Part shown: positions 1 through 64,000 of the stretch, piece by piece
How the letters are laid out: each line of letters opens with the position of its first letter
How positions within the stretch are numbered: the first letter of the stretch is position 1
Origin: an uncultured Roseobacter sp.
GTDB taxonomy: Bacteria > Pseudomonadota > Alphaproteobacteria > Rhodobacterales > Rhodobacteraceae
Length of the DNA: 64,000 bases
Assembly: GCF_947493125.1 (NCBI RefSeq)
Contig: NZ_CANLQB010000001.1
Coordinates: 186,001-250,000, forward strand
Direction: 5' to 3'
The notes under the pieces: generated by a model
What the model was told of the DNA's origin: nothing
What the model saw: only the letters and a program-made list of their open reading frames with translations
The model's database searches: none
Program-made: the position numbers and the translations under genes

Positions 1-398
1 TTGGCGAGGGGCAGGTGAAATGGTCTCTGCCTGACGCGCACACGGATTTCATCATCGCGGTCGCGGCCGAGGAATACGGGCTCATCCTCGTCCTGGTGAT
101 CATCGCGCTCTACGCCACTGTGGTGGTGCGTTCGCTCATGCGCCTTGTGCGCGAGCGGGATCCGTTCATCCGCCTCGCGGGCACCGGCCTCGCCTGTACA
201 TTGGGCGTGCAGGCCATGATCAACATGGGCGTTGCCGTGCGCCTGCTGCCGGCCAAGGGCATGACATTGCCGTTTGTCAGCTACGGCGGGTCCTCCGTCA
301 TCGCCAGCGGTCTGGCCGTGGGGATGCTGCTGGCGTTCACCCGGACCCGACCCCAGGGTGAAATCAGCGACCTGCTGGTGCGAGGCCGCAACCGATGA
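1..398 (+). CDS. ftsW: FtsW, C-terminal part (cut by window edge)
   Basis: This is the last ~132 codons of the septal peptidoglycan glycosyltransferase (SEDS family), an inner-membrane protein working with a class B PBP at the division site. The reading frame is open from base 3 to the TGA at 396-398. SEDS hallmarks are visible: [14 protein letters not shown] near the start, and the closing segment [18 protein letters not shown], which identifies FtsW/RodA. Hydrophobic helices lie between them. Position directly before murG, with an ATGA overlap, fits FtsW rather than RodA. The N-terminal two-thirds lie outside the window. Confidence 0.95.
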
Positions 399-1498
399 GC
401 GCGCAGCCCCTCCTGATGATCGCCGCGGGCGGCACCGGCGGGCATATGTTTCCCGCGCAGGCGCTGGCCGAGGCGATGCTCCAGCGGGGCTGGCGCGTGA
501 AGCTCAGCACCGATGCGCGCGGGGCACGCTATACCGGCGGGTTCCCCCATAGCACCGAGATCACCCAGATCAACAGCGGCACCTTCGCGCGCGGCAATAT
601 CCTGGCCAAGGCCTTGGTGCCGTTCCAGATTGCCGCTGGCGTCGCGGGCGCGCTCTGGAGCATGTGGCGCGACCGGCCGAACGTGGTGGTGGGGTTCGGC
701 GGCTACCCGACCATCCCCGCCCTGTCGGCCGCAGTGGCCCTGAAACTGCCCCGGATGATCCATGAACAAAACGGCATCCTGGGGCGGGTCAATGCGCTTT
801 TTGCGTCGCGCGTGGATGCCTTCGCCTGTGGCACCTGGCCGACCGATTTGCCGGAGGGGGTCGAGGGCTATCACACCGGCAACCCCGTGCGCCGCGCGAT
901 CCTCGACCGGGTCGAGGCGGGCTATATCTCGCCGGGGGACTACCCGATGGAGCTGCTCGTGATCGGCGGCAGCCAGGGCGCGCGCGTCTTGAGCGATGTG
1001 ATCCCGCCTGCGATTGCCGCCTTGCCCATGGCGATGCTCAAGAACATCCGCGTCAGCCATCAGGCTCGCGAGGAGGATCAGGAGCGCGTCGCCGCTTTCT
1101 ATGCCGACAGTGGCATCCAGGCCGAGGTACAGCCCTTCTTCCACGATGTCCCCCGCCGTATGACCGAGGCGCAATTGGTGATCAGCCGGGCAGGGGCCTC
1201 GTCGGTGGCCGACCTCACGGTAATCGGGCGCCCTTCGATCCTCATTCCCTTCGCCGCCGCCACAGGCGATCACCAGACGGCAAATGCACGCGGGCTGGTT
1301 GAGGCCGGGGGGGCCATTATGATCCCCGAAAGCCGGCTGGAGGTGGATGCCGTGGCGGAACAGATCCTCGCGGTACTGGACAATCCCGACGGGGCGATGC
1401 AGATGGCGCGCTCGGCGGCAAAATGCGGCAAACCGGATGCCACCGAGGCGCTGGTGGCCATGGTCGAACAGCTGGCAGCAAAGGGGCAAGAGACATGA
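395..1498 (+). CDS. murG: UDP-GlcNAc:lipid I GlcNAc transferase MurG
   Basis: MurG transfers GlcNAc from UDP-GlcNAc to lipid I, giving lipid II on the cytoplasmic face of the inner membrane. The 367-residue length is normal for the GT28 family. The glycine-rich loop [13 protein letters not shown] begins at residue 12, a second loop [11 protein letters not shown] sits near residue 190, and the donor-binding region [11 protein letters not shown] with a following GDHQTANA is present in the C-terminal domain. The ATG overlaps the ftsW stop by four bases, implying translational coupling. Downstream murC overlaps in the same way. Confidence 0.97.
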
Positions 1499-2901
1499 GC
1501 GCAGCAACCAAACTGCCCGGTGACGTCGGGCCCATCCATTTCGTCGGCATCGGCGGTATCGGCATGTCAGGCATCGCAGAGGTGCTGCTGAACCACGGCT
1601 ATACGGTGCAGGGCTCGGACCTGAAAGCGACCCCCATCACCCAGCGTCTGGAAGAGCTGGGCGCTCAGGTTTTCGAGGGCCAGAGCGCTGAGAATGTCGT
1701 TAATGCCGAGGTCGTGGTGATCTCCTCTGCCATCAAGCCGGGCAATGCCGAGTTGGACGCCGCCCGCGCCCAAGGTCTGCCCATCGTGCGCCGGGCCGAG
1801 ATGCTGGCGGAGCTCATGCGGCTGAAATCCAATATCGCCGTCGCCGGGACGCACGGCAAGACCACGACGACCACGATGGTGGCCACGTTGCTTGATGCGG
1901 GCGACTTCGACCCCACGGTCGTGAACGGCGGCATCATCCACGCCTACGGCTCGAACGCCCGGGCGGGCGAGGGTGAGTGGATGGTCGTCGAGGCCGATGA
2001 GAGCGACGGCACTTTCAACCGCCTGCCCGCGACCATCGCAATTGTCACCAACATCGACCCCGAGCATATGGAGCACTGGGGCGATTTCGACACGCTGCGG
2101 CAGGGATTTCTGGATTTCGTCTCCAACATCCCCTTCTACGGCGTCGCGGTCTGCTGCACCGATCACCCGGAGGTGCAGGCGCTGGTGGGCAAGATCACCG
2201 ACCGCCGCGTAATCACCTATGGGTTCAACGCCCAGGCCGATGTGCGCGCGGTCAACCTGACCTACAAGAACGGCATCGCGCATTTCGACATCGCCCTGCA
2301 GGCCGAAGACATCGTGGTGGAAGATTGCTCGCTGCCTATGCCGGGTGATCACAACGTCTCCAACGCGCTCTCAGCCGTCGCCGTGGCCCGGCATCTGGGC
2401 ATGAAGGGCGAGCAGATCCGCACGGCGTTAGCCAACTTCGGCGGCGTTAACCGGCGCTTTACCCGGGTCGGAGACGTTGAGGGCGTGACGATTATTGATG
2501 ATTACGGCCACCATCCGGTGGAGATTGCCGCGGTGCTGAAAGCCGCGCGGCAGGCGACGGACGGCCGCGTAATCGCTGTGCATCAGCCACACCGCTATAC
2601 GCGTCTGTCGAGCCTCTTTGACGACTTCTGCGCCTGTTTCAACGACGCTGATGTGGTCGGTATCGCCGAGGTCTATGCCGCCGGCGAAGACCCCATTGAA
2701 GGCGCCAGCCGTGACGATCTGGTCGCGGGCCTCATCCGCCACGGCCACCGTCACGCCCGTGCCGTGGTGGGCGAGGACGACCTCGAACGCCTCGTGCGCG
2801 AACAGGCGAGCCCCGGCGACATGGTCGTCTGCCTTGGCGCAGGCACCATCAGCACCTGGGCCAACGGCTTGCCAGCCCGTTTGCGCAAAGGGGCCGCATG
2901 A
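1495..2901 (+). CDS. murC: UDP-N-acetylmuramate--L-alanine ligase MurC
   Basis: MurC adds the first amino acid of the stem peptide (L-Ala) to UDP-MurNAc in the cytoplasm, using ATP. From the ATG at 1495 the protein has 468 residues. The UDP-binding loop [17 protein letters not shown] starts near residue 16 and the ATP loop [10 protein letters not shown] is at 117-126. The Mur-ligase motifs [19 protein letters not shown] and [10 protein letters not shown] follow in order. The frame is open further upstream to 1423, but the ATG overlapping the murG stop gives the normal N-terminus, so I use it. The stop overlaps the next gene. Confidence 0.97.
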
Positions 2902-3149
2902 TGCTGCTCTGGGCCTGCATTGCCTGGGTCCTTGCCTCGGCGCTTGTGGCCATGCTGCCCATGCGCCACCAGTATGTGCCGGGCGTGGTCCTGCTCATCG
3001 CAGCGCCTGTTCTGATCCTCTGGGTTGCCGCGGCGTACAGCTGGTGGGCCGCCGCCCTCGCGCTTTTTGCCTTTGTATCCATGTATCGTAACCCGTTGCG
3101 CTATTTTGTTGCGCGCGCGCGCGGTCAAAGACCGGAGATCCCGAAATGA
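2898..3149 (+). CDS. DUF2484 family small membrane protein
   Basis: This 83-residue protein is very hydrophobic, with about three predicted membrane helices and a basic C-terminus ([16 protein letters not shown]). Small proteins of this type (DUF2484) sit between murC and murB in Rhodobacteraceae; their function is unknown. The ATG overlaps the murC stop by four bases and the stop overlaps the following gene, so it is translated as part of the cell-wall operon. Family assignment is by remembered resemblance and position. A role linked to peptidoglycan synthesis would be inference from location only. Confidence 0.8.
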
Positions 3150-3397
3150 GCCTGTCTCTCATCCTGGCGGCCGTCTGGGCCGTGGTCGCCAATGTGCTGG
3201 CGATGACGCCGAGCAAGGACCAGCACTGGCGCAACGCCTATATGCTGATCACCGTGGGCATCCCGATTGTAGGTTACGTGACCTGGCAGCATGGGCCCTG
3301 GGTCGGCATTCTGGTGATGGCGGCGGGCATGTCGGTGCTGCGCTGGCCGGTCATCTATCTGGGGCGCTGGATCAAACGCCGCACCCTTCACCGATGA
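3146..3397 (+). CDS. Second small DUF2484-like membrane protein
   Basis: A second 83-residue membrane protein overlaps the previous gene by four bases and murB by four. It has the same size, helix layout and basic C-terminal tail ([16 protein letters not shown], compared with [15 protein letters not shown] in the neighbour). This suggests the pair came from an old tandem duplication that diverged strongly. No catalytic motif is visible. I place it in or near DUF2484 from size, topology and location. Function is unknown. Confidence 0.75.
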
Positions 3398-4323
3398 CGC
3401 AGATGCCTGACGTGCGGGGCCGCCTGACGCCCAACCGCGCGCTCAGCGATCTGACCTGGTTGCGCGTGGGCGGCCCGGCAGACTGGTTCTTTCAGCCCGC
3501 GGATCTCGACGACCTCCGCCAGTTCCTGGCCGCGCTGCCGGACGAGGCGGCGGTGTTTCCCATGGGCGTCGGCTCCAACCTGATTGTGCGCGACGGGGGG
3601 CTGCGCGCGGTGGTAATCCGGCTCGGGCGCGGGTTCAACGGCACTGAGATTGATGATGCCCGTGTCACGGCCGGGGCGGCTGCGCTGGATGCGCATGTGG
3701 CCCGGAAAGCGGCGGATGCGGGCCGCGACCTGACCTTTCTGCGCACGATCCCCGGCAGTATTGGCGGGGCCCTGCGCATGAATGCGGGGTGTTATGGCAG
3801 CTACATCGCGGATGTTCTGGTCGAAGCGCAGGCGGTGACGCGCAGCGGGGAGGTCACAACGCTGACACCTGAGGATCTGGACTTCGCCTACCGGCATAGC
3901 GCGCTGCCTGACGGCTGGGTGTTGACCGCGGCCACTTTCGACGCGCCTGCCGGTGATCCGGGCGCTCTGCATGCCCGCATGGACGAGCAGCTTGCCAAGC
4001 GCGACGCCACCCAGCCGACAAAGGACCGCAGCGCGGGCTCCACCTTCCGCAACCCGGCGGGATTTTCCTCGACAGGCCGGACGGACGATGTGCATGACCT
4101 GAAGGCCTGGAAGGTGATCGACGACGCCGGATTGCGCGGCGCGCGGCAGGGCGGGGCGCAGATGAGCGAGAAGCACCCCAACTTCCTGATCAATACCGGT
4201 GACGCCACGGCCGCAGACCTGGAGGGATTGGGCGAGGCGGTCCGAAAAAAGGTTTACGCTCAAAGCGGGATCACGCTAGAATGGGAAATCATGCGCGTGG
4301 GTGAGGCTGGCCCCGTGGATTAA
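3394..4323 (+). CDS. murB: UDP-N-acetylenolpyruvoylglucosamine reductase MurB
   Basis: MurB is the FAD enzyme that reduces UDP-GlcNAc-enolpyruvate to UDP-MurNAc with NADPH, the second committed step of peptidoglycan synthesis. The ATG at 3394, overlapping the preceding stop, gives 309 residues, typical of the shorter MurB type. FAD-binding [11 protein letters not shown] and [13 protein letters not shown], the segment [19 protein letters not shown], the AGSTFRNP motif carrying the catalytic Ser, and [10 protein letters not shown] are all present. The C-terminal LEWEIMRVG supplies the conserved Glu. The stop codon forms part of a CtrA-type box. Confidence 0.97.
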
Positions 4324-4335
4324 CGGCGCGTTAAC
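4320..4335. promoter_or_regulatory. CtrA-type binding site, full consensus TTAA-N7-TTAAC
   Basis: TTAA at 4320-4323 (sharing the murB stop), exactly seven bases, then TTAAC at 4331-4335. This is an exact match to the full CtrA consensus of alphaproteobacteria. It opens the only sizeable gap (120 bp) in the first half of the division cluster, about 110 bp before the ddl start, where a promoter for ddl-ftsQA would be expected. Binding is inferred, not shown. Confidence 0.55.
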
Positions 4336-4443
4336 CACGATCCACCCAGACTGCGGGCAAAAGAGAGACGGTGAACCGGCGCAAAAGCCGGACGCATGAG
4401 GCAAAATCAAGGGCACGGAAAGGCCCGGCAAAGAGGCACGAAC

Positions 4444-5364
4444 GTGGGTCAGTCGAGCAGGACACCCCAACGCGTGGCGGTATTGATGGGCGGCCCTTCG
4501 GCGGAGCGCGAAGTGTCGCTGTCGAGCGGGACAGCCTGCGCTGCCGCCCTGCGGGGAGAAGGATACGAGGTGGTCGAGGTCGATGCGGGCCCCGACCTCT
4601 GTTCCGTTCTGGCCGATCTCAAGCCCGACGCCATCCTGAACTGCCTGCACGGCCGCTGGGGCGAGGATGGCTGCGTCCAGGGTCTGCTCGAATGGGTCGG
4701 TATCCCCTATTCCCACTCCGGTGTTCTGTCCTCCGCGCTGGCCATGGACAAGCAGCGCAGCAAGGCAGCCTTTGCCGCCGCTGGCCTGCCCGTGGTCAGC
4801 AGCGTCATGGCGCCCGCGAACGAGGTCCGCACCCGCCACGTGATGAAGCCGCCCTATGTGGTGAAGCCCAACAACGAAGGCTCCTCGGTCGGCATCTATC
4901 TGGTGCACGACTGGGCCAATGGCCCACCGCAGCTTTCCAAAGATATGCCCGCGCAGGTGATGGTCGAAACCTACGCCCCGGGGCGCGAACTGACGACCAC
5001 AGTGATGGGCGACCGGGCGCTGACGGTGACCGATATCCTCACCGAGGGCTGGTACGACTATGACGCCAAGTACAAGCCCGGCGGCTCGCGCCACGTGGTG
5101 CCAGCCGATGTGCCGTCCGAAATCTTCGATCTCTGCATGGACTATGCCCTGCGTGCGCATGAGGCTTTGGGCTGCCGCGGTGTCAGCCGCACCGATTTCC
5201 GCTGGGACGAAGCTCGGGGCACAGACGGCCTGATCCTGCTCGAGACCAATACGCAACCCGGCATGACCGAAACCTCGCTCACCCCCGAACAGGCGCAGGC
5301 CTGCGGCATGAGCTTTGGCCAGCTTTGCGCCTGGATGGTGGAGGACGCCTCATGCGATCGCTGA
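4444..5364 (+). CDS. ddl: D-alanine--D-alanine ligase
   Basis: This ATP-grasp ligase makes the D-Ala-D-Ala dipeptide used by MurF. I choose the GTG at 4444 because AGAGG lies seven bases upstream and the resulting 306-residue protein has a normal N-terminus (VAVLMGGPSAEREVSLSSG near residue 12). An ATG at 4396 in the same frame would add 16 residues of non-conserved sequence. Motifs visible: LHGRWGEDGCVQGLLE, YSHSGVLSSALAMDK, VVKPNNEGSSVGI and the C-terminal LLETNTQPGMTETSL. It follows the CtrA-type box and overlaps ftsQ by 13 bases. Confidence 0.95.
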   Translation: MGQSSRTPQRVAVLMGGPSAEREVSLSSGTACAAALRGEGYEVVEVDAGPDLCSVLADLKPDAILNCLHGRWGEDGCVQGLLEWVGIPYSHSGVLSSALAMDKQRSKAAFAAAGLPVVSSVMAPANEVRTRHVMKPPYVVKPNNEGSSVGIYLVHDWANGPPQLSKDMPAQVMVETYAPGRELTTTVMGDRALTVTDILTEGWYDYDAKYKPGGSRHVVPADVPSEIFDLCMDYALRAHEALGCRGVSRTDFRWDEARGTDGLILLETNTQPGMTETSLTPEQAQACGMSFGQLCAWMVEDASCDR

Positions 5365-6227
5365 AACGGCGCCGCCCCGGGCCCTGCGATCCCGCCCCCT
5401 CCCGCTGGGCCTGGCGGATGCAGCGGCTGATGCTGACGCCGGCGTTCCTGGTGATGCTGCGCGCGGGCGTACCGCTGGCACTGACCCTCGGAGCGGCGAT
5501 CTGGTGGCTCTCGGACGCCGCCAACCGCCAGATGATCCACGACACCGTGGCCGAAGCCCGCGCCAGTTTCGAGACACGGCCTGAGTTCATGGTGCAACTG
5601 ATGGCCATCGACGGAGGTGACGACGCGCTCGCCGAAGATATCCGCGAGGTCGTGCCGCTGGATTTCCCCATCAGTTCCTTCGATCTCAACCTCAAGGACA
5701 TCCGCGACACCATCGCCGGGCTACCGCCTGTGAAGACCGTTGGCGTGCGCATTCGACCCGGCGGGATTCTGCAGGTCGACGTGACGCCGCGCACGCCGGT
5801 CGCGATCTGGCGCAGCGCCGCCGGGCTCACGCTGATCGACATCACCGGGGCCCATCTGGGCAAGCTTGGCAAACGCATGGAGCGCGCCGATCTGCTGGTC
5901 GTGGCGGGCAAAGGGGCCGAGACCGAGGTCAGGGAGGCGCTGGATCTCTACCGCGCCGCGGCCCCCCTCGGCGGACGCCTGCGCGGCCTCGTGCGTATGG
6001 GCGAGCGGCGCTGGGATGTGGTGCTCGACCGCAACCAGCGCATCCTGTTGCCCGAGGAGGGCGCGGTGGAGGCGCTCGAACGGGTGATCGCGCTCGACGC
6101 CGCGCAAGACATGCTGGCCCGCGACATCGCGCGGGTCGATCTGCGGCTGGGCGCGCGGCCCACGGTGCAGATGAGCGAACAGGCCGCCACGCTGTGGTGG
6201 GAAATCAAGAAAGTTTCAGGGCAGTAG
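5352..6227 (+). CDS. ftsQ: Cell division protein FtsQ
   Basis: FtsQ is a bitopic divisome protein that links early and late division proteins through its periplasmic part. From the ATG at 5352 it has 291 residues: an Arg-rich cytoplasmic tail, one membrane helix (roughly residues 33-52, ending AAIWWLSD), then a POTRA-like domain (FPISSFDLNLKDIRDTIAG) and the FtsQ domain. The segment VDVTPRTPVAIWR is typical of the family. The start overlaps the end of ddl, and ftsA follows three bases after the stop, so the three genes are probably co-transcribed. Confidence 0.93.
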   Translation: MRSLKRRRPGPCDPAPSRWAWRMQRLMLTPAFLVMLRAGVPLALTLGAAIWWLSDAANRQMIHDTVAEARASFETRPEFMVQLMAIDGGDDALAEDIREVVPLDFPISSFDLNLKDIRDTIAGLPPVKTVGVRIRPGGILQVDVTPRTPVAIWRSAAGLTLIDITGAHLGKLGKRMERADLLVVAGKGAETEVREALDLYRAAAPLGGRLRGLVRMGERRWDVVLDRNQRILLPEEGAVEALERVIALDAAQDMLARDIARVDLRLGARPTVQMSEQAATLWWEIKKVSGQ

Positions 6228-6230
6228 ACA

Positions 6231-7562
6231 ATGAATTTTTACGAAAGCCAGCGCCAGATGCGGAACATGCGCAAAGCGGCCATGCAGCGGGGCGTGGTCG
6301 CTATTCTGGACGTGGGCAGTTCGAAGATCTCCTGCCTTGTGCTGCGGTTCGACGGCAGCGGCGATCTGGGCGAAGAGGGTGAGATCGGCTCGCTCGCCGG
6401 TCAGTCGCAGTTCCGCGTCATCGGGGCGGCCACCACCCGGTCTCGCGGCGTCCGGTTCGGCGAGATTTGCGCGATGCCCGAGACGGAGCGTGCGATCCGC
6501 ACCGCCCTTCAGGGCGCGCAGAAGATGGCGGGCATCCGGGTCGATCACGTGATCGCCTGTTTCGCGGGGGCCGATCCGCGCTCCTACGGCCTCGACGCCG
6601 AGATTGCACTTGAGGGCGAGGCGGTCGACGAGCAGGACGTGGCGCGCGTGCTCGCCGCCTGCGATGTGCCGGACTACGGCGCGGGCCGCGAGGTGCTGCA
6701 CGCCCAGCCGGTGAATTTCGCGCTGGATCATCGCTCCGGCCTCAGTGACCCCCGCGGCCAGTTGGGCAATGCGCTCTCGGTGGACATGCACATGCTGACG
6801 GTCGACGGCGCAGCCATCCAGCATCTCGCCCATTGCATCAAGCGCTGCGATCTGGAGCTCGCAGGTATCGCCTCCTCGGCTTATGTCAGCGGGATTGCCG
6901 CGCTCGTGGAAGATGAGCAGGAACTGGGGGCGGCCTGCATCGACCTCGGCGGTGGCGCCACCGGCGTGTCGATCTTTATCAAGAAGCACATGATCTATGC
7001 AGACAGCGTGCGTATGGGGGGCGATCACGTGACCGGCGACATTTCCATGGGGTTGCAGATCCCCATGGCCATGGCCGAACGGATCAAGACGATGCACGGC
7101 GGTGTACATGCCACCGGCATGGATGACCGCGAGATGATCGAGATCGGTGGCGACACCGGCGATTTCGAGCATGACCGCCGCACCGCGAGCCGCGCTGAAG
7201 TGATCGGCATCATGCGCCCCCGGGTCGAGGAAATCCTCGAAGAGGTGCGCGCGCGGCTTGATGCCGCCGGGTTTGACCATCTTCCGAGCCAGCAGATCGT
7301 GCTCACGGGCGGCGGCAGCCAGATCCCCGGCCTCGACGGGCTCGCCAGCAAGATCCTCGGCCAGCAGGTCCGCCTGGGCCGCCCGCTGCGCGTGCACGGG
7401 CTGCCGCAGGTGGCAACCGGCCCGAGCTTTGCCTCCGTTGTGGGGCTGACGCTGTTCGCGGCCCATCCGCAGGACGAATGGTGGGATTTCGACATCCCCG
7501 CCGAGCGCTATCCCGGCAGGTCCCTCAAGCGCGCGGTGCGCTGGTTCCGGGACAACTGGTGA
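6231..7562 (+). CDS. ftsA: Cell division protein FtsA
   Basis: FtsA is the actin-like ATPase that tethers FtsZ filaments to the membrane. The protein has 443 residues. The phosphate-1 motif VAILDVGSSKISCLVLR starts near residue 23, the phosphate-2 region AACIDLGGGATGVSIF lies near 243, and the adenosine motif VLTGGGSQIPGLDGLASKIL is in the C-terminal third. The C-terminus ends with a basic amphipathic segment (SLKRAVRWFRDNW), matching the membrane-targeting helix of FtsA. The ATG is three bases after the ftsQ stop. Confidence 0.96.
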   Translation: MNFYESQRQMRNMRKAAMQRGVVAILDVGSSKISCLVLRFDGSGDLGEEGEIGSLAGQSQFRVIGAATTRSRGVRFGEICAMPETERAIRTALQGAQKMAGIRVDHVIACFAGADPRSYGLDAEIALEGEAVDEQDVARVLAACDVPDYGAGREVLHAQPVNFALDHRSGLSDPRGQLGNALSVDMHMLTVDGAAIQHLAHCIKRCDLELAGIASSAYVSGIAALVEDEQELGAACIDLGGGATGVSIFIKKHMIYADSVRMGGDHVTGDISMGLQIPMAMAERIKTMHGGVHATGMDDREMIEIGGDTGDFEHDRRTASRAEVIGIMRPRVEEILEEVRARLDAAGFDHLPSQQIVLTGGGSQIPGLDGLASKILGQQVRLGRPLRVHGLPQVATGPSFASVVGLTLFAAHPQDEWWDFDIPAERYPGRSLKRAVRWFRDNW

Positions 7563-7916
7563 GAAGAATCACGGGTGACGCACCAAAGCCGGTGTGTTAC
7601 CAAAGAGTTAAGGCCCGAGAGAGGTCCAAGGCGGTCGAGCAGTCGTCCGTATGTGTAAACCAAGCGCGACTCGCGCAACGCAGGTCCGGCCTGCGACCGA
7701 TTCCCTTGCGCGCAATCTAGTGCCTGCCTGGCGCAATTGCGCGACATCTTGCCGGTCTGCCCCGCCAACAGGGGGAGGAGACCGGTTTTGGCCCATATTT
7801 TGTGGCAAATTTGCGTTTTTTGCGTGACCCTAGGGCGGTCAACAGCTAGGGTTGAGCTGGAATAGGCACCCAAAAAAGCCCGCGAATGCGGGGCAGCAGC
7901 ACAGGCGGATATACTC
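7563..7916. promoter_or_regulatory. ftsZ upstream region (354 bp, non-coding)
   Basis: I find no credible gene here. The stretch holds a CtrA-like box (7597-7611), two perfect palindromes, TTGCGCGCAA (7706-7715) and GCGCAATTGCGC (7731-7742), and a short CCCGC/GCGGG hairpin at 7879-7893 about 25 bases before the ftsZ ATG. Its length, compared with the tight spacing of the preceding genes, suggests ftsZ has its own promoter. I could not fix a -35/-10 pair with confidence. Confidence 0.5.
7597..7611. promoter_or_regulatory. CtrA-like box, one mismatch (TTAC-N7-TTAA)
   Basis: TTAC at 7597-7600, seven bases, TTAA at 7608-7611: one mismatch from the TTAA-N7-TTAA core. It lies about 310 bp before ftsZ. 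CtrA is known to repress ftsZ in Caulobacter. Regulation here is inferred and weaker than for the exact box before ddl. Confidence 0.3.
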
Positions 7917-9536
7917 ATGACCCTTACCCTTTCCATGCCCGGACAGACCGACCTCCGGCCCCGCATCACAGTCTTCGGTGTTGGCGGTGCGGGCGGCAAC
8001 GCGGTCAACAACATGATCGAGAAAGAGCTGGACGGGGTGGAGTTCGTGGTGGCGAACACCGATGCGCAGGCGCTGCAGCAGGCGAAGTCGGACAACCGCG
8101 TGCAGCTGGGCATCAAGGTGACCGAAGGGCTCGGCGCGGGTGCGCGCGCCTCCGTCGGCGCCGCGGCTGCGGAAGAGAGTATCGAGCAGATCGTCGACCA
8201 TCTGGCTGGCGCCCATATGTGCTTCATCACGGCGGGCATGGGCGGGGGCACCGGCACGGGTGCCGCCCCGATCATCGCGCAGGCTGCGCGGGAGTTGGGT
8301 GTGCTGACCGTCGGTGTGGTGACCAAACCCTTCCAGTTCGAAGGCGCCAAGCGCATGCGGCAAGCCGAGGACGGTGTGGACGCGCTGCAGAAGGTGGTCG
8401 ACACGCTGATCATCATCCCGAACCAGAACCTCTTCCGCCTCGCCAATGAGAAGACGACCTTCACCGAGGCCTTCTCCATGGCCGATGACGTGCTGTACCA
8501 GGGTGTGAAGGGCGTGACCGACCTGATGGTGCGCCCCGGCCTGATCAACCTCGACTTTGCCGACGTGCGCGCCGTGATGGACGAGATGGGCAAGGCAATG
8601 ATGGGCACCGGCGAATCCGATGGCGAGGATCGCGCGATCCAGGCGGCGGAGAAGGCGATCGCCAACCCGCTGCTCGACGAAATCAGCCTGCGCGGCGCGA
8701 AAGGCGTGCTCATCAACATCACCGGAGGCCATGACCTCACACTCTTCGAGCTGGACGAGGCCGCGAACCGCATCCGCGAAGAGGTCGACCCCGATGCCAA
8801 CATCATCGTTGGCTCGACGCTCGATACCGATATGGGCGGCACCATGCGGGTGAGCGTGGTGGCGACAGGTATCGACGCCACGGACGTGAACACCGACGTT
8901 CCCGTGCCGCGTCGCTCCCTCTCGGAGCCGCTGAAGCAGATGGTCTCGGTCGAGGAAGATGCGCCAGTTGCCGCCATGGCCGACATGCCGGAGCCTCAGC
9001 ACAGCGTTGCCGCTGAAGCAGCGGAGGAGCCTTCGCTCTTCAGCCAGATGGATGAGGACCGCAGCGTCACGTCCGAACCAGCGGAGCCCGAGTTCACACC
9101 GAGCCTTGTGGATGTCGCTGACGACGATCTGCCTGCACCGGCCTATCAGCCACAGGTCGCCGCATTCGAGCCCACCCGCGTCGACGCCCCCGCCGAGCCT
9201 GACAGCTTTGTCGCGCCTCGCGCCCCGGCGCCCGGAACCCCCTCGCCCGAGGCGATGGCCCGCCTTCGTGCGGCAGCTCAAAAGGCAGCACCACAGCCGG
9301 CACCGCGCCCGGCTCAGGTGCCAACTGCAGCGCAAGGGGACCGTCCGCGCTTCGGGATCAACTCGCTGATCAACCGGATGACGGGCCAGGCCGAAGCGGG
9401 CTCCCCCGCCGCGCCGCGCCAGCAGCCGCCCGTGCAACAGCGCGCAGCAGAGCCTGCGCAGGTGCCTCAGGATCAGGTCGATCCGGATCAGGAACGGATC
9501 GAAATCCCTGCATTTCTGCGTCGGCAAGCGAACTGA
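7917..9536 (+). CDS. ftsZ: Cell division protein FtsZ
   Basis: FtsZ is the tubulin-like GTPase that forms the cytokinetic ring. The protein has 539 residues, long for the family because of its linker. The N-terminal nucleotide loop [13 protein letters not shown] starts at residue 21, the tubulin signature GGGTGTG is at 109-115, and the T7-loop region [15 protein letters not shown] is near 206. After about residue 325 comes a ~200-residue acidic, Pro/Ala-rich linker, then the conserved C-terminal peptide [12 protein letters not shown] at the very end, which binds FtsA and other partners. A terminator follows at 9560. Confidence 0.98.
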
Positions 9537-9559
9537 ATCCTTCACGAATTCAGGATAGT

Positions 9560-9590
9560 GGGTCGCCATCGGGCGGCCCCTTTCTTTTTA
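9560..9590 (+). terminator. Intrinsic terminator after ftsZ
   Basis: GGGTCGCC (9560-9567), a four-base loop, and GGCGGCCC (9572-9579) form an eight-pair stem with one G-T wobble. A T-rich run (CTTTCTTTTTA) follows to 9590. It sits 24 bases after the ftsZ stop and separates ftsZ from lpxC. Confidence 0.8.
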
Positions 9591-9743
9591 ATCTCAGGGA
9601 GTTAGGTGGGTACAGGCGTGTTTGCGCTCAATTGTAACAGTAGTGTTTCAGTCCGTTGCAAAGATTGAGTTGAGCCCGCAGGGCGCAATCCCTAACTACG
9701 ATGCCAATGGGGCCGAAGGGCTCAGAGGAAGTGTGGGACAATC

Positions 9744-10667
9744 GTGCAGACAACTATAAAATCCCCCATCAGCTTTTCGGGCTGTGGTCTTCATACCGGT
9801 CGCAAGGCTGTCGTGACCATCCGTCCGGCAACAGCCGAGCATGGCATCTGGTTTTCGCGGGCGGACGTTGCCGTCGGCGACAGACTGATTCCGGCCCGCT
9901 GGGATGCGGTGCTGCGCTCGCCGCTGTGTACCAAGATCGAAAACGCCGCTGGCCTGCAGGTCTCGACCGTCGAACATATCATGGCGGCGCTGGCAGGTTG
10001 CGGTGTGCACAATGCGCTGGTTGAGATTGACGGACCCGAAGTGCCGATCCTTGATGGCTCCGCGGCGCCCTTCGTGCGTGGCATTATGCAGCGCGGCCTG
10101 CGCATTCTGCCCGCACCGGTCCGGGCCTTTGAAGTCTTGAAAACCGTGACGGTCACCGATGGGGAAGCCTCGGCCACGCTGGCTCCGGCGCAGACGTTGC
10201 GGATTGATTTTGAGATTGATTTCGCCGACGCCGCCATCGGGTATCAGAAGAAATCGCTGACCATGAACAATGGCAGCTTTGCACGGGAACTCTGCGACAG
10301 CCGCACCTTCTGCCGCCAGGCGGATGTGGATGCGATGCGCGCCAATGGTCTTGCTTTGGGCGGCACCTCGGGGGAAAACGCGGTGGTCTTTGACGGCGAC
10401 CGTGTGGTGAGCCCCGGTGGCCTGCGTCACGAGGACGAACCCGTGCGCCATAAGATGCTGGATGCGCTCGGCGATCTGGCGCTGGCGGGAGCTCCGCTCA
10501 TCGGCCATTACACAGGTGTGCGCGCCGGTCACTCGCTGACTAACACGCTGCTGCGCCGCCTCTTTGCCACGCCCGATGCGGTGCGCATGGTGGTTTGTGA
10601 CCGCAGCACGGCGAGCCGCCTGCCGGGCTATGGCCTCGTCTGGGACGAAATTCCAGCCGTTGCGTAA
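9744..10667 (+). CDS. lpxC: UDP-3-O-acyl-N-acetylglucosamine deacetylase LpxC
   Basis: LpxC is the zinc deacetylase catalysing the first committed step of lipid A synthesis. The protein has 307 residues from a GTG start preceded by AGAGGAAG. The zinc and catalytic residues can be placed: His78 in TVEHIMAAL, His236 and Asp240 in RHKMLDALGDLALAG, and His263 in GVRAGHSLTN. The N-terminal FSGCGLHTGRKA and CDSRTFC segments are also characteristic. It lies after ftsZ, as in many proteobacteria, but has its own 150-bp upstream region after the ftsZ terminator. Confidence 0.97.
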   Translation: MQTTIKSPISFSGCGLHTGRKAVVTIRPATAEHGIWFSRADVAVGDRLIPARWDAVLRSPLCTKIENAAGLQVSTVEHIMAALAGCGVHNALVEIDGPEVPILDGSAAPFVRGIMQRGLRILPAPVRAFEVLKTVTVTDGEASATLAPAQTLRIDFEIDFADAAIGYQKKSLTMNNGSFARELCDSRTFCRQADVDAMRANGLALGGTSGENAVVFDGDRVVSPGGLRHEDEPVRHKMLDALGDLALAGAPLIGHYTGVRAGHSLTNTLLRRLFATPDAVRMVVCDRSTASRLPGYGLVWDEIPAVA

Positions 10668-10835
10668 TTGGCCACCGCCGTATGCGCGACCCTGCGGCCA
10701 GACCTCGCTTGCACAGATATGACACCTGCGGTCACAAAGCGCGCAATGGGCGTTTTGCCCGGGAATTTTCTATGCTAGGACCTCGAAGGTGCACGCAGCG
10801 GGCTGCGTCGGGGTTTGAGACGAAGGTGGCAAAGC

Positions 10836-11702
10836 ATGAGTAGGCTTGGGTCGCGAAAGCGGGTGATCACGACACTTCTGGTGGCAGCACTGGTCGCAGG
10901 GTGTGGGGGTGGCGACAGAGGTGCTCCGCGCAACTTCTTCAATCCCGAAGAGATCCCTCTCGAGACATATTCCGCGGAACAGATTTTCGAACGCGGTGAG
11001 TTTGAGCTGAACCGCAGCCGCCCTGATGATGCCGCCTTCTTCTTCTCCGAAATCGAGCGACTGTATCCCTATTCGGACTGGGCGCGGCGCGCATTGATCA
11101 TGCAGGCGTTTTCCTATCATCGCGATCAGGACTACCCCAACAGCCGCTCCGCCGCGCAGCGGTTTATCGACTTCTACCCCGAAGACGATGATGCAGCCTA
11201 TGCACAGTATCTGCTGGCACTCAGCTACTATGATCAGATCGACGAAGTTGGCCGCGACCAAGGGCTGACCTTCCAGGCGCTGCAGTCACTGCGCGAGGTG
11301 ATCGAGCGCTATCCGGAGAGCGACTATGCCCGCTCCGCCATTCTGAAATTCGACCTCGCCTTTGACCATCTCGCCGGCAAGGAGATGGAGATCGGACGCT
11401 ACTATCTGCGTCGCAATCACTATACAGCAGCGATCAACCGCTTCCGCGTCGTGGTAGAGGATTTCCAGACGACCACCCATACGCCCGAAGCCTTGCACCG
11501 GCTGGTCGAGGCCTATCTCTCGCTGGGTCTGACCGACGAGGCACAGACGGCGGGGGCAATCCTGGGGTTCAACTACCGCTCGACCGACTGGTATGAGGAC
11601 AGCTTTGCGCTGCTCACCGGGCAGGGTCTGACGCTTGAAGCGGCGGGTGACAGCTGGCTGCGGCAGGTCTATCGCCAGACGGTGAAGGGCGAATGGCTCT
11701 GA
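10836..11702 (+). CDS. bamD: Outer membrane assembly lipoprotein BamD (ComL)
   Basis: BamD is the essential lipoprotein of the BAM complex, which inserts beta-barrel proteins into the outer membrane. From the ATG at 10836 (GAAGGTGG upstream) the protein has 288 residues. It begins with a lipoprotein signal peptide; the lipobox LVAGC gives a lipidated Cys23. The rest is helical TPR-like repeats, recognisable from ARRALIMQAFSYHRDQDYPNSRSAAQRFID and similar units. Order lpxC-bamD-recN is common in alphaproteobacteria. Confidence 0.93.
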   Translation: MSRLGSRKRVITTLLVAALVAGCGGGDRGAPRNFFNPEEIPLETYSAEQIFERGEFELNRSRPDDAAFFFSEIERLYPYSDWARRALIMQAFSYHRDQDYPNSRSAAQRFIDFYPEDDDAAYAQYLLALSYYDQIDEVGRDQGLTFQALQSLREVIERYPESDYARSAILKFDLAFDHLAGKEMEIGRYYLRRNHYTAAINRFRVVVEDFQTTTHTPEALHRLVEAYLSLGLTDEAQTAGAILGFNYRSTDWYEDSFALLTGQGLTLEAAGDSWLRQVYRQTVKGEWL

Positions 11703-11728
11703 TCCCATGGTCATGACGGGTGGCGGAC

Positions 11729-13378
11729 ATGCTGCGCGGACTTGATATCACCGACATGCTGATCATCGACCGGCTGGAGTTGAGAGTTCAACCGGGCCTC
11801 AACGTGCTCACGGGCGAGACCGGAGCGGGTAAGTCGATCTTGCTCGACGCTCTCGGGTTTGTCTTGGGGTGGCGCGGGCGCGCAGATCTGGTCCGCCAGG
11901 GTGCGGAGCAGGGCGAGGTGACCGCATGGTTCGATCTCACTGCGGATCACCCGGCCCGCGCCGTTCTGCAGGAGGCGGGGTTGCCGGTTGAAGATGAGCT
12001 GATCCTGCGGCGTATCAACACGGCGGACGGCCGCAAGACCGCCTGGGTGAACGACCGGCGCTGTTCCGGGGAGGTGCTGCGGCAGCTCTCGGATACCCTG
12101 GTGGAATTGCACGGACAGCACGATGACCGTGGCCTGCTGAACCCCCGCGGACATCGCGCCATCCTCGACGATTTCGGTGATCTGGATGATCTGCGTGCCG
12201 CCTGTCGTTCCGCCTGGTCGGCGAAGGCGCAGGCGGCCAAGGCCTTGAAGGCCGCCGAAGCAGCGGTGACCGCGATCCGCGAAGAAGAGGACTACCTGCG
12301 ACATGCGGTTGCTGAACTCGATGCGCTGGCACCGGAGCCAGGAGAGGAGGCGACACTGGATGCGCGCCGCCGCACCATGCAGGGGGCTGAAAAGATCCGC
12401 AGCGACGTGGTGCGCGCGCATGAGATCCTTGGCCACCAAGGGGCCGAGGCTGCTCTGGGCGAGGCGCTGCGCTGGCTCGATGGAGTGGCCGAGCAGGCGG
12501 ACGGAGCCTTGGAGGCGCCGATGGCCGCGCTCTCCCGGGCCATGGTGGAGCTGGATGAGGCCACCTCCGGGATCGCAACGGCGCTCGATAGCCTGTCCTT
12601 CAATCCAACGGATCTCGAAGACACCGAGGAGCGGCTTTTTGCAATCCGCGCCCTGGCCCGCAAACATGATGTGTTGGCGGATGATCTCGCGGGCTTTGCC
12701 GAGACCTTGCGGAGCAAGCTGGCGGCACTCGACGCGGGCGATGCGGATGTCGCAGCATTGGCGGTGGCGCTGCGCTTGGCGGAAACGACCTACGAGACAG
12801 CCGCCGCAAATCTCAGCGCTGCGCGGCACGCGGCCGCCAAGGCGCTCGATGCAGAGGTCGGCACGGAACTCGCCCCGCTCAAGATGGAGCGGGCGGTCTT
12901 CGAGACACAGATCACCGATGACACCCCCGGCCCGGAGGGCGTGGACAACGTGGCCTTCACCGTGGCGACAAACCCCGGCGCGCCGGCAGGCCCTTTGAAC
13001 AAGATCGCATCGGGTGGTGAACTCAGCCGGTTTCTTCTTGCGCTGAAAGTCTGTCTGACCAGAGGCCAATCCGGCCTCACCATGATCTTCGACGAGATCG
13101 ACCGCGGTGTGGGCGGCGCCACTGCTGATGCGGTCGGGCGCCGCTTAGCGGCGTTGGCGTCCGAGGGGCAAGTGCTGGTCGTGACGCACTCGCCACAGGT
13201 CGCCGCGCTCGGTGCGCACCACTGGCGGGTGGAAAAGCGGGTCGCAGGTGGCATGACCACCTCGACCGTCACGCCGCTCCCATCCCCGGACCGCGTGGAT
13301 GAAATCGCCAGGATGCTGTCAGGCGACACGATCACCGAAGAGGCACGGGGCGCTGCGCGGGCCCTGCTCGCGGGATAG
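11729..13378 (+). CDS. recN: DNA repair protein RecN
   Basis: RecN is an SMC-like ATPase recruited to double-strand breaks. I take the ATG at 11729 (549 residues, MLRGLDITDMLIIDRLEL); a GTG at 11720 in frame would add three residues. The N-terminal Walker A motif GETGAGKS is at residues 29-36, a long coiled-coil region fills the middle (about 150-390), and the C-terminal head carries ASGGELSRFLLALK (signature), MIFDEIDRGVGGATADAVG (Walker B) and VTHSPQVAALG. No alphaproteobacterial LexA box (GAAC-N7-GAAC) was seen just upstream. Confidence 0.95.
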   Translation: MLRGLDITDMLIIDRLELRVQPGLNVLTGETGAGKSILLDALGFVLGWRGRADLVRQGAEQGEVTAWFDLTADHPARAVLQEAGLPVEDELILRRINTADGRKTAWVNDRRCSGEVLRQLSDTLVELHGQHDDRGLLNPRGHRAILDDFGDLDDLRAACRSAWSAKAQAAKALKAAEAAVTAIREEEDYLRHAVAELDALAPEPGEEATLDARRRTMQGAEKIRSDVVRAHEILGHQGAEAALGEALRWLDGVAEQADGALEAPMAALSRAMVELDEATSGIATALDSLSFNPTDLEDTEERLFAIRALARKHDVLADDLAGFAETLRSKLAALDAGDADVAALAVALRLAETTYETAAANLSAARHAAAKALDAEVGTELAPLKMERAVFETQITDDTPGPEGVDNVAFTVATNPGAPAGPLNKIASGGELSRFLLALKVCLTRGQSGLTMIFDEIDRGVGGATADAVGRRLAALASEGQVLVVTHSPQVAALGAHHWRVEKRVAGGMTTSTVTPLPSPDRVDEIARMLSGDTITEEARGAARALLAG

Positions 13379-13445
13379 TGGGTGCCAAAAGGCTTTCCCC
13401 GGTGAACGGCTTGCCCTAGACAGGGATCAGCCAGAGTTTTTAGCA

Positions 13446-15131
13446 ATGTCCAGCACGTCGCGATCCCGCCTTTCCCAGCAGCTCGATGTTGCGCTGACCA
13501 CCTGCCGGGACGGGCTGCGGCTGTTGCGACACCGGGGACCGAACCAGATCCAGTTCTGGTTCATCGCACTGGCCATCGGCATCGCCGCCGGTTTTGCCGC
13601 GCTGTTCTTCCGCAAGGGTGTCAACGCGCTGCAGACCTACCTCTACGGGACGGAAGACGTCCGCCTGCTGCACAGTTTTGCGGAGTCGCTGCCGTGGTAT
13701 CTGGTGCTGATCATCCCGATCTGCGGCGGCCTCGTGGTCGGGATCATTCTGCACATCTTCACCAAGGATGCGCGCGCACGGTCGGTCGCCGACGTGATCC
13801 ATGGGGCCGCGATGCACGACGGGCGCGTGGAGACGCGCGCGGGCCTCGCTTCGGCACTGGCCTCGATGATTACGCTTGGCACCGGAGGCTCGACCGGGCG
13901 GGAAGGCCCGGTGGTCCACCTCGCCGCCGTGATCTCCACCTGGGTCAATCGTCGCATCCACGCCGATGGGATCACAGGGCGCGACCTGTTGGGCTGCGCG
14001 GTGGCCGCCGCCGTGTCGGCGAGTTTCAACGCTCCGATTGCGGGCGCGCTCTTCGCGCTGGAGGTCGTGCTCCGACATTTCGCAGTGCACGCCTTTGCAC
14101 CCATTGTGATCGCCAGTGCGGCGGGCACGGTGATCAACCGGCTGGAGTTCGGCGGCGTGACCGAGTTCAGTCTTACCACGGTCAATGAGGTTCAGTTCTA
14201 TCAGGAGATGCCCGCGTATCTGCTTCTGGGGCTGGTGTGCGGTGTCGTTGCCGTCGCCTTCATGCGCGCAATCTTCTGGGCAGACGATTTTGGCAACCGG
14301 GTGCAGGAGAAAACCGGCATTCCCCGCTGGCTGCGCCCGGCCATTGCAGGGGCGATGCTGGGCACAATCGCCATCTGGTTCCCGCATATCATCGGCGTCG
14401 GATATGAGACCACGTTTCTGGCCATGGATGGCCAGCTGCTGCTGCACGAGGCCATCATCTTCGCCATTCTGAAGGCCATCGCCGTGGCGATCACTATGGC
14501 GGGCCGTATGGGCGGCGGGGTCTTCTCGCCCTCGCTGATGGTGGGCGCGCTGACGGGGCTGAGTTTCGGTCTGATCGCGACGGGCATCTTCCCGGAGGTC
14601 TCGGGCTCCATCTCGCTTTACGCCTTGGCGGGCACGGGGGCCGTGGCGGCTGCGGTGCTCGGTGCGCCGATCTCGACCACGTTGATCGTTTTTGAGCTGA
14701 CAGGCGACTGGCAAACCGGTCTCGCCGTCATGGTCGCGGTGTCCATGTCGACGGCGCTGTCGTCCCGCCTGGTGGACCGCAGCTTCTTTCTGACGCAATT
14801 GGAGCGTCGTGGCATCCACCTCGCTGCCGGTCCGCAGGCCTATCTTTTGGCGATGTTCCGGGTGGGGCCGGTGATGCGCCCCATGGATCATCCACGCGCC
14901 GCGTCGGAGGATGACTGCTGGGCGATGATCGGCGAAGGTGTCTATGTGGACAGCAACGCCACGCTGGAATCTGCGATGCCGATTTTCGAAACGGGTGTGC
15001 GCTTCATTCCGGTGGTGCGGCTCAGCGCCGATGCCGCCCCCCCGGAGTTGCAGGGCGCCCTGTTCCACGTGGATGCGCTGAAGGTCTACAACCGCGCGCT
15101 AGCCGCCACCGCCGCCGAAGAGCACTCCTGA
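13446..15131 (+). CDS. ClC-family chloride channel/antiporter
   Basis: This is a multi-pass inner-membrane ClC protein moving chloride, possibly in exchange for protons. From the ATG at 13446 it has 561 residues. The selectivity-filter segment GTGGSTGREGPVVHL contains the GREGP motif at residues 151-155 with the gating Glu, and a second filter motif GGGVFSPSLMVG lies near 357. The C-terminal ~100 residues (after SFFLTQLERRGIHL) are cytoplasmic and resemble a reduced CBS-type region. The frame is open upstream to 13299, but that part overlaps recN in another frame. Antiporter versus channel cannot be settled from sequence alone. Confidence 0.9.
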   Translation: MSSTSRSRLSQQLDVALTTCRDGLRLLRHRGPNQIQFWFIALAIGIAAGFAALFFRKGVNALQTYLYGTEDVRLLHSFAESLPWYLVLIIPICGGLVVGIILHIFTKDARARSVADVIHGAAMHDGRVETRAGLASALASMITLGTGGSTGREGPVVHLAAVISTWVNRRIHADGITGRDLLGCAVAAAVSASFNAPIAGALFALEVVLRHFAVHAFAPIVIASAAGTVINRLEFGGVTEFSLTTVNEVQFYQEMPAYLLLGLVCGVVAVAFMRAIFWADDFGNRVQEKTGIPRWLRPAIAGAMLGTIAIWFPHIIGVGYETTFLAMDGQLLLHEAIIFAILKAIAVAITMAGRMGGGVFSPSLMVGALTGLSFGLIATGIFPEVSGSISLYALAGTGAVAAAVLGAPISTTLIVFELTGDWQTGLAVMVAVSMSTALSSRLVDRSFFLTQLERRGIHLAAGPQAYLLAMFRVGPVMRPMDHPRAASEDDCWAMIGEGVYVDSNATLESAMPIFETGVRFIPVVRLSADAAPPELQGALFHVDALKVYNRALAATAAEEHS

Positions 15132-15476
15132 TCAGATCTGCTCCACCGTCACGTCGCCACTGGTGTAGAACGCCAGATGGTCCTTGATCCGTGCAACAGC
15201 CTCTTTGGGGTCCTCGTAGGACCAGGCCACGTCCGTCAGAGTTGTGCTCTTGGTCACCACCGAGAAATAGCTTGCGTCCCCCTTGTGCGGGCAATGTGTG
15301 GATGTGGCGGTCCGGTCCAGAAACGCCATCGCGATGTCAGTGCGGGGAAAGTAGACCACCGGCGGATAGTCGCCCTCCGACAATTCAAGCGCCTCCGCGC
15401 TTTCACCGAGAACCGCGCCCCCCGCCCGGACGCTCCAGGTTCCTTCGGCTTTGCGGATGGTGATGTGATCGGCCAT
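15132..15476 (-). CDS. DUF427 domain protein
   Basis: This 114-residue protein matches the DUF427 family: a short all-beta fold with the characteristic YFPRTDIAMAFLDRT, THCPHKGDASYFSV and VAWSYEDPKEAV segments. The biochemical function of most members is unproven. It converges with the ClC gene, whose stop abuts it with no spare bases. Nothing in the neighbours points to a specific role. Confidence 0.88.
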   Translation of the reverse strand: MADHITIRKAEGTWSVRAGGAVLGESAEALELSEGDYPPVVYFPRTDIAMAFLDRTATSTHCPHKGDASYFSVVTKSTTLTDVAWSYEDPKEAVARIKDHLAFYTSGDVTVEQI

Positions 15477-15549
15477 GGCTGCGTCTCCCCCTCGTGACGA
15501 TGCATTCTATCCGCGCCACCTGTAACGACAAAATGACGACAGAGCGGCA

Positions 15550-17340
15550 TCACAGGGGCGCAGTGGCGGCATCCAACCATGTTTTTGCAGCAGGCGATAG
15601 GCGTGGGCCGATTTTTTCTGCAACCTCAGCGTGATAGCTGTTCAGCCAGTCGCGCTCGGCGTCGGTCAGCATCCCGACCACGATCAGGCACCTGTCGATG
15701 GGCGCGAATGTGAGGGTGCGCCAGTTGAGCATCTCCCGATGCGCGTCGCCGGCGGATTCGGGCGGTGCGTTCTGTGCAACGACGAGGTTTTCGATCCGAA
15801 TGCCGAAGGCACCCTCCCGGTAATACCCAGGCTCATTCGACAGGATCATACCGGCCTCCAGCGGCACATGGCTGACGCGGCTGAGCCGCTGCGGGCCCTC
15901 ATGCACGCTCAGATAGGCACCGACCCCGTGACCAAGCCCATGGTCGAAGTCCTGCCCTGCGAGCCAGAGCGGCATGCGCCCGATGGCTTCGATGTCGCGC
16001 CCGGCCAGCCCGACGGGCCACCGCAGGCGGCTCATCGCGATCATCCCCTGCAGCACCCGCGTGAAAGCCGCGCAGGCCTCCTCTGGCGGTGTGCCGATGG
16101 CGATGGTGCGGGTGATATCGGTGGTGCCATCCAGATACTGACCGCCGCTGTCGAGCACGATCAGCTGGCCGTCTTCCAGCCTGCTGTCGGTGTCTTCCGT
16201 CACGCGGTAATGCATGATCGCGCCGTTCGACCCGGTCCCGGCGATGGTCTCGAAGCTGATGTCCTGCAGCGCGTTGTCGCTGCGGCGCAGGGCTTCCAGC
16301 TTGGTCACCACATCGGTCTCCCGCAGGCTGCCCCCCGGTTGTGCATCGAGCCAGGCCAGAAGCTCCACCACCGCTGCACCATCGCGCAGATGCGCGGCGG
16401 CCGCTCCTTCGATCTCGGCGGGGTTTTTCCGCGCCTTGGGCAAAGCGCAGGGATCCCCGGCGAAATCCGCCCGATCTCCCAGCAGGTCAGCCAGGACAAA
16501 CGGCACCGTGTCCCGGTCCACGCGCACCGAACCCTCGAGGTCCGCCAGCACCGGCATCAAATCGTCAGGGGGACGGATCTGGATCTCGGCGCCCAGATGC
16601 TCCCGCACCTCGATGAGTTTGCTGTCGTCCATGAACAGATCGACGGCACCGCTGTCGTGCAGGATGGCGAAGCCCTGTGCGACCGGGTTGCGCGGAATGT
16701 CAGAGCCGCGGATGTTCAGCAGCCAGCAGAGCGAGTCCGGCAAGGTGATGAGCGCCGCCCTTTGCCCATCCTCTCGCAGATCATCAGCCAGGCGGGCGCG
16801 CTTGGACTCATGGGTTTCGCCAGCAAATTCAAGCGGATGCACCTTCACCGGTCCCTGAGGCGCCTCCGGCTGATCGTTCCAGATGCGATCCACCAGGTTG
16901 TCTGTCGAGCGCATCTCGATACCTGTCTCCCGCAGAGCCTTGCGCAGCGTTTCAATCTGTCCGGCGCTGTGCAACCACGGATCAAATCCGACCACCCCAC
17001 CCTGAGGCAGTTGCTCTGGCAGCCAGGCCCCAAGGGCCACATCGGGCCAGGGTACGGGCGTGTAGACATCCGCAACCTGCGCCTTGACCTGTGTGCGGTA
17101 GCGCCCGTCGATGAAAACACCGGCCACATCCGCCAGCACGGCACAGAACCCCGCCGATCCGGTAAAACCGGTGAGCCACGCCAGCCGCTCATCACGCGGT
17201 GCGACGTATTCGCCTTGATGCGCATCTGCACGCGGCACCAAAAAACCGTCCAGTCCCGCGGCCTGCATCACCTCGCGCAAGGCCTTCAGCCGGGGTGGTC
17301 CCTGTTCGGGCCGCGCCGTCACCTCAAAGGATTGAAACAT
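15550..17340 (-). CDS. M24 family Xaa-Pro aminopeptidase
   Basis: This is a 596-residue metallopeptidase that removes N-terminal residues next to proline. It has the three-domain layout of long aminopeptidase P forms: two creatinase-like N-terminal domains (GLDGFLVPRADAHQGEYV near residue 34) and a C-terminal pita-bread domain. Metal ligands are visible as IVLDSGGQYLDGTTDITRT (two Asp), GHGLGHGVGAYLSVHEGPQ (His), NEPGYY (Glu) and IRIENLV (Glu). It is likely cytoplasmic, as no signal peptide is seen. It lies upstream of DUF427 on the same strand. Confidence 0.94.
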   Translation of the reverse strand: MFQSFEVTARPEQGPPRLKALREVMQAAGLDGFLVPRADAHQGEYVAPRDERLAWLTGFTGSAGFCAVLADVAGVFIDGRYRTQVKAQVADVYTPVPWPDVALGAWLPEQLPQGGVVGFDPWLHSAGQIETLRKALRETGIEMRSTDNLVDRIWNDQPEAPQGPVKVHPLEFAGETHESKRARLADDLREDGQRAALITLPDSLCWLLNIRGSDIPRNPVAQGFAILHDSGAVDLFMDDSKLIEVREHLGAEIQIRPPDDLMPVLADLEGSVRVDRDTVPFVLADLLGDRADFAGDPCALPKARKNPAEIEGAAAAHLRDGAAVVELLAWLDAQPGGSLRETDVVTKLEALRRSDNALQDISFETIAGTGSNGAIMHYRVTEDTDSRLEDGQLIVLDSGGQYLDGTTDITRTIAIGTPPEEACAAFTRVLQGMIAMSRLRWPVGLAGRDIEAIGRMPLWLAGQDFDHGLGHGVGAYLSVHEGPQRLSRVSHVPLEAGMILSNEPGYYREGAFGIRIENLVVAQNAPPESAGDAHREMLNWRTLTFAPIDRCLIVVGMLTDAERDWLNSYHAEVAEKIGPRLSPAAKTWLDAATAPL

Positions 17341-17389
17341 GGAAGGGCCCCTTCATTGTTCCGAAAAATATGCCCCCGGAGGACCGGTC

Positions 17390-19267
17390 TCAACTGGCGC
17401 GCTTCATTCCCATGACTCGCGCCCGGGCGCGCGGGTCACTGTCGAACAGTGCTGCGAGCTGCTCGGTCATGGCGCCGGCGAGTTGATCCACATCGGTGAT
17501 GGTCACCGCGCGGTCATAATACCGCGTCACGTCATGGCCGATCCCAATGGCCAGCAGCTCCACCGCCCGGCGTTTCTCGACCATGGCGATCACGTCGCGC
17601 AGATGCTTTTCCAGGTAGTTCGCCGGGTTCACCGACAGCGTGCTGTCATCGACCGGTGCGCCGTCCGAGATCACCATGAGGATCTTCCGGGCCTCGCCGC
17701 GCATCAGCATGCGCCGGTGCGCCCATTCCAGCGCCTCGCCGTCGATGTTCTCTTTCAGCAGGCCCTCCTTCATCATCAGCCCGAGATTGGGCCGGGTCCG
17801 CCGCCATGGGGCATCCGCGGATTTATAGATGATGTGCCGCAGGTCATTCAGCCGCCCGGGTTGCTGCGGGCGCCCGTCATTGAGCCAAGCCTCGCGTGCC
17901 TGGCCACCCTTCCACGCGCGTGTGGTGAAGCCGAGGATTTCCACCTTCACATTGCACCGTTCCAGCGTGCGCGCGAGCACATCCGCACAAATCGCCGCAA
18001 TCGAAATCGGGCGCCCGCGCATGGAGCCGGAGTTGTCGAGCAGCAGCGTCACGACCGTATCGCGAAAGTCGGTATCCTTCTCGACCTTGAACGACAGCGG
18101 CGTGGTCGGGTTCGCCACGACCCGCGCAAGGCGGCCTGCGTCCAGCATGCCTTCTTCCAGATCGAATTCCCACGAGCGGTTCTGCTGTGCCTGCAACCTC
18201 CGTTGCAGTTTGTTGGCAAGGCGGCTCACCGCGCCCTTGAGCGGTTCGAGCTGCTGGTCGAGATAGGCGCGCAAGCGTTCCAGCTCAATCGGCTCGGCCA
18301 GCTCTTCGGCGCCAATTTCCTCATCGTGATCAGACATGTAGACGAGGTAATTTGGATCGGCGTCGGAGGCGGGCGGCGGGGCCGGCGGCTCCATCGGCGC
18401 CTCGCCCTCGGGCATCTCGGCCTCGTCGCCCATCTCCTGATCGGCCATGTCGTCCATGGAGACCTGGGCCTGGCTCGCGTCCTGCTGCTCTTCCTGGCTC
18501 TGCTCCGGCGAGCCTTCGGCTTCTTCCTCGTCCTGATCGTCCTGCCCGGTGCTGTCCGGCTCGGCGTCGTCCTCAGAGCCGTCCTCTGCCTCGTCTTCCT
18601 GATCCTCGTCGATCTGATCCGGGTCATCGCCGAGCTGATCGCCATAGCCAAGGTCGGAGATCAGCTGCCGTGCGAGTTTGGCAAAGGCGGTCTGATCGCT
18701 CAGCGTCTCGTCGAGCGTGTCCAGTGTGCCGCCGCATTGCTCCTCGATGAAGCCCTGCCAAAGCTCCATGACATTCTGCGCGCCCGGGGGAAGGTCGCGC
18801 CCCGTCGCCAGATGGCGGATCAGATAGCCAGCCGCCGTCGCCAGCGGCGCATCCGCCGCCTGCGTGACCTGATCATAGCCCTTGCGCATCGCTTCATGGG
18901 CGATCTTCGCGTCGATGTTGCCGGCCGTCCCCGGCATGTCCCGCGCGCCCATGGCTTCGCAACGTGCCGTCTCCATAGCCTCATAGAGATCGCGGGCCAT
19001 ATCGCCCTGCGGCTGGTAGCGCGCGTGGGTCTGGCCGTTGTGATAGCGCCGGTTGAGCGCCAGCGCATCCGCCGTGCCGCGGGCCAGCAATACCTCGTCG
19101 CGGGTCATGCGACGGCTGACCTGTGGCAGGCGCATGGAGTCGCCCGACATGCCTGCGGGGTCCACCGAATAGGAGACCGACAGCTCGGGATCATTGGCCA
19201 TGACCTTGGTCGCTTCGCCCAGAGCCTTCTTGAAGGCGTCGGCCGGATTGTCGGAAGGTTTGCTCAT
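17390..19267 (-). CDS. cobT: Cobaltochelatase subunit CobT
   Basis: CobT, together with CobS and CobN, inserts cobalt into hydrogenobyrinate a,c-diamide in aerobic cobalamin synthesis. The protein has 625 residues: a helical N-terminal part, a very acidic low-complexity stretch (about residues 200-290, rich in D/E/Q), and a C-terminal von Willebrand A domain with a MIDAS-type [15 protein letters not shown] near residue 408. These are the family hallmarks. Its ATG overlaps the stop of the upstream racemase-like gene, so it is probably co-translated with it. CobN is not in the window. Confidence 0.95.
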
Positions 19268-19968
19268 CAGCTGCCTTTCATCGCGGTGTCCAGCGTGATG
19301 CGTCCGGCGGCCAGATCGGCCAGCAGCGCCACATGCACGTCCAACGCGTCGATCACTTTATACCCCGGGTCGTGCCCGTCAAATGCAAGGTTGAGATCGG
19401 TGCCCGCCATCACCACGGCTTCGGCGCCCTGGTCCTCGACCATGCAGCGGCCCGCGTCGAAGAACACCGCGCGATCTTCTTCGGTGCAATGGCCGCGGAC
19501 GGCCATCGCGATATAGGTCCGGGCCACCTCCTCGCGGTTGCCCGCCGGAGCAACTGCGTGGGTTCGCGTGAGCTGGCCGTAGAGCTGTGTACGCATGACG
19601 ACATCCGTCCCCAAAAGCCCAACTGTGTCAAAGCCTTGCGCAGCAAAGCTGGAATCGAGCGGCGCCACTGCGCTGATCAGAGGCAGAGCCGAAATCTCCT
19701 CTGTCTCGGTGAAACAGAAGTGCCCACCCAGAGATGTGATCGCAGCGCAATCGGCACCTGCCGCGCGGAGCCGGTCGATCAGACCGCGGTAGATTTCGGC
19801 CTGCGCGTGACGGTCATCGGCGAGATTGTTGCGCACCAGCGTATCCGCATCCGCATTCACGATGGTCAACTCGAGCGGCTGGCCGAGATCGCGCACGCGT
19901 GCTGCGAGCCGCTGGTAGTAGGCGACGGTGGCGGCGGGCCCGATACCTCCGATCAACCCCAGATGCAT
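19267..19968 (-). CDS. Aspartate/glutamate racemase-fold protein without the usual Cys pair
   Basis: This 233-residue protein starts [21 protein letters not shown], the clear N-terminus of the Asp/Glu racemase superfamily, and keeps the fold along its length. The two catalytic Cys motifs are changed: the first, normally like ACNTAH, reads TSLGGHFC, and the second, normally GCTE, reads AGTDL. The aligned Cys positions are therefore Ser and Gly. Racemase activity is doubtful; it may act on another substrate or be a binding protein. It sits between cobS (21 bases) and cobT (overlapping), so a link to cobalt chelation or a chance insertion are both possible. Confidence 0.8.
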
Positions 19969-19989
19969 GGCGATTGCCCCCGCATTGAA

Positions 19990-20976
19990 TCAGCCGAGGC
20001 TGACGCTCGCCGCGCTCTCCGGCAGCTCCTCATCGAACAGACGCTGGTAGAACTCCGCCACCGTCTGCCGTTCCAACTCGTCGCATTTGTTGAGGAAGCT
20101 GAGGCGAAAGGCATAGCCCACATTGCGGAAAATTTCAGCATTCTGCGCCCAGGCGATGACCGTCCGCGGCGACATCACGGTCGAGAGATCGCCGTTCATG
20201 AAGGCCGTGCGAGTGAGGTCGGCCACGGTGACCATCTGCTTGACGATCTTGCGGCCGCGCTCGGTGTTGTAATGCGGGTTTTTCGACAGCACGATCGCGG
20301 TCTCGGCGTCGATGCTGAGGTAGTTCAGCGTGGCCACCAGTGACCAACGGTCCATCTGGCCCTGGTTGATCTGTTGGGTACCGTGGTACAAACCTGTGGT
20401 GTCGCCCAAGCCCACAGTGTTCGCCGTGGCGAAGATGCGGAAGTAGGGGTGTGGTTCGATGACCTGGTTCTGGTCGAGCAGCGTCAGCTTGCCGTCCACC
20501 TCCAGCACGCGCTGGATCACGAACATCACATCGGCGCGGCCGGCATCGTATTCATCAAAGACAATCGCAGTCGGATTCCGCAGAGCCCAGGGCAAAATAC
20601 CTTCTTGAAAATCAGTGACTTGTTTTCCATCCTTCAACTTGATCGCATCCTTGCCGATGAGATCAATCCGGCTGATGTGGCTGTCCAGGTTGACGCGCAC
20701 GGCGGGCCAGTTCAGGCGCGACGCCACCTGTTCGATATGGGTCGATTTCCCGGTCCCGTGATAACCCTGGATCATCACGCGGCGGTTGTGCTGGAACCCC
20801 GCCAGGATGGCGAGCGTGGTGTCTGGATCGAACTTGTAGGTGGTGTCGAGCTCGGGCACGCGGTCGCTGGCCTCGGCGAAGCCTTTCACGACCATATCGC
20901 TGTCGATGCCAAAGACGTCGCGGACGTGAATCTCTTCGGTGGGCTTCATGTTGATGTCCAATGCGCCGTCGGCCAT
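19990..20976 (-). CDS. cobS: Cobaltochelatase subunit CobS
   Basis: CobS is the AAA+ ATPase of the aerobic cobaltochelatase. The protein has 328 residues, the usual length. Walker A GYHGTGKS is at 71-78, Walker [11 protein letters not shown] near 136, and sensor/arginine-finger regions follow ([26 protein letters not shown]). Its 5' end is unusual: the 13 bases touching the start codon form a perfect palindrome that contains the likely Shine-Dalgarno sequence, and a strong terminator for the upstream gene lies just before. It leads the cobS-racemase-like-cobT group. Confidence 0.96.
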
Positions 20977-20989
20977 GAGGTGTCACCTC
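20977..20989 (-). promoter_or_regulatory. Perfect palindrome covering the cobS ribosome binding site
   Basis: GAGGTGTCACCTC is a 6+1+6 perfect palindrome touching the cobS ATG. On the coding strand it reads GAGGTGACACCTC then ATG, so the GAGGTG Shine-Dalgarno would pair with CACCTC. It could be a small occluding hairpin or an operator. Both readings are inference. Confidence 0.45.
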
Positions 20990-20992
20990 TCT

Positions 20993-21027
20993 AAAAAAAA
21001 AGAAAACCGGGTCCTCCTCGGGCCCGG
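20993..21027 (-). terminator. Intrinsic terminator after the J-domain gene
   Basis: On the - strand an eight-pair stem (arms 21020-21027 and 21007-21014, one G-T wobble, five-base loop) is followed by TTTT, C and nine T (21006 down to 20993). It is a textbook terminator between the J-domain gene and cobS. The T run ends only 16 bases before the cobS ATG. Confidence 0.8.
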
Positions 21028-21101
21028 CCCCTCTGGTGCAACATATATGGATCAGGCGCAAGGGAAAGGGGCGGTCCAGATGCCCAAAAGCGATAACGCC
21101 A

Positions 21102-21728
21102 TCAATCCTTGAAGTTGCGGCTGCCCTTGATCTGATCCCAGGCCCAGACGACCTCCTGCAGCTGCTCTTCCTGGCTGCGGTCGCCACCGTTCATGTCGGG
21201 GTGCAGCACCTTGATCAGCGCCTTGTAAGCCTTGCGCACTTCGGGCTTGGTCCAGCTGTCCTTGGCCTCCAGGATTTCCAGCGCGCGGCGTTCCGTCGGG
21301 GGCAGGCGGCGACCGGCCTGCGCGCCGCGCCCGGGGTTCTGCGTGGCATTGGCGCCCAGCACCTGGTGCGGGTCTTCGATGCCCAGCCGCGCCCAGGCGC
21401 GCGCCTCGGGATCGCCCAGCGGTTTCGTGGCGCGTTCCCACACCTTATCCTTCGACATCTGGGCGTTCATCTCCGCCTCGGTGGTGCCGTCGAAGAAGTT
21501 CCACTTGAGGTTATACTCGCGCACATGCTCCTGACAGAACCAGTAATAGTCGTCCAACACGTCGGGCGCTTTGGGCGCGCGGTACTTGCCCGGCTCGTTG
21601 CAGCCGTCCTTGTCGCAGATCCGCGTCGACGTCTCGGACGCGCCCGACATGCCACGCCGACCGCGCGGGTTCTTCTTCTTGGAAGAGGACACGGACATAT
21701 CGAAGCCGAAAGGATCAGGTTTGGACAT
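21102..21728 (-). CDS. J-domain protein (DnaJ-like)
   Basis: This 208-residue protein has a C-terminal J domain (about residues 150-208) with the HPD motif at 176-178 (VLHPDMNGG), so it probably stimulates a DnaK-type chaperone. The N-terminal part carries a possible metal site, CDKDGC near residue 38 and CQEH near 66. There is no Gly/Phe region or DnaJ zinc domain, so it is a specialised J protein rather than DnaJ itself. It diverges from bolA, a pairing I recall from other alphaproteobacteria. Confidence 0.85.
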   Translation of the reverse strand: MSKPDPFGFDMSVSSSKKKNPRGRRGMSGASETSTRICDKDGCNEPGKYRAPKAPDVLDDYYWFCQEHVREYNLKWNFFDGTTEAEMNAQMSKDKVWERATKPLGDPEARAWARLGIEDPHQVLGANATQNPGRGAQAGRRLPPTERRALEILEAKDSWTKPEVRKAYKALIKVLHPDMNGGDRSQEEQLQEVVWAWDQIKGSRNFKD

Positions 21729-21802
21729 ATTGGCACCTATACGAGTCGAGGCCGCTTAGTTTAAACTGCACGTTGAAAGAAGGAAGAGGCATCGGCAAAA
21801 AA

Positions 21803-22060
21803 ATGTCTAGACGTCAGCAGATTGAGGACCGGTTGCGCGCTGCGTTTTCGCCGCGCGAATTGCAGGTGGTGGATGACAGCGAAAGCCATCGCGGCCACGC
21901 AGGATATCAGGAGGGTGGTGAAAGCCACTTTAACGTGGCGATCCGGGCAGAGGAGTTCAAGGACATGAACCGCTTGGCGCGGCATCGGGCGATCCACGCG
22001 GCGCTGGGGCCGGAGCTCATCGCGGAGATTCACGCTCTGGCGCTGGATGTAGACGCCTAG
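21803..22060 (+). CDS. BolA family protein
   Basis: This 85-residue protein matches the BolA family: RRQQIEDRLRAAF at the start, SESHRGHAGYQEGGESHFNVAI in the middle with conserved His residues, and a C-terminal NRLARHRAIHAALGPEL helix. BolA proteins bind [2Fe-2S] clusters together with monothiol glutaredoxins and can act in Fe-S trafficking or transcription. I use the ATG at 21803; a TTG at 21773 would add ten unlikely residues. It diverges from the J-domain gene, with 74 bases between. Confidence 0.9.
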   Translation: MSRRQQIEDRLRAAFSPRELQVVDDSESHRGHAGYQEGGESHFNVAIRAEEFKDMNRLARHRAIHAALGPELIAEIHALALDVDA

Positions 22061-22069
22061 AGGCGGACG

Positions 22070-22498
22070 CTAGGCACCTGATTTTTCTGAATTTAATTTG
22101 GAAGGTGGCGTTTCGTGGCCGGTCTGTGGGGTGTCGGCGCCGTTTGCCGCTCCGCTCTCTGCGGTTTGATCCGCTTCGCTGTCGGACGCAGGCGCGCTGA
22201 TCGGAGGATCGGCGCGGTGTTCGGCGGCGGGCACCACGACAGACGCGGGCTCCGGCACCGCCTCCTCCATGGCTTTGCGGAAGACCAGCACGTTGCGCCA
22301 TTCGGTCTTGGTCGACGTCAGGCCGGCGCGTTCTATCGAGGGCAGCGTCTCGGCGCGCTGATAGGCCCAACCCTCGGCGGCCATCTGGTTCATGACCTCT
22401 TCCAGCGCGTGGGAAAACCGATCTTCGGGCGACTTGATCCCCTTGGCCTTCACACCGCGGTTGGGGGCGGGGATCACCCGGTACTGGTACTGTGGCAT
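22070..22498 (-). CDS. DUF4177 domain protein
   Basis: This 142-residue protein has an N-terminal ~65-residue DUF4177-like domain (YQYRVIPAPNRG ... ALEEVMNQMAAEGWAYQRAETLP ... WRNVLVFRK) and a Pro/Ala/Glu-rich, probably disordered C-terminal half. DUF4177 proteins are small and of unknown function. It converges with bolA, with nine bases between the stops. Confidence 0.82.
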   Translation of the reverse strand: MPQYQYRVIPAPNRGVKAKGIKSPEDRFSHALEEVMNQMAAEGWAYQRAETLPSIERAGLTSTKTEWRNVLVFRKAMEEAVPEPASVVVPAAEHRADPPISAPASDSEADQTAESGAANGADTPQTGHETPPSKLNSEKSGA

Positions 22499-22637
22499 GG
22501 GCCGGTCTCCACTCTTGAAGCCCTGTCTATACCAAAGCCGCGAAGGGCGGCAAATGGGCGTCGGTGGGCTGTCGGTATCGCGTCGGTATCACGTCGGTAT
22601 TACGTCGGTGCGCGGAGCGCTGTGCCGCAGGCTGCTG

Positions 22638-24149
22638 TTAACCTTTCAGCTTTTGCGCAACGAGCTGGTTCACGGCCTTGGGGTTGGCCTTGCCGCCGGT
22701 GGCTTTCATGACTTGCCCCACGAACCAACCCGCGAGCTTGGGGTTCTCCTGCGCCTTGGCGACCTGATCTGGGTTGGCGGCGATGATCTCGTCGACGGCG
22801 GCCTCAATGGCGCCTGTGTCGGTGACCTGCTTCATGCCGCGCGCCTCGACGATCTGCGCCGGATCGCCGCCTTCGGTGTAGACGATCTCGAAGAGCTCCT
22901 TGGCGATCTTGCCGGAGATGGCATCGGAGGCGATGAGGTCGATCACGCCGCCCAGTTGAGCCGGGGACACCGGGCTGTCGGCAATGTCTTTGTCGTCTTT
23001 CTTGAGGCGCCCGAAGAGTTCGTTGATCACCCAGTTCGCGGCCATCTTGCCATCGCGGCCCTGTGCCACAGCTTCGAAGTATCCGGCGCTGTCCAGATCG
23101 GCGGTGAGCACCGAGGCATCATAATCGCTCAGGCCAAAGTCACCGATAAAGCGGGCTTTCTTGGCGTCGGGCAGCTCGGGCAGGGTGGCGCCGATCTCAT
23201 CCACCCAGGCCTGCTCGATCACCAGCGGCAAGAGGTCCGGGTCGGGGAAATAGCGGTAGTCATGCGCCTCTTCCTTGGAGCGCATGGAGCGGGTTTCGTT
23301 GCGGTCCGGATCGTAGAGGCGGGTCTCCTGATCGACAGTGCCGCCACCCTCGACGATGGCGATCTGGCGGCGGGCCTCGACCTCGATGGCGGCCTGGATA
23401 AAGCGCATGGAGTTCATGTTCTTGATCTCGCAGCGGGTGCCGAGATGGCTGAAGTCCTGCGTCGCCTGATATTTCTCATAGTCGCCGGGGCGGCAGATCG
23501 AGACGTTCACATCCGCGCGCAGGTTGCCGTTCTGCATGTTGCCGTCGCAGGTGCCCAGATAGCGCAGGATCTGGCGCAGCTTGACCACGTAAGCCGCCGC
23601 CTCTTCGGGGCCGCGGATGTCGGGGCGGGAGACGATTTCCATGAGGGCCACGCCGGTGCGGTTGAGATCGACGAAGGACATGTTCGGGTCCATGTCGTGG
23701 ATCGATTTGCCTGCGTCCTGTTCCAGGTGAATGCGTTCGACCCGGACCAGACGCGCCGTGCCGTCACCCATCTCAACGAGCACTTCGCCCTCGCCGACGA
23801 TGGGGTGGTAGAGCTGCGAGATCTGATAGCCCTGCGGCAGGTCGGGGTAGAAGTAGTTCTTGCGGTCAAACGCGCTTTCCAGATTGATCTCGGCCTTGAG
23901 CCCCAGCCCGGTGCGCACCGCCTGTTCCACGCAAAATTCGTTGATCGTGGGCAGCATGCCGGGCATCGCCGCATCGACGAATGAGACGTTGTTGTTGGGC
24001 TCGGCCCCGAATTTGGTGGAGGCGGCGGAGAAGAGTTTCGCCTGTGAGGTGACCTGCGCGTGCACCTCCATGCCGATGACCAGCTCCCAGTCATGCTTGG
24101 CGCCCGCAATCACTTTGGGCGCGGGGGTGTCGTAGGTCAGATCCAGCAT
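22638..24149 (-). CDS. gatB: Aspartyl/glutamyl-tRNA amidotransferase subunit B
   Basis: GatB is the kinase/transamidase-core subunit of GatCAB, which converts Glu-tRNA(Gln) or Asp-tRNA(Asn) to the amidated forms. From the ATG at 24149, with AGGGAC just upstream, it has 503 residues, the normal length. Family motifs: [52 protein letters not shown], and the C-terminal YqeY-like tail ending [15 protein letters not shown]. An in-frame ATG at 24215 gives a longer, non-conserved N-terminus, so I reject it. gatA and gatC are not in the window. Confidence 0.97.
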
Positions 24150-24233
24150 CAAAGGTCCCTCGTCAGGCAGGTCAGCGTGTGCGAGGGGTTTAGGGCAGCG
24201 CAGGGTCTGGGGCAAGCCCTGCCGCAGAGGGCG

Positions 24234-24716
24234 TCAGCGCGCTTTCGGCATGCCGCGCCAGCTGACCTCGACCGTGCCCTCGGTGCGGTCGGGCAGGCGC
24301 CAGCGCGGCAGCATGCGGGCGTCGCTGGTGAAGTCGTCTTTGATGCGCACCACGATGAGGGAGCTGAAGGGGATGGAGAGATCGACGGTCACGATCTCGT
24401 GGCCGACATGCGGTGGCAGCGCGATGATCTGAGCGGGGTCGAGGTCACTCTCGCCGAGGACCGGATCGGTTGTGGGCAGATCGAAGGCGATGGCGGCCTG
24501 GAGGCGGGCGATTCCGTCGTAGATGGGCAGGTGCAAACCGGTCATCTCGAAGTAGGCGCGGGCGCATTGCAGCATGCGCATGTGCAGCGTGTAGAGCCGG
24601 GCACGGGGGTCCTCGGACGGGGCGGAGCAGGGGGCGGGGCCGGGCACCGGCTGGCGGTGCCAGTCGATCCAATCGCCGCTGTCCCAATGGGTGGCGTCTG
24701 CAGGAATGTTGCTCAT
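24234..24716 (-). CDS. Hypothetical protein, 160 residues
   Basis: I do not recognise this protein. It has no signal peptide, membrane helix or obvious catalytic motif. It is mixed in composition, with Trp-containing segments at the start (THWDSGDWIDWHRQP) and a C-terminal half of alternating beta-like strands (EIVTVDLSIPFSSLIVVRIKDDF). It lies between gatB and the 423-codon unknown gene on the same strand, 26 bases from the latter, so the two unknowns may form one transcription unit. Confidence 0.65.
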   Translation of the reverse strand: MSNIPADATHWDSGDWIDWHRQPVPGPAPCSAPSEDPRARLYTLHMRMLQCARAYFEMTGLHLPIYDGIARLQAAIAFDLPTTDPVLGESDLDPAQIIALPPHVGHEIVTVDLSIPFSSLIVVRIKDDFTSDARMLPRWRLPDRTEGTVEVSWRGMPKAR

Positions 24717-24742
24717 GATGCGTCCTTTCCGTCCCGTTGTCG

Positions 24743-26014
24743 TCAGACCGCTTCGGCCAGGGGGCCGTCGTCGGTGAAAATGATGTGGTGGCCCTGTGCG
24801 ATCTCGCGCCGGAAGAGGCCGGCGAGGGTGCGCAGGGCGTCGGCCCGGCCCGCGGCGGCGAACCCGCGTGCGGACCGGACCCGCAGGGTGTTGTCGAACC
24901 CGGTGGCGGCATGGGCCCAGATCAGCGGGTGCAGCTCGGTCATATGGGTGCGCACGATCCAGTCGGCACAGTCGGCGATCAGGGCGCGGGTCTGGTCGGC
25001 GGCGTCATGGCCGGTGCGGGTGCCGCCGATGATGTTGGCGCAATAGGCGGCGAGCAGATTCACGGTGTACTGATGCGGGCTGCGGGTGAGGATGTCGTGC
25101 AGCCCGTCGACAAAGAACTGCACATCCAGCTGGGCGCAGGTGTCGTCATCACTGCACAGCACATCGAACATCACCCACGCGTAGGCGCCGGCGCCCCAGA
25201 CGTCCTGCGTGCGGGCCGCGGTGCGGCGGGCTTCGAGCTCAAGCCGCGCAGGGCTGCCGGCCCGGCGGGGGCTCAGGCGGGTGCCAAGCGCGCGCATCGG
25301 GCCGGGGGTGTGGGGGTCGAGGTCGATCAGCCGGGCGTAATCGTCGGCGATCTGGTCGAGAGAGCTGCCGCCTGCGCCATGCAGCGCGCATCTGGCGAGG
25401 GCGAGCGTCGGCAAAGCGTGGTGCGGCGCGTCGAACGGGCGGAGCAGATCGCGCGTGCGGTCGAAATGGGCTGTGGCGGCGGTGCGGTTGCGGGCGGGCA
25501 GCTCTCTGTCGGGGACGGTGCCGCGCCAGGCCCAGGCGATATCCACATGCGTCTGGGCGACGATGGCGCTGAGGTGCATGTCGTGCCCGGTCTCGGCAAG
25601 CACGGCCTCAAGCGCTTCGATGCCGCTGAGCAGCGGCGCATCCGGGGCCGGCGGCCCGTCGAAGAGCGCATGTTCGACGGCGAGGACCACATCGGCGCGC
25701 GCACCATAGCTGAGAAGGTCGGCCACCGGCATGGCGGCGGGGGTGCTCTGGCGCTCCGTCTCGGCGGTGCGGATCTCAGTCAGCAGATCCTCCCAGCGCT
25801 CCTGCCGGGCGAGGAACTGGCCGCGCGCCTGGTGCCGATCGCGGGTGGTGTCTTCTTCGGTCGGGCTCGGGCAGGCGATGGTCAGCCTGTGTTCGGGGTG
25901 GGCAAGGTGCGCTGCCCTCCGAGATCCGTGATCGCGTCCCCGCGCTGGCAGGCGCGGCTGGGAGCGGCGGACGGAGGCCAAACCACGTTTGGCGGGGCGA
26001 GACAACAGCAGCAT
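24743..26014 (-). CDS. Hypothetical protein, up to 423 residues (start uncertain)
   Basis: Unrecognised. The frame is open for 423 codons, but the first ~45 codons are Arg-rich and look non-coding. The convincing part begins around ARGQFLARQERWEDLLTEIR (near residue 63); no good start codon with a ribosome site is seen there, so the true start is unsettled. The body is helical, with repeat-like Ala/Leu/Asp/His segments and CSDDDTCAQLDVQFFVDGL near 290. The opposite strand is also open over the same bases, but its composition (long Gly/Ala/Val runs) looks like an antisense shadow. No function is suggested. Confidence 0.5.
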   Translation of the reverse strand: MLLLSRPAKRGLASVRRSQPRLPARGRDHGSRRAAHLAHPEHRLTIACPSPTEEDTTRDRHQARGQFLARQERWEDLLTEIRTAETERQSTPAAMPVADLLSYGARADVVLAVEHALFDGPPAPDAPLLSGIEALEAVLAETGHDMHLSAIVAQTHVDIAWAWRGTVPDRELPARNRTAATAHFDRTRDLLRPFDAPHHALPTLALARCALHGAGGSSLDQIADDYARLIDLDPHTPGPMRALGTRLSPRRAGSPARLELEARRTAARTQDVWGAGAYAWVMFDVLCSDDDTCAQLDVQFFVDGLHDILTRSPHQYTVNLLAAYCANIIGGTRTGHDAADQTRALIADCADWIVRTHMTELHPLIWAHAATGFDNTLRVRSARGFAAAGRADALRTLAGLFRREIAQGHHIIFTDDGPLAEAV

Positions 26015-26234
26015 TCACAAGGTCCAGGTTGATACGGACGAAGGTCGCCAAACTTTGGGGCTGAAACATGGCGCTGCCGGGAAGATATCTCGGTGATTCC
26101 AGCGCTGCCTAGAGACAATGGGACGCAGTTTGGATGAATTCGGCGGGAGCGTTCACCCGGCGGTTGAGCGAACCCGTGCCGTGTCTATTTCCGGTCGGTT
26201 GCGCGACAGGGCAAAACCGTCGCATAGAGGCAGG

Positions 26235-26885
26235 ATGAGACTGATCGTGATCCTGATGGCGGCGCTTGTGGGCCTCCTGCCCGCTGCCGTTGCCGCCCAG
26301 TCCGAGGCGCGAGAGCCGCTGCCGCGGATGCGGTGGAGCCACATGGAGAACCACAGGCTGTGGCACGCCGCGGCCTTGCAGGCGCTGCAGACCCACGGGC
26401 GCCCGCTCGTCGATATGGTGCCGGGCGATATTGCCGACTGGTGTCCCTATTATGAAGTGGCGGGCCGCGCCGGGCGCGAGGCCTTCTGGGTCGGGTTCAT
26501 GTCGGCGCTCGCCAAGCATGAGAGCACCTACAAGCCCTGGGCCGTGGGGGGCGGGGGCCGGTGGTACGGGCTGTTGCAGATCCTGCCGGCCACGGCCCGG
26601 GGCTATGGCTGCCGGGCGGGCAGCGGGGAGGCGCTGAAGAATGGCGGCGACAATCTGAGCTGTGCCATCCGTATCATGGCGGTGACGGTGCCGCGTGACG
26701 GGGTGATTGCCGGGCGCGACACCAAGTGGCGCGGGGTGGCCGCGGACTGGGGGCCGATGCGGGTGCCCTCGAAGCGGCGCGATATCGCGAACTGGGTGAG
26801 CGCCCAGCCCTATTGCGCGGCGCCCCCGGACCCGGTGAAGCCGCAGCGCAGACGCCCGCCGCGCACCCATGGTGAGGACCGGTAG
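26235..26885 (+). CDS. Lytic transglycosylase-like exported protein
   Basis: This 216-residue protein starts with a signal peptide (MRLIVILMAALVGLLPAAVAAQ). The centre matches the SLT goose-lysozyme-type fold: MSALAKHESTYKPWAVGGGG supplies the catalytic Glu (in KHES), followed by WYGLLQILPATARGYGC and NLSCAIRIMA. It should act on peptidoglycan in the periplasm. I use the ATG at 26235 with AGAGGCAGG upstream; an in-frame start at 26118 adds an implausible N-terminus. The basic Pro-rich tail (KPQRRRPPRTHGEDR) has no domain. It is convergent with the next gene. Confidence 0.8.
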   Translation: MRLIVILMAALVGLLPAAVAAQSEAREPLPRMRWSHMENHRLWHAAALQALQTHGRPLVDMVPGDIADWCPYYEVAGRAGREAFWVGFMSALAKHESTYKPWAVGGGGRWYGLLQILPATARGYGCRAGSGEALKNGGDNLSCAIRIMAVTVPRDGVIAGRDTKWRGVAADWGPMRVPSKRRDIANWVSAQPYCAAPPDPVKPQRRRPPRTHGEDR

Positions 26886-26945
26886 GGCGTCGGGCTGCAT
26901 CTCTGGCCGGACCCGTTGAAACCGCCCGTCCGTTCGGGCCCTCTC

Positions 26946-26997
26946 GAGGCCAGGAGGCCAGGAGGCCAGGAGGCCAGGAGGCCAGGAGGCCAGGAGG
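26946..26997. repeat. 8-bp tandem repeat, six copies
   Basis: Six perfect copies of CCAGGAGG run from 26950 to 26997, preceded by a half copy (GAGG, 26946-26949). It lies between the convergent stops at 26885 and 27023, outside any credible gene. On the - strand it would encode an eight-residue repeat, PPGLLASW, but that frame has no other gene-like feature. Confidence 0.95.
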
Positions 26998-27022
26998 CAC
27001 GGGGCGAGCCCGATCCCGTCGC

Positions 27023-27460
27023 TCAGCCGATCAGCGAGAAATGGTGTCGCTCCGTGCGCACGCCGAAGTCCTGCAACGCAGCCTCAAAGGCCGCGTGGGG
27101 CGGCGTGGCCTCATAGGGCAGGCGGATCTTGCGCCCGGAGGTCAGCACAGCGGTGGCGCGCACCGAGAAGTCGAGCCGGGTGTCGAGGCGCATGTGATCG
27201 ACCTCGGCCCATGTCAGCGTGGCCTCGCGCTTGCCGGTGAACCAGCGCAGGCCATGGTCGTCCATCTGCAGGCCCGCCGCGGGGTTGGCCCAGACCTCCC
27301 AGAGCGCGGGCAGGGTGAAGAGCGCGATGATCCCCATGAGCCAGGGCGCGGCCTGCACGACGAGGATCGCCAGGATCAGCAGAGCCCAGATGGCGAGCAC
27401 CACGCCGAGCGCGGTCCAACTGCGGCCCTGACGGTGATAGGTGAAGGGCTCAGCGGCCAC
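27023..27460 (-). CDS. Small membrane protein, PH-like (hypothetical)
   Basis: From the GTG at 27460 the protein has 145 residues. Two adjacent membrane helices (about 17-55) are followed by a beta-rich cytoplasmic-type domain (LQMDDHGLRWFTGKREATLTWAEVDHMRLD) resembling the bacterial PH-like layout seen in YcxB-type proteins. This is resemblance, not a firm family call. The GTG overlaps the SDR stop by 11 bases; an ATG at 27490 would overlap by 41 and adds basic residues. The coupling suggests co-expression with the SDR. Confidence 0.7.
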   Translation of the reverse strand: MAAEPFTYHRQGRSWTALGVVLAIWALLILAILVVQAAPWLMGIIALFTLPALWEVWANPAAGLQMDDHGLRWFTGKREATLTWAEVDHMRLDTRLDFSVRATAVLTSGRKIRLPYEATPPHAAFEAALQDFGVRTERHHFSLIG

Positions 27461-28190
27461 CCGTGACGTCCAGCGTCGAGCCGGTGACATAGCTGGCCTC
27501 CTCCGAGAGCAGCCAAAGGGTGGCGCGGGCGACCTCCTCGGCGGAGCCCTTGCGTTTCATCGGGACCATATGGGCGAGCCGGTCGGCGCGCCCGGGCTCG
27601 CCGCCCTTGGCGTGCAGCTCGGTCTCGATCAGGCCGGGGCGGATCGCCATGACGCGGATATTGTCTGCGGCAACTTCGTCCGACAAGCCTTTGGTAAAAC
27701 AGTCAATTGCGGCCTTGGAGGCGGCGTAGTCGACATATTGGTTGCCGGAGCCCAGGCGGGCCGCAGCGGAGGAGATGTTGACGATGGCGCCGCCGTCGCC
27801 CTGGGCCTGCATGCGGACCACTGCTTCCTTGGCGACGAGCATGGCGCCGATCACGTTGATGTCGAACATGCGGCGCAGGCGGGCGTGGTCCATATCGGTG
27901 AGCTTGGCGGTCTGGTCGACAACGCCCGCGTTGTTGATGAGCGCGTCGATGCGGCCGAATTCCGCGTCGATCTTGGCGAAGACGCCGGTGATCGCCTCCG
28001 GGTCGGCCACGTCGCCCTGGCAGAGAATGACCTTGGCGCCCGCCGCGCGGCAATCATCCGCCACGGTCTCGGCGCCAGCAGTGTCGGAGCGGTAGTTCAG
28101 TGCCAGATCAAAGCCCTCCTTGGCGGCAATGCGCGCGCAGGCGGCACCAATCCCGGCGGAGCCGCCGGTGATGAGCAGAACGGGTTTCAT
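27450..28190 (-). CDS. Short-chain dehydrogenase/reductase
   Basis: This 246-residue classical SDR is an NAD(P)-dependent oxidoreductase of unknown substrate. The cofactor loop TGGSAGIGAACARIA begins at residue 8, NNAGVV is near 88, the catalytic Tyr/Lys pair is YVDYAASKAAIDCF near 152, and RPGLIETELHAKGGEPGRADR follows. It resembles FabG-like and glucose dehydrogenase-like members, but no FabG context is present. It follows pepN by three bases on the same strand. Confidence 0.9.
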   Translation of the reverse strand: MKPVLLITGGSAGIGAACARIAAKEGFDLALNYRSDTAGAETVADDCRAAGAKVILCQGDVADPEAITGVFAKIDAEFGRIDALINNAGVVDQTAKLTDMDHARLRRMFDINVIGAMLVAKEAVVRMQAQGDGGAIVNISSAAARLGSGNQYVDYAASKAAIDCFTKGLSDEVAADNIRVMAIRPGLIETELHAKGGEPGRADRLAHMVPMKRKGSAEEVARATLWLLSEEASYVTGSTLDVTGGR

Positions 28191-28193
28191 GGG

Positions 28194-30743
28194 TCAGGTT
28201 CCTCGGATCCGGGTGAGCATTTCGGTGGTGTCGCGCGACAGGTCCGGCAGGGCGAGGATGCGGTCGAGCTCGGCCGCGATCTTGGTCTTGCGGGCATCGT
28301 CGTACCGTGTCCAGGTCTGGAAGACCGAGCACATGCGCGCGGTGGTCTGCGGGTTGACCGGGTCGAGCTTGATCAGCCAGTCGGCCAGCAGGGTGTAGGC
28401 AGCCCCGCTGGCGTGGTGGAAGCCCGCGTGGTGGCCTGCCATTGCACCGATCACCGAGCGGAACCGGTTGGGGTTCTTCCAGTTGAAATCGGGGTGCTCG
28501 GTGAGCTTTTGTGCGGTGGCGGCCACTGCGTCCGGCTCCGCCTGCATGACCTGCAGGCCGAACCATTTGTCCATGACCAGACGGTCGGACGACCACTGTT
28601 GCTCAAAGGCCTGCAGGGCCGCGTCGCCCGCGTTCTGGCGTAGCAACACGGCAAGGGCTGCCAGCTGTTGGGTCATGTTGTCGGCGGCGTCGTATTGCGT
28701 CTGCGCTCGCTCGGGGCCTTCGGTGCGGGAGAGCAGGGACAGGGCCGCGTTGGCGAGGCTGCGGCGGCCCGATTGTTCTGCATTGGGGGCGTAGGGTTCG
28801 GTGACCTGATGGGTCTCGTAAAGGGTGGGCAGCAGGTCGGCGAGATGCTTGGCGAGCGCCTCACGCATCGCCTCGGAGGCATCCCAGATGGCCGCCGGAT
28901 CCGGGACCTCGCCCAGTTCGTGCAGCGTTCGCGCCAGGTCGGACTGGCCGGGCAGCCCCAGCATCAGCGCGCGATACGCAGGGTCGAGGCTGTCGTCGGC
29001 GAAGACGGCCCGGAGCCCGTCCAGATACTTGGCATCCGGTTTGGCGCCCTCGCGGATCATCGCGAGCAGGCTGCTGCGGGCGAGGTCGCGGCCCGCTTCC
29101 CAGCGGTTGAAGGGATCGGTGTCATGGGCCAGCAGGAAGGCGGTGTGCTCGTCCGGCAGCTCGCGTTTGAGCACCACAGGGGCGGAGAAGCCGCGCAGCA
29201 CCGAAGGGATAGGGCGCTCTGGCAGCCCTTCGAAGGTGAAGGATTGCGAGGCCTGGGTGAGCTCAAGCACTTGGCTGGCCACAAGCTCTTCGCCGGAGGG
29301 GGAGAGCAACCCGGTGACGATGGGGATGACCTGTGGCTGCGGGTCGGGCGTGGTCTCCGATGGGGCGAGGTCTTGCGTGAAGGTCAGGATGTAAGCGCCT
29401 GAATACCAGGCATCTTTTACAGTCACCGTTGGCGTGCCGGCCTGGCTGTACCAGCGCTTGAACTGGCTGAGATCGCGGCCGGTGGCGTCTTCGAAGACCT
29501 TGAGCCAGTCCTCGATGGTGCAGGCCTGCCCGTCGTGCCGGTCGAAATAGAGGCTGAGCGCCTTGTCGTAGGCCTGTGCCCCCACCAGACGGCGCAGCAT
29601 GCCGATCACCTCGGCGCCCTTTTCATAGACCGTGGCGGTGTAGAAGTTGTTGATCTCCTGAAAACTTTCGGGGCGCACGGGGTGGGCGAGCGGGCCCTGG
29701 TCCTCGGGGAACTGCCGGGCGCGCAGGTCGATCACGTCCGAGATGCGTTTCACCGGGGCCGAGCGCATGTCGGAGGTGAACTGGCTGTCGCGGAAGACGG
29801 TCAGGCCCTCTTTCAGGCAGAGCTGGAACCAGTCGCGGCAGGTGATGCGGTTGCCGGTCCAGTTGTGGAAATACTCATGGGCGATGATCGCCTCGATGCG
29901 CTCGAAATTGCCGTCTGTTGCGGTTTCGGGCGAGGCGAGCACGGCGGCGGAGTTAAAGATGTTCAGCCCCTTGTTCTCCATCGCGCCCATGTTGAAGTCG
30001 TCGACGGCGACGATGTTGAAGACGTCGAGGTCGTATTCGCGGCCATAGACCTCCTCATCCCATGTCATGCTGTCTTTGAGCGCCTGCATGCCGAAGGCGC
30101 ATTTGCCCTCGTCGCCGGGGCGGACGTAGAGGTTGAGATCGACGGCGCGGCCCGAGCGGGTGGTGAAACTGTCGGAGTGGGCGACGAGCTCGCCTGCGAC
30201 CAAAGCGAAGAGATAGGCGGGCTTGGGCCAGGGGTCGTGCCATTCGGCGCGGCCCTCCGAGGCCTTGACCGGGTTGCCGTTCGACAACAGCACCGGATGC
30301 GGGCCGTTGATGGTGACGGTGAAGACGCTCATCACGTCGGGGCGGTCGGGGTAGTAGGTGATCTTGCGGAACCCTTCCGCCTCGCATTGGGTGCAGTACA
30401 TGCCGTTCGACATGTAGAGCCCTTCGAGCGCGGTGTTGTTGGCGGGATCAATCTCGACCTCCGCCTCCCAGGTAAAGGGGGTGTCGGGCACGGTGCAGGT
30501 GAGGCCCTCGTCCGTGATCTCCGGATCGACCGCCGTGCCGTCGATGCGCGCGGAGATCAGGGTGAGGTTTTCGCCGTGCAGGAAGATCTGCCCTCCGGCA
30601 TCGGGCTTTGGAGCAAAGGCAATCCGGCTTTTGACCCGCGTGGCATGGGGATTGAGATCGAAGGTCAGCGCCACCGATGTGACATCAAAGCCGAAGGGTT
30701 TGTAATCCTTGAGATAAATCGTCGTCGGGGCCGCGTCGCGCAT
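28194..30743 (-). CDS. pepN: Aminopeptidase N (M1 family)
   Basis: PepN is a broad-specificity zinc aminopeptidase that finishes intracellular peptide turnover. The 849 residues match the gammaproteobacterial-type PepN length. The exopeptidase motif GAMENKGLN is near residue 250 and the zinc motif HEYFHNW followed by the third ligand Glu in LKEGLTVF is near 293-316. The N-terminus (IYLKDYKPFGFDVTSVALTFDL) and the helical C-terminal domain are characteristic. No signal peptide is seen, so it is cytoplasmic. The downstream SDR starts three bases after the stop. Confidence 0.96.
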   Translation of the reverse strand: MRDAAPTTIYLKDYKPFGFDVTSVALTFDLNPHATRVKSRIAFAPKPDAGGQIFLHGENLTLISARIDGTAVDPEITDEGLTCTVPDTPFTWEAEVEIDPANNTALEGLYMSNGMYCTQCEAEGFRKITYYPDRPDVMSVFTVTINGPHPVLLSNGNPVKASEGRAEWHDPWPKPAYLFALVAGELVAHSDSFTTRSGRAVDLNLYVRPGDEGKCAFGMQALKDSMTWDEEVYGREYDLDVFNIVAVDDFNMGAMENKGLNIFNSAAVLASPETATDGNFERIEAIIAHEYFHNWTGNRITCRDWFQLCLKEGLTVFRDSQFTSDMRSAPVKRISDVIDLRARQFPEDQGPLAHPVRPESFQEINNFYTATVYEKGAEVIGMLRRLVGAQAYDKALSLYFDRHDGQACTIEDWLKVFEDATGRDLSQFKRWYSQAGTPTVTVKDAWYSGAYILTFTQDLAPSETTPDPQPQVIPIVTGLLSPSGEELVASQVLELTQASQSFTFEGLPERPIPSVLRGFSAPVVLKRELPDEHTAFLLAHDTDPFNRWEAGRDLARSSLLAMIREGAKPDAKYLDGLRAVFADDSLDPAYRALMLGLPGQSDLARTLHELGEVPDPAAIWDASEAMREALAKHLADLLPTLYETHQVTEPYAPNAEQSGRRSLANAALSLLSRTEGPERAQTQYDAADNMTQQLAALAVLLRQNAGDAALQAFEQQWSSDRLVMDKWFGLQVMQAEPDAVAATAQKLTEHPDFNWKNPNRFRSVIGAMAGHHAGFHHASGAAYTLLADWLIKLDPVNPQTTARMCSVFQTWTRYDDARKTKIAAELDRILALPDLSRDTTEMLTRIRGT

Positions 30744-30848
30744 CGGGTCACCTGCCTTGGATCTGGAACCTGAGAGATGGTTCGGACGTTAGACAGTGAA
30801 CTGCGCGCTCGCAACCCGGCTTGCGCGCCCTAGATGAAAGGAATGATC

Positions 30849-31040
30849 ATGTCAGCACCTGACACGAATATCGACCGTCAAACACGTCGGCACTGGCCGG
30901 CGATCCTCGGCATATCGGCGGCGATTCTTTTGGGGATTGTCATCGGTCTCTTCATCGCTTCGGTGATGGACGTGGAAGACGGCCCGCAGATGAGCGAGAT
31001 CGAACTGCAGAACGGCGTGGCCGTGATGTCGGACGGCTAA
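30849..31040 (+). CDS. Small single-pass membrane protein, 63 residues
   Basis: Unrecognised. From the ATG at 30849 (AAAGGA seven bases upstream; other in-frame ATGs at 30834 and 30843) it has 63 residues. A basic N-terminus (DRQTRRHWP) leads into one hydrophobic helix (about 17-37, [20 protein letters not shown]) and a short acidic tail. It diverges from pepN and is followed after five bases by the DUF2256 gene. Function unknown. Confidence 0.6.
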
Positions 31041-31045
31041 GGCGC

Positions 31046-31207
31046 GTGCGCCGGAAGGGGGATTTGCCGCAAAAGACCTGTGTGGTCTGCGGCCGACCAT
31101 TCACCTGGCGAAAGAAGTGGGACAAGGTCTGGGCAGAGGTGCGCTATTGCTCGGAACGGTGCCGTCGCAACGGGAAAAGCGGCGGCACCGGTCAATTGGT
31201 AAAGTAA
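31046..31207 (+). CDS. DUF2256 small zinc-ribbon-like protein
   Basis: A 53-residue protein from a GTG at 31046. The sequence [19 protein letters not shown] followed by [11 protein letters not shown] is the DUF2256 signature: two Cys pairs (C-x2-C and C-x3-C) around an aromatic and basic core, very likely a zinc site. It is short enough to be missed by automatic gene calling. The function of the family is unknown; many small ribbons of this kind bind nucleic acid or protein. It sits between a small membrane protein and glcB. Confidence 0.85.
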
Positions 31208-31230
31208 ACTGACCGGCTTTATTGCCTCTC

Positions 31231-31240
31231 GAAAATTTTC
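31231..31240. promoter_or_regulatory. Palindrome upstream of glcB
   Basis: GAAAATTTTC is a perfect 10-base palindrome 53 bases before the glcB ATG, in a short AT-rich patch. It may lie in the glcB promoter. No regulator is assigned; short AT palindromes are common by chance. Confidence 0.2.
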
Positions 31241-31292
31241 CTCGTACATCTTCGCATACGAGCCCCTGGGGCAGCATCGAGGAGCGTGTGAG

Positions 31293-33434
31293 ATGGCCGG
31301 GTATCAACAGAAAAACGAGTTGCAGGTCGCGGATGCGCTTGTCGCGTTTCTGGAGGAGCAGGCGTTGCCGGGCACCGGCGTCGATCCGGCCGCCTTCTGG
31401 CAGGGATTTTCCGCTCTGGTGGCCGAGACCGCGCAGGAGAACCGCGATCTGCTGGCCAGGCGGGAGGATTTGCAGGCGCAGATCGATGCCTGGCATCTGG
31501 AGCGGCGCGGGCAGGCGCATGACCACGAGGCTTATTGCGCTTTTCTGCGCGAGATCGGTTATCTGGTCGACGAGGGCGATGATTTCGAGATCGACACCGC
31601 CAATGTGGACCCGGAGATCGCGTCGGTGCCGGGGCCGCAGCTGGTGGTGCCCATCACCAACGCCCGCTATGCGCTGAATGCGGCGAATGCGCGCTGGGGC
31701 AGTCTGTATGACGGGTTTTATGGCACGGATGCGATGGGCAGCGCCCCGCCCGGCGGCGGCTATGATCAGGGGCGCGGGGCGCGGGTTGTGGCACGGGCGC
31801 GGGTGTTTCTGGACGAGGCCTTTCCGATCACGCGCACCTCTCACGCCGATGCCAAGCGCTATTATGTGCACAAGGGCGCCCTTCTGGTGGATGACCAGTT
31901 CCTCGTTCACCCCGAGAAATTCGTGGGCTACACCGGGCATCCCAAGGCGCCCTCGACCGTCATGCTGCGCAACAACGGGCTGCATGTGGAGCTGGTCTTT
32001 GACCGCACCCATGCGATCGGCAGCCGGGATCAGGCGGGGCTGACCGATGTGCGGCTGGAGAGTGCGATTTCGGCCATCATGGACTGCGAAGATTCGGTGG
32101 CCTGTGTGGACGCCGAGGACAAGGTTGTTGCCTACGCCAACTGGCTGGGGCTGATGAAGGGCGATCTGGAAGACACCTTCGAGAAAGGCGGGGAACAGAT
32201 CACCCGTGCCCTGAACCCAGACCGCGAGTTAATTGCACCCGACGGCACCAAGCTGACGTTGAAGGGCCGGGCGCTGATGCTGGTGCGCAACGTGGGCCAT
32301 CTGATGACCAATCCGGCGATCCTGGACAAGGACGGCACCGAGATTTTCGAAGGGGTGATGGATGCGATGATCACCACGCTGATCGCCATGCATGATCTGG
32401 GAAGAGAGGGGGGCAACTCGCTCACCGGGTCGGTCTATGTGGTGAAGCCCAAGATGCACGGGCCCGAGGAGGTTGCCTTCGCCGACCGCACGTTCACCCG
32501 TGTCGAAGAGATCCTGGCGCTGCCGCAGTACACCGTCAAGCTGGGCATCATGGATGAGGAGCGCCGGACCTCGGTGAACCTGAAGGAGTGTATTCGCGCC
32601 GCGAAGTCCCGGGTTGCCTTCATCAACACCGGGTTTCTGGACCGCACCGGCGACGAAATTCATACCTCCATGGAGGCGGGGCCTTTCAGCCGCAAGGACT
32701 TTATCAAGCGCAAGACCTGGATCGGCGCTTATGAGAACCAGAATGTGGATATTGGCCTTGAATGCGGGCTGAGTGGCAAGGCCCAGATCGGCAAGGGCAT
32801 GTGGGCGATGCCGGACCTGATGGCGGCGATGCTGGAGCAGAAGATCGAGCATCCGAAATCGGGCGCCAACTGCGCCTGGGTGCCGAGCCCGACGGCGGCA
32901 ACGCTGCACAGCCTACATTATCACAAGGTGGACGTCTTCGCCGTGCAGGAGAAGCTGCGCGCGGGCGGGCGGCGCGCCTATGTGGACACGGTTCTGAACA
33001 TCCCGCTGGCGGAGTACCGCAAGTGGAGCGAGGGCCAGATCATCCGCGAGATCGAGAACAACGCGCAAGGCATCCTGGGCTATGTGGTGCGCTGGGTCGA
33101 TCAAGGGGTTGGCTGCTCGAAAGTGCCGGATATCAATGATGTGGGTCTCATGGAGGACCGCGCGACCTGCCGGATTTCGGCGCAGCATATTGCCAACTGG
33201 CTGCATCACGGGGTGGTGGACGCGCAGCAGGTCATGGGGGTCATGCGCAAGATGGCCGAGGTCGTGGACGGGCAGAATGCGCATGATCCGCTCTATCAGT
33301 CGATGGCGCCCGGCTTTGACGGGATCGCCTTTCAGGCCGCCTGCGATCTGGTCTTCAAGGGCCGGGTGCAGCCCTCGGGATATACGGAGCCGGTGCTGCA
33401 TGCACGGCGCCTCGAATTGAAGGCCGCGGGCTAG
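31293..33434 (+). CDS. glcB: Malate synthase G
   Basis: GlcB condenses glyoxylate with acetyl-CoA to give malate, completing the glyoxylate bypass or glycolate use. The 713 residues match the G isoform (about 720) rather than the shorter A form. Characteristic segments: [20 protein letters not shown] near 265, RVGHLM-like [18 protein letters not shown] near 330, and [19 protein letters not shown] near 446. GAGGAGCG lies upstream of the ATG. A GlcG-like protein follows, a pairing seen in glycolate loci. Confidence 0.97.
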
Positions 33435-33481
33435 GATCTGCTGTCCTTCGTGTTACGTCGCCTTTGAACTCAGGAGAACTC

Positions 33482-33907
33482 ATGACCATCAGTTTACGCC
33501 GGGCCCGCACGATCATTCGCAAGACCTTTGAGAAGGGGCGCGAGATGGAGTTGAAACCGCTGTCTGTGGTGGTGCTGGATGCCGGCGGCAACGTGCAGGC
33601 GTTCGAGCGCGAGGATGGGGCCGCGCCCGGGCGGTTCGAGATAGCGTTCGGTAAGGCCTATGGCACCGTCATGCTGGGCATTCCGGGTTCGGCACAGATG
33701 GCGCGGGCGGAGAGCCAGGCCTATTTCATGGGCTGCGTGAACGGGGCCTATGGCGGCAAGGTGATCCCGGTGCCCGGTGGCATTCTCATCCGCGACCGCA
33801 AAGGGGCTGTGGTCGGCGCCATCGGTGTGACGGGCGATACGTCCGACAATGATGCGGCGGTGGGCAGTGCCGCCATCGAAGCGGTGGGGCTGGTTGCTGA
33901 AAGCTGA
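33482..33907 (+). CDS. GlcG/HbpS family heme-binding-type protein
   Basis: This 141-residue protein belongs to the GlcG/HbpS-like family (DUF336): SVVVLDAGGNVQAFEREDGA, an Ala/Gly-rich centre, VPGGILIRDRKGAVVGAIGVTGDTSDNDAAV at the end. Members bind heme or small ligands; GlcG itself has no proven role. The ATG at 33482 has AGGAGA upstream; the in-frame TTG at 33464 is ignored. It lies 47 bases after glcB on the same strand. Confidence 0.88.
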   Translation: MTISLRRARTIIRKTFEKGREMELKPLSVVVLDAGGNVQAFEREDGAAPGRFEIAFGKAYGTVMLGIPGSAQMARAESQAYFMGCVNGAYGGKVIPVPGGILIRDRKGAVVGAIGVTGDTSDNDAAVGSAAIEAVGLVAES

Positions 33908-34006
33908 GGCAGTTTGCAATTGCGCACAGGTCTTTGCGCGGTCATGGACTGTTAACCCGGCCCGTGCGAGGGTATGGTCTCGCAAAGAGATCTGAAGGGA
34001 AGAGCA

Positions 34007-34783
34007 ATGGCGCGGCCGGTCGTTGGCATCATCTGCAACCGCTATCTGATCAATGACGAATACCCGGTGCATGCGGGCGGGACGATGAACTCCGACGCGA
34101 TCGCCGGAGTGGCGGAGTGTGTGCCGATGATTGTGCCGTCCAATCCGGATTACGTGTCGATCAACGATCTGTTGGAGGCCTGTGACGGCTTCCTTCTGAC
34201 CGGGGGCCGGCCCAATGTGCATCCCGAGGAGTATGGCGAGGAGGCGACCGCCGCGCATGGCGACTTTGATCGCGCGCGCGATGCGATTGCGCTGCCGCTG
34301 ATCCGCGCCTGTGTGGACCGCGGGCAGCCGTTCCTGGGCATCTGCCGGGGCTTTCAGGAGGTGAATGTGGCTCTGGGTGGCTCCTTGCATCCTGAAATCC
34401 GGGACCTGCCGGGGCGGATGAATCACCGGATGCCGCCCGATGGCACGCTGCAGGAGAAGTTCGAGAACCGCCATACCGTCTCCTTCACCGAGGGCGGCGT
34501 GTTTCATCGCCTGATGGGCGCGCAGGAGGTGGTGACCAACACGCTGCACGGTCAGGGGATCAAGCAGGCCGCGCCGCGCGTCGTGGTTGATGGGGTGGCA
34601 CCCGATGGCACGCCCGAGGCAATCTTCATCAAGGATGCGCCGGGTTTCACCCTCTCGGTCCAGTGGCACCCCGAGTACCAGGCGGCCGAGGACCCGGTCT
34701 CGCGCCCGCTCTTTGCCGCCTTTGGCCGCGCCGCGCAGGCCTGGTCGCAGGGGCGGCGGCTGACGCCGGCGCAGGTAGCCTAG
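34007..34783 (+). CDS. Gamma-glutamyl-gamma-aminobutyrate hydrolase-like (C26) protein
   Basis: This 258-residue class I glutamine-amidotransferase-fold hydrolase resembles PuuD, which splits gamma-Glu-GABA in putrescine breakdown. The nucleophile Cys is in LGICRGFQEVNVALGGSLH (near residue 110) and the His/Glu pair in SVQWHPEYQ near 217. DGFLLTGGRPNVHPEEYGE is the typical oxyanion-side segment. The ATG at 34007 follows GAAGGGA. No other puu genes are nearby, so the true substrate is open. Confidence 0.85.
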   Translation: MARPVVGIICNRYLINDEYPVHAGGTMNSDAIAGVAECVPMIVPSNPDYVSINDLLEACDGFLLTGGRPNVHPEEYGEEATAAHGDFDRARDAIALPLIRACVDRGQPFLGICRGFQEVNVALGGSLHPEIRDLPGRMNHRMPPDGTLQEKFENRHTVSFTEGGVFHRLMGAQEVVTNTLHGQGIKQAAPRVVVDGVAPDGTPEAIFIKDAPGFTLSVQWHPEYQAAEDPVSRPLFAAFGRAAQAWSQGRRLTPAQVA

Positions 34784-35328
34784 GCGCTTTCGGGCGCCGT
34801 CGTTTTCAACCCCATCTCGCTGAATTTCGGGGGGCGTGCCGGAGTGGCGCGCAGATGCGCGGTGGCCAGATCGCGGTGCAGAGAGGTCCAGCTCCAATCG
34901 GTGGGACGCTCCACCAGGCCCGCCTCGACCGGTGCGGTATGGATGAGGCGCCGGTGCAGCATCAAATCGTGGGCCGAGCGGATGCGATGTTCCCAGAAGC
35001 GGCGCTGCCAGATGCCCTTCTCCTTGCGCAGGATTTCTGTGGCTGTCCGGTCCTCCGGCGGTGGGAGCGCGCGGGAGAACCGGCTCTTCAGAAAGCTCCA
35101 GCGGGTGCTGAAGTCGGCCTCGCCCTCTGGCAAAGTCCAGATCGTATGGATCGCGGCGGGCAGGATGACGATGTCGTCGATGCTGAACGGGTAGCGACTG
35201 ATGGTCTGGCGCATGGCGCGGCGCAGCAGGTCAACCTGATCGGTCAGCAGGGTGCTGCGCGGGTCGACCAAGCGCGCGGTAAAGAAGAAGGTGCCGCCGG
35301 GTGTTTTTGAACGGATCTGATGTCCCAT
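34780..35328 (-). CDS. REP-associated tyrosine transposase (RAYT)-like protein with degenerate catalytic motifs
   Basis: This 182-residue protein clearly belongs to the RAYT/Y1 family: GTFFFTARLVDPRSTLL at the start, IWTLPEGEADFSTRWSFLKSRF in the middle, WQRRFWEHRIRSAHD and APVEAGLVERPTDWSWTSLHRD at the end. The HUH motif, normally like PDHMH, reads PAAIH, so the first His is Ala. The region that normally carries the catalytic Tyr (like DYIxxNP) reads RRLIHTAP; the only Tyr in the whole protein is far upstream, in SRYPF. It is full length with no frameshift. It should not cut DNA but could still bind REP hairpins. Two REPs lie 45 and 97 bases upstream. Confidence 0.88.
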   Translation of the reverse strand: MGHQIRSKTPGGTFFFTARLVDPRSTLLTDQVDLLRRAMRQTISRYPFSIDDIVILPAAIHTIWTLPEGEADFSTRWSFLKSRFSRALPPPEDRTATEILRKEKGIWQRRFWEHRIRSAHDLMLHRRLIHTAPVEAGLVERPTDWSWTSLHRDLATAHLRATPARPPKFSEMGLKTTAPESA

Positions 35329-35372
35329 GCCGCGAGGCTAGCCACGGCATGGTTAAGGAAGGCTGAATCGCG

Positions 35373-35406
35373 GGCAGGGGTGGCCTGAAAGCCCACCCCA
35401 CCTGCC
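35373..35406 (+). repeat. REP-type palindrome A
   Basis: A 34-base imperfect palindrome: GGCAGG and GGTGG pair with CCACC and CCTGCC around a central CCTGAAAG. Its 19-base core (35379-35397) is the exact reverse complement of the cores of copies B and D. It lies upstream of the RAYT-like gene. Confidence 0.85.
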
Positions 35407-35424
35407 AGCACAGACCGCAGAACA

Positions 35425-35458
35425 GGCAGGTGCGGTGGGCTTTCAGGCCACCGCCTGG
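35425..35458 (-). repeat. REP-type palindrome B, opposite orientation to A
   Basis: A 34-base copy facing A across 18 bases, so A and B form a paired element like a BIME. The core GGTGGGCTTTCAGGCCACC (35434-35452) matches copy D exactly. It ends two bases before the stop of the SDR gene at 35461. Confidence 0.85.
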
Positions 35459-35460
35459 TA

Positions 35461-36213
35461 CTATATTTGCCCGCCCGCGATCTCGATGGCCTGTCCGTTC
35501 ACGCTCTCCGACCCGTCCGAAACCAGCCAGAGCGCCGCTGCGGCGACCTCCTCGGGCGCGATCAGGCGGTTGTGGCGGTTGGCCGAGACCATCATTGCGC
35601 GCGCCTTGTCCGCGCTGACGCCCGCGCGCGCGGAGATCGAGGCCGTGTTGCGGGTCACGATGTCGGTGTCCACATAGGCGGGGCAGAGCGTGTTGAAGGT
35701 GATGGGCTTGCCGATATAATCCTCGCTGAGGGCGCGGATCAGCCCGACCATGCCGTGTTTGGAGGCCGTATAGCAGGCCGCGCCCGGCAGCCCGCGCAGA
35801 CCGGCGACGGAGGAGACCGCGATCACGCGCCCCCAGTCGGTCTCGCGCATGGACTGCAGCGCCTCGCGGATCGTCAGGAAGGCGCCGTCGAGGTTGGTGG
35901 CCATCATGTCGCGCCAGAAGTCCAGATCGGTCTTATGCAGCGCGCGGCCTTCGGCGATGCCGGCGTTCGCGACGCAGATCTGGATCGGGCCGCGTGCCTC
36001 GACCGCTGCGGCGGTGGTCTCGACCACCCGCGCCTCGTCGCGCACATCCATGCTCATGCCGACGATGCCGTCTCCGGCCGCGGCATCGAGCGCTGCCTGC
36101 CTGCGGCCCGTGATCGTCACCGCCGCGCCGCGTGCGGCCAACGCGCGGGCGATGGCCAGCCCGATGCCGCTGCCGCCTCCCGTGACCAGCGCGTGTTTGC
36201 CCTCAAGCTCCAT
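35461..36213 (-). CDS. Short-chain dehydrogenase (3-hydroxybutyrate dehydrogenase-like)
   Basis: A 250-residue classical SDR: cofactor loop TGGGSGIGLAIARALAARG near residue 10, NAGIAEG near 83, catalytic Tyr/Lys in ACYTASKHGMVGLIRALSEDY near 146, then NTLCPAYVDTDIVTRNTASI. The last segment resembles 3-hydroxybutyrate dehydrogenases, but the substrate is unproven. I start at the ATG at 36213 (MELEGKHALVTGG); further upstream the frame is only Arg-rich filler. REP copy B abuts its 3' end. Confidence 0.88.
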   Translation of the reverse strand: MELEGKHALVTGGGSGIGLAIARALAARGAAVTITGRRQAALDAAAGDGIVGMSMDVRDEARVVETTAAAVEARGPIQICVANAGIAEGRALHKTDLDFWRDMMATNLDGAFLTIREALQSMRETDWGRVIAVSSVAGLRGLPGAACYTASKHGMVGLIRALSEDYIGKPITFNTLCPAYVDTDIVTRNTASISARAGVSADKARAMMVSANRHNRLIAPEEVAAAALWLVSDGSESVNGQAIEIAGGQI

Positions 36214-36338
36214 GTCTTGCCCCTCCCGCTCTGTGCCTCCCGACCTTAGCGGCGGCCTGCCGCGACACAAGCTGCCGGATGGCTTGTCTCCGCGTCGAGC
36301 AGGGCGTAGCCTTGGCCCAACCATCTGGAGGGTGAGCG

Positions 36339-36719
36339 ATGCAGCGTGTGCGCGGGTTCGGTGGCTTTTTCTTTCGGGCCAGGGATCCCAAGGCTCTGGC
36401 CGCCTGGTACGCGCGACATCTGGGCATCTCGGAAGTGCCTCAGGACTATGAAAGCCCGGTCTGGACGCAGGAGGCGGGCCCCACGGTCTTTGCGCCCTTT
36501 GCCGCGGACACGGAGTATTTCGGCAACGCGGAGAAGCAGTGGATGCTGAACTTCCGCGTCGATGATCTCGATGCGATGGCAGACCAACTGCGCGCAGCGG
36601 GCATCACCGTCGACATGCACCCGGAGGAGCTGCCGAACGGGCGGTTTGCGCGGCTCTATGATCCCGAGGGCAACCCCATCGAACTTTGGGAGCCTCGGTC
36701 TGCGGAACCGGGGCCGTGA
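36339..36719 (+). CDS. VOC (glyoxalase/bleomycin-resistance-fold) protein
   Basis: A 126-residue protein with the vicinal-oxygen-chelate fold: GGFFFRARDPKALAAWYARHLGI at the start and FARLYDPEGNPIELWEPRS at the end, which carries the usual metal-ligand Glu. GGAGGGTGAGCG precedes the ATG. The family covers glyoxalases, dioxygenases and resistance proteins, so no substrate can be named. It overlaps the following membrane-protein gene by four bases (GTGA). Confidence 0.88.
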   Translation: MQRVRGFGGFFFRARDPKALAAWYARHLGISEVPQDYESPVWTQEAGPTVFAPFAADTEYFGNAEKQWMLNFRVDDLDAMADQLRAAGITVDMHPEELPNGRFARLYDPEGNPIELWEPRSAEPGP

Positions 36720-37165
36720 AATGGCTCGACCTGCCGCCCGTTTGGCTTGTGGGCTGCGCGGTGCTGGCCTGGGTGCAGGCGAAGTATCTTTCGTTCAATC
36801 TGAGCCTCGCGCATCCCGTCACCTTCCTGCTGGCGGGGTTGCTGGTCGGCGGTGGCCTTGTGCTGACCCTGCTCGCGGCGATGGAGTTCCGCAAACATCG
36901 GACGACCATCGTGCCGCATCAGATGCCGACCAATCTGATCCAGTCCGGCATCTTCGGGCGCACCCGCAACCCGATCTATCTCGCTGACGTGCTGATCCTC
37001 GCGGGGCTCTGCCTGTGGTGGGATGCGGTGCTCGCATTGGTGCTGGTGCCGATCCTGGTCTGGGTGCTGGAGCAGCGCTTTATCGTGCCGGAGGAGAACC
37101 GCATGCGGCGGGAATTCCGGGCGGATTATGCCAGATATGAGCAAAAAGTGCGCCGCTGGCTGTGA
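36716..37165 (+). CDS. Isoprenylcysteine carboxyl methyltransferase-like membrane protein
   Basis: A 149-residue membrane protein with about four helices. The C-terminal segment GIFGRTRNPIYLADVLILAG, then FIVPEENRMRREFRADYARYEQKVRRWL, is the hallmark of the ICMT/PEMT-like family, which uses SAM inside the membrane. Bacterial substrates are mostly unknown. The GTG at 36716 overlaps the VOC stop, so the two are likely co-translated. A longer in-frame start at 36686 overlaps VOC by 34 bases and is less likely. Confidence 0.8.
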   Translation: MKWLDLPPVWLVGCAVLAWVQAKYLSFNLSLAHPVTFLLAGLLVGGGLVLTLLAAMEFRKHRTTIVPHQMPTNLIQSGIFGRTRNPIYLADVLILAGLCLWWDAVLALVLVPILVWVLEQRFIVPEENRMRREFRADYARYEQKVRRWL

Positions 37166-37290
37166 TTTCTTTGCAGTTGTTGCGCGGCGTTGTTGGCGAG
37201 GGGATTGTACCTCCGGAGCCTGCGGGGTAGTGGACAACGCGAGTCTGTGCGCCATTTTGGGCAAAAACGCATCAAACGGGGGAGTTTCAG

Positions 37291-38865
37291 TTGAAGATCG
37301 GAACACCAAAAGAGATTTTTGAGGGCGAAGCACGCGTCGCGATGACACCCGAGAGTGCCACGCAGCTGCAAAAGCTGGGGCATGAGTGCATCATCGAAAC
37401 GGGTGCGGGTGCGAAAGCCGGGTTTTCGGATGCCGACTACAAGGCTGCAGGCGTCGAGATCGCCAAGACGGCGGCGGCGCTCTGGAAGGCGGCGGATGTG
37501 GTTGCCAAGGTGCGCGTCCCTGACGAGGCCGAGATGAAGCGGCTGCGCGCAGACCAGACGCTGATCTCCTTCTTTAGCCCGGTGGCCGATGAGGCCAAGA
37601 TGCAGGCGGCGGCCAAAAAAGGTGCCACGGTCATCGCGATGGAGATGATCCCGCGGATTTCCCGGGCGCAGAAGATGGACGCGCTGTCCTCCATGGCGAA
37701 TATCGCCGGGTATCGGGCTGTGATCGAGGCGGGCAACAACTTCGGGCGATTCTTCACCGGGCAGATCACCGCTGCCGGTAAGGTGCCGCCGGCGAAGGTA
37801 CTGGTGGTTGGCGCGGGTGTCGCCGGTCTCGCGGCGATTGGCACGTCGACCTCGCTTGGGGCGATCACCTATGCCTTCGACGTGCGGCCCGAAGTGGCCG
37901 AACAGGTCGAGTCGATGGGCGCCGAGTTCGTCTATCTGGACTTTGAAGAAGAGCAGCAGGACGGCTCGGCCTCGGGCGGCTATGCCTCTGTGTCCTCACC
38001 GGAATTCCGCGAGGCGCAGCTGGCGAAGTTCCGCGAGCTGGCGCCCGATATGGACATCGTAATCACCACCGCGCTGATCCCGAATCGCGAGGCGCCGGAA
38101 CTGTGGACCGAGGACATGGTGAAATCCATGAAGCCGGGCTCGGTGATCGTGGACCTGGCCGCCGAGAAGGGCGGCAACTGCAAGCTCACGGTCGCGGATG
38201 AGAAGATCGTGACCGAGAATGGTGTGACGATTATCGGCTATACCGATTTCCCCAGCCGGATGGGCGCACAGGCGTCGAGCCTTTACGCCACCAACATCCG
38301 CCATCTGATGACCGATCTGACGCCCGAGAAAGACGGCGTGATCGTGCATGACATGGAAGATGACGTGATCCGCGGTGCGACGATTGCGCACGCCAAGGAG
38401 GTCACCTTCCCGCCGCCACCGCCCAAGGTCGCGGCGATTGCGGCGGCGCCGAAGAAGGAGGCGCCGAAGGAGCTGACCGCCGAAGAGAAGCGCGCGGAAG
38501 AAGTCGCGGCCTTCAAGAAGCAGACCCAGACGCAAGTGGGTCTGCTGGCCATCGGTGGCGCGCTGGTGCTGGCGGTGGGGCTGGTGGCGCCTGCAAGTTT
38601 CATGCAGCATTTCATCGTTTTCGTGCTCTCCGTCTTCATCGGGTTCCAGGTGATCTGGGGCGTGGCGCATTCGTTGCACACGCCGCTCATGGCGGTCACG
38701 AATGCGATCTCCTCGATCATCATTCTGGGCGCGCTGATCCAGATCGGGTCAAGTTCGCTGTTGATCACGCTGCTGGCTGCGCTGTCGGTCTTCATGGCCT
38801 CGATCAATATCTTCGGTGGCTTCCTTGTCACCCGGCGCATGCTCGCCATGTTCCAGAAATCGTAA
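37291..38865 (+). CDS. pntA: NAD(P) transhydrogenase subunit alpha
   Basis: PntA carries the NAD(H)-binding domain and part of the proton channel of the energy-linked transhydrogenase, which makes NADPH from NADH. The protein has 524 residues in one chain. The N-terminus KIGTPKEIFEGEARVAMTPES is diagnostic, the dinucleotide loop VVGAGVAGLAAIG is near 171, and three to four membrane helices fill the last ~110 residues after an Ala/Lys/Glu linker (390-410). The start is TTG at 37291 with GGGGGAG upstream. pntB follows after 12 bases. Confidence 0.97.
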   Translation: MKIGTPKEIFEGEARVAMTPESATQLQKLGHECIIETGAGAKAGFSDADYKAAGVEIAKTAAALWKAADVVAKVRVPDEAEMKRLRADQTLISFFSPVADEAKMQAAAKKGATVIAMEMIPRISRAQKMDALSSMANIAGYRAVIEAGNNFGRFFTGQITAAGKVPPAKVLVVGAGVAGLAAIGTSTSLGAITYAFDVRPEVAEQVESMGAEFVYLDFEEEQQDGSASGGYASVSSPEFREAQLAKFRELAPDMDIVITTALIPNREAPELWTEDMVKSMKPGSVIVDLAAEKGGNCKLTVADEKIVTENGVTIIGYTDFPSRMGAQASSLYATNIRHLMTDLTPEKDGVIVHDMEDDVIRGATIAHAKEVTFPPPPPKVAAIAAAPKKEAPKELTAEEKRAEEVAAFKKQTQTQVGLLAIGGALVLAVGLVAPASFMQHFIVFVLSVFIGFQVIWGVAHSLHTPLMAVTNAISSIIILGALIQIGSSSLLITLLAALSVFMASINIFGGFLVTRRMLAMFQKS

Positions 38866-38877
38866 GGGGTAGGGGCA

Positions 38878-40374
38878 ATGGAATTCGGATTTACGATTGC
38901 GGCCTATGCGGTCGCGGCAGTGCTCTTCATCCTGAGCCTTGGCGGGCTTTCCGGTCAGGAAAGCGCCAAGCGGGCGGTCTGGTACGGCATTGTTGGCATG
39001 GCGATTGCGGTGGTCGCAACCCTGATTGGACCCGGTCAGGGGCTTGGAGTTGTCTCCATCGTGCTGATCGCTCTGGGGGCGGCGGTGGGCTATCAGCTCG
39101 CCACCAAGGTGCAGATGACGCAGATGCCCGAACTGGTGGCGATCATGCACAGCCTCGTGGGCCTTGCGGCGGTGTTTGTGGGCTTCAACGCGGACATCAT
39201 GATCAACAACATGAGCGATCTCTTCGTCGAGAATGGCGGTGTTCTGGGAGCCGTGGGGCCGGATGGGTATACCGCCGTCGGTCTGCCCAAGGAGATCTAT
39301 GACGGGTTGTCGTCCTTTGGGCAGCTCATTGCGAAAAAGAGCAACGTCGAGATCAACATACTGAAAGTCGAGCTGGTCTTGGGCATCTGGATCGGGGCGG
39401 TGACTTTCACGGGCTCGGTGATTGCGTATGGCAAGCTGGCGGGCAAGGTGGACACCTCGGCGTCGAAACTGCCCGGTGGGCATTTGCTGAATGCCGGTGC
39501 TGCCGGTCTGTCGCTGCTCTTTGCGGTGATGTATCTGGGCGGATCGGGCAGCTGGACGCTGGTGCTCTTGACGCTGCTGGCGCTGTTTATTGGCTATCAC
39601 CTGATCATGGGCATCGGTGGCGCTGATATGCCGGTGGTTGTCTCCATGCTGAACAGCTATTCCGGCTGGGCGGCGGCGGCGATCGGTTTCTCGCTCGGGA
39701 ATGACCTGCTGATCGTGGTGGGCGCGCTGGTGGGCTCGTCGGGTGCGATCCTCAGCTACATCATGTGCAAGGCGATGAACCGGTCGTTTGTCTCGGTGAT
39801 CCTGGGCGGCTTTGGCGGCCCGGCGGGCGAGCAGCAGGCGGTCGAGGGCGAACAGGTGGCCATCGAGGCCGATGGCGTGGCCACAGCGCTCAATGAGGCC
39901 GACAGCGTGATCATCATCCCGGGCTACGGCATGGCGGTGGCGCAAGCGCAGGGGGCGGTGAGTGAGTTGGTCAAGAAGCTGCGGGCGAAGGGCAAGAATG
40001 TGCGGTTCGCCATCCACCCTGTTGCGGGGCGTCTGCCGGGGCATATGAATGTGCTTCTGGCGGAGGCCAAGGTGCCGTATGACATCGTGATGGAAATGGA
40101 CGAGATCAACGAGGACTTCCCGGACACGGATGTGGCGATTGTCATTGGCTCCAATGACATCGTGAATCCGGCCGCGCAGGATGATCCGAACTCGCCCATC
40201 GCGGGCATGCCGGTGTTGGAATGCTGGAAGGCCAAGCAGGTGTTCGTCTCGAAGCGCGGGCAGGGCACGGGCTATTCGGGCATCGAGAACCCGCTGTTCT
40301 TCAAGGAGAATACGCGGATGTTCTATGGCGATGCGAAGGCGTCGCTGGACAAGCTCTTGCCGATGATCGACTGA
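38878..40374 (+). CDS. pntB: NAD(P) transhydrogenase subunit beta
   Basis: PntB supplies most of the proton channel and the NADP(H)-binding domain. The protein has 498 residues: about nine membrane helices up to residue ~290, then the dIII domain with [63 protein letters not shown] and [18 protein letters not shown], all typical. It is translated just after pntA and ends at a clear terminator, so pntAB forms a two-gene operon. Confidence 0.97.
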
Positions 40375-40399
40375 GGTTTCGCCTTCGGTTTTGAGATGA

Positions 40400-40424
40400 A
40401 ACGCCGCCCCTCGGGGCGGCGTTG
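40400..40424 (+). terminator. Hairpin terminator after pntB
   Basis: ACGCCGCCCC (40401-40410) and GGGGCGGCGT (40413-40422) form a perfect stem, with the middle bases opening as a small loop. The following T content is poor (TTGCTCT), so termination may be partial. It starts 26 bases after the pntB stop. Confidence 0.65.
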
Positions 40425-40432
40425 CTCTATCC

Positions 40433-40461
40433 GGGGTGGCCCAAGGCCCACCCCACCTGCC
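40433..40461 (+). repeat. REP-type palindrome C (variant core)
   Basis: GGGGTGGCC, a changed five-base centre (CAAGG), and CCCACCCCACCTGCC match copy A except at the centre (CAAGG for TGAAAG). It lies between the pntB terminator and DUF3422, in the same orientation as A. Confidence 0.75.
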
Positions 40462-40520
40462 GGTGGCTGTGGGAGGGCCTGCTGCTCAAGCGGTGATCAG
40501 TATGCCGTTGTATCCACTTA

Positions 40521-40553
40521 ACTTATTGATAAGTATTGAAGAATTATTTGACA
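40521..40553 (+). promoter_or_regulatory. Palindrome and -35-like element before DUF3422
   Basis: ACTTATTGATAAGT (40521-40534) is a perfect 14-base palindrome inside an AT-rich patch; 13 bases later comes an exact TTGACA (40548-40553). A weak -10 (TATTCC, 40570-40575) follows at 16 bases. The overlapping TTAA-N7-ATAA is also a one-mismatch CtrA core. The promoter for DUF3422 is plausible; the regulator is unknown. Confidence 0.35.
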
Positions 40554-40598
40554 TCGTGGCGTAGCGCATTATTCCTCTGACAAAACCGGAGCAGCGTC

Positions 40599-41882
40599 AT
40601 GTCCCCCATCAGCGATCATCCCCTGCGCTACAAGCTGGCCAACGAGCTGCATGCGCGCCCGTTTCCCTCTCTCACGCCACCGTCGTCGGTGGCCTATGTG
40701 GCGATCAAGCAGCCCAATGATGCGGTGAGCCGGGACCGGGCGCAGGATATGGAGCATCTGGTGGCGCTGCTCGACCGGCATGGGGCGCCGCACCCGCAGC
40801 CGGGGGCCACGCATTACTATGGGCAGATCGGGAAATACTGGCTCAAGTGGGAGCAGCACACGGAGTTCGTGACCTATACGGCGTTCTCGGACAATGGGGT
40901 CACGCGGCCCTTTGATCCGGCGGAGTTCGAGGTGTTTCCGGCGGATTGGTTGGAGGACGCACCGGGGCAGCGGATGACGTCGATCCTGCTGAACGTGGTG
41001 CCGAAGCCTTCGAAGACCGAGGACATCACCGCGCGGCTGAAGGACTGGTTTGTGTCGGAGAGCCTGGCGGTGTCGTCCGTGCTGGAAGACGCGGCGGTTG
41101 TCGCCGGGGATTTCCGGATCGATCTGAATGGGCATCTGCGGTTTGCTGTCTTTGCGGAGGAGGCGACGGGCGCGCGGCGGATTGGGCGGATCGTGCAGCG
41201 GCTGTGCGAGATCGAGACCTACAAGACCATGTCGATGCTGGGCTTTGCGCGCGTGCGCTCGCTGCAGCCGCAGCTCAATGAGCTCGACACCAAGCTCACG
41301 GGGCTTATGGGCGCGATGAGTGAAGAGAGCGCCTCGGCCGAAGAGACGCTGCATGATCTTCTGGCGATTTCAGCGGAGTTGGAGACCTTGTCGGCGCGCT
41401 CGTCCTTTCGGTTTGGGGCCACGGGGGCCTATGAGGCGCTGGTCAACCAGCGGATCGAGGCGTTGCGCGAGGCGCGGTTTCTCGGGCGGCAGCACTTCGG
41501 AGAGTTCATGATGCGTCGCTATGCGCCTGCGATGCGGACCGTGCATGCGGCGGAGGCGCGGCTGGAGGCGATGTCGAGCCGGTCGATCCGGGCGTCAAAC
41601 CTGCTGCGCACGCGGGTCGATGTGGAACGTTCGGCCCAGAACCAGACGCTGCTGGAGAGCATGGACAAGCGGTCGGATCTGCAGCTGCGGTTGCAGCGCA
41701 CCGTTGAGGGGTTGTCGGTGGTGGCGATCAGCTACTACGCGGTCTCGCTTGTGGGGTATCTGCTTTATCCGCTGACGCAGACGACGGGGCTCAGCAAGGG
41801 GATGCTCACGGCGCTGGTGACGGTGCCGGTGGTGCTGTTCGTGTGGTGGATGGTGCGGCAGTTGCGGAAAAGTGTGGAATAG
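40599..41882 (+). CDS. DUF3422 family membrane protein
   Basis: A 427-residue protein of the DUF3422 family, common in alphaproteobacteria: HPLRYKLANELHARPFP at the start and a long soluble N-terminal part, a coiled-coil region (about 220-370, rich in Glu/Arg/Leu), and two closing membrane helices (ISYYAVSLVGYLLYPL and MLTALVTVPVVLFVWWMV). The layout suggests an inner-membrane protein with a large cytoplasmic domain. Function unknown. It stands alone between a terminator and a hairpin cluster. Confidence 0.88.
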   Translation: MSPISDHPLRYKLANELHARPFPSLTPPSSVAYVAIKQPNDAVSRDRAQDMEHLVALLDRHGAPHPQPGATHYYGQIGKYWLKWEQHTEFVTYTAFSDNGVTRPFDPAEFEVFPADWLEDAPGQRMTSILLNVVPKPSKTEDITARLKDWFVSESLAVSSVLEDAAVVAGDFRIDLNGHLRFAVFAEEATGARRIGRIVQRLCEIETYKTMSMLGFARVRSLQPQLNELDTKLTGLMGAMSEESASAEETLHDLLAISAELETLSARSSFRFGATGAYEALVNQRIEALREARFLGRQHFGEFMMRRYAPAMRTVHAAEARLEAMSSRSIRASNLLRTRVDVERSAQNQTLLESMDKRSDLQLRLQRTVEGLSVVAISYYAVSLVGYLLYPLTQTTGLSKGMLTALVTVPVVLFVWWMVRQLRKSVE

Positions 41883-42128
41883 GTCGATCTTTCCGCAGGA
41901 AAGTCGACCCGTGTGGACAAGTGGGTTTGCGCAGCAAACCTGCGGTCCAGCACCCGGTGGCGTGATGCGAGGAGTCGCTACGCCCACACAATTTGAGTTT
42001 GTGGGCGACAGCGGGACGGCGCTCTTTCGGCTTGCGCGAAAGACGCCCCGCCCGCCGTCCCGTGTGGGGCGCCTAGAGTGGAGAGGGGGTGGCACCGCAG
42101 GTTTGCTTTGCAAACCCACTCGTGCCAC
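41882..42128. repeat. Cluster of five hairpins between convergent genes
   Basis: In 250 non-coding bases between DUF3422 (+) and the permease gene (-): stem 1, 41882-41909 (GGTCGA...TCGACC, one bulge); stem 2, 41924-41940 (GGTTTGC/GCAAACC); stem 3, 41981-42007 (CGCCCACA/TGTGGGCG); stem 4, 42013-42061 (GGGACGGCG/CGCCGTCCC enclosing TCTTTCG/CGAAAGA); stem 5, 42089-42128 (GTGGCAC/GTGCCAC enclosing a second GGTTTGC/GCAAACC). Stem 1 may terminate DUF3422. The rest has no assigned role. Confidence 0.75.
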
Positions 42129-42141
42129 TCGGATCCGCGGC

Positions 42142-43131
42142 CTAGCGGCCGCGAATCCGGGGGTCCAACGCATCTCTGAGCCCGTCACCCAGGTAATTCA
42201 CGGAGAGCACCGTCAGCGAAATCAGAATGCCCGGCAGCATCACGCGTTCGGGGAATTCTTCCATGCGCGGCACGGCGTCTGACAGCAGTTTACCCCAGGT
42301 CGGGAAATCGGACGGGAAGCCCACGCCGAGAAAGCTGAGCGCGCTTTCGGTGATGATCGCCGTGGCGAGGCCCAGCGTGGCGGAGACCATGATCGGCGAG
42401 ATCACGTTGGGCAGGAGGTGTCGCCGGATGATCTTGGCCGGAGTTGTGCCGATGGACCGGGCGGCGAGGATGAATTCGCGTTCCTTCAGGGCGAGGATCT
42501 CGCCGCGGACGATCCGGGCGGTCTGCATCCAGGAGGTGATGCCAATGACACCCACGATGAGGATGAACATGCCCGTCTCCGGCCCGAAGTTGGCCCTAAG
42601 CGGTTGGCGGAACAGCGTCACGGCGACGAGCAGCAGAGGCAGGATCGGCAGCGACAGGAACAGGTCGGTGAAGCGCATGAGCGGTCCGTCGAGCCGCCGG
42701 AAATAGCCTGCGCAGACGCCGATGGCGGTGCCGATGAAGAGCGCCAGGATCATCGCGGTCCAGCCGACTGCCATGGAGGCGCGCCCGCCCGCGATGAGTG
42801 TCGCGAGGATGTCGCGCCCGAGGTTGTCGGAGCCCAAGGGCTTTTCCCAGCTGGTGTTGGCCGTGCTGTCCCAGAGCAGGGTGTAGAGCGGACGCATGTC
42901 CTTGTTGCGGATGTCGAGCTGTTTGGCATCGACCGTCCAGATCAGCGGGCCGATGAGGACGGCCAGCGTGATGAAGAGCAGGAAGCCGCCGCCGATAAGC
43001 GCACCCTTGTGCTTGCGGAACTGGTCCCAGACGTCGCGCCACTGGCTGCGGGGTTCCTTCGGTGGCTCCTTGTCCTTGAGCGCGCCGTAGAGCTCCAGCT
43101 CGGCCTCGGCATTCACGCGTTGATCAGTCAT
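42142..43131 (-). CDS. Peptide-type ABC transporter permease (OppC/DppC-like)
   Basis: A 329-residue inner-membrane permease of an oligopeptide/dipeptide-type importer. It has an N-terminal cytoplasmic tail, one helix, a periplasmic loop with WEKPLGSDNLGRDILATLIAGGRAS, then the transport domain with the ATPase-contact motif (REFILAARSIGTTPAKIIRRHLLPN). The C-terminus NYLGDGLRDALDPRIRGR is typical of DppC. Its start overlaps the OppB-like stop by eight bases. The partner ATPases are encoded divergently at 46278. Confidence 0.93.
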   Translation of the reverse strand: MTDQRVNAEAELELYGALKDKEPPKEPRSQWRDVWDQFRKHKGALIGGGFLLFITLAVLIGPLIWTVDAKQLDIRNKDMRPLYTLLWDSTANTSWEKPLGSDNLGRDILATLIAGGRASMAVGWTAMILALFIGTAIGVCAGYFRRLDGPLMRFTDLFLSLPILPLLLVAVTLFRQPLRANFGPETGMFILIVGVIGITSWMQTARIVRGEILALKEREFILAARSIGTTPAKIIRRHLLPNVISPIMVSATLGLATAIITESALSFLGVGFPSDFPTWGKLLSDAVPRMEEFPERVMLPGILISLTVLSVNYLGDGLRDALDPRIRGR

Positions 43132-44161
43132 AGCGGATCCTTGGGTCGAGCACGCCGTAGAGCACGTCGGCGATGAGGTTGAAGAGCACGATCAGGATGG
43201 CGAAGATGAAGGTCAGCGTCATGACCATGGGCAGGTCATTGGCGAAGAGGGCGGTGAGCAGCAGCTGGCCAATTCCGTTCACTTTGAAGAGTGTCTCGGT
43301 GATGATGGCGCCTCCGAAAATGGACGGGACACCGAGCGCAATGACCGTGATGATCGGGATCATCGAGTTGCGCAGGACGTGAACGAGCACGACGACGCTC
43401 TCCTTCAGACCCTTGGCGCGGGCGGTGCGCACATAGTCCTGGTTGAGGTTGTCGAGCATGGACGCGCGCATGAAGCGGCTGATCTGTGCCGTGGTCTGCA
43501 GGGCCAGCACCATGACGGGCAGGATCATCTGGTTGAGCTGGACTTTGAAGCTGGCCCAGTCGGTGACCACATGGGTGGTGTCATAGATCGAGGGGAACCA
43601 GCCGAGATTGACGGAGAAGATCACGATCACCAAGACGCCGGAAAAGAAGGGCGGGATCGAGAACCCGATCATGCTGATGAACGTGCCGGCCTGGTCGAAG
43701 AGCGAGTATTGCCTGTAGGCGGAGTAAATGCCGATGGGCAGGGCGATCAGGATGCCGACGATATAGGACATGCCGACGACCCAGAGTGTCTGCGGCAGGC
43801 GTTGAACGACGATATCCATCACTGGCGACCGGGTCTGCCAGGAGATCACGCGCAGCTGACCGTTGTAGAGGTTGGTGTCGGGCAGCCAGCCGAGAAGCAG
43901 GCTGTCGCGGGTCAGCCAGTCGACAAAGACCTGCGGCTCGATCCAGAAGAACTGCACAAGCCACTTCCAGTACTGCACGTGGATCGGCGCGCCAAGGCCC
44001 AGGGCCTCGCGCATCTGTTGTTTGACTTCCGGGGGGACGGTGAGGGGCACCTGCGCCATCGGGTCGCCGGGGGCCAGCTGCAGAAGCAGAAAGATGACGA
44101 TGCTGATGAACAGCAAGGTGGGGATCGAAAGGACCAGCCGCCGAATGGTGTATGTCAGCAT
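43124..44161 (-). CDS. Peptide-type ABC transporter permease (OppB/DppB-like)
   Basis: A 345-residue permease partner: MLTYTIRRLVLSIPTLLFISIVIFLLLQLAPGDP at the start is the DppB signature, six helices follow, and the ATPase-contact loop is DYVRTARAKGLKESVVVLVHVLRNSM. It forms the membrane channel with the OppC-like subunit. The binding-protein gene lies upstream, separated by 111 bases that contain a perfect 24-base-pair hairpin, probably lowering permease expression relative to the binding protein. Confidence 0.93.
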   Translation of the reverse strand: MLTYTIRRLVLSIPTLLFISIVIFLLLQLAPGDPMAQVPLTVPPEVKQQMREALGLGAPIHVQYWKWLVQFFWIEPQVFVDWLTRDSLLLGWLPDTNLYNGQLRVISWQTRSPVMDIVVQRLPQTLWVVGMSYIVGILIALPIGIYSAYRQYSLFDQAGTFISMIGFSIPPFFSGVLVIVIFSVNLGWFPSIYDTTHVVTDWASFKVQLNQMILPVMVLALQTTAQISRFMRASMLDNLNQDYVRTARAKGLKESVVVLVHVLRNSMIPIITVIALGVPSIFGGAIITETLFKVNGIGQLLLTALFANDLPMVMTLTFIFAILIVLFNLIADVLYGVLDPRIRYD

Positions 44162-44212
44162 GCGTCGCGCCTTTTTGCGGTCGTCTTGGTGTGACGTGCA
44201 ACGGTTGGGGGA

Positions 44213-44264
44213 GCGGGGGCGCCGGGCGGCGCGGGCTTTAGCCCGCGCCGCCCGGCGCCCCCGC
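44213..44264. repeat. 24-bp perfect hairpin between binding-protein and permease genes
   Basis: Arms 44213-44236 and 44241-44264 are perfectly complementary over 24 pairs, all G or C, with the loop TTTA (44237-44240). On the transcribed - strand it begins eight bases after the binding-protein stop. No T run follows, so it is more likely a 3'-end stabiliser or partial attenuator than a full terminator. Confidence 0.9.
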
Positions 44265-44272
44265 GGATCGCA

Positions 44273-46000
44273 TCAATTCTTGATGCGATACCAGTCTGCG
44301 ATGTTCCACAATTCGGAATCCCAGTCGGACATCTTCACGCCGCCAAGGGTGTTCGCGTGGGCCGACGGGTTGCCGCGGTGCACCAGCGGGATGATCGAGT
44401 AGCTCTGGATGATCATGTCGTTCATCTGTTTGGCCAATTCGCCCCGCTCGTCGAGATCGGATGTCACCGACATTTTCTCGACCAACTCGTCATACTCCGG
44501 CTTGCAGAAGCGCTGGATGTTCGAGCCCTGCCACTGGGTTGCAGGTGTCGGGATGTCGGAGCACAGCCAGTTGGCCATATAGGCTTCCGGGTCAACGCCG
44601 GCGAAGTTGTTGGTGTACATCTCGATGTCGGCATAGAACTTCTGGAACGTATCGGGCGAGCCCGGATCACCACCGAAGAACACCGAGGCGTCGATGTTGC
44701 GCAGCTCGGTCTCGACGCCGATCTGGCTCCACCAGTCCTTGATCAGGGCCTGGGTGTCTTGGCGCACCGCGTTGGTGGAGGTCTGGTAGAGCACCGAGAG
44801 CTCCACGCCATCCTTGTCGCGAATGCCGTTGCCGTTGGTGTCGACCCAGCCCGCTTCATCGAGCAGCGCATTCGCCCCTTCGATGTCCTGGGTCAGGCAG
44901 TCGTTTGCGTCCGAGGCGTAGAGTGCGGGCGCGGGCAGCACGTTGCAGGTCGGCTGGCCCCCGGCCCCATAGCCCACCTCGACGATCAGGGCGCGGTCAA
45001 TTGCCATTGACAGGGCTTGGCCGACTTTCGGGTCGGTCAGGAAGGGATGCGCGTTCTCGCCATTCATGAAGACCGAGCGCTTGTCCGGCCCGAGCGCGGG
45101 ATCGGGGTTGGTCTGATTGAGGTGCAGACGCTCGACCGAGGTGCCATAAGCGGCCACCACCGTGCCTTTGCCCACTGCTTCCATACGGTCCAACACGTCA
45201 GGCGCCAGTTGCAGGTTCCAGGCATAGTCGAACTCGCCGGTCTCAAGCACCGAGCGCGCTGCTGCCGCCGCGTCACCACCGCCCTTGAAGGTCACGGTCG
45301 CAAAGGCCGGCTTGCCCTCTTCGCGGTAGTTCTCATTGGCCACATAGGTGATCACGTCATTGGGACGGAAGTCGCTGACCACGAAGGGGCCGGTGCCGAT
45401 GGGGCCGAAGTTGGCGTCGGTGCACTCAGGCGCGCGAGCGCCGAGGCAGTCCTGAAACTGCGCTTTCTGCAGGATCGGGGATTCCGCGCCCACAAAGGCG
45501 GTATAGGGGAAGGGCTTGGGTGCGTCGAAGGTGATCTTGACGCCCCGCTCGCCCTCGGCCTCGACCGAGGCCACACCATCGAAGTAGCTCACCCCGGCGC
45601 AGCCGCTCTCGGGGTGGGTGCAGTACTCGTGGGTGAAGATCAGGTCATCGGCGGTCAAGGCGGAGCCATCGGACCAGACCACACCATCCTTCAGCGTCCA
45701 GGTGATGGAGGTCAGGTCCTCCGCCACGCCGCCGTTTTCCACGGTGGGGATCTCTTCGGCGAGCCACGGCACCATCTCGCCCGCTTCATTGAAGCGCGCA
45801 AGCGATTCCAGAACGAGGCTGGCCGCTTCATTTTCCTTGGTGCCGCCGGACAGGAACGGGTTCAGGGTGGAGGGCGCTTGCCAATAGATGATATTGAGCT
45901 GGCCGTCTCGGCCGCGTTCCCCTTCATGGCCATCCGCGAGCACCACAGGCACATAGGCTGTTGTGGCGATGGCCCCCATCAATAGGGTTCTGAGTTTCAT
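44273..46000 (-). CDS. Peptide-type ABC transporter substrate-binding protein
   Basis: A 575-residue family-5 solute-binding protein (OppA/DppA type) acting in the periplasm. It has a signal peptide (MKLRTLLMGAIATTAYVPVVLADG), then the family motifs TWTLKDGVVWSDGSALTADDLIFTHEY and VGQALSMAIDRALIVEVGYG. The ligand may be a peptide or another acylated compound; the neighbouring M20 hydrolases favour peptides or N-acyl amino acids. It heads the binding protein-OppB-OppC unit and diverges from the ATPase gene. Confidence 0.93.
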   Translation of the reverse strand: MKLRTLLMGAIATTAYVPVVLADGHEGERGRDGQLNIIYWQAPSTLNPFLSGGTKENEAASLVLESLARFNEAGEMVPWLAEEIPTVENGGVAEDLTSITWTLKDGVVWSDGSALTADDLIFTHEYCTHPESGCAGVSYFDGVASVEAEGERGVKITFDAPKPFPYTAFVGAESPILQKAQFQDCLGARAPECTDANFGPIGTGPFVVSDFRPNDVITYVANENYREEGKPAFATVTFKGGGDAAAAARSVLETGEFDYAWNLQLAPDVLDRMEAVGKGTVVAAYGTSVERLHLNQTNPDPALGPDKRSVFMNGENAHPFLTDPKVGQALSMAIDRALIVEVGYGAGGQPTCNVLPAPALYASDANDCLTQDIEGANALLDEAGWVDTNGNGIRDKDGVELSVLYQTSTNAVRQDTQALIKDWWSQIGVETELRNIDASVFFGGDPGSPDTFQKFYADIEMYTNNFAGVDPEAYMANWLCSDIPTPATQWQGSNIQRFCKPEYDELVEKMSVTSDLDERGELAKQMNDMIIQSYSIIPLVHRGNPSAHANTLGGVKMSDWDSELWNIADWYRIKN

Positions 46001-46219
46001 GTTCTACTCCATGTTGGACATATGAATGCCGATAAGCGCACGTTCTCCGACGCTGCGCCTTGAGTGCCGTCTTTCGGGGAGATGAAGACTGTCGCGTAAC
46101 TCGATCCAAGACCGCTGTTTTTCACCTGCCCCCCAGATGCATACGCCCATCGAAGCAGCTTTTGCGGAAAAAGCAACCCTTGTGATGGGTGACCCGATGG
46201 AAAGCAGGGGGCTGCGGGT

Positions 46220-46247
46220 TTGACACTGCCATCGCCTTGGGCATAGC
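46220..46247 (+). promoter_or_regulatory. Probable promoter of the ATPase gene
   Basis: Exact TTGACA at 46220-46225 and, 16 bases later, CATAGC at 46242-46247, about 30 bases before the ATG at 46278. The -35 is perfect; the -10 is weak (three of six). The 277-base divergent gap also holds an inverted repeat GCTTTTGC/GGAAAAAGC near 46158-46174. Confidence 0.45.
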
Positions 46248-46277
46248 GTCGAAAAAACGCAAATATCAGGAGCGGCG

Positions 46278-48212
46278 ATGCTGGATCATGACCACCAGGA
46301 GGGCAGCCCCGCGCCGATTGCGCGGCTCAAAGGGCTGCGGGTTGAGTTCCAGACCAAGGACGGGCCGGTGGTCGGGGTCGAGGATGTCTCGTTCGATATC
46401 AACCCGGGCGAGACGGTCTGTGTCGTGGGCGAAAGCGGCTCGGGCAAGTCGGTCTCGTCGCTGTCGCTGATGCGGCTGGTGGAGTTCGGCGGCGGCGAGA
46501 TCACCGGGGGCCAGCTCTGGTTCGACCGGCCCGGTGGCGCGGATATCGATCTGGCCAAGACCAGTGGCGACGAGATGCGCCACATCCGGGGCAATGAGAT
46601 CGGGATGATCTTCCAGGAGCCGATGACGGCGCTGAACCCGGTGTTCACTGTGGGGCGGCAGCTGACGGAAGGGCTGCGCCTGCACAAGGACATGAGCAAA
46701 TCGCAGGCCCGTGCGCGGGCGCTGGAGCTGTTGCGCGAGGTGCGCATCCCCGAGCCGGAGCGGCGGCTCGATCAATACCCGCACGAGCTCTCGGGCGGCA
46801 TGCGCCAGCGCGTCGTGATCGCCATGGCGCTCGCCTGCAAGCCGCGCCTGCTGATCGCGGATGAGCCGACGACCGCGCTCGACGTGACGATCCAGGCGGA
46901 GATCCTGGCGCTGATGGACCGGCTCAAGCGCGAGACGGGCACGGCGGTGATGTTCATCACCCACGACATGGCCGTGGTGGCGCAGATGGCCGACCGCGTC
47001 GTGGTCATGTTCCGCGGCAACAAGGTCGAGGAAGGCCCGGTCGCGCAGATTTTCGAGAGCCCGCAGCACCCCTACACCAAGGCGCTGCTCGCCGCCGTGC
47101 CCAAGCTGGGCGAGATGCGTGGCAAGGCGGCGCCCGAGCCGATGAAACTGCTCGGCACGCCGGGCGCCGAGATCAAGCCGATCCCGGGCACGGATGAGGT
47201 GCTGCTCTCGGTCAAGAACCTGACCACACGCTTTCCGGTCAAGGGCGGTTTCTTCCGCCGGACGGTGGCGAATGTGCATGCGGTCGAGGATCTCTCCTTC
47301 ACGCTGAACAAGGGTCAGACGCTGAGCCTTGTGGGCGAGAGCGGCTGTGGCAAATCGACGGCGGGCCGGTCGATCCTGCGGCTGGTCGATCCGCTTTCCG
47401 GTCAGGTCGACCTCGACGGTACCGACATCATGGCGCTGGATCAGGCGCAGCTGCGCCGCGCGCGGCTGGATATGCAGATGATCTTCCAGGATCCCTTTGC
47501 CTCGCTGAACCCGCAGATGCAGCTCAGCGATCAGGTGGCCGAGCCGATCCATAATTTCGGTACGCTCAAGGGCAAGGACGTGCAGGCCCGTGTCGAGATG
47601 CTGTTCGACCGGGTGGAGCTGCCGCGCAGCTTCATGCGGCGCTATCCGCATGAGCTCTCTGGCGGGCAGCGGCAGCGGGTGGCGATAGCGCGGGCCCTGG
47701 CGTTGAACCCCAAGCTGATCATCGCGGATGAGGCGGTCTCGGCCCTGGACGTGTCAGTACAGGCGCAGGTGCTGAACCTGATGATGGAGCTGCAGGCGGA
47801 ACTGGGGCTTTCCTTTCTCTTCATCAGCCATGACATGGCGGTGGTGGAGCGTGTGAGCCACCACGTCGGTGTGATGTATCTGGGCCGCATCGTCGAGATG
47901 GGGCCACGTGCGCGCGTCTTCGAGAACCCGCAGCACCCCTATACGCAGGCGCTGATGAAGGCGGTGCCCATCGCCGATCCGCGCCAGCGCAAGGATGAAA
48001 GCGAGCTGAACTTCAAGCCGATCCCCTCGCCGATCCACCCGGTGGGTTATGAGCCCGAGGCCTCGATCTATCGCGAGGTGGAGCCGGGCCATATGGTGCT
48101 GGTCACCGACAGCGGATATGACCGCAGCGATGCCATCGTCGAGGTGGAAAACCGCTTGCGCGACGGCCAGGACGAGGCGGAAGGAGCGGGCGGACGCCGC
48201 CTTTATGACTGA
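46278..48212 (+). CDS. Peptide-type ABC transporter ATPase, two fused nucleotide-binding domains
   Basis: A 644-residue protein carrying both ATPase domains (DppD- and DppF-like) in one chain, as in GsiA/YejF. Domain 1: Walker A GESGSGKS at 51-58, signature LSGGMRQR near 171, Walker [13 protein letters not shown]. Domain 2: Walker A GESGCGKS near 352, signature LSGGQRQR near 461, Walker [13 protein letters not shown]. Each domain ends with the oligopeptide-type segment ([16 protein letters not shown]). It is cytoplasmic and should power the divergently encoded permeases. AGGAG precedes the ATG; the stop overlaps the next gene by eight bases. Confidence 0.94.
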
Positions 48213-49368
48213 CCGCCTGACGCCGCTTGAGATCATGCGCCAACTCGTGGCGTTTCCGACGGTGAGCCGCGATACCAACTTGCCGCTGGTCGATTGGGTC
48301 GAGGAGTATCTCGCCGCGCAGGGTGTCACGGCGCATCGCTACACCGACCCCGACCAGCCCAAGGCCGCGCTGTTTGCGCATGTGGGGCCGTGGGAGGAGG
48401 GCGCGGTTGTGCTCTCGGGCCACACGGATGTGGTGCCCGTCGATGGCCAGCCCTGGGACACCGACCCTTTCGAGGTGGTCGAGAAGGACGGGCGCTATTT
48501 CGGGCGCGGCACCTGCGACATGAAGGGCTTCGATGCGCTGGCGATCTGGGCGCTGGTCGAGGCGCATCACGCAGGCGTCAAGCGTCCGCTGCAGATCGCT
48601 CTGAGCTATGATGAGGAGATCGGCTGCACCGGGGCGCCGCCGATGATCGAGGCGATGCAGCCGGTGTTGCCCAAGGGCAGTGCCGCGATCATCGGGGAGC
48701 CCTCGGGGATGCGCGCGGTCTCGGGGCACAAGGGCGGCTGCGGCTTCGACACCCATGTGCAGGGCTTCGAGGTGCACAGCTCGCTGATGGACCGTGGCGT
48801 GAACGCGGTGATGTATGGCGCCAAGCTGGTAGACTGGGCCAACCGGATGAACGCAGCCAATCAGGCGGATGAGCCGCAGGACATCGCGGCGCTGTTCGAC
48901 CCGCCCTTCACCACGGTGCACGTGGGCATGATCTCGGGCGGCACGGCGCATAACATCACGGCGAAGGATTGCCATTTCGCGATGGATTTCCGCGTGGTGC
49001 CGGGCGAGGACAAGCGGGCCTGGGAGGCGCGGTATCGCGCACGGGTGGCCGAGGTCGAGGCCGAGATGCAGGCGGTTGTCGCGGACACGCGCATCGCGAT
49101 CACCCCACGCTTCGACGTGCCCGCGCTGGAACCGGAGGTGGGCGGCGAGGCCGAGGCGCTGGTGCGTGGGATCACCGGCGACAATGCGAGCCACGTGGTC
49201 AGCTATGGGACCGAAGCCGGGCAGTTCCAGCAGGCCGGATATTCCGCGGTGATCTGCGGCCCCGGGTACATCGCCCAGGCACATCAGCCCAATGAATACA
49301 TCTCCGTGGCCGAGTTCGAGGCGGGGCAGGATTTCATGCGCCGCCTGGTGACCCGGCTCGGCACATGA
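48205..49368 (+). CDS. M20 family deacylase (acetylornithine deacetylase-like)
   Basis: A 387-residue zinc amidohydrolase of the M20A (ArgE/DapE) group. Metal and catalytic motifs: LSGHTDVVPVDGQPWDTDPF (His/Asp), RGTCDMKGFDALA (bridging Asp), YDEEIGCTGAPPMIEA (catalytic Glu pair) and VSYGTEAGQFQQAGYSAVICGPG. It resembles ArgE, but linkage to the ABC transporter (start overlapping the ATPase stop by eight bases) suggests it removes acyl groups from imported compounds rather than serving arginine synthesis. Confidence 0.88.
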   Translation: MTDRLTPLEIMRQLVAFPTVSRDTNLPLVDWVEEYLAAQGVTAHRYTDPDQPKAALFAHVGPWEEGAVVLSGHTDVVPVDGQPWDTDPFEVVEKDGRYFGRGTCDMKGFDALAIWALVEAHHAGVKRPLQIALSYDEEIGCTGAPPMIEAMQPVLPKGSAAIIGEPSGMRAVSGHKGGCGFDTHVQGFEVHSSLMDRGVNAVMYGAKLVDWANRMNAANQADEPQDIAALFDPPFTTVHVGMISGGTAHNITAKDCHFAMDFRVVPGEDKRAWEARYRARVAEVEAEMQAVVADTRIAITPRFDVPALEPEVGGEAEALVRGITGDNASHVVSYGTEAGQFQQAGYSAVICGPGYIAQAHQPNEYISVAEFEAGQDFMRRLVTRLGT

Positions 49369-49386
49369 GCGGCCGCGCGCCACTGA

Positions 49387-49414
49387 CAGGTGGGGTGGGC
49401 TTTCAGGCCACCCG
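49387..49414 (-). repeat. REP-type palindrome D
   Basis: A 28-base copy whose 19-base core (49394-49412) is identical to copy B. It lies in the 61-base gap between the M20 gene and the flavoprotein gene, ending 16 bases before the latter's start, so it sits where a ribosome site would be expected. Confidence 0.85.
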
Positions 49415-49429
49415 CCGCCGGGGCCGCAT

Positions 49430-50776
49430 GTGAGCACCGGCCCAATCTCCATCGACACTCCGGTGCGCTTTGCCGCCAAGCTGCCGGAGGCCGCGGACGT
49501 GGTGGTTATCGGTAGCGGTGTCATCGGGGTCAGCACCGCGCTGTATCTTGCGCGTGCGGGTCGCTCGGTTGTGCTGCTGGAGAAGGGCCGGATCGCGGGT
49601 GAGCAGTCGAGCCGCAACTGGGGCTGGATCCGGCAGCAGGGCCGCGACCCGGATGAGCTGCCCATCATGGTGGAGGCGAACCGGCACTGGCGCCAGTTGG
49701 CAACCGAGACCAACCGCGACATCGGTCTTGTGCGGGGCGGTGTGACCTATCTGGCGCAGACCGAGGCTGAGATGGCGCGCTATGCCGATTGGGTGCCCCA
49801 TGCGCAGTCGCAGGGTGTGGACACGCGGCTGCTGACCCGTGCCGAGACCGCCGCGCTGCTGCCCGCTGCGTCGAAATCCTATCTGGGCGCTCTGCACACC
49901 GCCTCCGACATGCGCGCGGAGCCCTGGGTCGCGGTGCCCGCGCTGGCCGAGCTTGCCGCGCGCGCCGGCGCGCAGATCATTGAGAACTGCGCGGTGCGCT
50001 GCCTCGATATCGCAGCCGGGCGGGTGGCGGGTGTGGTGACCGAGCAAGGGCGTACCGCGGCACCCGAGGTGGTACTGGCGGGCGGCGCGTGGTCGGCGCT
50101 CTTTCTCCGCAACCATGGCGTGGCGCTGCCGCAGCTGTCGGTGCGCGCGACCGTGGCGGCCACCACGGCGCTGCCCGAGGTGGCACCGGGCGGGATGGCG
50201 GACACGCGCATCGCCTTTCGCCCGCGCCAGGACGGAGGCTACACGCTGGCGGCTGGCGGGTTTCATGAGCTCTTCCTCGGCTGGGATGCGCTGCGCGCGC
50301 TGCCGAAATTCCTCACGCAACTGAAGGCAGAGCCCTTCGGCACCCGGTTTCTGCCCGCGGCCCCCAAGGGCTATCCCGATGGCTGGCGCACGCCGCGCCG
50401 CTGGTCTGGCGAGGACACCAGCCCGTTCGAGGGGCAGCGCGTGTTGAACCCGGCGCCGAATGCGCGGAAAGTGCAGCAGCTCAAACACGCCTTTGCCGCG
50501 CTCTTTCCGGAACTTCCCAGCTTCGAGATCGCGCAGAGCTGGGCGGGCATGATCGACACGATGCCGGATGTGGTGCCGGTGGTGGACCGTGTCGCGGCAT
50601 TGCCGGGGCTGACGCTGGGCACCGGGATGAGTGGGCATGGGTTTGGCATCGGCCCGGCGATGGGGCGTATCCTGGCGGATCTGGCGCAGGGCAATGCGCC
50701 GGGCCATGACCTGACCCGCTTTCGGCTCAGCCGTTTTGCCGATGGCAGCCCGATGCGGCTCGGACCAGCGCTTTGA
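49430..50776 (+). CDS. DadA-like FAD-dependent amino acid oxidoreductase
   Basis: A 448-residue flavoprotein of the DAO family. The FAD loop DVVVIGSGVIGVSTALYLARAG starts near residue 23 and the typical QSSRNWGWIRQQGRDPDELPIM follows. The C-terminal part has PVVDRVAALPGLTLGTGMSGHGFG. Likely substrates are D-amino acids, glycine derivatives or other secondary amines. The GTG at 49430 has no clear ribosome site because REP copy D lies upstream. It is sandwiched between two M20 hydrolase genes. Confidence 0.88.
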   Translation: MSTGPISIDTPVRFAAKLPEAADVVVIGSGVIGVSTALYLARAGRSVVLLEKGRIAGEQSSRNWGWIRQQGRDPDELPIMVEANRHWRQLATETNRDIGLVRGGVTYLAQTEAEMARYADWVPHAQSQGVDTRLLTRAETAALLPAASKSYLGALHTASDMRAEPWVAVPALAELAARAGAQIIENCAVRCLDIAAGRVAGVVTEQGRTAAPEVVLAGGAWSALFLRNHGVALPQLSVRATVAATTALPEVAPGGMADTRIAFRPRQDGGYTLAAGGFHELFLGWDALRALPKFLTQLKAEPFGTRFLPAAPKGYPDGWRTPRRWSGEDTSPFEGQRVLNPAPNARKVQQLKHAFAALFPELPSFEIAQSWAGMIDTMPDVVPVVDRVAALPGLTLGTGMSGHGFGIGPAMGRILADLAQGNAPGHDLTRFRLSRFADGSPMRLGPAL

Positions 50777-50797
50777 CGCGGGCGGATGCGGCCTCGT

Positions 50798-50816
50798 CAG
50801 CTTCGGGTTGAAGCTG
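50798..50816 (+). terminator. Short hairpin after the flavoprotein gene
   Basis: CAGCTTC (50798-50804), a five-base loop and GAAGCTG (50810-50816) form a perfect seven-pair stem 22 bases after the stop. There is no T run, so it is at best a weak terminator or mRNA end-stabiliser in the 181-base gap. Confidence 0.35.
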
Positions 50817-50957
50817 CGGGATGCGGCGATAAGATACGGCAAGCGGCCAGAATCGTTCAACCTTCTGTCTGTCGTACGGCCTCTGACCGCAGCCTGTCAG
50901 GGCTCGTGCGCCCACCCGATCCCCATGGCCCCACGCCACCTCAAGGAGAGATGTCCC

Positions 50958-52121
50958 ATGCCCGTGAAGAACCGTTTTGCCGAATTGCACGATGAGATCA
51001 CCGCGTGGCGACGGGATTTGCACGAACATCCCGAGTTGCTCTTTGACACCCACCGCACCTCTGCCCTGGTGGCTGAAAAGCTGCAGGCCTTCGGCTGTGA
51101 CGAGGTGGTGACCGGCATTGGACGCACGGGCGTTGTGGGCGTGATCAAGGGCAAGTCGGACAGCTCTGGCAAGGTGATCGGGCTGCGTGCCGATATGGAT
51201 GCGCTGCCGATCCTGGAACAGACGGGTGTGGATTATGCGTCGAAGACGCCGGGCGCGATGCACGCCTGCGGCCATGACGGGCATACCGCGATGCTGCTGG
51301 GCGCGGCGAAATACCTTGCTGAGACGCGCAACTTCGATGGCACGGCGGTGGTGATCTTTCAGCCCGCCGAAGAGGGTGGCGCCGGCGGGCGCGAGATGTG
51401 CGAGGATGGCATGATGGAGCGTTTCGGGATCCAGGAGATCTACGGGATGCACAACTGGCCGGGCAAACCGCTGGGCAGTTTCTCGATCCGGCCCGGCGCG
51501 TTTTTTGCGGCGACGGATGTCTTCGATATCGAGGTGGAAGGGCTGGGAGGCCATGCCGCCAAGCCGCATGAGACCATCGACACGACCGTGGTGGCGAGCC
51601 ACATCGTGATCGCGGCGCAGACCATCGCCAGCCGGAATGCCGACCCGGTGGAGCAGATCGTCGTGTCGGTGACCTCCTTCGAGACCTCGTCGAAGGCGTT
51701 CAACGTCATCCCGCAGCGCGTGACGCTCAAGGGCACCGTGCGGACGTTGACCCCGGAGATGCGCGACCTGGCCGAGACGCGGCTGACCAAGCTGGCGCAG
51801 GGCGTGGCCGAGAGCTTTGGCGCAAGCGCCAAGGTGGAGTATGTGCGCAACTATCCGGTCATGGCGAACCACGAGGAACAGACGGCCTTTGCCGCGAAGG
51901 TGGCCGCGGATGTGGCGGGTGACTGCGAGGAGGCGCCGCTGGTCATGGGGGGCGAGGATTTCGCCTTCATGCTGGAAGAACGCCCCGGCGCCTATATTCT
52001 GGTTGGCAACGGGCCGAGTGCGGCGGTGCATCACCCGGAGTACAACTTCAACGACGATGCGATCCCGGCCGGCTGCAGCTGGTGGGCCGAGATCGTGGAG
52101 CAGCGGTTGCCCGCGGCCTAG
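50958..52121 (+). CDS. M20D amidohydrolase (hippurate hydrolase/N-acyl amino acid hydrolase-like)
   Basis: A 387-residue metal-dependent amidohydrolase of the HipO/AbgB type. Motifs: WRRDLHEHPELLFDTHRTSALV at the start, GLRADMDALPILEQTG, HACGHDGHTAMLLGAAKYLAE (metal Cys/His), FQPAEEGGAGGREM (catalytic Glu), and GGEDFAFMLEERPGAYILVGNG at the end. It splits N-acyl amino acids or related amides. AAGGAGAG precedes the ATG at 50958; a longer frame upstream is ignored. It closes the transporter/hydrolase group. Confidence 0.92.
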   Translation: MPVKNRFAELHDEITAWRRDLHEHPELLFDTHRTSALVAEKLQAFGCDEVVTGIGRTGVVGVIKGKSDSSGKVIGLRADMDALPILEQTGVDYASKTPGAMHACGHDGHTAMLLGAAKYLAETRNFDGTAVVIFQPAEEGGAGGREMCEDGMMERFGIQEIYGMHNWPGKPLGSFSIRPGAFFAATDVFDIEVEGLGGHAAKPHETIDTTVVASHIVIAAQTIASRNADPVEQIVVSVTSFETSSKAFNVIPQRVTLKGTVRTLTPEMRDLAETRLTKLAQGVAESFGASAKVEYVRNYPVMANHEEQTAFAAKVAADVAGDCEEAPLVMGGEDFAFMLEERPGAYILVGNGPSAAVHHPEYNFNDDAIPAGCSWWAEIVEQRLPAA

Positions 52122-53179
52122 GCCGCGTCCAGCAGCCGCCGGTAGAGCGCTACAAGCGTGGCGGCTTCGGTCTCGATCGAGAAGTTTTGCTCCACGTGCG
52201 CCCGGGATAGCGCGGACCACTGCTGCAGGCGCGCGGGGTCCGACAGGATGTGATCGGCGGCCTGCCGGATTGCCTCGGGATCTCCGGGTTCGACCAGAAG
52301 CCCGGTCTCGCCCTCGACAACCAGCGCCTCGAAGGCGCCGACGCGGGTTGCCACAACCGGGCAGCCGCAGGCCATCGCTTCGATGGGGGTGAGGCCGAAC
52401 CCTTCCCAGCGCTGTGGCGCCACGTAGAGATCAAGAATGCGGTACCAGTCGGCCATGGCTTCGGGCGGCACCTCGGGCATGAAACGCAGCCGCTCGGCGA
52501 GGCCCGCCGCGGCGACCTTGGCCCGCAGGTTTTCCTCGAAGTTGCGATGCTCTGTCGTGGCGCGGCCCATCACCAGCGCCGTGGCGGTGGGGTGGTCGCG
52601 CAAGAGGCCGATCATCGCGTCCACGTAGACATCGGTGCCCTTCTGCGCGCGGATGCGCCCATAACAGCCGATCACCGGCCCGGCGTCGGCAACACCGAGA
52701 CGGTCGCGCAGGGCGCTGCGGTCCGGGCTGGGGGAAAACCCGGTGACGTCGATGCCGTGCATGATGACCTGCGACGGCCCTTCCAGATAGCTCGCGGTCT
52801 TCTCCGAGGTGGCGACCACGGCGTCCATGCGCCGGATCAGCCACCGCGTGAGGCCGGTCTGCTTGCGCTGCGAGGCGGAGGTGAAGAGCAGTTTCAGCCG
52901 TTTGCCGAGCAGATACCGCAGCGCCAGCCCACCGATCATTTCCACGTTGCGCCGGGCATGCCAGACGCGCCAGCCGTTTGGCCCGCGCCGCGACATCCAG
53001 GGCAGCGCGGAGAGCGGCACCTGCGGCACGTGCGCGGGCAGCACCGGGCCGGTCGCGGCGATGGCAATGTCGCGCGACTGGATCGGCACCAGCCGGATGA
53101 TCGTGGCCGTCACGCCCGACAGCCGCCGCTTGAAGTTGGGCGCGATCACCTCGATGTCGCGCAGGGCGGGGCGGGTCAT
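52118..53179 (-). CDS. Glycosyltransferase family 4 protein
   Basis: A 353-residue GT-B glycosyltransferase. The C-terminal half has the GT4 donor-site pattern: GCYGRIRAQKGTDVYVDAMI, then VAPQRWEGFGLTPIEAMACG and VVATRVGAFEALVVEGETGLLV (the E-x7-E region). It probably adds a sugar to lipopolysaccharide, because its start overlaps the waaA stop by four bases. The exact sugar and acceptor cannot be read from sequence. Confidence 0.9.
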   Translation of the reverse strand: MTRPALRDIEVIAPNFKRRLSGVTATIIRLVPIQSRDIAIAATGPVLPAHVPQVPLSALPWMSRRGPNGWRVWHARRNVEMIGGLALRYLLGKRLKLLFTSASQRKQTGLTRWLIRRMDAVVATSEKTASYLEGPSQVIMHGIDVTGFSPSPDRSALRDRLGVADAGPVIGCYGRIRAQKGTDVYVDAMIGLLRDHPTATALVMGRATTEHRNFEENLRAKVAAAGLAERLRFMPEVPPEAMADWYRILDLYVAPQRWEGFGLTPIEAMACGCPVVATRVGAFEALVVEGETGLLVEPGDPEAIRQAADHILSDPARLQQWSALSRAHVEQNFSIETEAATLVALYRRLLDAA

Positions 53180-54474
53180 CGGCTGTCCCTTTCGAGGTTC
53201 AGGATGTGAATGAGCCGGGAGGCGATGCCACCCAGCACATTGGACTGATCCTGCACGACGCTGTCCGCAGCCTGCAGGGCCTGCGCGCGCGCGGCGGGTG
53301 CATCGAGCACGTCTGCCACCGCGCGGGCCAACTCCGCCGCGTCTGCGACACGGATCGCAGCGCCCCTGGCTTGCATGTCGGCGTAGGTCTCTGCGAAGCT
53401 GGTCACATGCGGGCCGGACAGAACTACGGCCTCGGCCTGCACCACCTCGAACGGGTTGTGCCCGCCGATGGGGTGCAGGGACCCGCCCAGAAATACCACA
53501 TCGGTCATGGCGTACCAGTTTCCAAGTTCCCCCAATGTGTCGGCGAGATAGACCGCCTCACCATTGCGGGGCAGCGCGTCTTCGGAGCGGGTGGCGCAGC
53601 TGAGCTTCGCCGCGCGGATCAGCGCGGCGACCTCTGCGCTGCGATCCGGGTGGCGTGGCACCAGGATCAGGGCCAGGTCGGGGTGGGTGGCCCGCAGGGT
53701 CTCATGAGCGCCGAGCACGATCTCCTCTTCGCCGGGGTGGGTCGAGGCGGCGACCCAAACCGGACGGCCCTTCAGCGCGGCGCGGATCTGCGCCAGCACG
53801 GCGGGGTCGGTGGGCAGGGGGGCGGAGAGGGATTTGAGGTTGGTGCCGCGCGCCACCCGATCGGCGGGCGCGTGCATGTCGAGCATCGCCTGCGCCATCT
53901 CGTCGTTCTGGGTCAGGATCAGGTCGAAGACCTCGAAAATATAGGCGGCGAGGCCCGCGTGGCGCGCCCAGGCCGCGCGCGACTTGGCACTGAGCCGCGC
54001 GTTGACGAGGGCCATGGGCGTGCCCCGCTCGCGGGTCATGCGCAGCATCAGCGGCCAGAGCTCGCTTTCCACGAAGACCGCCGCATCGGGGCGCCAGTGT
54101 TTGAGAAAGCGGCTGAGCGGGCCGTGCGCGTCGAGCGGCGCGAACTGGTGGACCGTACGTGGCGGCATCCGGTCGGCGACGAGCTTGGCTGATGTGGGCG
54201 TCCCCGAGGTGATCAGGAACTGTGCGCGGGGCAGCATCTCGCCCATCTTGGTGATCAGCGCCAGCACCGACAGGCTTTCGCCGACAGAGGCTGCGTGGAA
54301 CCAGATCAGCTGGCCGCCGCCCATGCGGGGCTGGCTGGCGTGGCCCATCTTCTCATGCGCCCGCAGGGCTGAGACGCCCTGTTTGCGCAGTTTGCGGATC
54401 GTGGCCCAGGCGGCGAAGGGGGCCAGCAGCAGGGTGGCCGCCACGTAGAGGTAATAGAGCGGCGGCGCGCGCAT
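53176..54474 (-). CDS. waaA: 3-deoxy-D-manno-octulosonic acid (Kdo) transferase WaaA
   Basis: WaaA transfers Kdo from CMP-Kdo to lipid A precursor at the inner membrane. The protein has 432 residues: an N-terminal membrane anchor (YYLYVAATLLLAPFAAW), then the GT30 domain with IWFHAASVGESLSVLALI, FVESELWPLMLRMTRERG, VAASTHPGEEEIVLGAH and FLGGSLHPIGGHNPFEVVQ. These identify the family firmly. It is followed by an overlapping glycosyltransferase gene, consistent with core-LPS assembly. Number of Kdo residues added is not predictable. Confidence 0.95.
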   Translation of the reverse strand: MRAPPLYYLYVAATLLLAPFAAWATIRKLRKQGVSALRAHEKMGHASQPRMGGGQLIWFHAASVGESLSVLALITKMGEMLPRAQFLITSGTPTSAKLVADRMPPRTVHQFAPLDAHGPLSRFLKHWRPDAAVFVESELWPLMLRMTRERGTPMALVNARLSAKSRAAWARHAGLAAYIFEVFDLILTQNDEMAQAMLDMHAPADRVARGTNLKSLSAPLPTDPAVLAQIRAALKGRPVWVAASTHPGEEEIVLGAHETLRATHPDLALILVPRHPDRSAEVAALIRAAKLSCATRSEDALPRNGEAVYLADTLGELGNWYAMTDVVFLGGSLHPIGGHNPFEVVQAEAVVLSGPHVTSFAETYADMQARGAAIRVADAAELARAVADVLDAPAARAQALQAADSVVQDQSNVLGGIASRLIHILNLERDSR

Positions 54475-54482
54475 GGGGTGGG

Positions 54483-55490
54483 TCAGCCGCCCGTATGGCT
54501 CATGTGCCGGGGCATCTGACCGTCGAGACGTTGGCGGGAGTAATCGAAGTCATGGCCCTTGGGCTTGAGCGCGATGGCCGCGCGGATCGCCTCTTCAAGC
54601 GGGGCGTTGTCCTCGGGGTGGGCACGCAGCGGCGCGCGCAGGTCGGCCCTGTCTTCCTGGCCCAGACACATGTAGATCTCGCCGGTGCAGGTGATGCGCA
54701 CGCGGTTGCAGCTTTCGCAGAAATTATGGCTGAGCGGGGTGATGAAGCCGATCTTCTGGCCGGTTTCTTCCAGCCGCACATAGCGCGCGGGGCCGCCCGT
54801 GCGTTCGGCCAGATCGGTGACCGTGTAGTGCTCGGCATAGCGCGCGCGCACATCTTTCAGCGACCAATATTGGCCCAGGCGATCCTCATTGCCGATGTCA
54901 CCCATGGGCATGACCTCGATCCACGTCAGATCAATGCCGCGTTCGGCGCACCATTCGGTGATGTAGGGCAACTCGGCCTCGTTGAAGCCCTTCAGCGCAA
55001 CCGCGTTGAGTTTGACGCGCATGCCGGCGGCTTGCGCTGCGTCGATCCCGCGCAGCACTTGGGGCAGGCGGCCCCAGCGGGTGATCTCGGCGAATTTGGT
55101 CTCATCGAGCGTGTCGAGCGAGACGTTCACCCGGCGCACGCCTGCCGCGTAGAGGTCACCCGCGAAGCGCTCGAGCTGGCTGCCATTGGTGGTCAGCGTC
55201 AGCTCTTTCAGGGTGCCTGCATCGAGGTGCCGCGACATGCTCTGGAAGAAAGTGAGGATGCCCTTGCGCACCAGCGGCTCACCCCCGGTGATCCGCAGCT
55301 TCTCGACCCCGAGGCCCACAAAGGTGGAGCAGAGCCGGTCCAGCTCTTCCAGCGTCAGCAACTCCTTTTTCGGCAGGAACGTCATGTTTTCGGACATGCA
55401 GTAGACGCAACGGAAATCGCAGCGGTCCGTCACCGAGACCCGGAGGTAGGTGATTGCGCGGGCAAATGGATCAATCAATGGCGCGGTCAT
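54483..55490 (-). CDS. moaA: GTP 3',8-cyclase MoaA
   Basis: MoaA is the radical-SAM enzyme starting molybdenum cofactor synthesis from GTP. The protein has 335 residues. The radical-SAM cluster motif is at Cys24, Cys28 and Cys31 (CDFRCVYCM), GGEPLVRKG follows near 73, and the second cluster site is C-terminal ([20 protein letters not shown]). An inverted repeat GATCA-N8-TGATC (55492-55509) lies just before the start, in the short gap to the divergent lipoprotein gene. The gene lies eight bases upstream of waaA on the same strand. Confidence 0.97.
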
Positions 55491-55574
55491 GGATCAATAG
55501 GTAATGATCTGCGCAAGGGGCAGCAAGAGGTTAACGGCATTGATGCGAAATGGCTGCTGTGGTTTAGACGGGGT

Positions 55575-56051
55575 ATGTACGGTCGTATCGGTAGTCTGGT
55601 GATGTTGGCGGGTGGGCTTCTGAGCCTTGCGGCCTGCGCGGAACTCAATCTCGCCCTGGGCGGTGGCGCGCCTGCGCCTGACGCCCCGCGTGCTCCGCTG
55701 GAGCAGAGCCAGACCTTGCCAACCGGGGCTGCGCAGAGGGTGGACAGCCTGGATCGGTCCACCGCGGCAGAGCGCGTGGCGGCGACCCGTGGGGGCGGTG
55801 CGGGGCAGCTGTTGGGTCAGACCGTGGCCTCGCTTGGCAGCCCGGCGGACCCTGGGTTCTGGCTGAAAACGCCGCTGGTCTCGGTGGAAGCACCTGGCCG
55901 CGTGCGGGACCCGCGCACCGGCAAATCGGTCGCGGTCACGCTGATCCCGATCGACGGGCCAGCGACAGCGGGCAGCCGGTTATCCCTGTCGGCGATGCGG
56001 GCGCTGGAGGTCAGCCTGACCGATCTGGTGACGGTCGACGTGACGGGCTGA
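55575..56051 (+). CDS. Hypothetical lipoprotein, 158 residues
   Basis: From the ATG at 55575, the N-terminus is a lipoprotein signal (MYGRIGSLVMLAGGLLSLAAC) with lipidated Cys21. The mature part is short, Pro/Ala-rich at first, then a conserved-looking block: GQTVASLGSPADPGFWLKTPL, VRDPRTGKSVAVTLIPIDGP and SRLSLSAMRALEVSLTDL. Similar small lipoproteins occur in related genomes, but I know no function. It diverges from moaA and converges with the PPOX-like gene, three bases apart. Confidence 0.75.
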   Translation: MYGRIGSLVMLAGGLLSLAACAELNLALGGGAPAPDAPRAPLEQSQTLPTGAAQRVDSLDRSTAAERVAATRGGGAGQLLGQTVASLGSPADPGFWLKTPLVSVEAPGRVRDPRTGKSVAVTLIPIDGPATAGSRLSLSAMRALEVSLTDLVTVDVTG

Positions 56052-56054
56052 GTG

Positions 56055-56606
56055 TCAGGATTTGCCGTCTGTGATGAAGGTCGGTGCGCCGTCGATGGTC
56101 TGCTGGTTGCGGGTCTCCCAGTACTCCGCGACGCCCTCGGCGCCCTTGCCCTCGGCCCAGTCTTTCAGCACGTCGCGCTCGCCCGCATAGTCCATGAAGG
56201 GCACCGCAAAGCCGCAGCTTGTCTGCACCAGATCGATAGCGACGTCATAGATCTGCCGGGCGCCGGGCGAGGCGGGGAAGAGCGCGTTGAGCTCGGCGAA
56301 ATCCGCATCGCGCGGGTGCAGCGTGCGGGCGGTGCCATAGGTGCGCAGGATCATCGGCTTGGCCTCGAACCCGCACCACATCAGCGTCATGCGGTTGATC
56401 TGCGCCAGATGCCCGGCGGTCTCATTGCCCGAGCCGGTCAGGTTGCGCCACGCGATGCGATTGGGGCCTAGGACTCGCAGCGAGTCCATGCCTTTGGGCG
56501 AGACGTTCACCCGTCCATCTGGACCGGCGGTGCCGACAAAGAAGATATGCTGCGCCTCGATGAAGCGGGTGAGCAGGTCGCTCAGGCTGTCAAATTGCTT
56601 GGCCAT
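56055..56606 (-). CDS. Pyridoxamine 5'-phosphate oxidase-like FMN protein
   Basis: A 183-residue split-barrel protein of the PPOX-like family: FIEAQHIFFVGTAGPDGRVNVSPKGMDSLRVLG at the start and NRIAWRNLTGSGNETAGHLAQINRMTLMW in the middle. Members bind FMN, F420 or heme and do many reactions, so it should not be called pdxH. It lies three bases downstream of glmS on the same strand. Confidence 0.85.
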   Translation of the reverse strand: MAKQFDSLSDLLTRFIEAQHIFFVGTAGPDGRVNVSPKGMDSLRVLGPNRIAWRNLTGSGNETAGHLAQINRMTLMWCGFEAKPMILRTYGTARTLHPRDADFAELNALFPASPGARQIYDVAIDLVQTSCGFAVPFMDYAGERDVLKDWAEGKGAEGVAEYWETRNQQTIDGAPTFITDGKS

Positions 56607-56609
56607 GTC

Positions 56610-58430
56610 TCACTCCACGGTCACGGACTTCGCGAGGTTGCGCGGCTGGTCCACATCGGTGCCCTTGGCAACGGCGGTGTGATAGGCCAGCAACTGTGCG
56701 GGGATCGCGTAGAGGATCGGGGTCAGCGCATCCGGAACGCTGGGCAGTTCGATGGTGGCGAAGGCGCCGTCTCCCGCCTTGTCCAATCCCTGCCGGTCGG
56801 AGATCAGGATCACGCGGCCCTTGCGCGCCATGACTTCCTGCATATTGCTGACGGTCTTGTCGAAGAGTGCGTCGCGCGGGGCCATCACCACCACAGGCAC
56901 GTATTTGTCGACAAGTGCGATGGGGCCGTGCTTGAGCTCTCCGCTCGCATAGGCCTCGGCGTGGATGTAGCTGATTTCCTTGAGTTTGAGCGCTCCTTCG
57001 TGTGCCAGAGGGTACATCAGCCCGCGGCCCAGAAAGAGCACGTCGCGCGCCTCGGCCAGCCGGAGGGCGGCCTTCTGCATTTCGGTGTTGGCCTCGAGCG
57101 CGGTGGCAATCACGCTGGGGATGCCGCGCAGGGCCGACAGGTGGTCGGCCAGTGTCTCGGCGTCGATCTCGCCCCGGTCCTGTGCGGCCTTGAGGGCCAA
57201 TATGAAGAGCACGGTGAGCTGGCAGGTGAAAGCCTTGGTCGAGGCCACGCCCACCTCGACACCCGCGTGGATCGGCATGACCAGATCGCTTTCGCGGGCG
57301 ATGGAGCTTTCGGGCACGTTCACCACCGAGAGGATGCGGTCGGCCTTGCCCTCGCAATAGCGCAGGGCGGCCAGGGTATCCGCCGTTTCGCCCGACTGGC
57401 TGACAAAGAGCGCGGTCGTGCCCGCGGGCACGGGTGGCTCGCGGTAGCGGAATTCGGAGGCCACATCCACATCGACGGGCAGCCGCGCGATCTGCTCGAA
57501 CCAGTATTTGGCCGTCAGGCAGGCGAAATAGGCGGTGCCGCAGGCGACCATGGTGAGCCGGTCGATCTTGGAGAAATCCACGCCGGGATCGGGCAGGTGG
57601 ATATGGCCCTCATGATCGAGATAGTTGCTGAGCGCCTGGCCGATCACGGTGGGTTGCTCGGCGATTTCCTTGGCCATGAAGTGCTTGTGCCCGCCCTTGT
57701 CGATCAGCGTGTCGCCGATCTGGACGGTCTTTACCGGACGGTTGGCGAGCATGCCGTTGGCGTCGCGAATTTCCACGCCCGCGCGGGTCACCACGGCGCT
57801 GTCGCCCTCTTCGAGGTAGCTGATCCGGTCGGTCAGCGGGGCGAGGGCGATGGCATCGGAGCCCACGAACATCTCGCCGTCGCCATGGCCGATGGCCAGC
57901 GGCGAGCCCTTGCGCGCGGCGACGATCAGGTCGTCCTCGCCCGAGAAGAGGAAGGCGAGCGCGAAGGCGCCGTGCAGCCGCCCGAGTGCCTTCTTCGCAG
58001 CCTCCACCGGACCCATGCCTTGGGTCATGTAGTGCTCCGTCAGCAGGGCAACGGTTTCGGTGTCGGTTTGCGTAACGAAGGTCACGCCATGTTCGGCCAG
58101 TTCGGCGCGCAGCTCGCGGAAGTTCTCGATGATGCCGTTGTGCACCACCGCGACGCGCCCTGCCTGATGCGGGTGCGCGTTCTTCACCGTCGGCGCGCCA
58201 TGGGTGGCCCAGCGGGTGTGCCCGATCCCGGATTTGCCGGTCAGCGGCTCATGCACCAGGAGATCCGAGAGGTTGACCAGCTTGCCAACCGCACGGCGGC
58301 GGTCGAGAATACCGTCCTCAACCGTTGCAATACCCGCGCTGTCATAGCCGCGGTATTCGAGGCGTTTGAGTGCCTCGACGAGAATCGGTGCGGCTTCGTG
58401 ACTGCCCAGCACCCCCACAATTCCACACAT
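56610..58430 (-). CDS. glmS: Glutamine--fructose-6-phosphate aminotransferase GlmS
   Basis: GlmS makes glucosamine 6-phosphate from fructose 6-phosphate and glutamine, feeding UDP-GlcNAc synthesis. The 606 residues match the family. The N-terminal nucleophile is Cys2 (MCGIVGVLGSHE), HTRWATHGAPT is near 75, and the two SIS domains follow with ACGTAYFACLTAKYW, FVSQSGETADT and AHEGALKLKEISYIHAEAY. The C-terminus VDQPRNLAKSVTVE is diagnostic. The start follows the glmU stop by two bases, so the two steps are co-expressed. Confidence 0.98.
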   Translation of the reverse strand: MCGIVGVLGSHEAAPILVEALKRLEYRGYDSAGIATVEDGILDRRRAVGKLVNLSDLLVHEPLTGKSGIGHTRWATHGAPTVKNAHPHQAGRVAVVHNGIIENFRELRAELAEHGVTFVTQTDTETVALLTEHYMTQGMGPVEAAKKALGRLHGAFALAFLFSGEDDLIVAARKGSPLAIGHGDGEMFVGSDAIALAPLTDRISYLEEGDSAVVTRAGVEIRDANGMLANRPVKTVQIGDTLIDKGGHKHFMAKEIAEQPTVIGQALSNYLDHEGHIHLPDPGVDFSKIDRLTMVACGTAYFACLTAKYWFEQIARLPVDVDVASEFRYREPPVPAGTTALFVSQSGETADTLAALRYCEGKADRILSVVNVPESSIARESDLVMPIHAGVEVGVASTKAFTCQLTVLFILALKAAQDRGEIDAETLADHLSALRGIPSVIATALEANTEMQKAALRLAEARDVLFLGRGLMYPLAHEGALKLKEISYIHAEAYASGELKHGPIALVDKYVPVVVMAPRDALFDKTVSNMQEVMARKGRVILISDRQGLDKAGDGAFATIELPSVPDALTPILYAIPAQLLAYHTAVAKGTDVDQPRNLAKSVTVE

Positions 58431-58432
58431 TT

Positions 58433-59785
58433 TCAGCTGCCTCTTTGGAGTTTGGCCTTCTTGGCCTTTAGAATTGTCAACAATTTGGTGGCCATGCCCG
58501 GTTTTTCGACCTGCGGCGCACGGGCGATGGCGAGCGCGTCTGGTTCCACATCCGAGGTGATGACCGAGCCGCTGCCTGTCATCGCGCGGTCGCCGATGGA
58601 GACGGGCGCCACCAGCATGGTGTTCGATCCGATGAAGACCTCATCGCCGATGTCAGTATGGTGCTTGAGCACGCCGTCATAGTTGCAGGTGATGGTCCCT
58701 GCACCGATGTTGGTTTTCGTGCCGAGCGTCGCATCGCCGATATAGCTGAGGTGGTTCACCTTCGTGCCTTCGCCGATCTGCGCGTTCTTGACCTCAACGA
58801 AATTGCCGATGCGGGTGTTTTCGCTCAACTCCGCGCCGGGTCGCAGGCGCGCGTAGGGCCCGACGACAGCGCCGCGGGCCACATGGCAGCCCTCTAGGTG
58901 CGAAAAGGCGCGGATCGTGGCGCCGGACTCGACCGTGACATCGGGGCCGAAGACAACGTTGGGTTCCACAATCGTGTCGCGCCCGATCACGGTGTCGAAG
59001 GCGAAATGCACCGTTTCAGGCGCGGGCAGGGTGACGCCATCCTCGAATGCTTCGGCGCGGGCGCGGGTCTGGAAGGCGGCTTCCGCCCCGGCCAGCTCGG
59101 CGCGGGTGTTGATGCCCAGCGTTTCGCTCTCATCACACGTCACCACCGTCGCCGAGAGCCCGCGGGCGCGGGCGAGACCCACGATGTCGGTCAGGTAATA
59201 CTCGCCTGCCGCATTGTCGTTGCCGATGTCGTCGATCAGCTCGAAAAGCAGCTCCGACCGGCACGCGACCACACCGCTGTTGCAGAGGGTGATTGCGCGC
59301 TCTGCTGCATCCGCGTCCTTGAACTCGACAATACGCTCCAGTGTGTCGCCCTGCATGACAAGCCGGCCATAGCGCCCGGGATCCGCCGCCTCGAAGCCGA
59401 GGATCACCACATCGTGAGTCTTCTGCGCGGTGATCATTGCCTCAAGCGTTTCGGGTCGCACGAAAGGCGTGTCGCCGAAGAGCACGATGGCGGTGCCCTC
59501 GAACCCCGCGAGCGCCGCGCGCGCCTGGGCAGCGGCGTGGGCGGTGCCAAGCTGTTCGGTCTGCTCGACCACCTGTGCGGTTTCATCGTGGGCGAGGGCG
59601 GCCTTGCGCACAAGCTCCGCGCCATGGCCAGCGACGATCACCGTGCGCGCGGGCGCGAGGCTGGCGCCGGCCTGCATCGCGTGAACGAGAAGCGGGGCGC
59701 CTGCAAGGGGGTGGAGGACCTTGGGCAGGTCCGAGTTCATCCGTGTGCCCTTGCCTGCGGCCAGGATGACCAAAGCGGTTCTCAT
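58433..59785 (-). CDS. glmU: Bifunctional GlmU (uridyltransferase / GlcN-1-P acetyltransferase)
   Basis: GlmU acetylates glucosamine 1-phosphate and then couples it to UTP, giving UDP-GlcNAc for peptidoglycan and lipid A. The protein has 450 residues. The N-terminal nucleotidyltransferase motif LAAGKGTRMNSDLPKVLHPLAG starts at residue 8; the C-terminal left-handed beta helix is seen as hexapeptide repeats from about 250 (FGPDVTVESGATIRAFSHLEG ... IGAGTITCNYDG). Together with glmS it forms a two-gene unit. It diverges from the phosphatase gene. Confidence 0.97.
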   Translation of the reverse strand: MRTALVILAAGKGTRMNSDLPKVLHPLAGAPLLVHAMQAGASLAPARTVIVAGHGAELVRKAALAHDETAQVVEQTEQLGTAHAAAQARAALAGFEGTAIVLFGDTPFVRPETLEAMITAQKTHDVVILGFEAADPGRYGRLVMQGDTLERIVEFKDADAAERAITLCNSGVVACRSELLFELIDDIGNDNAAGEYYLTDIVGLARARGLSATVVTCDESETLGINTRAELAGAEAAFQTRARAEAFEDGVTLPAPETVHFAFDTVIGRDTIVEPNVVFGPDVTVESGATIRAFSHLEGCHVARGAVVGPYARLRPGAELSENTRIGNFVEVKNAQIGEGTKVNHLSYIGDATLGTKTNIGAGTITCNYDGVLKHHTDIGDEVFIGSNTMLVAPVSIGDRAMTGSGSVITSDVEPDALAIARAPQVEKPGMATKLLTILKAKKAKLQRGS

Positions 59786-59923
59786 GTCGTTTCTCTTTGT
59801 ATTCTGCTGCGCACCTCTTTATCGCTCTGGCGCAGCGGTGCAAGGCGCAGACCCATCAAAGAAGGTTGCGGCCTGCAACATGTGTGGGCGATGTCTTGCC
59901 CAGATGAAGGCTGGGGAGCGGGT

Positions 59924-60589
59924 ATGAAAACGGTGATCTTCGATCTCGACGGGACGCTCGCGGACACCAGCGGGGACCTGATCGCAGCGGCCAATCACTG
60001 TTTCCGCGAGATGGGCGCGGGCGATCTATTGGACCCGGTGCAGGACGCGGGCACGGCGCTGCGGGGCGGTCGGGCGATGCTGAGCCTTGGTCTGACGCGG
60101 CTTGGGCGGGCAGAGGATCGTGGGGCGATTGATCACTACTATCCGGTGCTGCTGGAGGCCTATGGCGCGGCCATCGACGTGCATACGCAGATGTATCCGC
60201 GCGCGATGGAGGCGGTGGAAGACCTCAAGAGCGCGGGTTACGGCGTCGGCATCTGCACCAACAAGCCGGAGGGTCTGGCCGAGACCTTGCTGCAGCGGTT
60301 GGGGGTGCGTGACGCCTTTGGCGCGCTGGTGGGCGCCGATACGCTGCCGGTGCGCAAACCTGACCCCGAGCCACTGTTTGAGGCCGCGCGGCGGGCGGGG
60401 GGCGATCCTGCGCGCTGCGTGCTCATTGGCGACTCGGATACCGACCGGAACACCGCGCGGGCGGCCTCCGTCCCTTGCGTGCTCGTGACCTTCGGCCCGG
60501 CGGGCGGCGATATGGCGGCGCTGGAGCCCGACGGGCTGCTGGACGACTATGCCGCCTTGCCCGCGCTCGTGGATCGCCTGCTGGCTTGA
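59924..60589 (+). CDS. HAD-superfamily phosphatase (phosphoglycolate phosphatase-like)
   Basis: A 221-residue HAD-IA hydrolase. Motif I is VIFDLDGTLADTSGD (Asp7 nucleophile, Asp9), motif II is GICTNKP near 107, and motif IV is CVLIGDSDTDRNTARAA near 166. It resembles Gph, which clears 2-phosphoglycolate, but HAD substrates are hard to predict. I use the ATG at 59924 with GGGGAGCGG upstream; the open frame before it runs antisense to glmU. The following gene starts 46 bases later. Confidence 0.85.
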   Translation: MKTVIFDLDGTLADTSGDLIAAANHCFREMGAGDLLDPVQDAGTALRGGRAMLSLGLTRLGRAEDRGAIDHYYPVLLEAYGAAIDVHTQMYPRAMEAVEDLKSAGYGVGICTNKPEGLAETLLQRLGVRDAFGALVGADTLPVRKPDPEPLFEAARRAGGDPARCVLIGDSDTDRNTARAASVPCVLVTFGPAGGDMAALEPDGLLDDYAALPALVDRLLA

Positions 60590-60635
60590 CCGGGAGCGCC
60601 GTCCCCTGCAAGGTCTGCGGGAGTGAGGGCACCAG

Positions 60636-61844
60636 ATGACAGAGAGTTTCAAAGGCAGTTTCACCCAGCAGGAGCCGATCCCGGAAGCGGGGATCGAGGC
60701 GGCGCTGGCCGTGCTGCGTCATGGGCGGCTGCACCGCTATAACACCGCCGCCGATGAGATCAGCGAAACGGCGCTGCTGGAGCAGGAGTTTGCGGCGACG
60801 GTCGGGGCGAACTACTGCCTCGCGGTGGCCTCGGGCGGCTATGCCATGGCGACGGCGTTGCGGGCGGTGGGTGTGAAACCTGGCGATCCGGTGCTGTCGA
60901 ATGCCTTTACGCTGGCGCCTGTGCCCGGTGCCATTGCTGCGGTGGGCGCCAGGCCGGTCTTCGTGGGCGTGACCGAGGATTTGACCATCGACCTCGACGA
61001 TCTCCGGGCCAAGGCGGGGCAGGCGAAGGTGCTGCTGCTGAGCCATATGCGCGGGCATATCTGCGACATGGATGCGCTGATGGAGATCTGCGATGGCGCG
61101 GGCATCAAGGTCATCGAGGACTGCGCGCATACGATGGGGGCTGCGTGGAACGGCGTGCCCTCGGGGCGGCATGGGGTGGCGGGATGCTATTCCTGTCAGA
61201 CCTATAAGCATGTGAACTCCGGCGAGGGCGGGTTTCTGGTCACTGATGACGTGGAGCTGGCGGCGCGCGCGGTGATGCTGTCAGGCTCCTACATGCTTTA
61301 CGACCGGCATCTGGCGGCGCCGCCGAAAGAGGCCTTTGAGACCATCCGGTACGAGACGCCGAATATCTCGGGGCGCATGGACAACCTGCGCGCGGCCATC
61401 CTGCGCCCGCAAGTGGCGGATCTTGCGACCCAATGTGCGCGTTGGAATGAGCGTTATCGCAGGCTCGAGGCAGGCCTGCGAGACACACCCGGGCTGACCT
61501 TGATCGAACGCCCTGAGGCGGAGACCATCGTAGGTTCTTCGATCCAGGTGCTGCTGCTCGACTGGGCGGCAGTGGACGTGCAGTCCGTTGTGGCGCGCTG
61601 TGCGGCACGCGGGGTCGAGCTGAAGTGGTTCGGCGGCGCCGAGCCCGTCGGCTTCACCAGCCGCTACGACAGCTGGCGCTATGCCGAGACGCCGCGCATG
61701 CCCGCCTCCGACCGGGTGCTGGCGGGTATTCTGGATATGCGCGTGCCGCTGACCTTTTCGCTGGAGGACTGCGACCTGATTGCCCGGATCATCCGGGCCG
61801 AAGTGGGGGCCGTTTACCAGAAGCAGTCGACCGCCGCGGAGTAG
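60636..61844 (+). CDS. DegT/DnrJ/EryC1/StrS family PLP aminotransferase
   Basis: A 402-residue PLP enzyme of the sugar-aminotransferase-like family. The cofactor lysine is Lys191 in CYSCQTYKHVNSGEGGFL; VIEDCAHTMGA (near 159) supplies the pyridoxal-stacking and Asp contacts. These enzymes usually aminate nucleotide-linked keto sugars for surface polysaccharides, but no sugar-nucleotide genes are adjacent. It follows a HAD phosphatase and precedes ivd, so its pathway is unclear. Confidence 0.88.
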   Translation: MTESFKGSFTQQEPIPEAGIEAALAVLRHGRLHRYNTAADEISETALLEQEFAATVGANYCLAVASGGYAMATALRAVGVKPGDPVLSNAFTLAPVPGAIAAVGARPVFVGVTEDLTIDLDDLRAKAGQAKVLLLSHMRGHICDMDALMEICDGAGIKVIEDCAHTMGAAWNGVPSGRHGVAGCYSCQTYKHVNSGEGGFLVTDDVELAARAVMLSGSYMLYDRHLAAPPKEAFETIRYETPNISGRMDNLRAAILRPQVADLATQCARWNERYRRLEAGLRDTPGLTLIERPEAETIVGSSIQVLLLDWAAVDVQSVVARCAARGVELKWFGGAEPVGFTSRYDSWRYAETPRMPASDRVLAGILDMRVPLTFSLEDCDLIARIIRAEVGAVYQKQSTAAE

Positions 61845-61882
61845 GCCGCCCGCTTGACCGGTGTGGCCCTCTATGACATTAA

Positions 61883-61896
61883 TGAACGTATGTTCA
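61883..61896. promoter_or_regulatory. Inverted repeat before ivd (candidate TetR-type operator)
   Basis: TGAAC-GTAT-GTTCA, a perfect 5-4-5 inverted repeat with partly symmetric flanks (ATTAA/AATAA), 27 bases before the ivd ATG. A TTGACC at 61854-61859 could be the -35, which would place the repeat at or just after the -10. It looks like an operator for a dimeric repressor; which one is not known. Confidence 0.45.
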
Positions 61897-61922
61897 ATAA
61901 ATTCTGAAGGGAGGTCCGCGCG

Positions 61923-63086
61923 ATGTTCATGGCCACCATGGCATTCGATCTGGGCGAGGATGTGAACGCGTTGCGCGAGGTTGTGCACCGCTGGGCGCAG
62001 GACCGCGTGGCGCCCATGGCCGCGGAGATCGACGAAAAAAACGCCTTCCCGCCAGAGCTTTGGCCGGAAATGGGCGAATTGGGTCTGCTGGGTATTACCG
62101 TGGATGAAGACTATGGCGGGGCGGGCATGTCCTATCTGGCCCATACGGTGGCGATTGAGGAGATCGCGCGGGCCAGCGCCTCCGTTTCGCTGTCCTACGG
62201 CGCGCATTCCAACCTCTGCGTGAACCAGATCAAGCTGAACGGCACCTCTGAGCAGAAAGAGAAATACCTGCCCGGGCTGATTTCCGGGGAGCATGTAGGC
62301 GCGCTGGCGATGTCGGAGGCCGGGGCCGGGTCAGACGTCGTTTCGATGAAACTGCGCGCGGAGAAGCGCAACGATCATTACCGGCTCAATGGCACGAAAT
62401 ACTGGATCACCAATGGCCCGGATGCGGATACGCTGGTGGTTTATGCCAAGACCGACCCTGACGCCGGTTCAAAGGGCATCACCGCCTTCCTCATTGAAAA
62501 GGAAATGACAGGATTTTCGACTTCCCCACATTTCGACAAGCTGGGCATGCGCGGGTCAAACACCGCCGAGCTGATCTTTGAAGATGTGGAAGTGCCGTTT
62601 GAAAATGTGCTCGGGGAAGAGGGTAAGGGCGTGCGGGTGCTGATGTCTGGCCTCGACTATGAACGCGTTGTTCTGGCGGGCATCGGGACGGGCATCATGG
62701 CGGCCTGCCTCGATGCAATCATGCCGTATCTGAGCGAGCGCAAGCAGTTCGGCCAGCCCATCGGGAGTTTCCAGCTGATGCAGGGCAAGATCGCGGATAT
62801 GTATACGGCGATGAACTCGGCGAGGGCCTATGTCTATGAGGTCGCCAAGGCCTGCGATCGGGGCGATGTGACCCGGCAGGACGCGGCGGCCTGCTGTCTC
62901 TATGCCTCCGAGGAAGCGATGAAACAGGCGCATCAGGCCGTGCAGGCGATGGGGGGCGCAGGGTTCCTCAACGACAGCCCGGTCGCGCGGATTTTCCGCG
63001 ATGCGAAGTTGATGGAGATCGGCGCGGGCACCTCGGAGATCCGGCGCATGCTGGTGGGCCGCGAGTTGATGGCGGCAATGGGCTGA
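61923..63086 (+). CDS. ivd: Isovaleryl-CoA dehydrogenase
   Basis: IVD oxidises isovaleryl-CoA to 3-methylcrotonyl-CoA in leucine catabolism and passes electrons to ETF. The 387 residues match the acyl-CoA dehydrogenase family; [18 protein letters not shown] is the FAD-binding signature, and the catalytic base Glu247 lies in [14 protein letters not shown], the position used by isovaleryl-CoA dehydrogenases rather than the usual C-terminal Glu. AAGGGAGG precedes the ATG. The methylcrotonyl-CoA carboxylase genes often next to ivd are not seen; OmpW converges here. Confidence 0.93.
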
Positions 63087-63132
63087 CCCGATGGGAGGGA
63101 CCGGATCAGCCCAGCCTGGTGGCGCGTGTGCC

Positions 63133-63735
63133 TCAGAACTTGTGCACGTAGGCCACACCAAAGAGGAACGGGTCGATCTCGGCAGTGCCGATGTCCGCGC
63201 CGTTCAGAGACGCATCGGTGTCGATGTCGAACCAGCGGATGTTGGCCCGCAGCCATCCGGTTTCGCTGATCTTGTAGTCCACACCGACCTGCGCGGAGAT
63301 GCCGAAGGAATCATCGAGCTCGAGTGTGTTGGCTCCGAGTTCTTCCTCAAAGAAGGTGGTGTAGTTGATGCCCAGGCCCACATAAGGCTTCCACGGGCTC
63401 GCGTTGGTGAAGTGGTAGTTCACCGAGAGGGTCGGCGGCAGGTGTTTGGTGCGCGCGGTGCCGACGCCCGGCAGGTTGATATTGTGTTCAAACGGGGTCG
63501 CTGCGAGCAATTCGATGCCGATGTAGTCGCGGATGAAGTATTCCAGGGTCAGGGTGATTGCCTCGTCGCTGGCAATGTCCGCTTCGACGTTCGCGACGGT
63601 GCCGTTGCCCGATTTGGGGTTCACGCTGCCAACACCGATCCCGAAGGTCAGATCGCCTTGGGATTGGGCAAAGGCAGGCAGAGCGCAGACCGCGAGGGCG
63701 CTGCTCAGAAGGAGGGTTTTCACTGTGACTCTCAT
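63133..63735 (-). CDS. OmpW family outer membrane protein
   Basis: A 200-residue eight-stranded beta-barrel protein. A signal peptide (LLLSSALAVCALPAFAQSQ) is followed by alternating strands and OmpW-type segments: YFIRDYIGIELLAATPFEHNI, LPPTLSVNYHF, WKPYVGLGINYTTFFEE and a C-terminal aromatic (VAYVHKF) for BAM recognition. OmpW proteins carry small hydrophobic compounds. An exact FNR/FnrL-type box lies 61 bases upstream of the ATG. GGAAGG precedes the start. Confidence 0.92.
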   Translation of the reverse strand: MRVTVKTLLLSSALAVCALPAFAQSQGDLTFGIGVGSVNPKSGNGTVANVEADIASDEAITLTLEYFIRDYIGIELLAATPFEHNINLPGVGTARTKHLPPTLSVNYHFTNASPWKPYVGLGINYTTFFEEELGANTLELDDSFGISAQVGVDYKISETGWLRANIRWFDIDTDASLNGADIGTAEIDPFLFGVAYVHKF

Positions 63736-63796
63736 TGGTTTTTTCCTTCCGGTTTAGAGTTCGGGCATGTGATGCGCTGGCAGCCGGCCAAGCACA

Positions 63797-63810
63797 TTGA
63801 CGCAGATCAA
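63797..63810. promoter_or_regulatory. FNR/FnrL-type binding site
   Basis: TTGAC-GCAG-ATCAA fits the FnrL consensus (TTGAY-N4-RTCAA) of Rhodobacteraceae. It lies between the divergent ompW-like gene and the gene at 63927, so it could control either or both under low oxygen. Binding is inferred. Confidence 0.55.
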
Positions 63811-63926
63811 GCCCGCGGCGAAAGCGGCTGTGCGAAAACGCCGCAGGGCGGATCCGGGCCGTCGTGCGCCGCGCCTGTCGCGGCCAGATCGGAGGTCCGC
63901 AAGGAGGTGTGCGGTGCGCGGGTCTG

Positions 63927-64000
63927 ATGCCACGCTGGCTTTGGTTTGCCCCGCTGGCGCTTCTGGTCGCTGCCGCGGCGGTCGGGGCGTTCCGCTGGGG
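63927..64000 (+). CDS. N-terminus of an exported or membrane-anchored protein (cut by window edge)
   Basis: An ATG at 63927 opens a frame to the window end, beginning MPRWLWFAPLALLVAAAAVG, a clear signal peptide or membrane anchor. AAGGAGGTG lies about 18 bases upstream, a little far; the start could therefore be a nearby GTG in another frame, but those translate less convincingly. Only 24 codons are visible, so no family is assigned. Confidence 0.45.
   Translation, partial: MPRWLWFAPLALLVAAAAVGAFRW

What the first reader, a model, noticed from the sequence alone, without database searches (positions are those of the whole stretch)
34780..35328. Full-length RAYT-like protein without catalytic His or Tyr
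RAYTs mobilise or process REP palindromes using an HUH motif and a Tyr. Here the first His is Ala (PAAIH) and the Tyr region reads RRLIHTAP; the sole Tyr of the protein is far upstream. There is no frameshift, and the surrounding family motifs (FWEH, STRW, KSRF) are intact. This points to selection for a non-cutting role, such as REP binding, rather than simple decay.
Basis: partly seen in the sequence, partly recalled or inferred. Interest (0 to 1): 0.7.

Follow-up and report, generated by a model that had tools for sequence, protein, structure and literature searches.

The report
Dead transposase guarding frozen DNA hairpins
A marine bacterium carries a transposase-like protein that has lost its cutting residues yet is kept by selection together with about fifty DNA hairpin sites fixed in place, which suggests that it was turned into a protein that binds hairpins and no longer moves DNA.

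Summary
The minus-strand ORF 35328-34780 is an intact 182-aa RAYT (NCBIfam REP_Tyr_transpos, 146.6 bits) with Ala59 for the first HUH His, Leu128 for the Tyr and Ala132 for the metal-binding Asn. It is not decaying. All 11 orthologues found in 19 genus genomes lack these three residues. They fall in a 33-row clade (support 100/96), 32 rows of which lack the Tyr. Of 156 core columns only five separate this clade from 81 other RAYTs: the three catalytic ones and two within eight residues of the Tyr. Three tag-contacting residues are mostly kept. dN/dS is 0.055-0.19 in close pairs. In 20 rows from several genera the gene keeps one locus. Family searches found no other RAYT or Y1 transposase in the genome, yet it holds 68 REPs (at most 2 mismatches). 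They look immobile: 41 of 48 REP loci are at the same place in a relative at dS about 1.3. The hairpin is 96% identical there, flanks 57-60%, with compensatory stem changes. 42 of 69 copies lie antisense, within 21 nt after a stop codon. Best reading: a domesticated, non-cutting REP-hairpin binder; binding and role are inferred. Against a strict link, three orthologues persist in genomes with 0-3 such REPs.

The parts
34780..35328 (-). Catalytically dead RAYT (dRAYT), 182 aa, intact ORF
   Evidence: NF047646 146.6 bits, cutoff 80; profile A1 finds PDB 4er8_A, E 5.9e-44; AlphaFold mean pLDDT 91.5
35152..35154 (-). Codon 59, Ala in place of the first His of HUH
   Evidence: His in 80 of 81 other RAYTs, 4 of 33 in the clade
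35146..35148 (-). Codon 61, second His of HUH, kept
   Evidence: His in 32 of 33 clade rows (Gln in G010)
34945..34947 (-). Codon 128, Leu in place of the catalytic Tyr
   Evidence: Tyr in 76 of 81 others, 1 of 33 in the clade
34933..34935 (-). Codon 132, Ala in place of the metal-binding Asn
   Evidence: Asn in 75 of 81 others; Ala 32 and Ser 1 of 33 in the clade
35086..35088 (-). Codon 81, Lys on the helix that binds REP in E. coli TnpAREP; invariant in the set (the E. coli bulge contact K82 aligns with codon 82, Ser here)
   Evidence: Lys81 in 33 of 33 and 81 of 81; no Lys listed at residue 82, mostly small residues; contact from PMC8266576 section 26
34978..35007 (-). Codons 108-117 (Q108, E113, R117) aligned with E. 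coli residues 95, 100 and 104 (tag contacts), kept
   Evidence: Q 32, E/D 32, R 29 of 33 clade rows
35379..35397 (-). REP arm 1 of the REPIN upstream of the rayt gene; tag complement ACCTG at 35400-35404
35434..35452 (+). REP arm 2 with tag CAGGT at 35427-35431; 8 nt from the stop codon of the SDR gene
49394..49412 (+). Single REP (G000:C1:235394), orthologous to G001:C6:53266
35461..36324 (-). SDR dehydrogenase gene flanking the REPIN and rayt; conserved neighbour
33974..34783 (+). Peptidase_C26/GATase gene on the other side of rayt; conserved neighbour

Best explanation
This is a domesticated RAYT that lost DNA cleavage but kept REP recognition. Shown: loss of the first His, the Tyr and the Asn; purifying selection; an old, shared locus; no other RAYT in its genome by family search; REP loci held in place between relatives with conserved hairpin and tag and with compensatory changes. 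Inferred: the protein cannot cut; it binds the unit 5'-CAGGT-NN-GGTGGGCTTTCAGGCCACC-3' as a folded single strand, at sites of which most lie just after stop codons and antisense to the gene. It would act there as a roadblock, cap or insulator at gene 3' ends instead of as a transposase. It may regulate its own gene through the REPIN in its upstream region. The class of role (non-cutting hairpin binder) is the commitment here; the 3'-end function is the most likely specific form (about 0.4).
For: 33-row clade 100/96. Five differentiating columns of 156: three catalytic and two within eight residues of the Tyr; tag-contact residues Q108, E113, R117 kept in 32, 32 (E or D) and 29 of 33. dN/dS. 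No PF01797 match and one NF047646 match in G000. REP counts 24-68 in 8 of 11 genomes with the gene, at most 2 in the 8 without. Position conservation 41 of 48. Hairpin 0.962 and tag 0.942 against 0.597/0.572 beside them, n = 57. Pair 3/17 changed in 15 of 57 copies and stayed paired in all 15; pair -1/+20 Watson-Crick in 65 of 68 G000 copies, shuffled maximum 40. Antisense stop codon within 21 nt for 42 of 69 copies against 14.4 expected. At least one of six tested neighbours beside the gene in 20 of 20 rows of the subclade.
Against: G004 and G014 keep the protein (their pair dN/dS 0.098) with 0 REPs of this type, and G016 with 3. L012, L013, L017, L021, L074 and L075 showed no repeated REP-like hairpin beside the gene that I would call a REPIN. 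No binding data. The E. coli bulge contact K82 aligns with Ser82, so that contact is not the same, and the kept residues may be kept for folding. REPs just after stop codons are known in E. coli without reference to RAYT binding (PMC12306157 passages), so REPs could be selected for mRNA reasons. One clade member (L090) has Tyr at the catalytic position. In G001 to G013, 4 of 22 assessable loci are empty. The control with an active RAYT was weak.
Confidence: 0.68

Rival explanations
1. The REPs are selected for an mRNA role of their own (hairpin just after the stop codon, ribosome stalling or 3'-end stability as reported for E. coli REPs), and the dead RAYT is kept for an unrelated function.
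For: 38 of 69 G000 copies lie within 15 nt after a stop codon, the distance reported for translational down-regulation in E. coli (PMC12306157 passages; original work Liang, Rudd and Deutscher 2015, recalled). The protein persists in G004, G014 and G016 with 0-3 REPs.
Against: The CAGGT tag outside the stem is nearly as constrained as the hairpin in G000-G001, which a plain mRNA hairpin does not need. REPs are nearly absent from all 8 genus genomes without the gene. Imperfect pairs are mostly G.T on the REP strand, so A.C on the mRNA strand (30 against 6; 23 of the 30 come from one pair position in two related genomes).
Confidence: 0.21
2. The protein still processes REP DNA with another nucleophile or with a partner nuclease.
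For: The second His is kept in 32 of 33. Many REPs remain identical copies (56 exact in G000).
Against: Positions are shared between relatives, so there is little sign of recent movement. Ligands His1 and Asn are both lost in the window protein. No Ser, Thr, Tyr or Cys near position 128 is shared by all clade rows (my reading of the motif rows). G010 lost the second His too.
Confidence: 0.06
3. Ordinary decay: an inactivated RAYT on the way out, with REPs as slow-decaying fossils.
For: 8 of 19 genus genomes lack the gene above the family cutoff and have at most 2 REPs, and G016 has 3.
Against: Open frame and dN/dS 0.055-0.19 in close pairs. Loss is shared by many genera. Hairpin and tag stay conserved while flanks are far diverged in G000-G013 (hairpin 0.966, tag 0.835, flanks 0.41).
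Confidence: 0.03

Closest known systems
RAYT / TnpAREP (E. coli TnpAREP, PDB 4er8; NCBIfam NF047646)
   Same: Same family by sequence, REPs in an inverted pair beside the gene, one copy per genome in the 11 genus genomes at the family cutoff, tag-contact residues mostly kept.
   Different: First His, Tyr and Asn of the active site lost; C-terminal Gly-Asp/Glu mostly missing (2 of 33 against 49 of 81); tag CAGGT-NN in place of GTAG in this genome; both REPs of the pair on one side of the gene; REPs mostly at the same places in relatives.
REPIN / REP populations (Pseudomonas, E. coli)
   Same: Imperfect palindrome with 5' tag, inverted pairs 55-56 bp apart, dozens of copies, mostly between genes.
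   Different: REPINs are described as replicated at low rates by RAYT (PMC8049555 passages); here no cutting RAYT was found and most copies are orthologous between relatives.
Catalytically dead nucleases used as binders (dCas9 analogy, recalled)
   Same: Would work like one: cleavage residues lost, binding residues kept.
   Different: Natural, HUH family, hairpin target; only an analogy.

Membership tests
RAYT (REP-associated tyrosine transposase) | Matches the family profile above cutoff | tested here: met
   146.6 bits, cutoff 80; 4er8_A E 5.9e-44
RAYT (REP-associated tyrosine transposase) | HUH motif with both His | tested here: not met
   Ala59, His61
RAYT (REP-associated tyrosine transposase) | Catalytic Tyr and Asn of the Y---NP motif | tested here: not met
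   Leu128, Ala132
[quoted passage not shown]
   an inverted pair at 35379-35452, but both copies upstream of the gene and not one on each side
RAYT (REP-associated tyrosine transposase) | Binds and cleaves single-stranded REP DNA | not testable with these tools
   needs EMSA and cleavage assay
REP / REPIN | Imperfect palindrome, many intergenic copies, 5' tag at the foot | tested here: met
   (1 of 48 G000 loci inside a predicted gene)
REP / REPIN | GTAG-type tetranucleotide tag | tested here: inconclusive
   GTAR in the G003 and G010 copies seen; CAGGTAR in nearly all G013/G008/G011 copies; CAGGT-NN in G000/G001/G007
REP / REPIN | Non-autonomous mobility | tested here: not met
   41 of 48 loci orthologous to G001, 2 empty, 5 not assessable

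The most novel reading that the evidence does not exclude
A natural dRAYT with a genome-wide, strand-specific hairpin regulon: a catalytically dead HUH transposase that recognises about 50 fixed tagged hairpin sites as folded single strands at gene 3' ends and controls transcript ends or read-through between neighbours. Site tag and protein would have co-evolved (GTAR, CAGGTAR, CAGGT-NN) after cleavage was lost.
Probability: 0.38. Interest if true: 0.85.

Novelty: new variant of a known kind. Interest (0 to 1): 0.72.

Why it matters
What RAYTs and REPs do for the host, apart from REP movement, is an open question. This lineage seems to have removed the cutting activity naturally and kept both protein and sites under selection, so a binding function can be studied without transposition. 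A published survey of the family retained only sequences with both HuH and Y motifs and took absence of core motifs as a sign of non-functional proteins (PMC6006769 section 8); members of this subfamily would have been excluded by that criterion.

Tried and rejected
First idea: REPs mobile although the RAYT is dead. Rejected by orthologous positions. Gene conversion or replacement of whole REPINs as the cause of identity: disfavoured between G000 and G001 because the stretch before the tag (the spacer in paired copies) and the stretch after the hairpin diverge alike (0.60/0.57) while hairpin and tag do not; not excluded for the deeper tag change between G003/G010 and G000. Intrinsic terminator: disfavoured by reading, since no T-run follows the hairpin on the gene strand (sequences); no terminator scan was run. 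Functional theme of REP-bearing genes: 37 G000 genes outside contig C1 were listed and 30 of them scanned in Pfam; 4 of the 30 had no match, the rest are mixed housekeeping and metabolic, no theme seen. Control with an active RAYT (Nioella L122 genome and G204): 3 of 8 exact REPs of G204 shared, flanks about 90-97% alike; weak, because only exact patterns were used and contigs are short. Fold search against PDB could not be run. One search read minus-strand loci in the wrong orientation; it was replaced. For one search the G013-to-G000 part of the output was cut and is not used.

Full report
What is there. The ORF is on the minus strand, 35328-34780, 182 aa. It matches NCBIfam REP_Tyr_transpos with 146.6 bits against a cutoff of 80, has no Pfam match at E up to 1, and a profile of it with ten relatives finds E. 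coli TnpAREP, PDB 4er8, at E 5.9e-44. AlphaFold gives mean pLDDT 91.5 from 55 sequences. Ala59, Leu128 and Ala132 stand where active relatives have His, Tyr and Asn; Tyr46 is the only Tyr. The genome (4.83 Mb, 32 contigs) has one match to this protein at E up to 1, one to NF047646 and none to the Y1 transposase family PF01797, so no active relative was found that could act in trans.

A conserved dead subfamily. 96 of 295 family genomes have some relative; sequence was cut out for 30 of their matches. A scan of genome contigs gave 580 relatives, of which the best 80 were kept. I classified 114 distinct proteins out of 120 loci (6 duplicates dropped): 72 have the full set HHYN. In a tree of 113 (one truncated row left out, the four catalytic columns removed) a clade of 33 has support 100/96; its named rows are Roseobacteraceae or Paracoccaceae, the unnamed ones of the window's family. 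32 of the 33 lack the Tyr. The exception L090 has a Tyr but has lost the Asn. Four rows outside the clade also lack the Tyr. Four clade members still have both His, so loss of Tyr and Asn seems older than loss of the first His (inference). Sampling leaned towards relatives of the query.

Only the active site changed. Of 156 core columns, those more than 80% one residue in the 81 other RAYTs and under 25% of it in the clade are five: 59, 128, 132, 135 and 136. The first three are the first His, the Tyr and the Asn; the other two lie seven and eight residues after the Tyr. 34 columns are at least 90% the same residue in both sets. PMC8266576 section 26 names Q95, D100 and R104 among the residues that contact the tag of the E. 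coli REP; residues aligned with positions 95, 100 (Glu in 4er8) and 104 are Gln in 32, Glu or Asp in 32 and Arg in 29 of 33. The same section says that K82 contacts a bulged base. That position is Ser82 here and mostly a small residue in both sets, with no Lys listed, while the neighbouring Lys81 is invariant, so this contact must differ in this whole branch of the family, dead or not. It also says that a C-terminal Gly-Glu contacts the last two bases of GTAG. A Gly-Asp/Glu within the last 14 residues is found in 2 of 33 clade members and 49 of 81 others. In this genome those two bases of the tag are variable. These agree but do not prove co-evolution, since G003 and G010 lack the tail and keep GTAR.

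Selection and locus. Core dN/dS (Nei-Gojobori) is 0.055 for G000-G007 (dS 0.80), 0.083 for G000-G001 (dS 1.33), 0.107-0.194 in the triad G013/G008/G011; eight pairs with a Tyr and finite dS give 0.064-0.209 and three dead pairs of other genera 0.094-0.133 (the script's heading calls the dead ones active by mistake). Wider genus pairs reach up to 0.29, and many have saturated dS. The C-terminal tail evolves fast. At least one of six neighbours (malate synthase, HbpS-like, GATase, SDR, the ORF at 36339 and pntA) was found beside the gene in 20 of 20 rows of one subclade, covering Sulfitobacter, Tateyamaria, Shimia, Aliishimia and the genus itself; of the other 13 rows one has pntA nearby and 12 none (loci of 2.9-8.5 kb). 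The interval between the SDR and malate synthase genes is 2017-2083 bp in 10 genomes with the gene (in G001 the malate synthase match is on another contig) and 1136-1881 bp in the 8 without.

The REPs. GGTGGGCTTTCAGGCCACC with up to 2 mismatches occurs 68 times in G000; other genomes with the gene have 65, 65, 54, 33, 33, 32, 24, 3, 0 and 0, those without have 0-2. Fisher p for at least 20 copies is 0.003, with no correction for kinship. G000 has 56 exact copies and none of the backwards control pattern. Pairs are in the order minus, plus in all 51 paired loci of G000, G001, G013, G011 and in the one of G007, with starts 55-56 bp apart in 20 of 21 G000 pairs. The unit includes a tag: CAGGT 3 to 7 bases before the hairpin in 66 of 68 G000, 65 of 65 G001, 28 of 32 G013 and 20 of 21 G011 copies, although the tag was not part of the search pattern.

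They do not seem to move. I fetched about 0.96 Mb each round the REPs of G000 and G001, 0.46 Mb of G013 and 0.28 Mb of G011. Of 48 REP loci in G000, 41 have a REP at the same place in G001, 2 are empty, and 5 have no matching sequence in what I fetched. In reverse, 41 of 47, 2 empty, 4 none. G000 to G013: 23 of 48, 2 empty, 23 none. G001 to G013: 18 of 47, 4 empty, 25 none. G013 to G001: 19 of 28, 2 empty, 7 none. G013 to G011: 15 of 28, 13 none. G011 to G013 and G011 to G000: 15 of 17 each. For G003, G010 and G016, 7 of 8 fetched loci match a REP of G000, G001, G013 or G011.

They are constrained. At orthologous places G000-G001 (57 copies; 2 more had no counterpart in the same orientation) the hairpin is 0.962 identical, the tag stretch 0.942, upstream 0.597, downstream 0.572; G000-G013 (26 copies, 8 more without counterpart) 0.966, 0.835, 0.415, 0.408. 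In G000-G001, 56 of 57 hairpins but 8 and 9 of 57 flank windows keep 16 of 19 bases. Base pair 3/17 differs in 15 of 57 copies, 11 times on both sides, and stays a standard or G.T pair in all 15. Pair -1/+20 is Watson-Crick in 65 of 68 G000 copies (63 of 65 in G001), shuffled mean 28.9, maximum 40 for G000. Against this, in G013 and G011 that pair shows no Watson-Crick excess over shuffles. Over the stem pairs counted, G.T on the REP strand occurs 30 times and A.C 6 times, which favours folding of the REP strand; 23 of the 30 are one position in two related genomes.

Where they lie. With a home-made gene finder (approximate), 42 of 69 G000 copies lie antisense within 21 nt after a stop codon, 14.4 expected for uniform placement in the same gaps; G001 44 of 68 against 15.6; G013 16 of 33 against 8.4; G011 11 of 21 against 7.5. 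In the window one arm is 8 nt past the stop of the SDR gene, and the REPIN lies between that gene and rayt. REPs within 15 nt of stop codons are reported to stall ribosomes in E. coli (PMC12306157, passages), so the location alone is not new.

What speaks against a strict link. G004 and G014 keep the protein with 0 such REPs and G016 with 3. A search for the tag with a loose hairpin found 0, 0 and 1 there, but it also found 0 in G003, whose 54 REPs bear another tag in the copies seen, so it says little. They may use another REP or the protein may do something else. REPs and gene are both missing from 8 genomes, but I had no species tree, so this may be few events.

Literature. Searches of the held library listed no paper whose title or shown abstract describes a RAYT subfamily without His and Tyr; I saw passages or single sections of PMC6006769, PMC8266576, PMC8049555, PMC12306157 and PMC2817692 only. 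PMC2817692 states that the catalytic residues are conserved in the RAYTs it aligned. Most subscription papers are not held, and the 4er8 structure paper (its DOI recalled) was not, so absence from print is not established.

Verdict. The evidence points to a domesticated, non-cutting hairpin-binding RAYT with a fixed set of sites; binding, target strand (DNA or RNA) and physiological role remain to be measured.

Noticed in passing
L083 (Maritimibacter MAG), around the active-type RAYT at 4001-4528: REP-like GGTGCGCATTCATGCGCACC with 11 matches (up to 2 mismatches), nine of them in a regular array within about 600 bp downstream of the RAYT.
   Followed up: no
L090 4001-4525 (Flavimaricola MAG): Clade member with HUH and Tyr but Asn to Ala; either an intermediate or a regained Tyr.
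   Followed up: no
G003:C1 and C2: Ten Y1_Tnp (PF01797) matches, some partial or with stops, in a genome that also has the dead RAYT and 54 REPs.
   Followed up: no
window 35329-35370, upstream of rayt: A TTAACC...CTAG block just upstream of the start codon, also seen in most genus orthologues, possibly the rayt promoter (reading).
   Followed up: no
L007, L008, L043, L046 against L001: REP tag differs by lineage (GTAR, CAGGTAR, CAGGT-NN) although several of these REP loci are orthologous: a concerted change of site sequence.
   Followed up: partly
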